The notes under the pieces: model-generated
The model's input: the letters and a program-made list of their open reading frames with translations, nothing else
Told to the model about the DNA's origin: nothing
Database searches by the model: none
Shown here: positions 1-31,172 of the stretch, piece by piece
Layout of the letters: the number at the start of each line of letters is the position of its first letter
Numbering within the stretch: the first letter of the stretch is position 1
Made by a program: the position numbers and the translations under genes
From: a virus
Virus record (IMG/VR): IMGVR_UViG_3300010371_000088
Span: 1 to 31,172 of that record
DNA: 31,172 bases
Reading direction: 5' to 3' (one strand)

Positions 1-99
1 GACCGCGAGTCCTACGAGGCCTGGGCCGACGAAGGCCGCGCGACCGCCGACGTCGACTACGACGAGGGCGACGTCGACGACGAGGGGAACCCGTTCTGA
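1..99 (+). CDS. 3' end of an unidentified protein with an acidic tail
   Basis: Only the last 32 codons are inside the window, open from base 1 and stopping at TGA 97-99. The visible part is rich in Asp and Glu and ends in Asn-Pro-Phe. An acidic, disordered tail ending in Pro-Phe is the known protein-interaction tip of single-stranded DNA-binding proteins, so an SSB-like protein is possible. The DNA-binding fold lies outside the window, and many phage proteins have acidic tails, so this is a weak guess. The stop overlaps the next start (TGATG), placing it at the head of the same operon as the small genes that follow. Confidence 0.6.
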   Translation, partial: DRESYEAWADEGRATADVDYDEGDVDDEGNPF

Positions 100-368
100 T
101 GGTCGAGAGCATCGACTGGGGCGACGAGCCCGAGTCCACCTCGCACCCGTGCCCCGGCTGCGGCCAGCCCGCGCCCGGCCACCTGTTCGCCTGCCGCGCC
201 TGCTCCGACCTGCTGCCGCCGAAGCTGCGCCGCCGCGCCAACCGCGCGCACCGCCAGAACGGCCCGCAGGAGACCCTCCAGGCCGCCACGCAGTACCTCG
301 CCCGCCACACGCCGCCGACGCCCGAGAGCGACGCCGTCACGGCCCACCTCGACGGGATCACGCGATGA
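99..368 (+). CDS. Small zinc-ribbon-like protein
   Basis: An 89-residue protein starting at an ATG that overlaps the previous stop. Residues 18-35 contain two CxxC knuckles (CPGC and CRAC), the usual spacing of a small zinc ribbon. The rest is a basic helix followed by a Thr/Pro-rich stretch. Small Cys4 proteins of this kind are common in the accessory operons of actinobacteriophages and may bind nucleic acid or a host protein, but I cannot name a family. Its stop overlaps the next start (ATGA), so it is probably translationally coupled on both sides. Confidence 0.75.
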   Translation: MVESIDWGDEPESTSHPCPGCGQPAPGHLFACRACSDLLPPKLRRRANRAHRQNGPQETLQAATQYLARHTPPTPESDAVTAHLDGITR

Positions 369-949
369 GCGGCCCCGGCCCAAAAACCTGCGCCCACTGC
401 CACGGCGACTTGACGGGCGCCTCGACCTACACGATCCAGGGCATCGACGTGTGCGCCGACATCCGCAGGTGCCTTGCGCAGCAGGCCGGGCGCGAGCAGC
501 AGCCGGCCGAGGCGACGGACGGCGAGCAGATGCAGGACGGGACGGCGGGGCGCGTGCCGGGGCTGCTGTGCCGAACGACCGGCATGCATGACGGCGTCCG
601 GCACTACTGCACCCTCAACACGGCCCCGCACAAGGTCCACCAGGACGGCACCAGCGGCCACGTGTGGACCGACAGCGGCGAGGAGTTCCAGGCCGTCCTG
701 ACCGAACGTGCCGCCCTCGCTGCTCGGGTCGCGGAGCTGGAGGGCGAGCGCGAGGCGGACACGCGGGCGGTGGCGCGATGCCAGCAGGCGAAGGCCGGCC
801 CGGACGCCGTACCGGCGATGCTGGCACTGGATGCCCGCTTCGCCGACCGCATTGCCGCGCTGAAGTCCGGCGAGACCGTGTGCGGCTTCCCCGCCTGTGT
901 CCACCCGGACCATGTGCGCGCTGGCTGCCCGGACGGCGGTGCGCAGTGA
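365..949 (+). CDS. Hypothetical protein with N-terminal CxxC pair and coiled-coil segment
   Basis: The ATG at 365 overlaps the upstream stop, giving 194 residues. An upstream extension of the frame exists but would overlap the previous gene almost completely, so this start is preferred. The N-terminus has a CAHC knuckle and further cysteines near residue 30. The middle (roughly 63-100) is rich in Cys and His, and residues about 115-150 form a Glu/Ala/Arg-rich stretch with coiled-coil character. The C-terminus has another Cys/His group (CGFPACVHPDH). I do not recognise the family. Zinc binding is inferred from the cysteine spacing. It ends in a GTGA overlap with the next gene. Confidence 0.7.
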   Translation: MSGPGPKTCAHCHGDLTGASTYTIQGIDVCADIRRCLAQQAGREQQPAEATDGEQMQDGTAGRVPGLLCRTTGMHDGVRHYCTLNTAPHKVHQDGTSGHVWTDSGEEFQAVLTERAALAARVAELEGEREADTRAVARCQQAKAGPDAVPAMLALDARFADRIAALKSGETVCGFPACVHPDHVRAGCPDGGAQ

Positions 950-1269
950 CGCGCCGTGCCGTCCGGCGCCTGGCGCAGCGTCGCGCCGCCGTCCTCGGCA
1001 TCGTCGCCGAGAACGAGACCGCGAGCGCGCGCGACGTCGCCACCGCGCTCTACAAGAACCTGACCGAGACGATCTTCGATCTCCAGATGCTCGAACGCCA
1101 GGGACGCATCGTCGGCGAGTGGCTTCGGACGCCCGTGGGCCAGCCCCGCCGGCGCCTGTACCGGCTCCCCACCGCCAACGAACGCGCCGCCACGCGCGCG
1201 CTCGAACAGCGGCTCCGCGCCGCACTCCACGCCGTCGCCGACCCGATCGAAGGAGAACATCATGGCTGA
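946..1269 (+). CDS. Small winged-helix DNA-binding protein (putative)
   Basis: A 107-residue protein starting at a GTG that overlaps the previous TGA. After a basic N-terminus there is a helix-turn-helix pattern (ASARDVATALYKNL, then a second helix LQMLERQGRI) followed by a wing-like segment with GQPRRRLYRL, which resembles PadR-type and related winged-helix repressors. The length suits a single wHTH domain with a short C-terminal helix. It could regulate this operon or a host gene; nothing in the sequence shows the target. The fold assignment is by motif shape only. It overlaps the next start by eight bases. Confidence 0.7.
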   Translation: MTRRAVRRLAQRRAAVLGIVAENETASARDVATALYKNLTETIFDLQMLERQGRIVGEWLRTPVGQPRRRLYRLPTANERAATRALEQRLRAALHAVADPIEGEHHG

Positions 1270-1687
1270 CACAGCGCCCGTAGACGCACTACGGCAAACG
1301 GATGAGCCCGCGCCGCTCAGCGACACCGAGCTCGGCGAGATCCGCGCACGCAACACGTACCTGCGCACCGTCCCGTTCGAGACGCACGGGCCCGGCGTCC
1401 ACAGCGACGGCTGCCCGCCCTGCGGCATGGTCCGCAGCATCAGCGACGTCACACGGCTGCTCGCCGCCCTCGACGACGCGCGGAAGCAGTCGGCCGAGAT
1501 CGGCGAGGCCCGCGAGGAATTCGCGCTGCGTACCGATGACGGCCGGGAAGCCTTCTGTGCCACAGGCGACGGCGCCATGCGGATCGCCGAGGACTGGAAC
1601 CGGGTCAGGTCAGACGGGCCCTGGAGCGCAGAGCGCCGCTACGTCGGCCAGTGGCACAAGGTGAAGCCGGAGGCCGACCGTGGCTGA
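1262..1687 (+). CDS. Hypothetical protein with a GCPPCG motif
   Basis: A 141-residue protein starting at ATG 1262, preceded by a strong ribosome binding site (GAAGGAG, 1249-1255). The first third reads LSDTELGEIRARNTYL and then HSDGCPPCGM and SDVTRLLAALDDAR. This layout, a short helix, a CxxC-containing linker and a 'DVxxLLAxLDxAR' helix, recurs in many uncharacterised actinobacterial and actinophage proteins. No enzyme motif is visible. The second half is mixed alpha/beta with several Trp and Arg residues. Function unknown. Its end overlaps the next small gene by eight bases. Confidence 0.75.
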   Translation: MADTAPVDALRQTDEPAPLSDTELGEIRARNTYLRTVPFETHGPGVHSDGCPPCGMVRSISDVTRLLAALDDARKQSAEIGEAREEFALRTDDGREAFCATGDGAMRIAEDWNRVRSDGPWSAERRYVGQWHKVKPEADRG

Positions 1688-1802
1688 GCTGATCCTGATC
1701 GCGTGGGGCTGGATCGGCGCCGCACTCGTCGCCGCCGGCCTGTGGGCCATCGTCGTCGGCAGCATCAAGGCAAGCGCACAGCGGAAGGCGGCCGGACGGT
1801 GA
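1680..1802 (+). CDS. Single-pass membrane microprotein (40 aa)
   Basis: A short gene beginning with GTG 1680, inside the end of the preceding gene, and ending TGA 1800-1802, which overlaps the next GTG. The product is 40 residues: a hydrophobic segment from about residue 4 to 29 (LILIAWGWIGAALVAAGLWA is its core), then a basic tail with Lys, Arg and Gln. This is a clear single transmembrane helix with a positive, probably cytoplasmic, C-terminus. Coupling at both ends and the absence of any gap between its neighbours support it as a real gene. Function unknown. Confidence 0.6.
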   Translation: MAELILIAWGWIGAALVAAGLWAIVVGSIKASAQRKAAGR

Positions 1803-1969
1803 AGCACCTCGTGCCCATCCTCGACGAGGGCGTGACCATCGACCGCGGCGACCACGTCATCGTCGTGCTGGACGCAATGGGCGACGACGAGACGAAACGG
1901 CAGATCAACGCGATCTGCGACCTGCTCGGGATACCGGCGCGGGTCGAGCGGACCGAGGAGGAACGGTGA
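1799..1969 (+). CDS. Small hypothetical protein (56 aa)
   Basis: Starts at a GTG overlapping the previous TGA and ends in a GTGA overlap with the next gene. The 56 residues read as two beta strands (KHLVPILDEG, DHVIVVLDAM) and an amphipathic helix, then a charged tail. No cysteines, no membrane segment. The overlap chain and codon use support it as coding, but I do not recognise a family and cannot assign a role. Confidence 0.6.
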   Translation: MKHLVPILDEGVTIDRGDHVIVVLDAMGDDETKRQINAICDLLGIPARVERTEEER

Positions 1970-2199
1970 AACCACTGGACTGGCTGCGGCGCCAGACAAA
2001 GCCCATGACCCAGGAACAACAGACCCGATTTCTCCAGGTCTGCGAGGCGGTGGACGCAAGCATTCGCAACGCTCGGCTGGCCCCGGCGCAGCTCGCGCCG
2101 CCGCGCGAGATCCCGTGGGCCAACCCGGCCCACACCATCGGCGCCTGCACCCACGACGTCATCTACAGCCGCTGCAACTGCGACAACCAGCCGAAATGA
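1966..2199 (+). CDS. Small hypothetical protein with C-terminal Cys/His cluster
   Basis: Starts at GTG 1966 with a good ribosome binding site (GAGGAG at 1955-1960) and runs 77 residues. The N-terminal part is basic and helical. The C-terminus ends in a Cys/His-rich stretch (GACTHDVIYSRCNCDNQPK), which could hold a metal. Its last codons overlap the following ATG (AATGA). Family and function unknown. Confidence 0.65.
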   Translation: MKPLDWLRRQTKPMTQEQQTRFLQVCEAVDASIRNARLAPAQLAPPREIPWANPAHTIGACTHDVIYSRCNCDNQPK

Positions 2200-2411
2200 T
2201 CGCCACCATCACCGCCCTCCTGCTCGCGCTCGCCGCCGGCTACCTCATCGGCGGCCAGCGCGAGCGGGACCGGCACCACAACCGCCGCACACCCGACACC
2301 CAGCACCCCACCCCGCCCGCCGAGACGCTGCTGAGCGACCGCGAATGGGAACGGTTCGTCTGCGCCATCTACGACCTCGCCGACCGCGACGACCCCGGAA
2401 CGCGACAGTGA
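2196..2411 (+). CDS. Small membrane-anchored protein
   Basis: ATG 2196 overlaps the preceding stop. The 71-residue product begins with a hydrophobic helix (ITALLLALAAGYLIGG, residues about 4-19) followed by a basic cluster, a Pro/Thr linker and a soluble helix containing REWERFVCAIYDLADRD. The topology fits an N-terminal signal anchor with a small cytoplasmic domain. No family recognised. It ends in an overlap with the next GTG. Confidence 0.65.
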   Translation: MIATITALLLALAAGYLIGGQRERDRHHNRRTPDTQHPTPPAETLLSDREWERFVCAIYDLADRDDPGTRQ

Positions 2412-2686
2412 CGGAACTCGAACGCCAGTGCGATACTCGATCCATGACCCGCTACTGGGCGATCTGGTTCGCACTGGCCTTCGGCACGTTCATCGTCCCG
2501 GAGACCATCGCCATCGTGCGGAACAGGACGCAGGACACCCTGTCCGGCGCCATCTGGAACCTGGAGCGGCTGAAGGTCGGACAGGGCCCGTGGGGCTGGA
2601 CCGCCGCGCACTTCCTGTTCACCGGCGCATTCATCCTCGTGACACTGTGGCTGATCGGACACTTCGGATGGGGACTGTGGCGATGA
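2408..2686 (+). CDS. Two-transmembrane small protein
   Basis: With the GTG at 2408, which overlaps the previous stop, the product is 92 residues; an internal ATG at 2444 would give 80 residues beginning MTRYWAIW. Two hydrophobic segments are clear: YWAIWFALAFGTFIVPETIA and, near the C-terminus, AAHFLFTGAFILVTLWLIGH. The loop between them carries several charged residues. Small two-helix membrane proteins of this general shape (resembling a commonly seen actinophage type with an 'IWxLERLxxG' loop) occur near terminase genes. Function unknown; a holin is less likely because the lysis genes are 24 kb away. Confidence 0.65.
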   Translation: MTELERQCDTRSMTRYWAIWFALAFGTFIVPETIAIVRNRTQDTLSGAIWNLERLKVGQGPWGWTAAHFLFTGAFILVTLWLIGHFGWGLWR

Positions 2687-3048
2687 CCGAGATCGCACCC
2701 CGCGACGAGTACCCGGCCGCCCTGCTCGCGATGCTGCCGCCCGGCGCACCCCGGCCGCTGCTCCCCACCTGCCACCGCTGCGGCACCACCGCCACCACCC
2801 AATGGCAGCGCCGCGCCACCCCCGCCGAAGCCGAGCAGCACTGGGCCGCGCAGGAACAGGCCATCCGCTCCATCCCCGACCTGTTCGGCAACGGCAACGC
2901 CACCTACGTCGCCGACCGCACCCAGGACGTGACGAAGGCCGTGCACGGCTGCGACCAGCACGTCGTCGACGACACCGTGACCGTGCACGCCCACGACTGC
3001 GGCGGACACGGAGCCTGCCAGTGCGAAGGGACTACGTCAGATGGCTGA
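2683..3048 (+). CDS. Hypothetical protein with CxxC and C-terminal Cys cluster
   Basis: ATG 2683 overlaps the previous stop. The product has 121 residues. A CHRC knuckle lies near residue 30, a helix rich in Ala, Glu and Gln follows, and the C-terminal third contains HGCDQH, HDCGGHGACQC and ends in a short acidic tail. The cysteine and histidine density suggests one or more bound metals. No family recognised. It overlaps the next gene by eight bases. Confidence 0.65.
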   Translation: MTEIAPRDEYPAALLAMLPPGAPRPLLPTCHRCGTTATTQWQRRATPAEAEQHWAAQEQAIRSIPDLFGNGNATYVADRTQDVTKAVHGCDQHVVDDTVTVHAHDCGGHGACQCEGTTSDG

Positions 3049-3427
3049 GCCGATGAGCGACACGCGGCTGGCGAAGCTCCGTGCCGACAACAACCCGCGC
3101 GGCGACCACCTCTCCGGCCTGACCGCTGACGAGGTCGGCGAACTGCTGGACGAACTGGAGCGGCTGCGCAAGGAACCGCGCGCAGCCTGCTTCCTCTGCA
3201 CGGCCCCACTGGGCGTCAGCATCTGCACCGACTGCGCCGAGATGTGCGCCGACGAGGGCAAGCGCCTAGCCGCACAGGGCGAGCAGCCGTCTGCATGGGT
3301 CGACCTCACCGAGAAGGTGTCGGACTCCACCGTCTTCAGGCTCAGCCGAGGCGCCGTGTTCGTGCCGGAGGGCGCGCCGGCGTCGGGCGGCTGGGCGAAT
3401 CAGACGTTGCGCGAACTGAACCAGTAG
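3041..3427 (+). CDS. Zinc-ribbon-like hypothetical protein
   Basis: ATG 3041 is preceded by GAAGGGA (3025-3031), an adequate ribosome binding site, which favours this start over later ones. The 128-residue product opens with helices (LAKLRADN, TADEVGELLDELERLRKE) typical of small actinophage accessory proteins. It then has a Cys4 knuckle pair, CFLC and CTDC with a further C, at about residues 50-70. The C-terminal half is mixed beta. Zinc binding is inferred from spacing. It is the last of the overlapping small-gene chain; a nine-base gap separates it from the terminase. Confidence 0.7.
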   Translation: MAEPMSDTRLAKLRADNNPRGDHLSGLTADEVGELLDELERLRKEPRAACFLCTAPLGVSICTDCAEMCADEGKRLAAQGEQPSAWVDLTEKVSDSTVFRLSRGAVFVPEGAPASGGWANQTLRELNQ

Positions 3428-3458
3428 GCCATAGCCATGTCCCGCCGCCCAGTAGGCC
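3421..3458 (+). repeat. Ten-base direct repeat around the small-terminase start
   Basis: CCAGTAGGCC occurs at 3421-3430 and again at 3449-3458, spaced 28 bases start to start, on either side of the ATG at 3437. Packaging recognition sites often lie in or next to the small terminase gene, so this could be a binding site. Two copies of ten bases can also arise by chance in GC-rich coding DNA. Confidence 0.35.
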
Positions 3459-4012
3459 GTGACGGTGCCCGCTGCGGAGCCAAGACCCGCAGCGGCGGCA
3501 ATTGCACGCAGGTCGCAGGCTGGGGCACCGACCACGTCGGCGAAGGCCCGTGCAAACTGCACGGCGGATCCACCCCGACCGTCCGTAAGGGCGCGCAGCT
3601 GCGTCTGGTCGAGCGCGAGGCCCGCGAGCTGTTCGGCCGGATCGCACCCGAGATCGTGCCCGTCGACAACCCGCTCGCCGCCTACGCTGGCTTCGCCGGC
3701 CGCGTCATGGCCTGGATGAACCTCATGGACGAGCTGCTCGACGAACTCCGCTCGGTCGGCTACCGCAGCGAGGCCGGCGAGCAGACCGCCGCCGCGGTGC
3801 AGCTGTACGAGCGGGCCATGGACCGCACCAACACGGTTCTTGCGTCCTACGCCCGGTTGAACATCGACACGCGCCTCGCCGCGATTACCGAGCAGCAGGC
3901 CAAGACCGTGATGCGCGCCATCGAAGCCGTGATCACCCTGCTCGGTGCCAGCAGCGAGCAGGCCACCGAGGCCCGGGCCGTCGCCGCCCGGCACCTGCGC
4001 GCAGCCGGCTGA
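3437..4012 (+). CDS. terS: Terminase small subunit
   Basis: A 191-residue protein directly upstream of the large terminase. Its N-terminus has the Cys/His module common in actinophage and other terminase small subunits: CGAKTRSGGNC, then CKLHGGST (C13, C23, C39, H42 and the HGG signature). The remainder is almost entirely helical, as expected for the oligomerisation core of the DNA-recognition ring that selects the packaging site and loads the large subunit. No strong ribosome binding site is visible before ATG 3437. A ten-base direct repeat flanks the start (see the separate entry). Assignment rests on the motif, length and position. Confidence 0.85.
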   Translation: MSRRPVGRDGARCGAKTRSGGNCTQVAGWGTDHVGEGPCKLHGGSTPTVRKGAQLRLVEREARELFGRIAPEIVPVDNPLAAYAGFAGRVMAWMNLMDELLDELRSVGYRSEAGEQTAAAVQLYERAMDRTNTVLASYARLNIDTRLAAITEQQAKTVMRAIEAVITLLGASSEQATEARAVAARHLRAAG

Positions 4013-4013
4013 C

Positions 4014-5489
4014 ATGCTCGCGGACCCGCTTGCGCTGGCCGCCGATCAACTCGAAGCCGGCCCCGCCGCCACCTTCCCCACACCCGGCGACCTCGCCACC
4101 TACCTCGACCCGCGTACGGTGCAGACGCCTGCGCTGGACCTGCTCGATGAGCACCTGCTCGGCGTCGCCGACAGCCGCATCGACCGCCTCATCTGGACCA
4201 TGCCCCCGCAAGAGGGCAAGTCCCAGCGCATCAGCCGCTTCTTCCCGCTGTGGCTGCTGCTGCGCAACCCAGACCTGCGTATCGCGATCGTGTCCTACGA
4301 GGCCGACATCGCCCGCCGCTGGGGCCGCGCCATCCGCAACGAGATCGTCGCCCACCCCGAACTCGGCCTGGCCGTCCGCCACGACACCTCCGCCGCGCAC
4401 GAGTGGCAGCTGGAAGGGCACCTCGGCGGCGTCATCACCTCCGGCATCGGCGGCGCACTCACTGGCCGGCCTGTGGACGTCCTCATCATCGACGACCCGG
4501 TGAAGGGCCGTAAGGAGGCGGACTCCGAGACCTACCGCGAAGCCTGCTGGTCGTGGTGGACCGAGTCCGGCTCGACCCGGCTGGCGCCCGGCGCCCCGGT
4601 GATCCTGCTGATGACCCGCTGGCACGAGGACGACCTCGCCGGGCGCCTGCTGGCCTCCGAATCGGCCGACGAGTGGACGCACGTCAACATCCCGGCCCTC
4701 GCCGACCACGACCCCGACAAGGGCGAGACGGACCCGCTGGGCCGCGAACCCGGGGAGTGGCTGCGCTCGGCCCGCCGACGCACCCGCGCCATGTGGGAGC
4801 GGATCCGCCGGCAAGTCGGCTCACGCGCCTTCGCAGCGCTGTATCAGGGCCGCCCGGCACCGGCAGAGGGCGGCATCCTGAAGCGGGCGTGGTGGCGCTT
4901 CTACGGCGCCCCCCGGGCCGTGCAGCGGTCGGATGGGACCTGGCATGCGGTCGGCGCCGCCGAGGTGATCCTGTCGGTGGACTGCGCGTTCAAGGACACG
5001 AAGTCGTCCGACTGGGTGGTGATCCAGGTGTGGGGCCGGCGCGGGTCCCGGGCGTGGCTGCTGCACCAGGTGCGTGACCGCCTCGACATGCCCGCCACCG
5101 CAGAGGCCATCAAGCAGGTCTCTGCCGCGTGGCCGCAGGCAAAACGGAAGCTCATCGAGGAGAAGGCCAACGGCGCTGCGGTCATCCAGAGCTTGCGCGG
5201 CCAGATCGGAGGCCTCATCCCGATCAACCCCACCGACAGCAAGGAGTCGCGGGCGAACGCGGTCGCGCCGTTCATCGAGGCCGGCGACGTCGAGCTGCCG
5301 GACCCGTCGCTGGCGCCGTGGGTGGCAGGGTTCGTCGACGAGTGCGCGTCGTTCCCGAACGGCTCGCATGATGACCAGGTGGATGGGATGACGCAGGCGT
5401 TGCAGCGGCTGATGATGGGTAGCTCGGCGGCGGCGTTCATGGACGACCTGATGGCCAACCCCGAAGACGACGACGGGTGGGCGGCGTAG
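4014..5489 (+). CDS. terL: Terminase large subunit (ATPase/nuclease)
   Basis: A 491-residue packaging motor starting at ATG 4014, one base after the small-subunit stop. The N-terminal ATPase has a Walker A-type loop (MPPQEGKS, residues 63-70), a Walker B motif (VDVLIIDD, about 154-161) and a likely coupling segment (LLMTRWHEDD, about 198-207). The C-terminal RNase H-like nuclease has SVDCAFKD (Asp323), LIEEKA (Glu382/Glu383) and HDDQVDGM (Asp453/454, Asp457), a full set of acidic metal ligands. The length is normal for the family. It pumps DNA into the prohead through the portal and cuts it. Earlier in-frame starts would overlap the small subunit and lack support. Confidence 0.95.
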   Translation: MLADPLALAADQLEAGPAATFPTPGDLATYLDPRTVQTPALDLLDEHLLGVADSRIDRLIWTMPPQEGKSQRISRFFPLWLLLRNPDLRIAIVSYEADIARRWGRAIRNEIVAHPELGLAVRHDTSAAHEWQLEGHLGGVITSGIGGALTGRPVDVLIIDDPVKGRKEADSETYREACWSWWTESGSTRLAPGAPVILLMTRWHEDDLAGRLLASESADEWTHVNIPALADHDPDKGETDPLGREPGEWLRSARRRTRAMWERIRRQVGSRAFAALYQGRPAPAEGGILKRAWWRFYGAPRAVQRSDGTWHAVGAAEVILSVDCAFKDTKSSDWVVIQVWGRRGSRAWLLHQVRDRLDMPATAEAIKQVSAAWPQAKRKLIEEKANGAAVIQSLRGQIGGLIPINPTDSKESRANAVAPFIEAGDVELPDPSLAPWVAGFVDECASFPNGSHDDQVDGMTQALQRLMMGSSAAAFMDDLMANPEDDDGWAA

Positions 5490-5498
5490 CCTGACGGT

Positions 5499-5774
5499 AT
5501 GACCGAGCAGCCCCGCACGTTCACCGCGCCTGTGTCTGGCAGATACCACGTTGTCAGTGGGCAGGAACCGCACCTGGCCCAGGACTGCACCGAGACGTGC
5601 AGCATCCAGAGCCTCGTCGGCACCGGCGGCTCGGTGAAGACGTTCGCCGAGAACTGGCCTGCCGCGCGCGAGATCATCGCAGCTACCGGGCAGACGGCCG
5701 CCGAAGCGAAGGCCGCAGGTGATCAGGCGTTGAGCATGCTGAACAGCGCTCGGCAGGGCGAAGGCGCGGCGTAG
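5499..5774 (+). CDS. Small hypothetical protein between terminase and portal
   Basis: ATG 5499 follows the terminase stop by nine bases. The 91-residue product has a short beta-rich start with two nearby cysteines (DCTETC) and ends in an alanine-rich amphipathic helix (about residues 52-88). No ribosome binding site better than a weak GTAGCC region is visible. Codon use matches the neighbours. I do not recognise it. Confidence 0.6.
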   Translation: MTEQPRTFTAPVSGRYHVVSGQEPHLAQDCTETCSIQSLVGTGGSVKTFAENWPAAREIIAATGQTAAEAKAAGDQALSMLNSARQGEGAA

Positions 5775-5783
5775 GCTGGCGCG

Positions 5784-6272
5784 GTGGACATCGTCGAGTT
5801 CCTGACCGCGCGGCTGGATGAGGACGAGGCGGCGGCAAAGGCGGCGACGCCCGGCCCGTGGCGCTGGGGCGACTGGTCCGCGAACTTCGGCACGCTCGAG
5901 AAAGAGCGCCATGTGCTGGAGCACGCTCCCAGTTACGGCGCCTTCCCGGTCGTTCGTCAGCGCGACATTGACGGCGGGGCGATCGAGGTTTTGCGGCTGG
6001 AGGATTCGCTCGAGATCGGCGATGACGCCGCCGAGGCAAACGGCGCCCACATCGCCCGCCACGACCCCGCGCGCGTCCTGGCCGACGTGAAGGCGAAGCG
6101 TGCGGTGATCCAGCTTTATGTCACTGCCAAGGTCGCGCTCGAAGCCAGCGATGGCACGGTCCTGGCTGGCGCGACCAAGCTGAACCTGCGCGCCTACGGC
6201 AACGCTCTGCGCGCCCTCGCCGCGCCCTACGACCAGCACCCCGACTATGACCCGGCGTGGAGGGCGGAGTAG
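5784..6272 (+). CDS. DUF6221-like protein
   Basis: A 162-residue protein from GTG 5784. The opening (VDIVEFLTARLDEDEAAA, then ATPGPW), the central HIARHDPARVLADVKAKRAV and the closing YDQHPDYDPAWR match the layout I know from the DUF6221 family of actinomycetes and their phages. The function of that family is not established. Its placement between terminase and the tRNA island, together with the 91-residue gene before it, marks this as an accessory slot in the late region. A stem-forming inverted repeat follows its stop. Confidence 0.8.
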   Translation: MDIVEFLTARLDEDEAAAKAATPGPWRWGDWSANFGTLEKERHVLEHAPSYGAFPVVRQRDIDGGAIEVLRLEDSLEIGDDAAEANGAHIARHDPARVLADVKAKRAVIQLYVTAKVALEASDGTVLAGATKLNLRAYGNALRALAAPYDQHPDYDPAWRAE

Positions 6273-6276
6273 AGCC

Positions 6277-6320
6277 CCGGCGCGGGCATCCCAGGACGTG
6301 GATAAGCGTTCACGCGCCGG
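6277..6320. terminator. Inverted repeat between convergent transcripts
   Basis: CCGGCGCG at 6277-6284 pairs with CGCGCCGG at 6313-6320 across a 28-base loop, starting five bases after the DUF6221-like stop. Beyond it the tRNA genes run in the opposite direction, so a stem here would end both transcripts. There is no T-run, as is common in high-GC actinobacteria, and the loop is long, so the call is tentative. Confidence 0.35.
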
Positions 6321-6325
6321 AGCAG

Positions 6326-6398
6326 TGGATCTAGCCGGACTCGAACCGACAACCTGCCGCCTGCCGGACGGCTGCTCTCCCACTTGAGCTACAGACCC
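6326..6398 (-). tRNA. tRNA-Ala (anticodon GGC)
   Basis: Read on the minus strand this folds as a complete 73-base cloverleaf. The acceptor is GGGTCTG with TAGATCC, including a G3-T70 wobble, the alanine identity element. The D stem is GCTC/GAGC, the anticodon stem GCCGT/GCGGC with a terminal T-G pair, the variable loop AGGTT, and the T arm GTCGG-TTCGAGT-CCGGC. The discriminator base is A73. The anticodon loop CCGGCAG gives GGC, reading GCC, a dominant alanine codon here. Position 33 is C rather than the near-universal T, which is odd. CCA is not encoded. The gene is opposite in strand to the flanking structural genes. Confidence 0.9.
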
Positions 6399-6481
6399 TT
6401 GCGTGTCCGGGGTACCTCATCGCCCGGTCCCCGGGGGCGTGTAGTCGCTCCACCCGCAAGCGGGTCCCGGGCCCTCTGCCG

Positions 6482-6556
6482 TGGCGGGGGCGGGATTTGA
6501 ACCCGCGTCTCAGGCTTATGAGGCCTGCGAAGGTGACCGAACTCCTCCACCCCGCT
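6482..6556 (-). tRNA. Initiator-like tRNA-Met (anticodon CAT)
   Basis: A 75-base minus-strand cloverleaf. The acceptor is GCGGGG/CCCCGC with an unpaired A1-C72 end, followed by TGGAGG, a D stem pairing GAGG with CCTT (an A11-T24 pair), an anticodon stem CAGGC/GCCTG with loop CTCATAA, variable bases AGAC, and T arm GCGGG-TTCAAAT-CCCGC. The 1-72 mismatch, A11-T24 and the overall resemblance to bacterial initiator tRNA point to an initiator-type molecule. However, the three consecutive G-C pairs expected at 29-31/39-41 are interrupted (G, G, C with G, C, C). One extra base lies between the D and anticodon stems. CCA is not encoded. An isoleucine (lysidine) reading is less likely. Confidence 0.85.
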
Positions 6557-6641
6557 TCGCGCACGCCAGCATAGCCGCCAGTCGAACGTTTGAGCTATCG
6601 TTACACAGGTAGCCTGCGCATCTCGACGAGGGACGGCCCAT
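6557..6641. promoter_or_regulatory. Divergent intergenic region (tRNA island / portal operon)
   Basis: These 85 bases separate the minus-strand tRNAs from the plus-strand portal gene, so each side should need its own promoter. On the minus strand TATGCT (complement of 6568-6573) sits 11 bases before the tRNA-Met 5' end, a reasonable -10 position, but no good -35 is visible. On the plus strand TAGCCT (6610-6615) follows GTTTGA (6588-6593) by 16 bases, a weak sigma-A-like pair. A purine-rich ribosome binding site, GACGAGGGA, lies at 6625-6633, before the portal GTG. Confidence 0.3.
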
Positions 6642-9494
6642 GTGACCCGCAGCCGCAACAAGCGCAACCGCACACGGACCACCGTGGCCAAAGCCCGCGC
6701 CGCCACCGGCCCCGTACCCGGCATGGCCGCAGAACGCAGCAGCAGCCTCAACGACCTCGTCAACCAGGCCACCGCACGCAGCCTCATCAACAACAACCCC
6801 CTCGCCCGCGACCCCCGCGACAACGACAACTTCGGCCCCGGCACCGCACTCACCCCCGCCGGCCTCGACCCCGGCCGCAACGACACCGGCCGCCCCGAAC
6901 CCCGCGGCTCCGAATACCCCGTCTCCTGGAACCTCCGCCTCAACGGCGAACGCCTCATCCCCTGGCAGATCCTGCGCGACGCCGCCGAAAACGTCGACAT
7001 CATCTCCGGCGCCATCCGCACCAGGAAGAAACACGTCCGCTCCCAGAAATGGGGCTGGACCGTGTCCGCCGACGCCATCCAGGACGCCTACCAGGCCGAC
7101 CCGCGCCGCGGCCAAGACGACATCGCCGCCGAGCTGCGCGAGAAGTACCGGCCTGAAATCGACCGGCTCACCAGGTTCTGGACCAACCCGTGGCGCGGCC
7201 ACCTACGCGGAGGCCTCGGCGCCTGGCTGAACATGCTGCAGGAGGAGGTCATCGTCCTCGACGCGCTCGTGATCTACCCGCAGCGCACCGTCGGCGGCGA
7301 CGTCCACTCCTTCCGCATCCTCGACGGCACCACCATCAAGCCGCTGCTCGACCGGCAAGGCCACACCCCGCAGCCGCCCTACCCGGCCTACCAACAGATC
7401 CTGTACGGCTTCCCCCGCGGCGAATACGTCGCCACACCGGCCGTCGACGACGAGGGCCGCGTCCTGCTCGATGCCGACGGCCACATGCAGGTCGACAACC
7501 CCTACCCGGCCGACCAGCTGTTCTACTGGCGCGAGACCGCCCGCACCTTCACCCCGTTCGGCCAGTCCGACGTCGAACGCGCCCTGATCGCCGCCCGCCT
7601 GTACCTGAAGCGTCAGGGCTGGATGTTCTCCGAGTACGACGACAACTCCACACCGGTCACCTGGCTCGTGCCCGAGGGCACCGACGCCGAGCAGGTTGAT
7701 GCCCGGCAGCGCCGCAAGTGGGAGGACTCCCTCAACGACGAACTCGGCGGCAAAACCCGCGCCCGCCACCGCGTGAAAGTCGCGCCGCCCGGGTTCCGGC
7801 CGGAGATGGCCCCGCAGGTCGACGAACGCTACAAGCCCGAATACGACCTGCACCTGATCAAGATGGTGGCGATGCAGATGGGCGTCACCATCGCAGAGCT
7901 CGGCTTCACCGAGGCCAAGGGACTCGGCTCGTCCGGCTACCACGAGGGCCAGGAGGACGTGCAGGACCGTGTCGGCCGCCGCCCCGACACCGAGATGATC
8001 GCCGAAATCATCCAGGAGCTGTCCCGCGACTACCTCGGCGCCCCGCCCGAGCTCGAGTTCCAGTTCACCGGCCTGGAATCCGAGGACGAGGCCGCCGCCG
8101 ACGAGGTCGCGCAGTCCCGTACCAGCTCCGGCCGCTCCACCCTGAACGAGGACCGCCGCCGCCAGGGCCAGCCGCTGTACAACTTCCCCGAGGCCGACAT
8201 GCCCATGGTGATCACGCAGCGCGGCGTGGTGTTCCTCGAGGGCGCCTCGCAGACGGCGCTGCCCGGTGAGCTGATCGAGCCGGTACAAGCGCCGAAGCAG
8301 ACCAACCCGCCCGAGGGCGCGGACGCCGAACCCGGCGACGGACAGCAGCAGAACGACGGCGAGCAGGACGACGGTGCCGACAGCGGCCAGACCCAGGAAG
8401 CCCCGGCACAACAGGCGAAAAAGCCAGCCGCCAGCACCGCCACGAAGAAGACCGCCGAACCCGCGACGCCCGCGGTCATCCCCGACCTGACACCCGAGCA
8501 GGTCGCCGAGGTCGTGGCATACCGCCGGTGGGCCGCCAAGCGCGGCGACAAGCCCGGCCGGCCGTTCCAGTTCAAGACCCTCACCTACGATCAGGTCCGC
8601 GCCGCCATCGACTCGGTCCCCCGGGCCTCGTTCCTCACCGCCGACCACCCAAAAGCATCAGCCCGGCAATGGCCGGGCTGGGAACGCGATGAGGCCACCG
8701 CCGCGGTCTACGTACCGCTGCTGAACAAGGCCGCCGCCGCAGCCATCGACGCCCGCTCGCTCGCCGGCGACTGGCTTGCCGAACGCGCGGCCGCCAAGGC
8801 ACTGAGCCCGCAGGCCGCAGACGCCGCCGCATGGCTTGCCGCACGCGGCGTCCCCACAGCCCTCGCCGAGGCTCTCGTCGAAGCGCTGACCGACGCCTAC
8901 ACCGAGGGCTATCTCATCGGTGACCGTGCTGCCGCCGCCGTCGTCACCGGCGTTGCAGTCGACTGGTCCGGCTGGACACCCGGCGACCCGGAGGCCGCCC
9001 GACTCATCCTCAGCCAGGCAAGCGACGGATCCGGACTCGCACGGCTCCTCGACGAGGCCGGCGTCACCATCCAGTCCATCGCCAGCAGCCGCATCAACGA
9101 GCTCGGGAAGGTGCTTGCCGCAGCCCTGGAGAACGGCGACTCCCCGGATACGCTCGCCCGCGCCCTGCGCACCGTCCTTACCGACCCGCGCTGGGCCGAT
9201 CTCGTCGCGGTCACCGAGATCAACCGGGCTACCTCCGCGGCCACCCTCAATACCTACGCCGCCATGGGCGTTGCCGCGAAGTCGTGGATGACCGCCGAAG
9301 ATGACCGCGTCTGCCCCGAGTACTGCGAACCGGACGGTCGAGACGGCGCCATCCCCCTCGGCGCCCTGTTCAGCTCCGGCGACCAGGCCCCGCCCGCACA
9401 CCCCCGATGCCGCTGCGCCATCGACGCCGCAGACATCACCCCCGCCGAGGCAGCCGACTTCGACGTGGCCGACCTGAATGGAGAAGACGGATGA
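6642..9494 (+). CDS. Portal protein fused to a MuF-type head morphogenesis domain
   Basis: A 950-residue protein starting at GTG 6642 (ATG 6640 is followed at once by TGA). Residues about 90-520 match a siphophage portal: SWNLRLNGERLIPWQILRD, KMVAMQMGVTIAELGFTE and GYHEGQEDVQD. This is the ring through which DNA enters and leaves the head. Residues about 548-620 are a disordered Gln/Asp/Ala/Lys/Pro linker. The C-terminal third ends in VTEINRATSAATLNTYAAM and AHPRCRC (about residues 860-925), the signature of the SPP1 gp7/MuF family, which is usually a separate gene after the portal. The fused arrangement would deliver one MuF domain per portal subunit. It overlaps the protease gene (ATGA). 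Confidence 0.9.
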   Translation: MTRSRNKRNRTRTTVAKARAATGPVPGMAAERSSSLNDLVNQATARSLINNNPLARDPRDNDNFGPGTALTPAGLDPGRNDTGRPEPRGSEYPVSWNLRLNGERLIPWQILRDAAENVDIISGAIRTRKKHVRSQKWGWTVSADAIQDAYQADPRRGQDDIAAELREKYRPEIDRLTRFWTNPWRGHLRGGLGAWLNMLQEEVIVLDALVIYPQRTVGGDVHSFRILDGTTIKPLLDRQGHTPQPPYPAYQQILYGFPRGEYVATPAVDDEGRVLLDADGHMQVDNPYPADQLFYWRETARTFTPFGQSDVERALIAARLYLKRQGWMFSEYDDNSTPVTWLVPEGTDAEQVDARQRRKWEDSLNDELGGKTRARHRVKVAPPGFRPEMAPQVDERYKPEYDLHLIKMVAMQMGVTIAELGFTEAKGLGSSGYHEGQEDVQDRVGRRPDTEMIAEIIQELSRDYLGAPPELEFQFTGLESEDEAAADEVAQSRTSSGRSTLNEDRRRQGQPLYNFPEADMPMVITQRGVVFLEGASQTALPGELIEPVQAPKQTNPPEGADAEPGDGQQQNDGEQDDGADSGQTQEAPAQQAKKPAASTATKKTAEPATPAVIPDLTPEQVAEVVAYRRWAAKRGDKPGRPFQFKTLTYDQVRAAIDSVPRASFLTADHPKASARQWPGWERDEATAAVYVPLLNKAAAAAIDARSLAGDWLAERAAAKALSPQAADAAAWLAARGVPTALAEALVEALTDAYTEGYLIGDRAAAAVVTGVAVDWSGWTPGDPEAARLILSQASDGSGLARLLDEAGVTIQSIASSRINELGKVLAAALENGDSPDTLARALRTVLTDPRWADLVAVTEINRATSAATLNTYAAMGVAAKSWMTAEDDRVCPEYCEPDGRDGAIPLGALFSSGDQAPPAHPRCRCAIDAADITPAEAADFDVADLNGEDG

Positions 9495-10774
9495 GCATCA
9501 CCCACGTCTACGCCGGAGACATCGTCAAAACCGAAACCACCGAGGACGGTGACCTCCTCGTCTACGGCAAGGCCACCGGCCCCGACCTCGACCTCGACGA
9601 GCAGCGCTGCGACCCGGACTGGCTGAAGAACGCCATGCCCGGCTGGGCCCAGTGGGCGAACATCCGCGAGCAGCACTCGGCGATCGCCGCCGGAGTCGGC
9701 GTGGAGACCGTGCAGGACGGCGACGACTGGTACGTCAAGTCCCTCGTGGTCGACGCCGGATCGGCCAAAAAAGTCGAGAAGGGCGTCCTGAAGGGCTACT
9801 CGATCGGCATCAAGAACGCCCGCGTCGTCAAGGACGCCACCGCGCCCGGCGGCCGGATCGTCGGCGGCGACATCGTCGAGATCTCCCTCGTCGACCGGCC
9901 CTGCAACCCGACCGCCACCATGGCGATCGCCAAGTCCGCCGACGGCGAGCTGGCGCCGGTCGACGTCGCCGGCGAGCTCGTCATGGACCTGTCGAAGGCC
10001 GTCATCGTCGACCAGCAGCCCGCCGCCGTGCCGCGCCCGTACCTGAAGGCCGCGCTGGAGACCGTGGCGCCGCAGCTGCGCGCCGAAATCGAGAAGGCAC
10101 TGGCTGCCGAGCAGCCGGCGTTCGACCGCGACGCCGCGGTCGCGACCGTCGCCGAGGTGCTGGCCGGCACCCGCGGACCGGTCGAGCTGAACAAGGCCGC
10201 CGCCAGCTACGACGAGTCCGCGGACATCGCCGGCGCCCTGGCGGTCATCAAGCAGATCGCGCAGCTGATCTGCTCCGAGGCCGAATCACTCGGCGAGGGC
10301 CGCCTCGAGGAGGCGTGGGACATCGGCTGCCTGATGGACGCGGTCCGGTCCATGTCCTACTTCCTGGCGTGCGAGCGCGCGCAGGACTCCGGCGCCGCCG
10401 AGGACATCGTGTACGTGGGCTTGGATGCCGAGCCCGACGAGGCGAAGACCGCTGATGGCGTCACGACCGGCAAGGGCGCTACTATCGATCAGACGTTCGA
10501 AAAGGACGCCGTGACCCTGGTGAAGGCACTGGCCGCCTCCAAGGAGCGCATCGAAGCGCTCGAAGCGGACCTGGCGAAGGCCAAGGCGCAGCCCGCCGCA
10601 GGCGGACCCGCGATCATGCGCGTGGATTCCGTCGCCCCCGCGACCGCGAAGAAGACCGGACCTACCGCCGAGTACTACCGGCGCCAGGCTGAGCTCGTCC
10701 CGGACGCGCAGGCACGCAGCGGCTACCTCCAACTCGCCAAGCAGGCCGCCGCCGACGCTGCGGAAGGCCAGTAG
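9491..10774 (+). CDS. Capsid maturation protease with scaffold-like C-terminal region
   Basis: ATG 9491 overlaps the portal stop. In the 427-residue product, the first 140 residues carry the prohead-protease pattern (XkdF/HK97 type): REQHSAIAAG with His62, KGYSIGI with Ser104, and VEISLVDRPCNP with Glu130/Asp135. This is a serine protease that matures the prohead. The long remainder is helical and charged: a central conserved-looking segment (AALAVIKQIAQLI, about 260-330), a coiled coil (ERIEALEADLAKAKAQ, about 350-370) and a basic end. That suits an internal scaffold fused to the protease. The portal, protease, capsid gene order supports the call. I infer the scaffold role. Confidence 0.88.
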   Translation: MSITHVYAGDIVKTETTEDGDLLVYGKATGPDLDLDEQRCDPDWLKNAMPGWAQWANIREQHSAIAAGVGVETVQDGDDWYVKSLVVDAGSAKKVEKGVLKGYSIGIKNARVVKDATAPGGRIVGGDIVEISLVDRPCNPTATMAIAKSADGELAPVDVAGELVMDLSKAVIVDQQPAAVPRPYLKAALETVAPQLRAEIEKALAAEQPAFDRDAAVATVAEVLAGTRGPVELNKAAASYDESADIAGALAVIKQIAQLICSEAESLGEGRLEEAWDIGCLMDAVRSMSYFLACERAQDSGAAEDIVYVGLDAEPDEAKTADGVTTGKGATIDQTFEKDAVTLVKALAASKERIEALEADLAKAKAQPAAGGPAIMRVDSVAPATAKKTGPTAEYYRRQAELVPDAQARSGYLQLAKQAAADAAEGQ

Positions 10775-10791
10775 CCTCCCCAGGAGAACCT

Positions 10792-12471
10792 GTGTACCAG
10801 GTGCCCACGCCGTCGGAGATGTTCTCCGACACCACGGACCCCACAGAGATCGCCCGCCGCTTCGAGGAGTACAAGGCGACCTTCCGCGACGTGATCCGCC
10901 AGGCCGAGGAAGAGCCCGGCTTCTACGTCAAGGGCCACGGCATCATCCGCGACCCGTCCGCGCAGATCGCGAAGCTCGACGGCGCCATCGCCAACATCAC
11001 CAAGGGCCTGTCCGCTGACCAGCTCGGCGGCATCCAGGGCGACCTGGACCAGATCCAGGCCATGAAGGCCGACCTGGCCAAGGACTGGCAGTCCTCGGCG
11101 TACAACTCCCGCACCGGGCTGATGCAGTACGACCTGCAGGCGCCGGCGAAGAAGATGGTGCCGCGCGAAACCCCGCTGATCAACGAGCTGACGCGGGACA
11201 ACACCGGTGTCGGTGGCGCGTGCGAGTTTCGCCGGGTCCTCGGCTGGTCCAACTCGCGCACCGGCGGTGTCGCCGACCTGATGGCCGGGTTCAACTCCGA
11301 GACCACGACCACCACGTTCGGCGGGGTCACGGGTCTGCGCCGCCCCCAGAAGATCACGTACGCGACCGACTCGAAGATGATCGCCTACGTCGAGCAGGGC
11401 CTGTCCGACTCGGTCACGCACAAGGCGCAGTACCAGGGCAGGGGCTTCGAGAACATCATCTCCCTGTCGCAGACGGCGCTGCTGTGGGCCACCAAGGGCG
11501 CCGAGGAGCGCGCGGTGCTGTACGCCCGCGGCGCCTCCGCCAACGGCTACCTCGGCGCCGTCACCGCCCCGACGATCTCGCAGTCGTCCAGCTCCACCGG
11601 CGGCAGCATCGGCGCCGCGACCTACTACATCAAGGTCACTGCGAACGCCGGCGGTGGCGAGTCCGTCGTCTCCAACGAGGTCAACACCGGCGCCCTGTCC
11701 GGCTCCACCAACTCGATCACGGTCAATGTGACCGCGGAACCGACCGGGGCGCTGAACTACAACCTGTACGTCGGGACCTCGACCGGTACCGAGACCTACC
11801 AGACCTCGTTCGTCGGCAACTCCTTCGTGCTGACGACCTACGCCGGCGGCGGCGCGGCCATGCCTGGCGCCGACTCCACTGTCTCCAGCGGCGGCACCCT
11901 GTACGACGGCATGCTGTCGGTGCTGACCGACCCGGCCCAGTCCGGGTACATCAAGCGCGTCAACGCCAAGCTGTCCACGTCGAACCCGGGCGATGAGTTC
12001 CAGCAAATGTTCATCGGCCTGTACGGCGCGAACGTCATCGGCGCGGGCGACAAGCGCCTGGCCAACCCCGACGTGGTGTACGTCGACGGCGGCGTCCGCA
12101 AGGAGATGTCGGACCTGCTGAAGAACAACGCCAGCACGACCTCCTACCGGATCAGCCTGTCGCAGGGCGAGAGCCTGGGCGGCACGTCGGTCGGCGCGCT
12201 GGTGTCCGGGATCGTCAACGAGGTCACCGGCAAGATGCTCGACTTCGAGGTGCACCCGTACATGCCGGCCGGTGCGGCGTTCGCCTGGTCCAAGACGCTG
12301 CCGGTCCCGAACTCCGAGATCAGCAACACCTTCGAGATCCGGAACGTCCAGGACTACATGGCCTACAAGTGGCCTGACATCCAGATGACGTACGACCAGT
12401 CGACGTACCAGTACGGGACGCTCGTGCCCTACGCGCCGGCCTGGTCCGGCGCGCTGCTCGGCATCCAGTAA
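10792..12471 (+). CDS. Major capsid protein with inserted Fn3/Ig-like domain
   Basis: A 559-residue protein from GTG 10792, with ribosome binding site AGGAGA at 10782-10787. The N-terminal 120 residues are helical and charged, like the delta/scaffolding region removed in HK97-type capsids, and the following sequence (RETPLINELTR, ADLMAGFN) fits the HK97 fold. Residues about 256-362 are Ser/Thr/Gly-rich and read as a beta-sandwich (TYYIKVTANAGGGESVVSNE, then NYNLYVGTSTGTETYQTSF), a fibronectin-III or Ig-like domain inserted in the shell protein. The capsid fold then resumes (GMLSVLTDPAQSGY onwards). Size is large for the family because of the insert. A hairpin follows the stop. Confidence 0.88.
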   Translation: MYQVPTPSEMFSDTTDPTEIARRFEEYKATFRDVIRQAEEEPGFYVKGHGIIRDPSAQIAKLDGAIANITKGLSADQLGGIQGDLDQIQAMKADLAKDWQSSAYNSRTGLMQYDLQAPAKKMVPRETPLINELTRDNTGVGGACEFRRVLGWSNSRTGGVADLMAGFNSETTTTTFGGVTGLRRPQKITYATDSKMIAYVEQGLSDSVTHKAQYQGRGFENIISLSQTALLWATKGAEERAVLYARGASANGYLGAVTAPTISQSSSSTGGSIGAATYYIKVTANAGGGESVVSNEVNTGALSGSTNSITVNVTAEPTGALNYNLYVGTSTGTETYQTSFVGNSFVLTTYAGGGAAMPGADSTVSSGGTLYDGMLSVLTDPAQSGYIKRVNAKLSTSNPGDEFQQMFIGLYGANVIGAGDKRLANPDVVYVDGGVRKEMSDLLKNNASTTSYRISLSQGESLGGTSVGALVSGIVNEVTGKMLDFEVHPYMPAGAAFAWSKTLPVPNSEISNTFEIRNVQDYMAYKWPDIQMTYDQSTYQYGTLVPYAPAWSGALLGIQ

Positions 12472-12480
12472 GCCCACCCG

Positions 12481-12505
12481 GCCGCCCCGCACATTGTGGG
12501 GCGGC
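12481..12505 (+). terminator. Strong hairpin after the major capsid gene
   Basis: An 11-base-pair stem with a three-base loop (CAT): GCCGCCCCGCA at 12481-12491 pairs with TGTGGGGCGGC at 12495-12505, with one G-T wobble. It lies nine bases past the capsid stop and has no T-run after it. It could be a partial terminator or a processing/stability element that lets capsid mRNA exceed that of the genes downstream. Confidence 0.6.
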
Positions 12506-12533
12506 TCCGGCAGGCCTACGGAAGGAGCCGAGG

Positions 12534-12863
12534 ATGCCTGTCCACTACTCGCCCGCGACGCTCGGAAACGCCGGATGGGCCATCGAGTCCATCAACAACG
12601 GCACCGCCGCGCGGCTGCTGGCCACCTCCCGCGGCCACAAGCTCTCCGGCGCCGGCCTGCGCGCCGTCATCGCCGCGGCGAACACCTACTACAACGGCCT
12701 GAGCGCCGCGCAGGTGTCGACACTGACCGCGGTCCAGGGCGACGCGCTGCTGCGGGTCGACGCCGGCGCCGTGTCCATCGCGGTACTGCCCGGCGACGTG
12801 ACCGCGCAGGCGACCGCGCTGGCGGCGGTGCTGTCGACCGCCGCAAACACCGGGGCCGCGTGA
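12534..12863 (+). CDS. Small head-associated protein (possible decoration protein)
   Basis: ATG 12534 has a good ribosome binding site (AAGGAG, 12522-12527). The 109-residue product is Ala/Thr/Ser-rich with alternating helix and strand and no cysteines. It reads HYSPATLGNAGWAIESINNG at the start and ends in an Ala-rich helix. Its position immediately after the major capsid gene and its size are usual for a head decoration or accessory protein, but no sequence motif confirms that. Confidence 0.65.
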   Translation: MPVHYSPATLGNAGWAIESINNGTAARLLATSRGHKLSGAGLRAVIAAANTYYNGLSAAQVSTLTAVQGDALLRVDAGAVSIAVLPGDVTAQATALAAVLSTAANTGAA

Positions 12864-13132
12864 TGGCCGTGGAGACCGTGCGTGTGCTGTCGCCGGACCG
12901 CACCTGCGTGCAGGTCGACGGCCTGTCCGGCCGCCGCTACACCGCCCGCGACGGCGTGCTGCACATGACGCCGCGTGACGCCGCCGCGCTGGTGAAGGTC
13001 GGCGGTGTCAATCCGGGCCTGTCCGGGGTGACCTCGGCCCGGCTCGGCTACCGCTGCCCGGAGTGCGCCCACGGCAGCTTCTTCAAGCGCTGCGGCAAGT
13101 GCGGTGCCGACTGCGAGAAGGAAGGCGCCTGA
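12863..13132 (+). CDS. Small protein with C-terminal zinc ribbon
   Basis: ATG 12863 overlaps the previous stop; a GTG three bases upstream is also in frame. The 89-residue product starts with a beta-rich segment (VETVRVLSPDRTCVQVDGL) and ends in a compact Cys4 ribbon (CPEC at about residues 68-71 and CGKCGADC at about 79-86) followed by a short charged tail. Zinc ribbons between capsid and connector genes are seen in other actinophages without a known role. Structural or DNA-contacting function is a guess. Confidence 0.7.
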   Translation: MAVETVRVLSPDRTCVQVDGLSGRRYTARDGVLHMTPRDAAALVKVGGVNPGLSGVTSARLGYRCPECAHGSFFKRCGKCGADCEKEGA

Positions 13133-13133
13133 G

Positions 13134-13451
13134 ATGCCGCCCGCTAAGAGGACCACCACCCCGGCCGGGAAGACCGCCGCCGCGGCTAAGAAGGCCGAGG
13201 CCGTCGTCGAGGACGCGGTCGAGCACGTCGCCGAGATCTGCCGCGCCTGCTGGCCGAACGGCTGGCCGCACCTGTCCCACTCGGCCAGCTGCGACCACGG
13301 CACCTACGTGCGCAACGCGGCCGAGGCCCCCGCCGCAGGCGACGAGAAGACCGCCGAGGAGAAGACCCCGGCCGACGACAGCAAGACCTCTGCCGAGGAC
13401 GGCAAGACCCCCGAGGACGCCCCGCCGACCGGAGAGACCACCGGGGACTGA
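13134..13451 (+). CDS. Small Lys/Ala-rich protein with a Cys/His core and acidic tail
   Basis: ATG 13134 follows the preceding stop by one base; GAAGGA lies about ten bases upstream. The 105-residue product has three parts: a basic Lys/Ala/Thr/Pro start (residues 1-25, like the tails of histone H1 or actinobacterial HU), a Cys/His centre (EICRACW, HLSHSASCDHG) that could bind zinc, and a Glu/Asp/Lys/Thr-rich disordered end. I do not recognise a family. Position suggests a head-associated product. An earlier in-frame start at 13104 would overlap the previous gene and is less likely. Confidence 0.65.
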   Translation: MPPAKRTTTPAGKTAAAAKKAEAVVEDAVEHVAEICRACWPNGWPHLSHSASCDHGTYVRNAAEAPAAGDEKTAEEKTPADDSKTSAEDGKTPEDAPPTGETTGD

Positions 13452-13454
13452 CCC

Positions 13455-13829
13455 GTGGCCGCCGTCGTCGTCACCGTCGAACCCCCGAGAAGAAAGTGGG
13501 TGATCTCCATGGACCTGGAACGGATCAGCTCCCTGTCGCTGGAGCAGCTGCGCTTCCCCGTGTTCGCCGACGCCGCCGGCGCCCCGGTCAACCCCACCTC
13601 GTACACGGTGCAGGTGGCGTTCATGGGCGCCTCCAACACCAACCCGGCCGTCGGCGACTGGAAGACGGGCGGCTGGGACACCACCGCCATCGGCACCTAC
13701 GTCGCCACCGTCCTCGTCGGTCCCGGTGGCGCGGCCAGCCCGGCCCCGGGCACCTGGTACGTCTGGGTGCAGATCAACACCGGCACCGAGGTCATCGTCC
13801 GCCAGGTCGGCGAGCTGGAGGTCGACTAG
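13455..13829 (+). CDS. Ig-like beta-sandwich protein of the head module
   Basis: 124 residues if started at GTG 13455, which lies three bases after the previous stop; an internal ATG at 13509 would give 106 residues beginning MDLERISS. The body is beta-rich: TSYTVQVAFM, then GTYVATVLVGPGG, then GTWYVWVQINTGTEVIVRQ. This is the pattern of a single Ig-like sandwich of the kind found beside phage connectors and capsids. No catalytic residues. The stop overlaps the connector GTG (TAGTG). Confidence 0.7.
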   Translation: MAAVVVTVEPPRRKWVISMDLERISSLSLEQLRFPVFADAAGAPVNPTSYTVQVAFMGASNTNPAVGDWKTGGWDTTAIGTYVATVLVGPGGAASPAPGTWYVWVQINTGTEVIVRQVGELEVD

Positions 13830-14752
13830 TGGCCATCGCAGCGAACGTCGGCGTCACCTCGACGCCGCGGATGGTGCCGTACCTGTCGGTCGACATGATG
13901 AAGAACCACCGGCGCCGCGGCGTCCAGCTCGACAACCTCGTGCCCCGCGGGCGGGCCGACGAGCAGGACGCGGCGCTGGCCGAGCTCATCGAATCCGCCT
14001 CGGTGTGGATCGACGACACGGTCCTGATGCCGATCGGCGGCCTCGCCGCCACCTATGACACCATGCTGAGCGAGGTCAGTCCCGACCGGTACGGCTCGGT
14101 GCGGCTCCATCCCCGCTGCCAGCCTGTGATCGCGCTGGCGGACTTCTGGTCCGGCCCGGCGGCGAACATGCTCACGCAGGCCACTGACTTGTCGGTGGCC
14201 GCAGTGCAGCCGGACCGGATCACCATGCCAATCGGTGGCGCGCTGTCGTGGATGTCCGACCAGGGGCCGCTTCAGTTCGGTGCCGGGTCGCTGCCGGACG
14301 AGCGGCTGTGGGTGAAGTACACGTACATCAACGGCTTCCCCGTGACCCAACTGACCCAGGCTGTCGCAAAGGGCGACCTGGCAATCCACGTCGACGACTG
14401 CACCGGCATCATCGCCGGCCAGACCTGGCTGACCGTGTACGCGCTGCAGAACCGCATGCGGTTCCTGGCCGGGACAGTGTCAGCGACGTCCGGGCCCGGG
14501 ACCGTCGCCTGCCCGGCCGCGCCGTACGCGATACCCACCACCGGCTACAGCCCGCCGATGGTGTCGGCGCTGCCGCAGAGCGTCATCGAGGCCGCGGTGC
14601 TGGTGGTGCGGGCCATGGTGAAGGAGGCCGGCGGCGGCTCGTCCAAGCCTGCCGGAAAGCACAGCGGCAGCAGCGAGGAGGAGGCCACGGCCGGCGACGA
14701 CTACGCCGAGGCCGAAGCGTTCCTCCACACCTACATCCTGCCGATCGAGTAG
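13829..14752 (+). CDS. Head-tail connector protein (putative adaptor)
   Basis: Starts at GTG 13829, overlapping the previous stop by one base, and gives 307 residues. The opening helices (ADEQDAALAELIESASVWID) and the ending helices (SVIEAAVLVVRAMVKEA and a C-terminal YAEAEAFLHTYIL) resemble the helical connectors that sit under the portal (gp6/gp15-like). Between them is a beta-rich insert at about 175-240 (VAKGDLAIHVDDCTGIIAGQ), which looks like a module seen again in the tail proteins. A Gly/Ser/Lys-rich loop precedes the last helix. Assignment is by position and architecture. Confidence 0.65.
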   Translation: MAIAANVGVTSTPRMVPYLSVDMMKNHRRRGVQLDNLVPRGRADEQDAALAELIESASVWIDDTVLMPIGGLAATYDTMLSEVSPDRYGSVRLHPRCQPVIALADFWSGPAANMLTQATDLSVAAVQPDRITMPIGGALSWMSDQGPLQFGAGSLPDERLWVKYTYINGFPVTQLTQAVAKGDLAIHVDDCTGIIAGQTWLTVYALQNRMRFLAGTVSATSGPGTVACPAAPYAIPTTGYSPPMVSALPQSVIEAAVLVVRAMVKEAGGGSSKPAGKHSGSSEEEATAGDDYAEAEAFLHTYILPIE

Positions 14753-14763
14753 GGGGTGCGACT

Positions 14764-15282
14764 TTGACCGCGTCCCCGAACCCCGGCGGCCAGAACCGGC
14801 GGCTGGTCCGTACCGCGCTGGCGCAGTGGCTGATGGCCCAGCGGATCCAGGGCCTGGACCACGTGTACCGGTCCCGGCCGCCAGAGGCCGCCCTGGACCT
14901 GTACCGCAACGGTGCGGCGCCGTACTCGTGCCAGGCCTGGATCACGATGCCGTCCGACGGCGAGGAACGGCTGGTGAAGACCGGCCCGATCCTGCCCACC
15001 GGGAAGATCATCCACTACACGGTGCGGCTGGAGATCTGGCACAAGTCCTACGAGCCCGGCGAGAACGACTGGGCCGACGACGAAGACGACTACGACCGCA
15101 TCTACGACGCGCTGAAGGACTGCCTGCGCGCCGGCGGCCGGCAGATCGGACGCGGCGACGCGATCGTGTCCGTCGGCGAGTTCCGCGAGGGCCTGGCCGG
15201 CCAGCATGGCGAACCCGAGGAAGACGACGGCGCGGTCGAGCGCAACGGTGCCCTGTCGTTCATCGTGACGCAGGTGATCTGA
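14764..15282 (+). CDS. Neck / tail-completion protein (putative)
   Basis: No ATG or GTG is placed well; TTG 14764, with AGGGGG at 14751-14756 eight bases upstream, is the best start and gives 172 residues. The sequence has a helical N-terminus (RRLVRTALAQWLMAQRIQG), a beta-rich centre with WITMPSDGEE and HYTVRLEIWHKS, then DDYDRIYDALKDCLRAGGR and a final strand FIVTQVI. That alternation fits tail-terminator or neck proteins found between connector and major tail gene. The precise role is inferred from gene order. Confidence 0.65.
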   Translation: MTASPNPGGQNRRLVRTALAQWLMAQRIQGLDHVYRSRPPEAALDLYRNGAAPYSCQAWITMPSDGEERLVKTGPILPTGKIIHYTVRLEIWHKSYEPGENDWADDEDDYDRIYDALKDCLRAGGRQIGRGDAIVSVGEFREGLAGQHGEPEEDDGAVERNGALSFIVTQVI

Positions 15283-15283
15283 C

Positions 15284-16015
15284 ATGGCCACCTCCCGACG
15301 CCGCAAGTGGACCGCTCAGGAGCGGGCTGCGCTCTCGGCGAAGCTGCGCGCCCAGCACCGCAAGATGAGCGCGGCTCAGAAGGCGAAGCTGCGGGCGTCG
15401 CTGAAGAAGCGGCTCGCCTCCATGTCGAAGGCGCAGAAGCACGCGCTCGCCGAGAAGCGCGTCGCCTCGATGCGCAAGCACCTCGCGGCGATGACGCCGG
15501 CACAGCGTGCCGCACGCAAGGCCGCGATGTCGGCGAAGCGGAAGGCGACGCTGGCGAAGCTGACGCCCGCACAGCGTGCCGCACGCAAGGCAAAGGCCTC
15601 GGCCGCGCGGAAGGCCGCGAACGCCCGCCTCACCCCGCAGCAACGCGCGTCCCGGGCAGCGAAGCGACACGCCAGCCTCGCAGCGCACCTGGCCGCGCTC
15701 ACCGCCGACCAGCGGGCCGCGCGCAAGGCGAAACGGTCGGCGATCGCCAAGCGGATCAACGCCGCCATGTCGCCGGAGAAGAAGGCCGCCCGCGCGGCCA
15801 GGCTCTCGGCGGCCATCAAGCGGCACAACGCGAACATGACCGCCGCGCAGAAAGCCGAACGGTCTGCGAAGCTCCGGGCCGCCCTGAAGGCGCACCCGCG
15901 TACCCACCACTCGACGAAGGGCCAGCACCATGCCGGACACCACTCCGCCGGCCAAGTCCGGCACACGACGCGCAGCCGCCGCAGCCGAACCACCCGCCGA
16001 AGCCGTCGTGGCTGA
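15284..16015 (+). CDS. Highly basic Ala/Lys/Arg protein of nine tandem repeats
   Basis: ATG 15284 follows the previous stop by one base. The 243-residue product is about half Ala, Lys and Arg. It consists of nine repeats beginning near residues 9, 28, 47, 70, 93, 116, 139, 162 and 185: two units of 19, then units of 23. Each starts with Trp/Met/Leu-Thr/Ser, two variable residues and Gln/Lys-Arg/Lys-Ala (for example TPAQRAARKA), followed by a Lys/Ala helix. Residues 206-243 are His-, then Arg/Ser/Thr-rich. The layout resembles the KAxAKK-type tails of histone H1, HU or NUMOD3-like basic repeats, so nucleic-acid binding is likely but unproven. The last 86 bases also encode the start of the next gene. 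Confidence 0.75.
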   Translation: MATSRRRKWTAQERAALSAKLRAQHRKMSAAQKAKLRASLKKRLASMSKAQKHALAEKRVASMRKHLAAMTPAQRAARKAAMSAKRKATLAKLTPAQRAARKAKASAARKAANARLTPQQRASRAAKRHASLAAHLAALTADQRAARKAKRSAIAKRINAAMSPEKKAARAARLSAAIKRHNANMTAAQKAERSAKLRAALKAHPRTHHSTKGQHHAGHHSAGQVRHTTRSRRSRTTRRSRRG

Positions 16016-16265
16016 GCCGGAGACCGCCGTCGAGGCGCCGGCCGCGGCCGAGCCGGTCGAGGACGACGCCCCGCCGCCGCCGAAGCCGGGCTGGTATCGC
16101 AACAGCGGCCCGGTCGACCTGATCGTGCAGCCGCACAACTACCCGTCGACGCAGCTGGAGCCGGGCGAGGCCACGTGGCTACCCGACGACCCGCAGCACC
16201 GCGACATCGAGCCCTGCGACGAGCCGCCGCCGGCCGCCGCCGACACCGCCGGGAGTGAGAAGTGA
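15930..16265 (+). CDS. Acidic Pro/Ala-rich protein upstream of the major tail gene
   Basis: From ATG 15930, with GAAGGG about eight bases upstream, the product is 111 residues; a GTG at 16008 would give 85 residues and avoid most of the overlap with the repeat protein. The N-terminal half is Ala/Glu/Pro/Val-rich and disordered. The centre has a compact motif, GWYRNSGPVDLIVQPHNYPS, followed by LEPGEATWLPDD, which looks like a small beta fold. The end is acidic. No family recognised. It overlaps the major tail start (GTGA). The choice between the two starts is open. Confidence 0.6.
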   Translation: MPDTTPPAKSGTRRAAAAAEPPAEAVVAEPETAVEAPAAAEPVEDDAPPPPKPGWYRNSGPVDLIVQPHNYPSTQLEPGEATWLPDDPQHRDIEPCDEPPPAAADTAGSEK

Positions 16266-17530
16266 CCACCGCCGTCTACCCCTCTGGAAAGCAGGCGGTC
16301 GCTGTCTCGGTGGAGACCGGGCCAGGCGTGCCGAACAACACGATCGCGGCCTGGGTGCCGGTCACCAAGTTCGACTGGAACGACCGGCCGACCTGGTTGG
16401 AAGACAAGGCGCTGCGCGGGTCGATGGCCGTCGACGCGTTCGGCATGGTGCTCGGCGTTCAGATCGGCGAGCTGACGGTCGAGGGCCCGGTCTACTGCGA
16501 CACGACCCCGTTCTTCGTCGCGAACCTGCTCGGCGATGTCACCACCACCGGCACCGCGACCACACCGACCGGCACGCTGTCGTCGTCGTCGATCGTCGGC
16601 GCCACCTCGGTGTCCTCGTCGGTGTCAATCCCGGCCAGCACCCTGATCCAGATCGACACCGGCAACCTCGCCGAGATCGTCACCACCTCCGGCGCCCCCA
16701 CCGGCGTCGGCCCGTACACCATCCCGGTCCCGGCGCTGACCAAGCCGCACGCGTCGGGTGTCGCTATCACCGCGATCCAGTCCACCGGCCCGAACCTGCA
16801 CGCGATCTCGCTGATGAACTCGGGCCAGGGCCGCGGCCAGGGCACGAACTCCTGCCAGCCGTCGACGCTCACGATCTCGCAGTACTACGGCCCGGCCGCG
16901 ACCTCCGGCGGGCGGCAGTTCACCTCGGTGGTGTTCACCGAGATTAGCTTCAAGTGGAACGCGGAGAGCGAGTTTCTGACCTGGACCGGTAAGGCGATCG
17001 CCTGGGTCTCGGCCATCCCGGCGACGTTGACCGCGCCCACCTACAGCACCGCCTCGCCGCTGCCGTCGTGGCAGGGCGTGCTGGGTTTGGCTGGCCCGGC
17101 CTCTGGCGGGACGCTGGTGAAGACGGTCGAGACCGCGGAGTACAACCTGAAGCGGACCGCGTCGGCGAAGTTCACCGGGCAGAACAGCCAGAACCCGTAC
17201 ATCATCGCGCGGGGCGACGTCAGTGCCGACTGGAAGTCGTCGTTCATCGCCGCCGACGAGTCGCCGCTGCTGTATATGCGGAACAACACGCAGCCTCAGT
17301 ACCAATGGATCTTGTCCAACGGGCTGTCCGGTGCCGCCGCGCTCGCGATGCAGGTGGACATGCAGGCCGCGGCATTCACCGAGGTCAAGCCGAACTTCGG
17401 CAAGGAGCTGATCGGCTTCGACGCCACCGGCAAGGCGATCATCAACCCGACGAACGCGGGCTACAGCGGCGGCATGTCGCCGATCAAGCTGACGTTCACC
17501 AACGCCATCGCAGCAGGGACCTTCGTCTGA
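16262..17530 (+). CDS. Major tail (tube) protein with inserted beta module
   Basis: 422 residues from GTG 16262, overlapping the previous stop. The first 90 residues (GVPNNTIAAWVPVTKFDWND, then KALRGSMAVDAFGM) and the later parts (SFKWNAESEFLTWTGKAIAW, SADWKSSFIAADESPLLYM) are beta-rich and fit a tail-tube protein. Gene order, immediately before tail chaperones and tape measure, supports this. Residues about 95-175 are Ser/Thr/Val-rich and look like an inserted beta domain related to segments in the connector and minor tail protein. Length is greater than simple tube proteins because of this insert. The stop overlaps the chaperone ATG. Confidence 0.8.
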   Translation: MTTAVYPSGKQAVAVSVETGPGVPNNTIAAWVPVTKFDWNDRPTWLEDKALRGSMAVDAFGMVLGVQIGELTVEGPVYCDTTPFFVANLLGDVTTTGTATTPTGTLSSSSIVGATSVSSSVSIPASTLIQIDTGNLAEIVTTSGAPTGVGPYTIPVPALTKPHASGVAITAIQSTGPNLHAISLMNSGQGRGQGTNSCQPSTLTISQYYGPAATSGGRQFTSVVFTEISFKWNAESEFLTWTGKAIAWVSAIPATLTAPTYSTASPLPSWQGVLGLAGPASGGTLVKTVETAEYNLKRTASAKFTGQNSQNPYIIARGDVSADWKSSFIAADESPLLYMRNNTQPQYQWILSNGLSGAAALAMQVDMQAAAFTEVKPNFGKELIGFDATGKAIINPTNAGYSGGMSPIKLTFTNAIAAGTFV

Positions 17531-18027
17531 TGAACAGCGGTCACAGCATGAACGGTGCCGTCGCCGCCGGCGGCACCATCCAGCTCGGCGACGTCCCGGC
17601 CCTGGAGCCCGGCCCGGCGCCCTACGTCCAGCCGCATCCGCTCGGCGCCGTGCCCGCGCACGCCGCGTTCCCGGCCGCCTCGCCGATCCCGGTCCCGGCC
17701 CCGAAGACGCACACGCTGCCGTCGGGCCACACGGTCTCGTTCGCCAGCCCGCGGATCCTGACCCGCGGTCAGCGACACCGGCTGATCGAGATCGACAACG
17801 GTTACCCCACCGTCAACGCGATTCTCACGTGGCTGGTGACCGACTGGTCCTACCCCTTCCCCATCCCGTCTGCGGACGCCGCGTCCCTGGATCTGATCCC
17901 CGGCGAGGACGAGGACGCCCTGACCGTGCTGGCGTGGCCGCCAGTCCAGGCTCTGCTGTTCCCGAAGGCGCCGACCCCGGACGACCACGCCGACGAGACG
18001 TCCCCTACCGCGCCCTCCGGCGCATAA
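17530..18027 (+). CDS. Tail assembly chaperone, short form (G-like)
   Basis: 165 residues from ATG 17530, overlapping the tail gene stop. The N-terminal half is Pro/Ala-rich; the second half has THTLPSGHTVSFASPRILTRGQ followed by helices and an acidic end. Its position between the major tail and tape measure genes, its size, and a second open frame overlapping its end identify it as the first of the paired tail assembly chaperones. These chaperones coat the tape measure during tail growth. The protein itself has no other diagnostic motif, so the call depends on context. Confidence 0.75.
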   Translation: MNSGHSMNGAVAAGGTIQLGDVPALEPGPAPYVQPHPLGAVPAHAAFPAASPIPVPAPKTHTLPSGHTVSFASPRILTRGQRHRLIEIDNGYPTVNAILTWLVTDWSYPFPIPSADAASLDLIPGEDEDALTVLAWPPVQALLFPKAPTPDDHADETSPTAPSGA

Positions 18028-18236
18028 GGGCGGCGCTTGAGGGAGGAGACGGCGCCAAGAACATCAAGTGGCCCGACGGCGACCCGTGGCGGGACGTAGC
18101 CGACTACGGCTGGTGGCTCTGCCGCCACGGGCTTTCGCCGCAGCAGGTCGATGAGATGCCCGCGTGGCTCGAGGTGCGGTTGGTGTCGTACACGCAGGTC
18201 TGGGACGAGGTAGTGGCCGAGAGGAGGCAGGGCTGA
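17967..18236 (+). CDS. Tail assembly chaperone -1 frameshift extension (GT-like)
   Basis: This 89-codon stretch is in the -1 frame relative to the preceding gene and lacks an ATG or GTG start for its first two-thirds (the first ATG is near 18157), so it is probably made only as a fusion after a ribosome slip, giving about 235 residues in all. The best visible slip candidate is CCCGAAG at 17961-17967, read CCG AAG in frame and CCC GAA after slipping. This is not a perfect X-XXY-YYZ site, and the exact position is uncertain. The encoded part (DYGWWLCRHGLSPQQVDEMP, then a charged helix ending in RRQG) resembles chaperone T domains. Its stop overlaps the next ATG. Confidence 0.65.
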   Translation, partial: GADPGRPRRRDVPYRALRRIRAALEGGDGAKNIKWPDGDPWRDVADYGWWLCRHGLSPQQVDEMPAWLEVRLVSYTQVWDEVVAERRQG

Positions 18237-18679
18237 TGGCGGGAACAGTGTCGCTGGCGTGGCACGGCGTGTCCGAGTGGAACGCCGCCATGGAGCAGCT
18301 GGTCGTCCGTGCGAACAAGGCGTGTGAGCGCGGCGCGAACAACGCGGCCAAGCTCGTCGCGACCGAGACTAAGAAGAAGCTGACCACAACCACGCACCGC
18401 AAGGGCACGCCGACGCCGTCCCGTCCCGGACAGCCGCCGTCGCTCGTGACCGGCACGCTACGCCGCGGCGTCATCATCGTGCCGGCCAAGCCGGTCGGCG
18501 GTACCGCATGGGCATCCCAGGTGGGGCCGACATCGGTCTACGCGCGCGTGCAGGAGCTCGGCGGCGACACTGGCCGCGCCGTGCTGCCGGCCCGCCCGTA
18601 CCTGGCTCCGTCGGTCGACAAGCTCATCGGCGACGGCAGCCTGTGGGCGGCGTTCGCGTCCGGTTGGGACCGGTTCTGA
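18236..18679 (+). CDS. HK97 gp10-like tail-completion / minor head protein
   Basis: 147 residues from ATG 18236, overlapping the previous stop; its own stop overlaps the tape-measure ATG. The sequence contains TPSRPGQPPSLVTGTLRRG, a stretch VYARVQELGG, and LPARPYLAPSVDKL. Together these are the signature of the HK97 gp10/SPP1 gp16-type family that joins head and tail. Such genes normally precede the major tail gene, so a place between the chaperones and the tape measure is unusual. No charged catalytic set is visible, so it is structural. Confidence 0.82.
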   Translation: MAGTVSLAWHGVSEWNAAMEQLVVRANKACERGANNAAKLVATETKKKLTTTTHRKGTPTPSRPGQPPSLVTGTLRRGVIIVPAKPVGGTAWASQVGPTSVYARVQELGGDTGRAVLPARPYLAPSVDKLIGDGSLWAAFASGWDRF

Positions 18680-21405
18680 TGGGCCTGGGTCTGTTGCCGC
18701 CGGTCGTGGCCGAGCTGATGATGGATCTTCACCAGTTCAAGGCTGGCGCCGATGAGGCCGAAGCCAAGTTCGGCGGCTTGAAGGCGTCGGGCTCGGCCGC
18801 ATTCGACAAAATCGGCAAAGCGACCGTGCTGGGTGTCGCCGCCATCGGCGTCGCCTCGATCAAGATGGCGTCCGACTTCGAGACGCAGATGACGCGGCTC
18901 TACACCGCCGCCGGCGCCCCGAAGGCCGCGGTGCAGAACGCCTACGGCACGGTACTGAAGCTCGGCGACGCCGTCGGCCAGACCGGCACCGCCATGGCCG
19001 AGGCGCTGTACCACCCGGTGTCGGCCGGCCTGGACCTGAACACGTCGCTGGAGGTGGTGAAGTACAGCGCCGAGGAGGCCGCGATCTCGGGCGCGAACCT
19101 CGACGACACCACCTACTCGCTGTCCAGCGTGATGAAGGCGTTCAATCAGAACGCCAGCGAGGCCCACACCACCATGGCCCTGCTGAACGCGATCGTCGGC
19201 CAGGGCGACATGACGTTCCAGGACTTCAACCAGTCCGTGTCGAACTGGGCCCCGACCGCGGCGCAGATGGGCATCTCGGTGCAGTCGATGGGTGCGGCGC
19301 TGGCCTACCTCACCGACCGCGGCAACAGCGCGCAGGAGGCTGCGACCCGCGTCACCATGGGCCTGACGATGATGGCCTACCCGTCGCAGAAGGCGGCGAC
19401 GATGCTTAAGGGCCTCGGCGTCGCCACCTCCGACGTCTCGGCGTCTTCGCAGGCGTTCACGTCGGTGATGCAGAAGACCGGCATCACCCAGAACCAGCTC
19501 GCTGAGGACCTGAAGAGCCCCGACGGCATCTACGTCGCGCTGAACCACCTGAAGACGGCGCTGTCGAACGCCGGCGTCTCCGCGACCGAGGCCGACTCGA
19601 TCATGTCGCACATCTTCGGCGGCGGCCGATCGGACAAGGCAATTCTGTCGCTGATGCAGAACCTCGACGGCCTGAAGACGAAGTTCACTGACATCGGCGC
19701 CGCGAGCAACACCTTCGACCAGTCCTGGTCGGATGCGCAGCAGACTTTCTCCTTCAAGATGAAGAAGCTCGGCGCGGACATCGAGAACGTCGGCATCTCC
19801 ATCGGCACCAAGCTGATCCCGATGGTGGAGGCCGGCGTCGGCTGGTTCGCCAAGCACAAAGCGGCGACCGAGGCGCTGGCCGCCGTCATCGGCGGACTGC
19901 TCACCCTGTCGGTACTGAAGTTCGCGCAGACCCTGACCACCACGTTCCTCGCGGCCATCGGGAAGGCCATCACCGGGGTCAAGGCTTTCGCGACCGCATC
20001 CACGACGGCGGCAGTCGAGGCGGACGGTGCCGCCGCCGCGTCGGTGAAATGGTCCTCGGCCCTGGGGAAGGGCATCCCGATCATCGGTGCTGTCGCGCTT
20101 GGTGCGCAGGCGCTGGCCGGCTGGGTTCAGCACCTTGGCGAGAAGAGCGTGGACTCCGCCGCCGAGATCAACAAGATGAACACCGAGCTGCTGAACATCG
20201 CGCAGAGCGGATCGGCAGCGAACACGAACTTCGCCCAGCTCGCGATCACCGCCACCAAGTCCTCGGCCCTGAAGGACCTTTTCAAGCCGATCGACGCCAG
20301 CCTCGCGCAGCTGGTCCAGGGCGGGAATCTCCAGACCGCTCAGAAGGACATCGCCGCGATCGATGCCCAGCTGAAGGCGGCCGGTCTGTCCACCGACGCC
20401 TTCCACAACTCGCTGTCGAAGTTCTCAGACGCGGCTGGCGCCTTCGTCGTCCAGCAGCGGGCCAACGCCCTGGCAACCGGCGGCGCCACGGCGGCCACCG
20501 ACGCCAACACCGCGGCGATGGGCGACGCGACCGGCGCCATGAACACGGCCACCGACGCGGCGAACAGCACCGCCGATGCGATCAACGCCGTGGACGACGC
20601 ATTCACGCAGCTCTCCGGCAACATCTCCTCCTCCGGGATGCTGCACGAGTTCCAAAAAGATCTCTTGTCGGTCAAGGACACCCTGGACCAGAACGGCAAA
20701 TCCTTCAACGACAACAGCCTCGACGGGCTGAAGAACGAGGAGGCGTTTCGCGCCGCCGCGCAGGCGATCTCGGAATACCGCGATGCCCAGGTGAAGAACG
20801 GCGTCACGACGGATGCCGCCAACAAGACCGCCGCCGATCAGGCCGGGCAGCTGATCAAGGTGTGGGAGCAGCTGACTGGCAATAAGAAGGCTGTTGATGC
20901 CTACGCCACGAGCCTCGGCTTGGTCCCGAAGAACTTGTACACCGACGTCACCGTGAACATGGCGCAGGCGCAGGCGGCGTTCAACCAGTACCAGAACGAC
21001 CTGGCCAGCATCACCGGCGACACGTCGCACGCCTACACGCACAAGGCCGGCGGCGGCCTCGTACGCGGGGCGGGAACCAGCACCTCCGACAGCATCCCGG
21101 CGATGCTGTCCGACGACGAGTTCGTGGTGAAGGCTGCGGCGGTGCAGCAGTACGGGGTGCCGTTCCTGGACTCGCTGAACTCCGGTACCGCCCCGGCAGC
21201 TGCAGCGATGTCCGCGCCCGCCTACAGCGGCGGCTCGGCCTACGGCGGCTTCACAGGCCCCGGCGGCTTCAACAGCGCCGCACCCAACATCTACATCTAC
21301 CTCGACGGGCAGGAGCTGTCCGGGGCGATGCGCACCGCCACCCTCCAGTACGACAACCGGAACAGCGGCAATGGGCTGGGCCTGACCGGGGGCGGATTCC
21401 GGTGA
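18679..21405 (+). CDS. Tape measure protein
   Basis: 908 residues from ATG 18679, overlapping the previous stop. Residues about 5-60 contain MMDLHQFKAGADEAEAKFGG and a hydrophobic helix, followed by the TP901-like core (SASSQAFTSVMQKTGITQN, SATEADSIMSHIFGG). A central hydrophobic stretch (about 380-440, GWFAKHKAATEALAAVIGGL) and Ala/Thr/Asp-rich coiled segments follow. The C-terminal 150 residues are Gly/Ser-rich with GGGLVRGAGTSTSDS. The length predicts a tail of roughly 130-140 nm, using the usual 0.15 nm per residue. No lysozyme or peptidase domain is visible. It overlaps the next gene (GTGA). Confidence 0.92.
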   Translation: MGLGLLPPVVAELMMDLHQFKAGADEAEAKFGGLKASGSAAFDKIGKATVLGVAAIGVASIKMASDFETQMTRLYTAAGAPKAAVQNAYGTVLKLGDAVGQTGTAMAEALYHPVSAGLDLNTSLEVVKYSAEEAAISGANLDDTTYSLSSVMKAFNQNASEAHTTMALLNAIVGQGDMTFQDFNQSVSNWAPTAAQMGISVQSMGAALAYLTDRGNSAQEAATRVTMGLTMMAYPSQKAATMLKGLGVATSDVSASSQAFTSVMQKTGITQNQLAEDLKSPDGIYVALNHLKTALSNAGVSATEADSIMSHIFGGGRSDKAILSLMQNLDGLKTKFTDIGAASNTFDQSWSDAQQTFSFKMKKLGADIENVGISIGTKLIPMVEAGVGWFAKHKAATEALAAVIGGLLTLSVLKFAQTLTTTFLAAIGKAITGVKAFATASTTAAVEADGAAAASVKWSSALGKGIPIIGAVALGAQALAGWVQHLGEKSVDSAAEINKMNTELLNIAQSGSAANTNFAQLAITATKSSALKDLFKPIDASLAQLVQGGNLQTAQKDIAAIDAQLKAAGLSTDAFHNSLSKFSDAAGAFVVQQRANALATGGATAATDANTAAMGDATGAMNTATDAANSTADAINAVDDAFTQLSGNISSSGMLHEFQKDLLSVKDTLDQNGKSFNDNSLDGLKNEEAFRAAAQAISEYRDAQVKNGVTTDAANKTAADQAGQLIKVWEQLTGNKKAVDAYATSLGLVPKNLYTDVTVNMAQAQAAFNQYQNDLASITGDTSHAYTHKAGGGLVRGAGTSTSDSIPAMLSDDEFVVKAAAVQQYGVPFLDSLNSGTAPAAAAMSAPAYSGGSAYGGFTGPGGFNSAAPNIYIYLDGQELSGAMRTATLQYDNRNSGNGLGLTGGGFR

Positions 21406-24400
21406 GCATCGCCGCGGTCCCCGCGATTTTTTACGAGTTCAGCTTCAACGCCGACCCGAACCAGGCGACGATCCCGCCACTGTGGACCGACCTGTCGTCG
21501 CGGGTCCAGTACGGCTGGACACTCGAGCGGGGACGCCAGTACGAGCTCGACATCAACGAAGCCGCGCTGTGGAAAGTCGAGCTCGCCAACACCGACGGCG
21601 CCCTGGACCCCGGCAATACCGCCTCGCCGTACGCGCCGAACATCCTGCCCTACCGGCCGTGCAGGATCCGCGTGGTACTCGGGAACAATCTGCTCCCGCC
21701 GGATGTGGCCTCGGCGGGCGAGTGGTCGCCGCTGGCCGCCGGCCCGGCCCCGGCGAACACCGGCGTCACAGCGTTCGGCAACGGCATTGCCACGATCGCG
21801 TCCGTCGGCGCGTCTGCGTATCAGGGAACCCGCGTATGGGCCACGACGGTCCCGGCGGCCACACCGGGCGCCGACCTGCTCGACTTCGCGGTGCCGACGG
21901 TAACCGCAGGCCAGACCTACACCTTCACTGCGCAGACCCAGGCCACCACCAGCGGACAGAACCCGGCCACGTATGTGGCGATCGGCTGGGTCGGCACCGG
22001 CGGCACGGTGCTGTCCACGACTTCCGGTTCGCCTTCGACGCTGACTGGCGGCGCCGGCACCTGGACGCAGCTCACGGTGACCGGCACAGCCCCGGCCGGC
22101 ACGGTCGCCGCTCTGCTGCGCGTAGTCACCACCACCACCCCGTCCGCACCGAGCACCGTCTGGTGCGACGGGCTCCAGCTGGAGGCGCGCGGCTACGCCA
22201 CCCGCTGGCAGATGCCGTGGGCACCAGGCGTGAACTTGTTGCCGAGGAACATCGCCACCGGCACTGAAACCATGGCGGCCACCGATTCGGCCAGCAACTG
22301 GTTCTACCCGAACACCGGGACAGTCGCGCAGGCCGTCAACCTGGCGGCGGCCCCGTCCGGGCAGACCACGGCACTGGCATGGAGCGCCCCGGCCGGCTCC
22401 ACGTCGCTGTATGCGCTGTACCTGGGCGTCAACCAGGCGCAGACGATCGGCCCGGTCGGGGACTGCGTCCAGGTCACGCCCGGACAGTCCTACACCACGT
22501 CGATGTACCTGACCCGGTCCGGCCCGGACGCCACGGTGAACATGGGCGTGACGATGCAGTTCTTCAACTCCGCCGGCGTCTCTGTGGGGACGGCCGGTGG
22601 CGGTAGCACCACCGTGCCGACGTCCGGCTGGGTGCGGGCGACCGCCAGCGGTACCGCGCCCGCCGGGGCCGCGTGGGCGCGACCGTTCCTCACCTTCACT
22701 ACCGCCACCATCACCGGCACCGAGGTCATCAAGGCCACCGGATTGCAGGTCGAGGCCGCGGCATCGGCGTCGACGTGGGCAGACCCGGGCCCGGCCACGT
22801 TCCTGTTCACCGGCCTGGTGGAGCGGTTCCCGCGCACCTGGTCGGACCTGAACTCGACCTACGGCACCAGCCGGCTTCAGTGCGTCGATGCCACGGCAGC
22901 GCTGTCTCAGCTGCCTCTGGCGGCGCCGTTCATCAACGAAGTGCTGCTGATGGGGCCGAACTTCTTCTACCAGCTGGCCGACGCGGCAGGCTCGACGGCG
23001 TGTGCGGACTCGGCGGCCCGCCGCGTGTCAGCGCCGATCGAGAACTCGCCCTACGGAGTCGGTTCGCTGACGCTCGGATCCTCGGTCACCTCGAACACGG
23101 CCGGGTCGGCGTTCACCGGCACGCAGGGCCCGGTCGCCACGTTCAACAACAACCCGGGCAGCAACCCGAGCCAGCAGCCCGAGACTTTCATCTCGCTGCA
23201 CAAGACCACCGTCACCGCGGGACCGCCGAACTCCGGGCCCTGGACCCGAATGATCGCCTTCCGGGCCTCGGCCATCCCGCCGTCCGGCGGCGGCTACACC
23301 ATCTGGAACTCGTCGTCGGTCAACAACCTGCCGGGATCCTGCTCATTCTCGATCAGCAACACCACCGGTGCGCTGTTCGTGTCGTACCACGACGGCGCCG
23401 GCGCGCACCTGTCGTACATCGGCGGGTCCTCGATCTGCGACGGGAACTGGCACCTGATCGGGATGAGCGTCAACCCGACTAGCGGCGCGGGCTCAGTGTG
23501 GCTCGACGGCGTCCAGGTCTCCACCGGCACGGGCTTGAGCACCCCCGGTTTCATGCCAGTAGATACCGTCGGGGCCTACGCCATTCCGCCGCTGAGTATC
23601 TATCAGCAGGGCTTCGTCGGCGACATAGCTTTCGCGACGGAGTTTTCGTTCGTCCTGTCCAGCACGCAATGGTCCACCCTCTACAACTCCTGGCGCAGCG
23701 CCTCTACCGGAGAATCCAGCGGTGCCCGCTACGGCCGGGTGCTGTCGTGGATCGGCTGGACCGGGCCAACGTCGATCGCGTCCGGGTCGACGCAGTCGAT
23801 GGGGCCGGCCACGGACCTGACCGGCCTGACGCCGCTGGATGCGCTGAACGCGATCGCCGCCACCGAGAACGGCGACTCATACGTGTCCGCATCGGGAGTG
23901 TTGACGTTCAGCGCCCGGTCGGCGCTGTACGGGGTGCGGACGCCTCAGGTCGTCTTCGGTGAGAACCTACCGTCCGGTAACGCCGGGGAGTGGCCGACCG
24001 AAATCGGGTCCCTGGACTTCGACCCGGCGCACCTAGCGAACATCACGCAGGTCACCCAGTACGGGGGCTCGCTCTACACCGGCCTGGACGCCACCAGCAT
24101 CCGCCGCTACTACAGCAGGCTATATCAGCGCACCATCAACACCACCTCCGGCGCCGAAGCGCAGGACGCCGCGAACTACCTGACCGGCCAGCTGAAGGAC
24201 CCGAAGCAGCGGGCAAACGTGATCCGCATGCACCCGTCGGCGATCATCGGGCTGTTCCCGGTGCTGGCGCAGGTCGACAAGAACGTGCGCATGCGCCTGA
24301 TGAAACGCCCGAACGGCGCGCCCGCGACGCAGCTCGACGGCTTCATCCAGCGCATCGCCTGGACCTGCTCGCCGGAGTCCGACTTCTACGTGGAGTACCA

Positions 24401-25082
24401 GGCCTCCCCGGCCGACCTCGTCAACTACTGGCGTATCGCGGCGATGCACACCACCCTCGCCTCACAGGCGAACTCGGGCCAAAACCTGGCCGTCATCAAC
24501 GCGCTGCCGGATGCGGCCCGCAACATGCTGGCCCAGTCGATGCCCACCTCGCTGGTGTTGTGGTTCGAGCCGGGCACGTCCCGCTTCGAGGCCGTGACCG
24601 TGCAGACAGTCCCGACGACCGTCGTCGGGTATTCGACGGCGACGCTGACGATGGCCGCGAACCTGGCCTTCACGCATCCGGCCGGGTCGGTGGTGTGCGA
24701 GCCGCTGCCGACCGGATACACCGACCCGACCGGATGGGACTCCTCCTCGGTGCTGGCCGGCTCCTATGCGCAGATCCTGTCCGGCGGCGCGTCCGGCACC
24801 AACAGCGTCACCGTCGGTCCGCTGGTGGACTCGGCCCGGAACAGCTTCGGTCAGACGTGGAACACCGGCGACACGGTGGTGGTGTCGCAGGGCGGCGCCG
24901 CGGTGGAGACCGCCGTCATCCAGTCGGTTTCGACCACGTATCCCGGCTACACCTCGGCGACGATCACGTTCACTGCCAACCTGATCACCAACCATGCCGT
25001 TGGTGACTACGTGTCCGACGCTTACCCGTCCACGGCCACCCTCCCGACGTCCGCGGCGCCGACAACGCGCCTCACCTACTAG
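21402..25082 (+). CDS. Large minor tail protein with carbohydrate-binding-like domains
   Basis: 1226 residues from GTG 21402. The first 110 residues resemble tail-tip proteins (DLSSRVQYGWTLERGRQYEL, WKVELANTDGALDPGN). Two beta-sandwich regions follow, at about 115-275 and 280-485, each with a 'G-x-TYTFT' or 'GQSYTTSMYL' type strand and a closing 'GLQVEA' or 'GLQLEA' strand, as in carbohydrate-binding modules. Residues about 600-770 read like a laminin-G/ConA-type domain (NWHLIGMSVNP, GSVWLDGVQVSTG). Residues 800-1020 are mixed alpha/beta. The last 175 residues contain two related beta repeats. It probably forms the tail tip and binds the host surface. Domain calls are by pattern only. Confidence 0.8.
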   Translation: MSIAAVPAIFYEFSFNADPNQATIPPLWTDLSSRVQYGWTLERGRQYELDINEAALWKVELANTDGALDPGNTASPYAPNILPYRPCRIRVVLGNNLLPPDVASAGEWSPLAAGPAPANTGVTAFGNGIATIASVGASAYQGTRVWATTVPAATPGADLLDFAVPTVTAGQTYTFTAQTQATTSGQNPATYVAIGWVGTGGTVLSTTSGSPSTLTGGAGTWTQLTVTGTAPAGTVAALLRVVTTTTPSAPSTVWCDGLQLEARGYATRWQMPWAPGVNLLPRNIATGTETMAATDSASNWFYPNTGTVAQAVNLAAAPSGQTTALAWSAPAGSTSLYALYLGVNQAQTIGPVGDCVQVTPGQSYTTSMYLTRSGPDATVNMGVTMQFFNSAGVSVGTAGGGSTTVPTSGWVRATASGTAPAGAAWARPFLTFTTATITGTEVIKATGLQVEAAASASTWADPGPATFLFTGLVERFPRTWSDLNSTYGTSRLQCVDATAALSQLPLAAPFINEVLLMGPNFFYQLADAAGSTACADSAARRVSAPIENSPYGVGSLTLGSSVTSNTAGSAFTGTQGPVATFNNNPGSNPSQQPETFISLHKTTVTAGPPNSGPWTRMIAFRASAIPPSGGGYTIWNSSSVNNLPGSCSFSISNTTGALFVSYHDGAGAHLSYIGGSSICDGNWHLIGMSVNPTSGAGSVWLDGVQVSTGTGLSTPGFMPVDTVGAYAIPPLSIYQQGFVGDIAFATEFSFVLSSTQWSTLYNSWRSASTGESSGARYGRVLSWIGWTGPTSIASGSTQSMGPATDLTGLTPLDALNAIAATENGDSYVSASGVLTFSARSALYGVRTPQVVFGENLPSGNAGEWPTEIGSLDFDPAHLANITQVTQYGGSLYTGLDATSIRRYYSRLYQRTINTTSGAEAQDAANYLTGQLKDPKQRANVIRMHPSAIIGLFPVLAQVDKNVRMRLMKRPNGAPATQLDGFIQRIAWTCSPESDFYVEYQASPADLVNYWRIAAMHTTLASQANSGQNLAVINALPDAARNMLAQSMPTSLVLWFEPGTSRFEAVTVQTVPTTVVGYSTATLTMAANLAFTHPAGSVVCEPLPTGYTDPTGWDSSSVLAGSYAQILSGGASGTNSVTVGPLVDSARNSFGQTWNTGDTVVVSQGGAAVETAVIQSVSTTYPGYTSATITFTANLITNHAVGDYVSDAYPSTATLPTSAAPTTRLTY

Positions 25083-25090
25083 GAGCGGCC

Positions 25091-25618
25091 ATGGCTCTCC
25101 CCATCCCGAACCCGCGGACCTATCAGGCGAGCGAGTTTGTGACCGGCGCATACATGAATGCGTTCCGGGACGCGATTAACTTCCTGGTCAACCGGCCCGG
25201 GGTGGTGCTGTATCAGGCCACGGCGCAGGCGATGGCGAACGCGACCTGGACCGCTGTCTCGCTCGACTCGACCCTGCTGGACAACTACGGCAGCCACAGC
25301 AACTCGACGAACAACTCGCGGTTCATCGCGCAGCAGGCCGGCTGGCACCGCGCGGCAGGCGGCGTCGGGTTCGTTCAGAACGCCACGGGCGCGGGTCGCG
25401 GTGCGGGCTTCTACAAGAACGGGTCGCCGTACACGGCGGGCACGTCGGTGGTCGGCAACTCCGGCAACATTCATGTGACCTCGGTGTCGCAGGACATCTA
25501 CCTGGCTGTGGGCGACTACCTGGAGCTGGCCGGATGGCAGAACTCGGGCGGCAACCTCAACTCGAACGGCTCCGGCCAGTATGCGTCGTGGCTGGCTGTG
25601 CGCTGGGAGGGCAACTGA
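25091..25618 (+). CDS. Tail fibre/receptor-binding-like protein, C1q-like
   Basis: 175 residues from ATG 25091 with ribosome binding site AGGAG (25081-25085) that overlaps the previous stop. The N-terminus (YQASEFVTGAYMNAFRDAINFLVNRPG) is a short helical attachment segment known from actinophage tail proteins. The rest is a compact beta jelly roll with QQAGWHRAAGGVGF, GAGRGAGFYKNG and YLAVGDYLELAGWQNSGG, similar in pattern to the C1q/TNF-like heads of phage fibres. The stop overlaps the next ATG (TGATG). Confidence 0.75.
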   Translation: MALPIPNPRTYQASEFVTGAYMNAFRDAINFLVNRPGVVLYQATAQAMANATWTAVSLDSTLLDNYGSHSNSTNNSRFIAQQAGWHRAAGGVGFVQNATGAGRGAGFYKNGSPYTAGTSVVGNSGNIHVTSVSQDIYLAVGDYLELAGWQNSGGNLNSNGSGQYASWLAVRWEGN

Positions 25619-26799
25619 TGCGCGCTCGAAGGTTCCTCGCTGCTGTCGCGACCGCGGCGTTGGTTCTGGCTGGGGTGGCGGCGTCGCCGTCGGCTGCGAC
25701 CGGGACGGGCTGGACGGCGTCGGCCGGCGTGGCCGAGGCCTATGCGCCGACGTCGGGCGGTTGGGGCGGGACCGGGGGTCAGACGCTGCGGATGCCGGTG
25801 CGGACGTCGCTGGGCGGCTCGCAGCTGCGGGTGCGGCTGACGAACCGGTACGCGACCTCGGCGACTGCGATCGGGCACGTGACGATTGGGCTGCAGCAAG
25901 GCGGCGCGAACACCACGGGGGCGCCGGTCACGGTGACGTTCGGCGGTTCGCAGGCGCTGACGATGGCGGCCGGCGGCTCGGCGGTGTCGGATCCGGTGGC
26001 GCTGTCCGTGGCGGCGAACTCGCGGCTGCTGCTGAGCGTTTACATCCCGCCGGGGGCGAACGCGCTGCCGCCGCGGCACGATCTCGCGGACGCGACCGGC
26101 TACAACTACAACGGCGGCGACGCGAGCGCGGCAAGCGTCTTCCCAGTCGGCAACACCTTCAGCTTCGTCGCCATCTTCGACGGCCTGGACGTCTCGGCGG
26201 CCGCGCCGTCCACGGTCGTGGTGGTTGGCGACTCGATCAGCGACGGGTTGAACCTGGCGGCCGACAGCGACACGCGCTGGCCGGACCGGCTCGCGGCCCG
26301 GGTCGCCCCGCTCGGCCTGGCGGTCGTCAACGAGGGCATCAGCGGCGACGACGTCACCTACGACCAGACGACCGCGCCCGGGATCGCCACGCGCTGGGCG
26401 ACGGACGCCCTGGGGCCGGCCGGGGTGCGGACCATCATCATGCAGGGCGGGATCAACGACATCCGCACCGGCGTCCCTGTGACGACGCTGGAGGCGTCGG
26501 TGCAGCAGCTCGTCGTCCTTGCCCACAACGCCGGCGTCAGGGTACTGCTGACGACGCTGACGCCGATGGCCGGGTCGTCCGGGGACAACGCGACCGAGGA
26601 GAGCGCGCGCTCGGCATACAACGCGTGGGCGGAGTCAGGGGCGTCCGGCGCTGACGGCGTCGTCGACCTCGACGGCGCCTTGCACGACCCCGCGAATCCC
26701 GCCGCGATGCTCGCGGCCTACGACAGCGGCGACCACTTGCATCCGAACGCGGCCGGCGACGAGGTCTTGGCCGACGACATCGACGTCAGCAAGCTGTAG
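25618..26799 (+). CDS. Secreted SGNH/GDSL hydrolase
   Basis: 393 residues from ATG 25618, overlapping the preceding TGA. It begins with a Sec signal peptide (basic RARR, then LAAVATAALVLAGVAASPSA), giving predicted cleavage near residue 27. Residues 30-190 form a beta-rich domain (TLRMPVRTSLGGSQLRVRL) like the N-terminal half of Streptomyces secreted SGNH hydrolases. The catalytic domain has GDSISDG (Ser206), a block II glycine (NEGISGDD, 238-245), GGIND (Asn280) and DHLHPN (Asp372, His375). The catalytic set is complete, so it should be an active esterase or lipase; the substrate is unknown. A signal peptide on a gene inside a phage late operon is unusual and suggests capture from a host. 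Confidence 0.9.
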   Translation: MRARRFLAAVATAALVLAGVAASPSAATGTGWTASAGVAEAYAPTSGGWGGTGGQTLRMPVRTSLGGSQLRVRLTNRYATSATAIGHVTIGLQQGGANTTGAPVTVTFGGSQALTMAAGGSAVSDPVALSVAANSRLLLSVYIPPGANALPPRHDLADATGYNYNGGDASAASVFPVGNTFSFVAIFDGLDVSAAAPSTVVVVGDSISDGLNLAADSDTRWPDRLAARVAPLGLAVVNEGISGDDVTYDQTTAPGIATRWATDALGPAGVRTIIMQGGINDIRTGVPVTTLEASVQQLVVLAHNAGVRVLLTTLTPMAGSSGDNATEESARSAYNAWAESGASGADGVVDLDGALHDPANPAAMLAAYDSGDHLHPNAAGDEVLADDIDVSKL

Positions 26800-26800
26800 G

Positions 26801-26818
26801 ACACTACACTCGTAGTGT
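26801..26818. promoter_or_regulatory. Seven-base dyad upstream of the lysis region
   Basis: ACACTAC (26801-26807) and GTAGTGT (26812-26818) are perfect complements with a four-base spacer, in one of the few less GC-rich spots here. TACACT at 26805-26810 within it fits a -10 hexamer, with no good -35. Possible readings are an operator over a promoter, or a short stem ending the esterase transcript. A GTG at 26815 inside the dyad is in frame with the next gene, but ATG 26845 has the stronger ribosome binding site. Confidence 0.45.
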
Positions 26819-26844
26819 TCGAACTGGAGTTCGAGGAGCCGACG

Positions 26845-27018
26845 ATGTGGACCCTGCTTTACCGCGACCAGTGGGTTCCGGTGTGGCCGAACCTCGAAGC
26901 GTCGGTGATCTGGGCTCTGCCGGTGGTCTGGCTGCACTGGAAGCACCGCAAGCACCTGAGGCACATCTCGGCCAAGCTCGCCGAGGTCATCAAGCAGTTG
27001 GAGGCGAAGCAGCAGTGA
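26845..27018 (+). CDS. Small single-pass membrane protein before the HNH gene
   Basis: From ATG 26845, preceded by GAGGAG (26833-26838), the product is 57 residues; a GTG at 26815 would add ten residues. A hydrophobic segment (LEASVIWALPVVWLHW, about 17-32) follows PNLEA and is followed by a very basic stretch (KHRKHLRH) and an amphipathic helix. Proteins of this size with one membrane helix and a cationic tail sit near endolysins in many Streptomyces phages. A role in lysis is possible but unproven. It overlaps the next GTG. Confidence 0.65.
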   Translation: MWTLLYRDQWVPVWPNLEASVIWALPVVWLHWKHRKHLRHISAKLAEVIKQLEAKQQ

Positions 27019-27428
27019 CCGAGGCGCATGACCAGGCGGAGACCCGCCACTACCTGATGCACTATCCGGAGCATCCGGCACGCGAGGATGACCCGCACTA
27101 CGCCGACTTCGAGGCGTACCGGCGCCGGACGCACGCCACCGCGGTGTGCCGCTTCGCCGAGGAGACCGGCGACGCCTCCGAGTGCCACGGCACCCTGGAG
27201 CTGCACCACGCGCACGTGGAGTTCAGCCTCCAGAACGGGATCGCCCTGGAGCGGCTGGAGCACCTGTACCCGGGCATCTCCGACCCGTCGACGGTGGGCG
27301 CCTGGGTCGAGACCGCGGACAACCTGGTCTGGCTGTGCGCGTGGCACCACCGGGGACACGGCGGGGTACACACTGCGGCGGCCGCCGACTACGAGGCTTC
27401 GAAGTGGGTTCGGGGGCTGATCGCATGA
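27015..27428 (+). CDS. HNH endonuclease-like protein
   Basis: 137 residues from GTG 27015 (GTGA overlap). The motif set is that of the beta-beta-alpha-metal nucleases: Cys45, CHG with Cys57, LELHHAHVEF (His64/65), NLVWLCAWHH (Asn103, Cys108, His111/112), then RGHGGVH. The paired Cys/His suggest a structural zinc around the active site. HNH genes are common near terminase genes, where they help packaging; one inside the lysis region is less usual, although I know this placement from other actinophages. It may be a free-standing homing or packaging nuclease. It overlaps the endolysin ATG. Confidence 0.82.
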   Translation: MTEAHDQAETRHYLMHYPEHPAREDDPHYADFEAYRRRTHATAVCRFAEETGDASECHGTLELHHAHVEFSLQNGIALERLEHLYPGISDPSTVGAWVETADNLVWLCAWHHRGHGGVHTAAAADYEASKWVRGLIA

Positions 27429-28426
27429 CGTGCTTCGGACCGGACATCTCCTCATACGAGGCAGGCCTTGACCTGTCACGCCTGACGGACGCCGCGTTCG
27501 TCATCGCCAAGGTCACCGAGGGCACGTACTACACCGACGCCGACTTCCCCGGCTGGCGAGCGCAGGCCGCGCGGATCAGCAAGCCGCTGATCTGGTACCA
27601 CTTCCTGTCCGGCGAGGACGCGACCGCGCAGGCAAAGCACACCGCGGCGGCGGTCGGCTCAACGTCGCTGCCGGGGATGCTCGACTGCGAGCCCGAGGGA
27701 TCGTTCAAGCCGTCGCTGGCACAGATCATCGCCTACGTGAAGGCCGCGCACGCGGTCGGCCTGAACCTGCGTCTCGTCTACCTGCCGCACTGGTACTGGC
27801 AGCAGATGGGCTCGCCGGACCTGTCGGAGCTCGCCGCGCTCGGCGTGCACCTGGTGTCGTCGGCGTACCCGGGCGGCTCGGGCACCGCGTCGCAGCTGTA
27901 CCCGGGCGACGGCGCGGCCGGCTGGAACAGCTACGGCGGGATGACGCCGCTGCTGTACCAGTTCACGGACAAGGCCAGCGACGGCGGCCAGCAAGTCGAC
28001 TTCAACGCCTTCCGCGGCTCGATCGGACAGCTCGCGGCGTACCTGACGGACCCGACAACCAACCCTGGAGGCAGCACCGTGCCGAACATCCCCCCGAGCA
28101 TCGCGCAGGACATCCCCGACGTCGCGAAGGACTTCCCGCCGAACGGCCCGTACAACGACGACACCGCAATCATCTGGGCCGACGCGCGCGCGGCTGCCGC
28201 GATGCTGTACGCCAGGCAGGCCCGCGACGCCACTACCGCGCTCGCCGCGAAGCTGTCCGGCCAGTCGGTCGACGTCGGCGCCCTGGCCGCGCAGCTCGGC
28301 CCGCTGCTGCACCCGACCACCGACGTGAACGCGCTCGTGGCCGCGCTGGCCCCGCACGTGGGCGCGCCGGACCCGGCCGCGTTCGCCGCGGCGCTGGCCC
28401 CGCACATCAAGGTGACGTCGGCATGA
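27425..28426 (+). CDS. GH25 endolysin (muramidase)
   Basis: 333 residues from ATG 27425 (ATGA overlap). Residues 1-210 form a GH25 lysozyme domain: FGPDISSYEAG (Asp7), AFVIAKVTEG, and MLDCEPEG with the DxE pair Asp87/Glu89, plus YQFTDKASDGGQQVDF near residue 180-195. It should cleave the glycan strand of peptidoglycan. There is no signal peptide, so it needs a holin. The C-terminal 85 residues are Ala-rich and carry three tandem 13-residue units (283-295, 300-312, 316-328), each of the form D-x-x-A-L/F-x-A-x-L-G/A-P-x-hydrophobic. These stand in place of a usual cell-wall-binding domain. Confidence 0.93.
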   Translation: MTCFGPDISSYEAGLDLSRLTDAAFVIAKVTEGTYYTDADFPGWRAQAARISKPLIWYHFLSGEDATAQAKHTAAAVGSTSLPGMLDCEPEGSFKPSLAQIIAYVKAAHAVGLNLRLVYLPHWYWQQMGSPDLSELAALGVHLVSSAYPGGSGTASQLYPGDGAAGWNSYGGMTPLLYQFTDKASDGGQQVDFNAFRGSIGQLAAYLTDPTTNPGGSTVPNIPPSIAQDIPDVAKDFPPNGPYNDDTAIIWADARAAAAMLYARQARDATTALAAKLSGQSVDVGALAAQLGPLLHPTTDVNALVAALAPHVGAPDPAAFAAALAPHIKVTSA

Positions 28427-28686
28427 GCGCCCTCGCGAAGCTGCTGAAGTCCCCGCAGCTCGGCCGTGTCGTGCGGCTGGTCGTGTTCACGCTGGCTGGC
28501 GCCGCGGCTTCGGTTCCGCTGCTGGGCGCCTGGGAGGCGCGGTACCCGGCGATCGGCGCCATCGTCGGCGTGCTGGAGGCGCTGTACCGCACCGCGGTCC
28601 CGACGCAGCCGGCGCCGAAGGTGACCGCGGTCCTGGCCGACCCGACGACGACCACCGACCCCGCGCCGCCCACGGCAAAGGGCTGA
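28423..28686 (+). CDS. Putative holin
   Basis: 87 residues from ATG 28423, overlapping the endolysin stop. Two hydrophobic stretches, VVRLVVFTLAGAAASVPLLG (about 16-35) and YPAIGAIVGVLEALY (about 42-56), are followed by a soluble Pro/Thr/Asp-rich tail. Size, position directly after the lysin and two short membrane segments match actinophage holins that release the endolysin. There is no family motif to prove it. It has a short basic N-terminus (KLLKS). Confidence 0.72.
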   Translation: MSALAKLLKSPQLGRVVRLVVFTLAGAAASVPLLGAWEARYPAIGAIVGVLEALYRTAVPTQPAPKVTAVLADPTTTTDPAPPTAKG

Positions 28687-28722
28687 CATTGCGCGTCACG
28701 CGCGCGGAATCCGGGGTGCGCT

Positions 28723-29034
28723 GTGGCCGATGAGCGGATGTCTGACCGGGAAATCCGGGAGCGCTTCGAGAGGGTGGACAGGCGACTGGACCGGATGGTG
28801 ACCACGGACACCTGGGCCATGGGGAATGACCACCTCAAAGAGAAGATCGCCGAGGTCGACAAGGACTGCGGCGAGCGTGCAGACAGCACAGACAGGGCGA
28901 TCGACGCCAGGTTCAAGCGGATCGAGGACCGCGGACAGAATGCGTGGGTCCGCGTCCTCGGGGTACTCGGGATCGCCGCCACGCTGGTCGCCGCTGTGTG
29001 GGCGGCGTACCTGAGCTCAAGGGGAGCCCATTGA
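28723..29034 (+). CDS. XhlA-like membrane protein of the lysis region
   Basis: 103 residues from GTG 28723; an ATG at 28738 would give 98 residues. The first 75 residues are charged and helical (REIRERFERVDRRLDRM, then DHLKEKIAEVDKDCGE), with coiled-coil spacing. The C-terminus has one membrane helix (VLGVLGIAATLVAAVWAAYL, about 78-97) ending in a short basic tail. This N-coil/C-membrane order matches XhlA-type holin partners and other phage lysis accessory proteins. It is a second holin candidate. The 36 bases before it show no strong ribosome binding site. Confidence 0.7.
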   Translation: MADERMSDREIRERFERVDRRLDRMVTTDTWAMGNDHLKEKIAEVDKDCGERADSTDRAIDARFKRIEDRGQNAWVRVLGVLGIAATLVAAVWAAYLSSRGAH

Positions 29035-29035
29035 G

Positions 29036-29662
29036 ATGGCGACTTTGACCCGCGCGGTCCGGGACCGCCTCTGGCATATTCTGCTGGCGACGCTGCTGGT
29101 GATTCTCGGCCTGGTCGTGTACACCATCATCAATCTGCACGCGACGTCGAACCAGCTGAAGCAGCAGGCAAAGGTCGTGGACGCGCTGTCGTCGAACCTG
29201 GCCGCCGCGCAGGCGCAGCTGAAGCAGCACGGGATCCAACCGGCGCAGCCGGCGCCTTCGCAAATCATTGCCCAGGTCGGTCCCCCCGGTGCGGTGGGTG
29301 CAACGGGCCCGGAGGGCAGGGAAGGTCCGTCGGGTGCGAGTGGGGCACCTGGGCCGGCCGGGCCGACTGGCCCTGCGGGGCCGTCCGGGCCTTCGGGAGC
29401 GTCCGGGCCGTCCGGGCCAACAGGCACGCTAGGCGGCCAGGGCCCGAGCGGGCCGGCTGGCCCGAGCGGACCGCCGGGTCCGACGGGGCCGAGCGGCGCT
29501 CAGGGTTCTGCTGGCGAGCCGGGCAGTCCCGGCGGCCCGGGGCCGTCAGGCCCGGCACCGTCCGGCTGGGTGTATGTGGAGACGCCGCCGATCGGGAACC
29601 CGCGGACGCACACGTGCGTGCCGTCGTCTGAGGGCCCGTCGCCGTACTACGCCTGCAGCTGA
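29036..29662 (+). CDS. Membrane-anchored collagen-like protein
   Basis: 208 residues from ATG 29036, which follows the previous stop by one base. The N-terminus is cationic, followed by a membrane segment (WHILLATLLVILGLVVYTII, about 13-32). Residues 37-65 make a short coiled coil (NQLKQQAKVVDALSSNLAAA). Residues 82-174 are about 31 uninterrupted Gly-X-Y triplets (GPSGPAGPSGPPGPTGP is a sample), a collagen triple-helix repeat. The last 34 residues (GWVYVETPPIG, then two Cys) form a small terminal knob. A trimer held in the membrane with an external collagen stalk is likely. Function is not known; exterior display is inferred. Confidence 0.85.
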   Translation: MATLTRAVRDRLWHILLATLLVILGLVVYTIINLHATSNQLKQQAKVVDALSSNLAAAQAQLKQHGIQPAQPAPSQIIAQVGPPGAVGATGPEGREGPSGASGAPGPAGPTGPAGPSGPSGASGPSGPTGTLGGQGPSGPAGPSGPPGPTGPSGAQGSAGEPGSPGGPGPSGPAPSGWVYVETPPIGNPRTHTCVPSSEGPSPYYACS

Positions 29663-29666
29663 CCCC

Positions 29667-29688
29667 TTCCGGGCTACCGTGCCCGGGG
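29667..29688. terminator. Hairpin between the collagen-like and lipoprotein genes
   Basis: CCGGGC (29669-29674) pairs with GCCCGG (29681-29686) across a six-base loop; two T-G wobbles extend the stem to eight pairs. It is five bases past the collagen-like stop and 50 bases ahead of the lipoprotein start. No T-run follows. It could end the lysis transcript, with a new promoter for the lipoprotein lying in the rest of the gap (no convincing one seen). Confidence 0.4.
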
Positions 29689-29730
29689 CGTAGCGTGCGT
29701 CTCCTCGGGTTCTGATTCCAAGGGGGGATC

Positions 29731-30234
29731 ATGCGCGTCCGTATTCTCGCCGCCGTCGCTGTGGCATGCCTGGCGGCCGGCTGCTCCAGCTCGTCCAGTA
29801 AGAAGCCTGTCGCCGCGGCTACGTCGGCGTCGACGGCCGCCGCGACGACCGTGGCCTCGTCGCCGTCCGCCACAGCGGACGTGAACATCGGCATCATGTG
29901 CTCGAATCTCGATGCGCAGATCAAGGATTTGGCGGATCTGCTGAGCAAGCTGGATACCGGCCAGTCGGTGCCGGCGTTCGGTATCGGGATCCCGATCGTT
30001 GGCGCATCCGACGCTGCGAAGAAGCTGATTTTGGATCATCCGAATGCCGGGATCAACTCGGACCTGACCGCGTTTGCCGGCGCTCTTGACGGCCTGGACG
30101 CTGTGGTCATCGCGGCGAAGCCGGATCCGAGTGCCATAGCAACGAACATCGGCAACGTCGAAACCACGTGGCTCTCGCTGTCCCGGCACTGCGGGTCGAT
30201 GGGCGACTACGCCTTCAGCAATCGGCTTGGGTAG
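29731..30234 (+). CDS. Phage-encoded lipoprotein
   Basis: 167 residues from ATG 29731, preceded by a very strong purine ribosome binding site (AAGGGGGG). A lipoprotein signal peptide (MRVRILAAVAVACLAAGC) ends with lipobox LAAGC, Cys18 being the likely lipid-bearing residue. A Ser/Lys and Ala/Thr-rich linker follows (19-50), then a globular, mostly helical domain with cysteines near residues 57 and 155 and a hydrophobic GIGIPIVGASDA segment. Phage lipoproteins often act in superinfection exclusion by blocking DNA entry; that is a guess here. Separated from the lysis genes by a hairpin, it may be its own unit. Confidence 0.82.
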   Translation: MRVRILAAVAVACLAAGCSSSSSKKPVAAATSASTAAATTVASSPSATADVNIGIMCSNLDAQIKDLADLLSKLDTGQSVPAFGIGIPIVGASDAAKKLILDHPNAGINSDLTAFAGALDGLDAVVIAAKPDPSAIATNIGNVETTWLSLSRHCGSMGDYAFSNRLG

Positions 30235-30258
30235 CGCCACCCGCGTTTGCGCTGTTCG

Positions 30259-30288
30259 CACGCACGTTCGATGATCGTCGCGTGCGTG
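30259..30288. terminator. Inverted repeat after the lipoprotein gene
   Basis: CACGCACG at 30259-30266 pairs with CGTGCGTG at 30281-30288, and the 14-base loop contains a short CGAT/ATCG palindrome. It sits 25 bases past the lipoprotein stop and just before the next coding start. It could be a terminator or an operator; no T-run is present. Confidence 0.35.
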
Positions 30289-30299
30289 ATGCCCAGCCA

Positions 30300-30557
30300 A
30301 TGCCGATGCCGCCCCGTTCGGCGCCGCGTTTCGAGCCGCAGTCGTCGCTGATCCGTATCTGTATCGATGGCGTCTGGCGTCCTGGCTACGTGCAGCGCTG
30401 GGCCCGGCTGCCTGGCGGCGGCTGGGCGGTGTGGCTGTCGTGGCATCCGGATCCGACGCATCCGACGATCGCGCCGGTGTGGGGCTGGTACCGCTACGAC
30501 CCGGAGGCGATCAGGCCTGCTCCCGCGCTGCCTTCGACGCCGCCTGGTCCAGCTTGA
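30300..30557 (+). CDS. Small Trp-rich hypothetical protein
   Basis: 85 residues from ATG 30300; a GTG at 30282 is in frame and would lie inside the hairpin. The fold is beta-rich with repeated aromatic residues: LIRICIDGVWRPGYVQRWAR, GGGWAVWLSWHPD, VWGWYRYDPEAIRP. I know this pattern from short actinophage and Streptomyces proteins of unknown function. The tail is Pro/Ala-rich. Its last 47 bases overlap the end of the minus-strand gene at 30511-30756 (tail to tail). Confidence 0.6.
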   Translation: MPMPPRSAPRFEPQSSLIRICIDGVWRPGYVQRWARLPGGGWAVWLSWHPDPTHPTIAPVWGWYRYDPEAIRPAPALPSTPPGPA

Positions 30558-30756
30558 GCCTCTCGACCGGTGGAAGCGCCTGGAGCGCGGGGTGCCGGTG
30601 GATGGCGACGGCGAGGTCGCCGAGGCGGTCGTGTGTGGCCTTCCAGCGGCCTGGGTCGGCGGGTTCGGCGTTGGAGAGTTCGGCCAGCTCGCGCTCGGTG
30701 GCGTAGAACTCGCGCTTGAGTGCGATCAGGTCGGCGGGGATCTCGGCGTCAGACAC
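30511..30756 (-). CDS. Small helical hypothetical protein
   Basis: Read on the minus strand, 81 residues from a GTG start (complement of 30754-30756) with no strong ribosome binding site. The sequence SDAEIPADLIALKREFYAT, RWKATHDRLGDLAVAIHRHP and PPVERLKLDQAASKAA is helical and resembles a widespread family of short Streptomyces proteins with 'DIPADLIxLx' starts, whose function is unknown. Good amphipathic helices and host-like codon use favour it over its antisense reading. Confidence 0.7.
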   Translation of the reverse strand: MSDAEIPADLIALKREFYATERELAELSNAEPADPGRWKATHDRLGDLAVAIHRHPALQALPPVERLKLDQAASKAAREQA

Positions 30757-30774
30757 GCGCTGATCATGCCAGAT

Positions 30775-30814
30775 GCGTCGACGCCCGGCCTCGGCACAGG
30801 TCGGGCGTCGACGT
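30775..30814. terminator. Long hairpin between minus-strand genes
   Basis: CGTCGACGCCCG (30776-30787) pairs perfectly with CGGGCGTCGACG (30802-30813). Four further inner pairs (one G-T) bring the stem to 16 with a six-base loop. Such a stable stem without a T-run is typical of high-GC actinobacterial terminators. It lies just upstream of the 30511-30756 gene and downstream of the next minus-strand gene. Confidence 0.6.
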
Positions 30815-30819
30815 GTAGC

Positions 30820-30857
30820 CCCGCTGGCGGCCTCGGCGGGAGCTCACCGCCAGCGGG
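30820..30857 (-). terminator. Second hairpin, at the end of the minus-strand HhH-like gene
   Basis: CCCGCTGGCGG (30820-30830) pairs perfectly over 11 bases with CCGCCAGCGGG (30847-30857), loop of 16. It begins five bases after the stop of the minus-strand gene at 30863-31078, so it is a good terminator candidate for that gene. The first hairpin follows within six bases, making a tandem pair. Confidence 0.6.
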
Positions 30858-30862
30858 AGTCT

Positions 30863-31078
30863 CTAGCGCGCGACGCTGACCCTGGCGTCGGCGAGGCGCC
30901 CGACGAGCAAAACCGCGGCGCGCACGTCGGCCTCGGCGGCGCCGGGAATCAGCGGGACCTTCTCGTGCGGCATGGCGAGGATGGCCGCGAGGCTGTCGTA
31001 GCCGGCCTCGGCGAGCGCGTCGATGGTCGGTTTGGTGACGCCGTACTGGAGCAGCACGGCGGTTTCGTGTGGAGACAT
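30863..31078 (-). CDS. Small helix-hairpin-helix-like protein
   Basis: Minus strand, 71 residues from the ATG at 31076-31078, with GGAAG seven bases upstream. A longer reading from 31126 is possible, but that start sits in the loop of a hairpin. The core YGVTKPTIDALAEAGYDSLA, then ILAMPHEKVPLIPGAAEADV, resembles the helix-hairpin-helix folds found in RuvA, RecR or DNA-polymerase-associated proteins, with a hydrophobic 'IPG' turn. DNA binding is inferred only. It is followed by tandem hairpins, so it is probably a separately transcribed gene. Confidence 0.65.
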   Translation of the reverse strand: MSPHETAVLLQYGVTKPTIDALAEAGYDSLAAILAMPHEKVPLIPGAAEADVRAAVLLVGRLADARVSVAR

Positions 31079-31110
31079 AGGGCTGCTTCCGTAGGATGTG
31101 GCCACGGCCG

Positions 31111-31149
31111 GCGCGGCGCCCGACATTTTCGGGACGTCGGGCTCCGCGC
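31111..31149. terminator. Hairpin upstream of the minus-strand HhH-like gene
   Basis: GCGCGGCGCCCGAC (31111-31124) pairs with GTCGGGCTCCGCGC (31136-31149), 14 positions with a single mismatch, loop of 11 including a TTTT. It is 32 bases upstream of the minus-strand start at 31078. It may end a minus-strand gene lying beyond the window edge. Nothing else is visible in the last 23 bases. Confidence 0.5.
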
Positions 31150-31172
31150 GTCGGTCTGTGGTCAGCTGCCGA

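Follow-up and report, generated by a model that had tools for sequence, protein, structure and literature searches.

The gene at positions 15284-16015 of the window (the whole stretch of 31,172 nucleotides analysed, from the virus record IMGVR_UViG_3300010371_000088) encodes a polycationic tandem-repeat protein, P0001, whose repeats resemble those of a known class of DNA-binding domains. P0001 is proposed to be a nuclease-free, DNA-wrapping repeat array made together with the virion and acting most likely on packaged or portal-proximal DNA, with a probability of about 0.5. Comparison with related phages further suggests that it represents a swappable polycationic slot protein that would bind viral DNA. 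No family in Pfam, PHROGs or NCBIfam names P0001, and no report of NUMOD3 or STPR ('score and three' repeat) arrays at a phage structural slot was found in the literature searched, the coverage of which was partial. Arrays in register with STPR in phages would extend this domain to bacterial viruses and tie it to the NUMOD3 module of phages. Whether histone-like proteins order the DNA inside tailed-virus particles is a question already raised for the archaeal virus HFTV1 (PMC12494034); the fixed slot and the existence of a cultured representative, Mufasa8, make the role of these proteins experimentally testable.

Coding evidence and characteristics of the product

The P0001 gene lies on the + strand, with its ATG at 15284, one base after the stop codon of the upstream gene, and its stop at 16015. 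A Shine-Dalgarno-like AGGTGA (15272-15277, + strand) is located 6 nt 5' of the ATG. The product has 243 amino acids, a mass of 26.6 kDa and a pI of 12.0, with 68 K/R against 5 D/E residues (net charge +63). The G+C fraction is 0.89 at third codon positions versus 0.67 and 0.62 at the first two, as in the neighbouring genes; homologues are present in seven other metagenomic phages, and dN/dS among relatives ranges from 0.09 to 0.39. The ORF is a genuine gene and evolves under purifying selection. The other strand and frames also carry long overlapping ORFs, as would be expected if the reading frame were a non-coding or wrong-frame artefact of GC-rich DNA, but this was refuted by the codon-position G+C, the ribosome-binding site, the homologues and the dN/dS values and retains a practically negligible probability.

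The protein ends in a His- and then Arg-rich tail (15905-16012, + strand), predicted to be disordered, and Arg-rich tails also terminate its relatives. The last 86 bases of the gene (15930-16015) overlap, on the same strand, the start of the next ORF (15930-16265) and encode most of the His/Arg tail of P0001 together with the Ala/Pro-rich start of the neighbour, so that the tail composition may be partly constrained by the overlap. This second ORF may instead start further on, with a GTG at 16008.

Repeat units and structure prediction

P0001 is composed of nine tandem units, two of 19 and seven of 23 residues, which start at residues 9, 28, 47, 70, 93, 116, 139, 162 and 185. The same division had been given by the original prediction, and it was confirmed by unit analysis and by a periodicity well beyond that of shuffled sequences (at shift 23 the self-identity is 0.47, whereas 2000 shuffles did not exceed 0.29 at any shift). 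All units are encoded on the + strand. The 19-residue units are unit 1 (WTAQERAALSAKLRAQHRK, 15308-15364), of NUMOD3-like length, and unit 2 (MSAAQKAKLRASLKKRLAS, 15365-15421). They are followed by the 23-residue units 3 (MSKAQKHALAEKRVASMRKHLAA, 15422-15490), 4 (MTPAQRAARKAAMSAKRKATLAK, 15491-15559), 5 (LTPAQRAARKAKASAARKAANAR, 15560-15628), 6 (LTPQQRASRAAKRHASLAAHLAA, 15629-15697), 7 (LTADQRAARKAKRSAIAKRINAA, 15698-15766), 8 (MSPEKKAARAARLSAAIKRHNAN, 15767-15835) and 9 (MTAAQKAERSAKLRAALKAHPRT, 15836-15904), of which units 4 and 5 are STPR-like. Unit 3 is the most position-specific, being recognized in relatives by the signature AKRxASMRKKLAA, and both it and unit 4 are identifiable in nearly all of them. 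The order of the units is kept between phages (in-order alignment beats shuffled order, P 0.001-0.024), and the relatives vary in length by whole units. The individual conservation of the units in order speaks for a defined array under selection and against random basic filler.

An AlphaFold model, obtained with six homologues, consisted of nine separate helices of about 20 residues, one per unit (residues 11-26, 30-46, 49-69, 72-91, 95-114, 118-137, 141-161, 164-184 and 187-203), with breaks at each Thr/Ser start. The pLDDT was mostly above 90, the pTM was low (0.39) and the tail was disordered. The continuous helix that had been deduced from the regular 23-residue spacing is thus replaced by a chain of short ones. 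Searches of the PDB by Foldseek and VIA-align returned no structural match, a result that carries no information where helices follow one another in a chain and make no tertiary contacts.

Relationship to the STPR domain

The best Pfam family for P0001 was STPRs (PF21107), at a sub-threshold 19.9 bits in hmmscan. The best stretch of the protein scored 22.6 bits, below the curated cut-off of 27 bits, and P0001 is for this reason called STPR-like and not filed as a member, although it has seven consecutive 23-residue units where PF21107 calls for at least three in tandem. Two relatives exceed the cut-off, L009 with 39.4 bits and L027 with 44.8 bits. The model matched 8 of the 10 phage records tried, which are all eight of the STPR-type ones, and none of 200 Streptomycetaceae or 396 phylum-wide actinobacterial genomes (about 590 in total; genome G001, at the least, occurs in both samples).

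The best PDB sequence match of P0001 was the STPR domain of FMBP-1 (5d23, E 0.001), aligned unit on unit. The order of residues within the unit matched this domain beyond column permutations, which keep the composition, period and conservation of the unit (P 0.0002), and the same value was obtained when columns were permuted only within residue classes. When residues 7-23 were compared alone, without the helix cap, P was 0.02 for P0001 and 0.001-0.013 for L002, L009 and L027, the figure for L027 being weakened by units partly out of register owing to one 19-residue unit. An origin of the match as an artefact of composition was ruled out by these permutations and by the absence of matches in the approximately 590 GC-rich genomes.

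The STPR domain of FMBP-1 is flexible when free and helix-rich on DNA, and a Glu4-Arg9 salt bridge is the mark to be sought in each unit (PMC4821344). It shares with P0001 the tandem 23-residue units in the register [ST]P.[QE][RK]A.R..[KR]MSA and a helical, basic character with a conserved Arg9, and P0001 would likewise be expected to order on DNA. By reading, Arg9 is present in six of the seven 23-residue units of P0001 and an acidic residue at position 4 in two of the seven; in L009 the respective counts are nine and six of ten, and repeat 4 of FMBP-1 itself has Ala4. P0001 differs from the FMBP-1 domain in having nine units (seven of 23 residues) instead of four, a weaker E4-R9 pairing, no conserved Tyr of MSAY, an N-terminal NUMOD3-like part, an Arg tail and a gene within a structural operon. 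The title of the 2005 FMBP-1 paper, as cited in PMC4821344, presents STPR as a DNA-binding domain whose conservation extends from C. elegans to humans. The assignment of P0001 to a DNA-binding type is well supported by these comparisons, and the resemblance to STPR could also reflect convergence on a helix-capped basic repeat.

The likeness to histone tails advanced by the original prediction did not hold. P0001 shares the Lys/Ala-rich basic composition of histone H1 and bacterial histone-like tails, but no histone, H1-like or HU profile was found for it in Pfam, PHROGs, NCBIfam or PDB sequence searches, and it is an ordered repeat with defined helix caps. Its best matches are STPR and, in its relatives, NUMOD3. 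Nucleic-acid binding, proposed at the same time, is made probable by homology to these two repeat types.

Relationship to NUMOD3 arrays

NUMOD3, which had been named among the profiles worth searching, gave a divided result: P0001 itself has no match to it (PF07460), whereas arrays of this motif occupy the same slot in relatives. The slot proteins of L016, L025 and L079 exceed the NUMOD3 cut-off, with scores that include 57.3 and 46.2 bits. The STPR-type proteins start with NUMOD3-like 19-residue units (in L002, GKHHKGHPMSAAAKAKLRARMKGKHHK), and units 1 and 2 align to the motif. These 19-mers are matched by columns 1-19 of the NUMOD3-type unit (P 0.0002) and by the 23-residue unit after removal of four contiguous residues (P 0.0005), the site of the four-residue insertion being poorly fixed by the alignment. 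One such insertion is seen in unit 2, which has 23 residues in L004 and 19 in the orthologous units. In a profile comparison of the STPR-type and NUMOD3-type groups the N-terminal part aligned with E 7e-11; the structure model of the NUMOD3-type protein was poor (pLDDT 64). The simplest reading is that the STPR-like 23-mers and the NUMOD3-like 19-mers are related forms that would differ by about one helical turn and have been converted into each other by its gain or loss.

In contrast to the GIY-YIG and HNH homing endonucleases that carry NUMOD3, the slot proteins are arrays only, under purifying selection and at a structural slot, and no nuclease domain (GIY-YIG, HNH) was found in P0001 or the relatives scanned. 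DNA-binding regions of the I-TevI type are arranged as beads on a string across the minor groove (PMC2988022).

Genomic context and distribution of the slot

On the + strand of the window, the major head protein (10792-12471; tblastn to annotated major head and capsid proteins) is followed by the head-to-tail adaptor (13829-14752), which matches Mufasa8 gp8 and the adaptor of THSA-485A. A tail-terminator-like protein (14764-15282), related by phmmer to the L025 terminator and to Mufasa8 gp9, lies directly upstream of P0001. Directly downstream and overlapping the P0001 gene is a small acidic protein (15930-16265) with a 59% identical relative in L025, followed by the tail tube, or major tail, protein (16262-17530), which matches the Mufasa8 major tail protein and a THSA-485A protein. 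The tape measure protein (18508-21405) was assigned by PHROG. The order adaptor, terminator, repeat protein, small acidic protein and tube is identical in L025, where the tube is 66% identical to that of the window and the array is NUMOD3-like; the adaptor, terminator and tube are also related to those of the cultured Arthrobacter phage Mufasa8. The original prediction was right in that a cationic repeat protein, foreign to the standard part list of siphoviruses, is encoded inside the structural operon.

Seven further contigs are of the STPR type (L002, L003, L004, L005, L007, L009 and L027). Their repeat gene has a connector gene on one side and a terminator-like gene on the other; next come the tail tube, a small tail gene, an HK97-gp10-like gene and the tape measure (in L003 only the first part of the connector was covered, and tape-measure matches are missing where a locus ends). 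L015-L024, a Kitasatospora humi prophage (L029) and another five Streptomycetaceae genomes have a NUMOD3 array with an Arg-rich end at the slot. Altogether the repeat-gene slot was seen in over twenty contigs and prophages. In Mufasa8, gp10 (QGJ93460.1, hypothetical protein) is located between the terminator gp9 and gp11 with the tube gp12; it has 157 amino acids and consists mostly of RKKPVYTHP repeats. It resembles P0001 in its slot (terminator, repeat, small protein, tube), its pI of 12 and its tandem repetition, but its nine-residue repeat has no sequence relation to the 23-mer. Among tube relatives, slot proteins of pI 12 were also detected in L049/L050 (the same protein), L056 (the L025 phage), L064, L073, L074, L076, L077, L078 and L079. 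About 20 other tube relatives had none by the filter used (for example L051, L057, L065, L066, L071, L075 and L081). As the slot is often empty the repeat gene is accessory, and as many tube relatives do without it, it is not needed for head-tail joining. Judging from these sequences, what the slot keeps is a polycationic repeat protein and not one particular sequence.

P0001 is closest to the repeat proteins of L002 and L027 (59-62%), phages whose capsid and tube genes are only remotely related to those of the window, while its tube is closest to that of L025, a pattern that would fit exchange at the slot. Genome collections yielded no STPR-type relatives; tblastn of P0001 or these relatives against annotated phages and plasmids gave no match, possibly in part because of the low-complexity filter. 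NUMOD3-type relatives reside in Streptomycetaceae prophages. The idea that the repeat protein is the missing stopper, since it seemed to stand at the place of the Neck1/head-closure gene of THSA-485A, was rejected: relatives with neither gene exist, and most loci of the STPR and NUMOD3 types have an HK97-gp10-like gene 3' of the tube.

In the Arthrobacter phage Sonali (L048), a relative of Mufasa8, an unannotated gap of about 157 bases (1780-1936) holds no clear basic repeat ORF, and the slot is therefore empty. Slot proteins of the window's tube lineage in L049 (1203-1745), L073 (3718-4140), L074 (3708-4148) and L078 (3637-4074) have in common a conserved basic motif at the C-terminus, about RERIRPSRFKHGRTRLPSRFKKGRRIRGMRSPFAAGRRHLRAWR; this motif matches no family, and P0001 lacks it.

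Proposed function and alternatives

Each 23-residue unit, by homology, would form a separate basic helix capped by Thr/Ser-Pro-x-Gln, and the array probably orders on duplex DNA, along a groove, as the STPR domain of FMBP-1 does. P0001 may coat or clamp phage DNA with little or no sequence specificity, none or little being needed at a charge of +63. Because of the slot and late expression, its target while particles are being assembled would be packaged DNA or the DNA end in the portal and neck, and it may leave with the DNA. Its location and role in the virion are read from the position of its gene, which is no proof that the particle contains the protein; charge neutralisation in the head and entry into the host, both raised by the original prediction, are likewise hypothetical.

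The strongest alternative is a late DNA-binding protein, regulatory or host-directed, that acts on phage or host DNA in the cell and never enters the virion; silencing, nucleoid remodelling and late-gene control would all fall under it. That FMBP-1 is a transcription factor (PMC4821344), that the I-TevI DNA-binding region acts as a repressor by itself (PMC2988022) and that the gene is accessory all agree with such a role, but in all relatives for which enough context is available the gene is tightly placed among structural genes, and it retains this position even when the repeat type changes, which leaves the regulatory role a minority prospect, though a substantial one. A neck or tail assembly or structural protein, with its basic helices on acidic proteins and no role in nucleic-acid binding, would be in line with the regular helical array of the model and with acidic neighbours (pI about 5 for the terminator; the small neighbour is acidic in Mufasa8 and THSA-485A). 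Such a protein is hard to reconcile with absence of the gene from many relatives, with repeat types that are those of DNA-binding proteins and with whole-unit variation in repeat number, which a protein locked into a symmetric ring would not usually show, and is considered unlikely.

NUMOD3 is typical of homing endonucleases, and the NUMOD3-type relative has weak PHROG matches to homing endonucleases; both would suit the remnant of a free-standing homing endonuclease whose nuclease has gone and of which only the NUMOD3/STPR-like DNA-binding repeats are left. A relic would decay or be lost, however, whereas the gene shows purifying selection and position-specific conservation of units and keeps to one slot in more than 20 contigs and prophages, with no nuclease remnant found, so this is a distinctly improbable account of the present protein, while such an ancestry may still describe the origin of the motif. 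Polycations also bind RNA, and the tail of P0001 is Arg-rich and disordered, but no RNA-binding family was matched, and a role as an RNA-binding or late-mRNA protein is given very little weight.

With DNA wrapping in the virion kept as the preferred reading, a broader and clearly more tentative proposal is that actinobacterial tailed phages possess a fixed neck-operon slot with an interchangeable 'DNA sleeve' gene, in which NUMOD3, STPR-like and (RKKPVYTHP)n arrays have been swapped and whose product would coat packaged or neck DNA. The STPR-like form would then have arisen from NUMOD3 by the gain of one turn, independently of animal STPR or as its ancestor.

Other features of the window

The portal ORF (6642-9494) includes a C-terminal head-morphogenesis (MuF-type) domain in one frame of 950 amino acids. 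Between the head protein and adaptor genes, a small ORF contains a 21-base tandem repeat (13362-13419) that encodes a KTPADDS-type heptad. Directly 3' of the tail genes, the ORF at 25534-26799 has a signal peptide and SGNH/GDSL hydrolase-like motifs (GDSISDG, HPNAAGD), that is, a secreted esterase-like enzyme in a phage. A collagen-like Gly-x-y protein with an N-terminal hydrophobic segment (29036-29662) matches tail-fibre and collagen-like tail PHROGs, and a small predicted lipoprotein (29731-30234; lipobox LAAGC) is a candidate superinfection-exclusion or moron-type gene. Predicted tRNA-Ala (6325-6398) and tRNA-Met (6481-6556) genes lie between the terminase and portal genes and a predicted tRNA-Ser (240-315) near the left end, all three on the minus strand, opposite to the structural genes.
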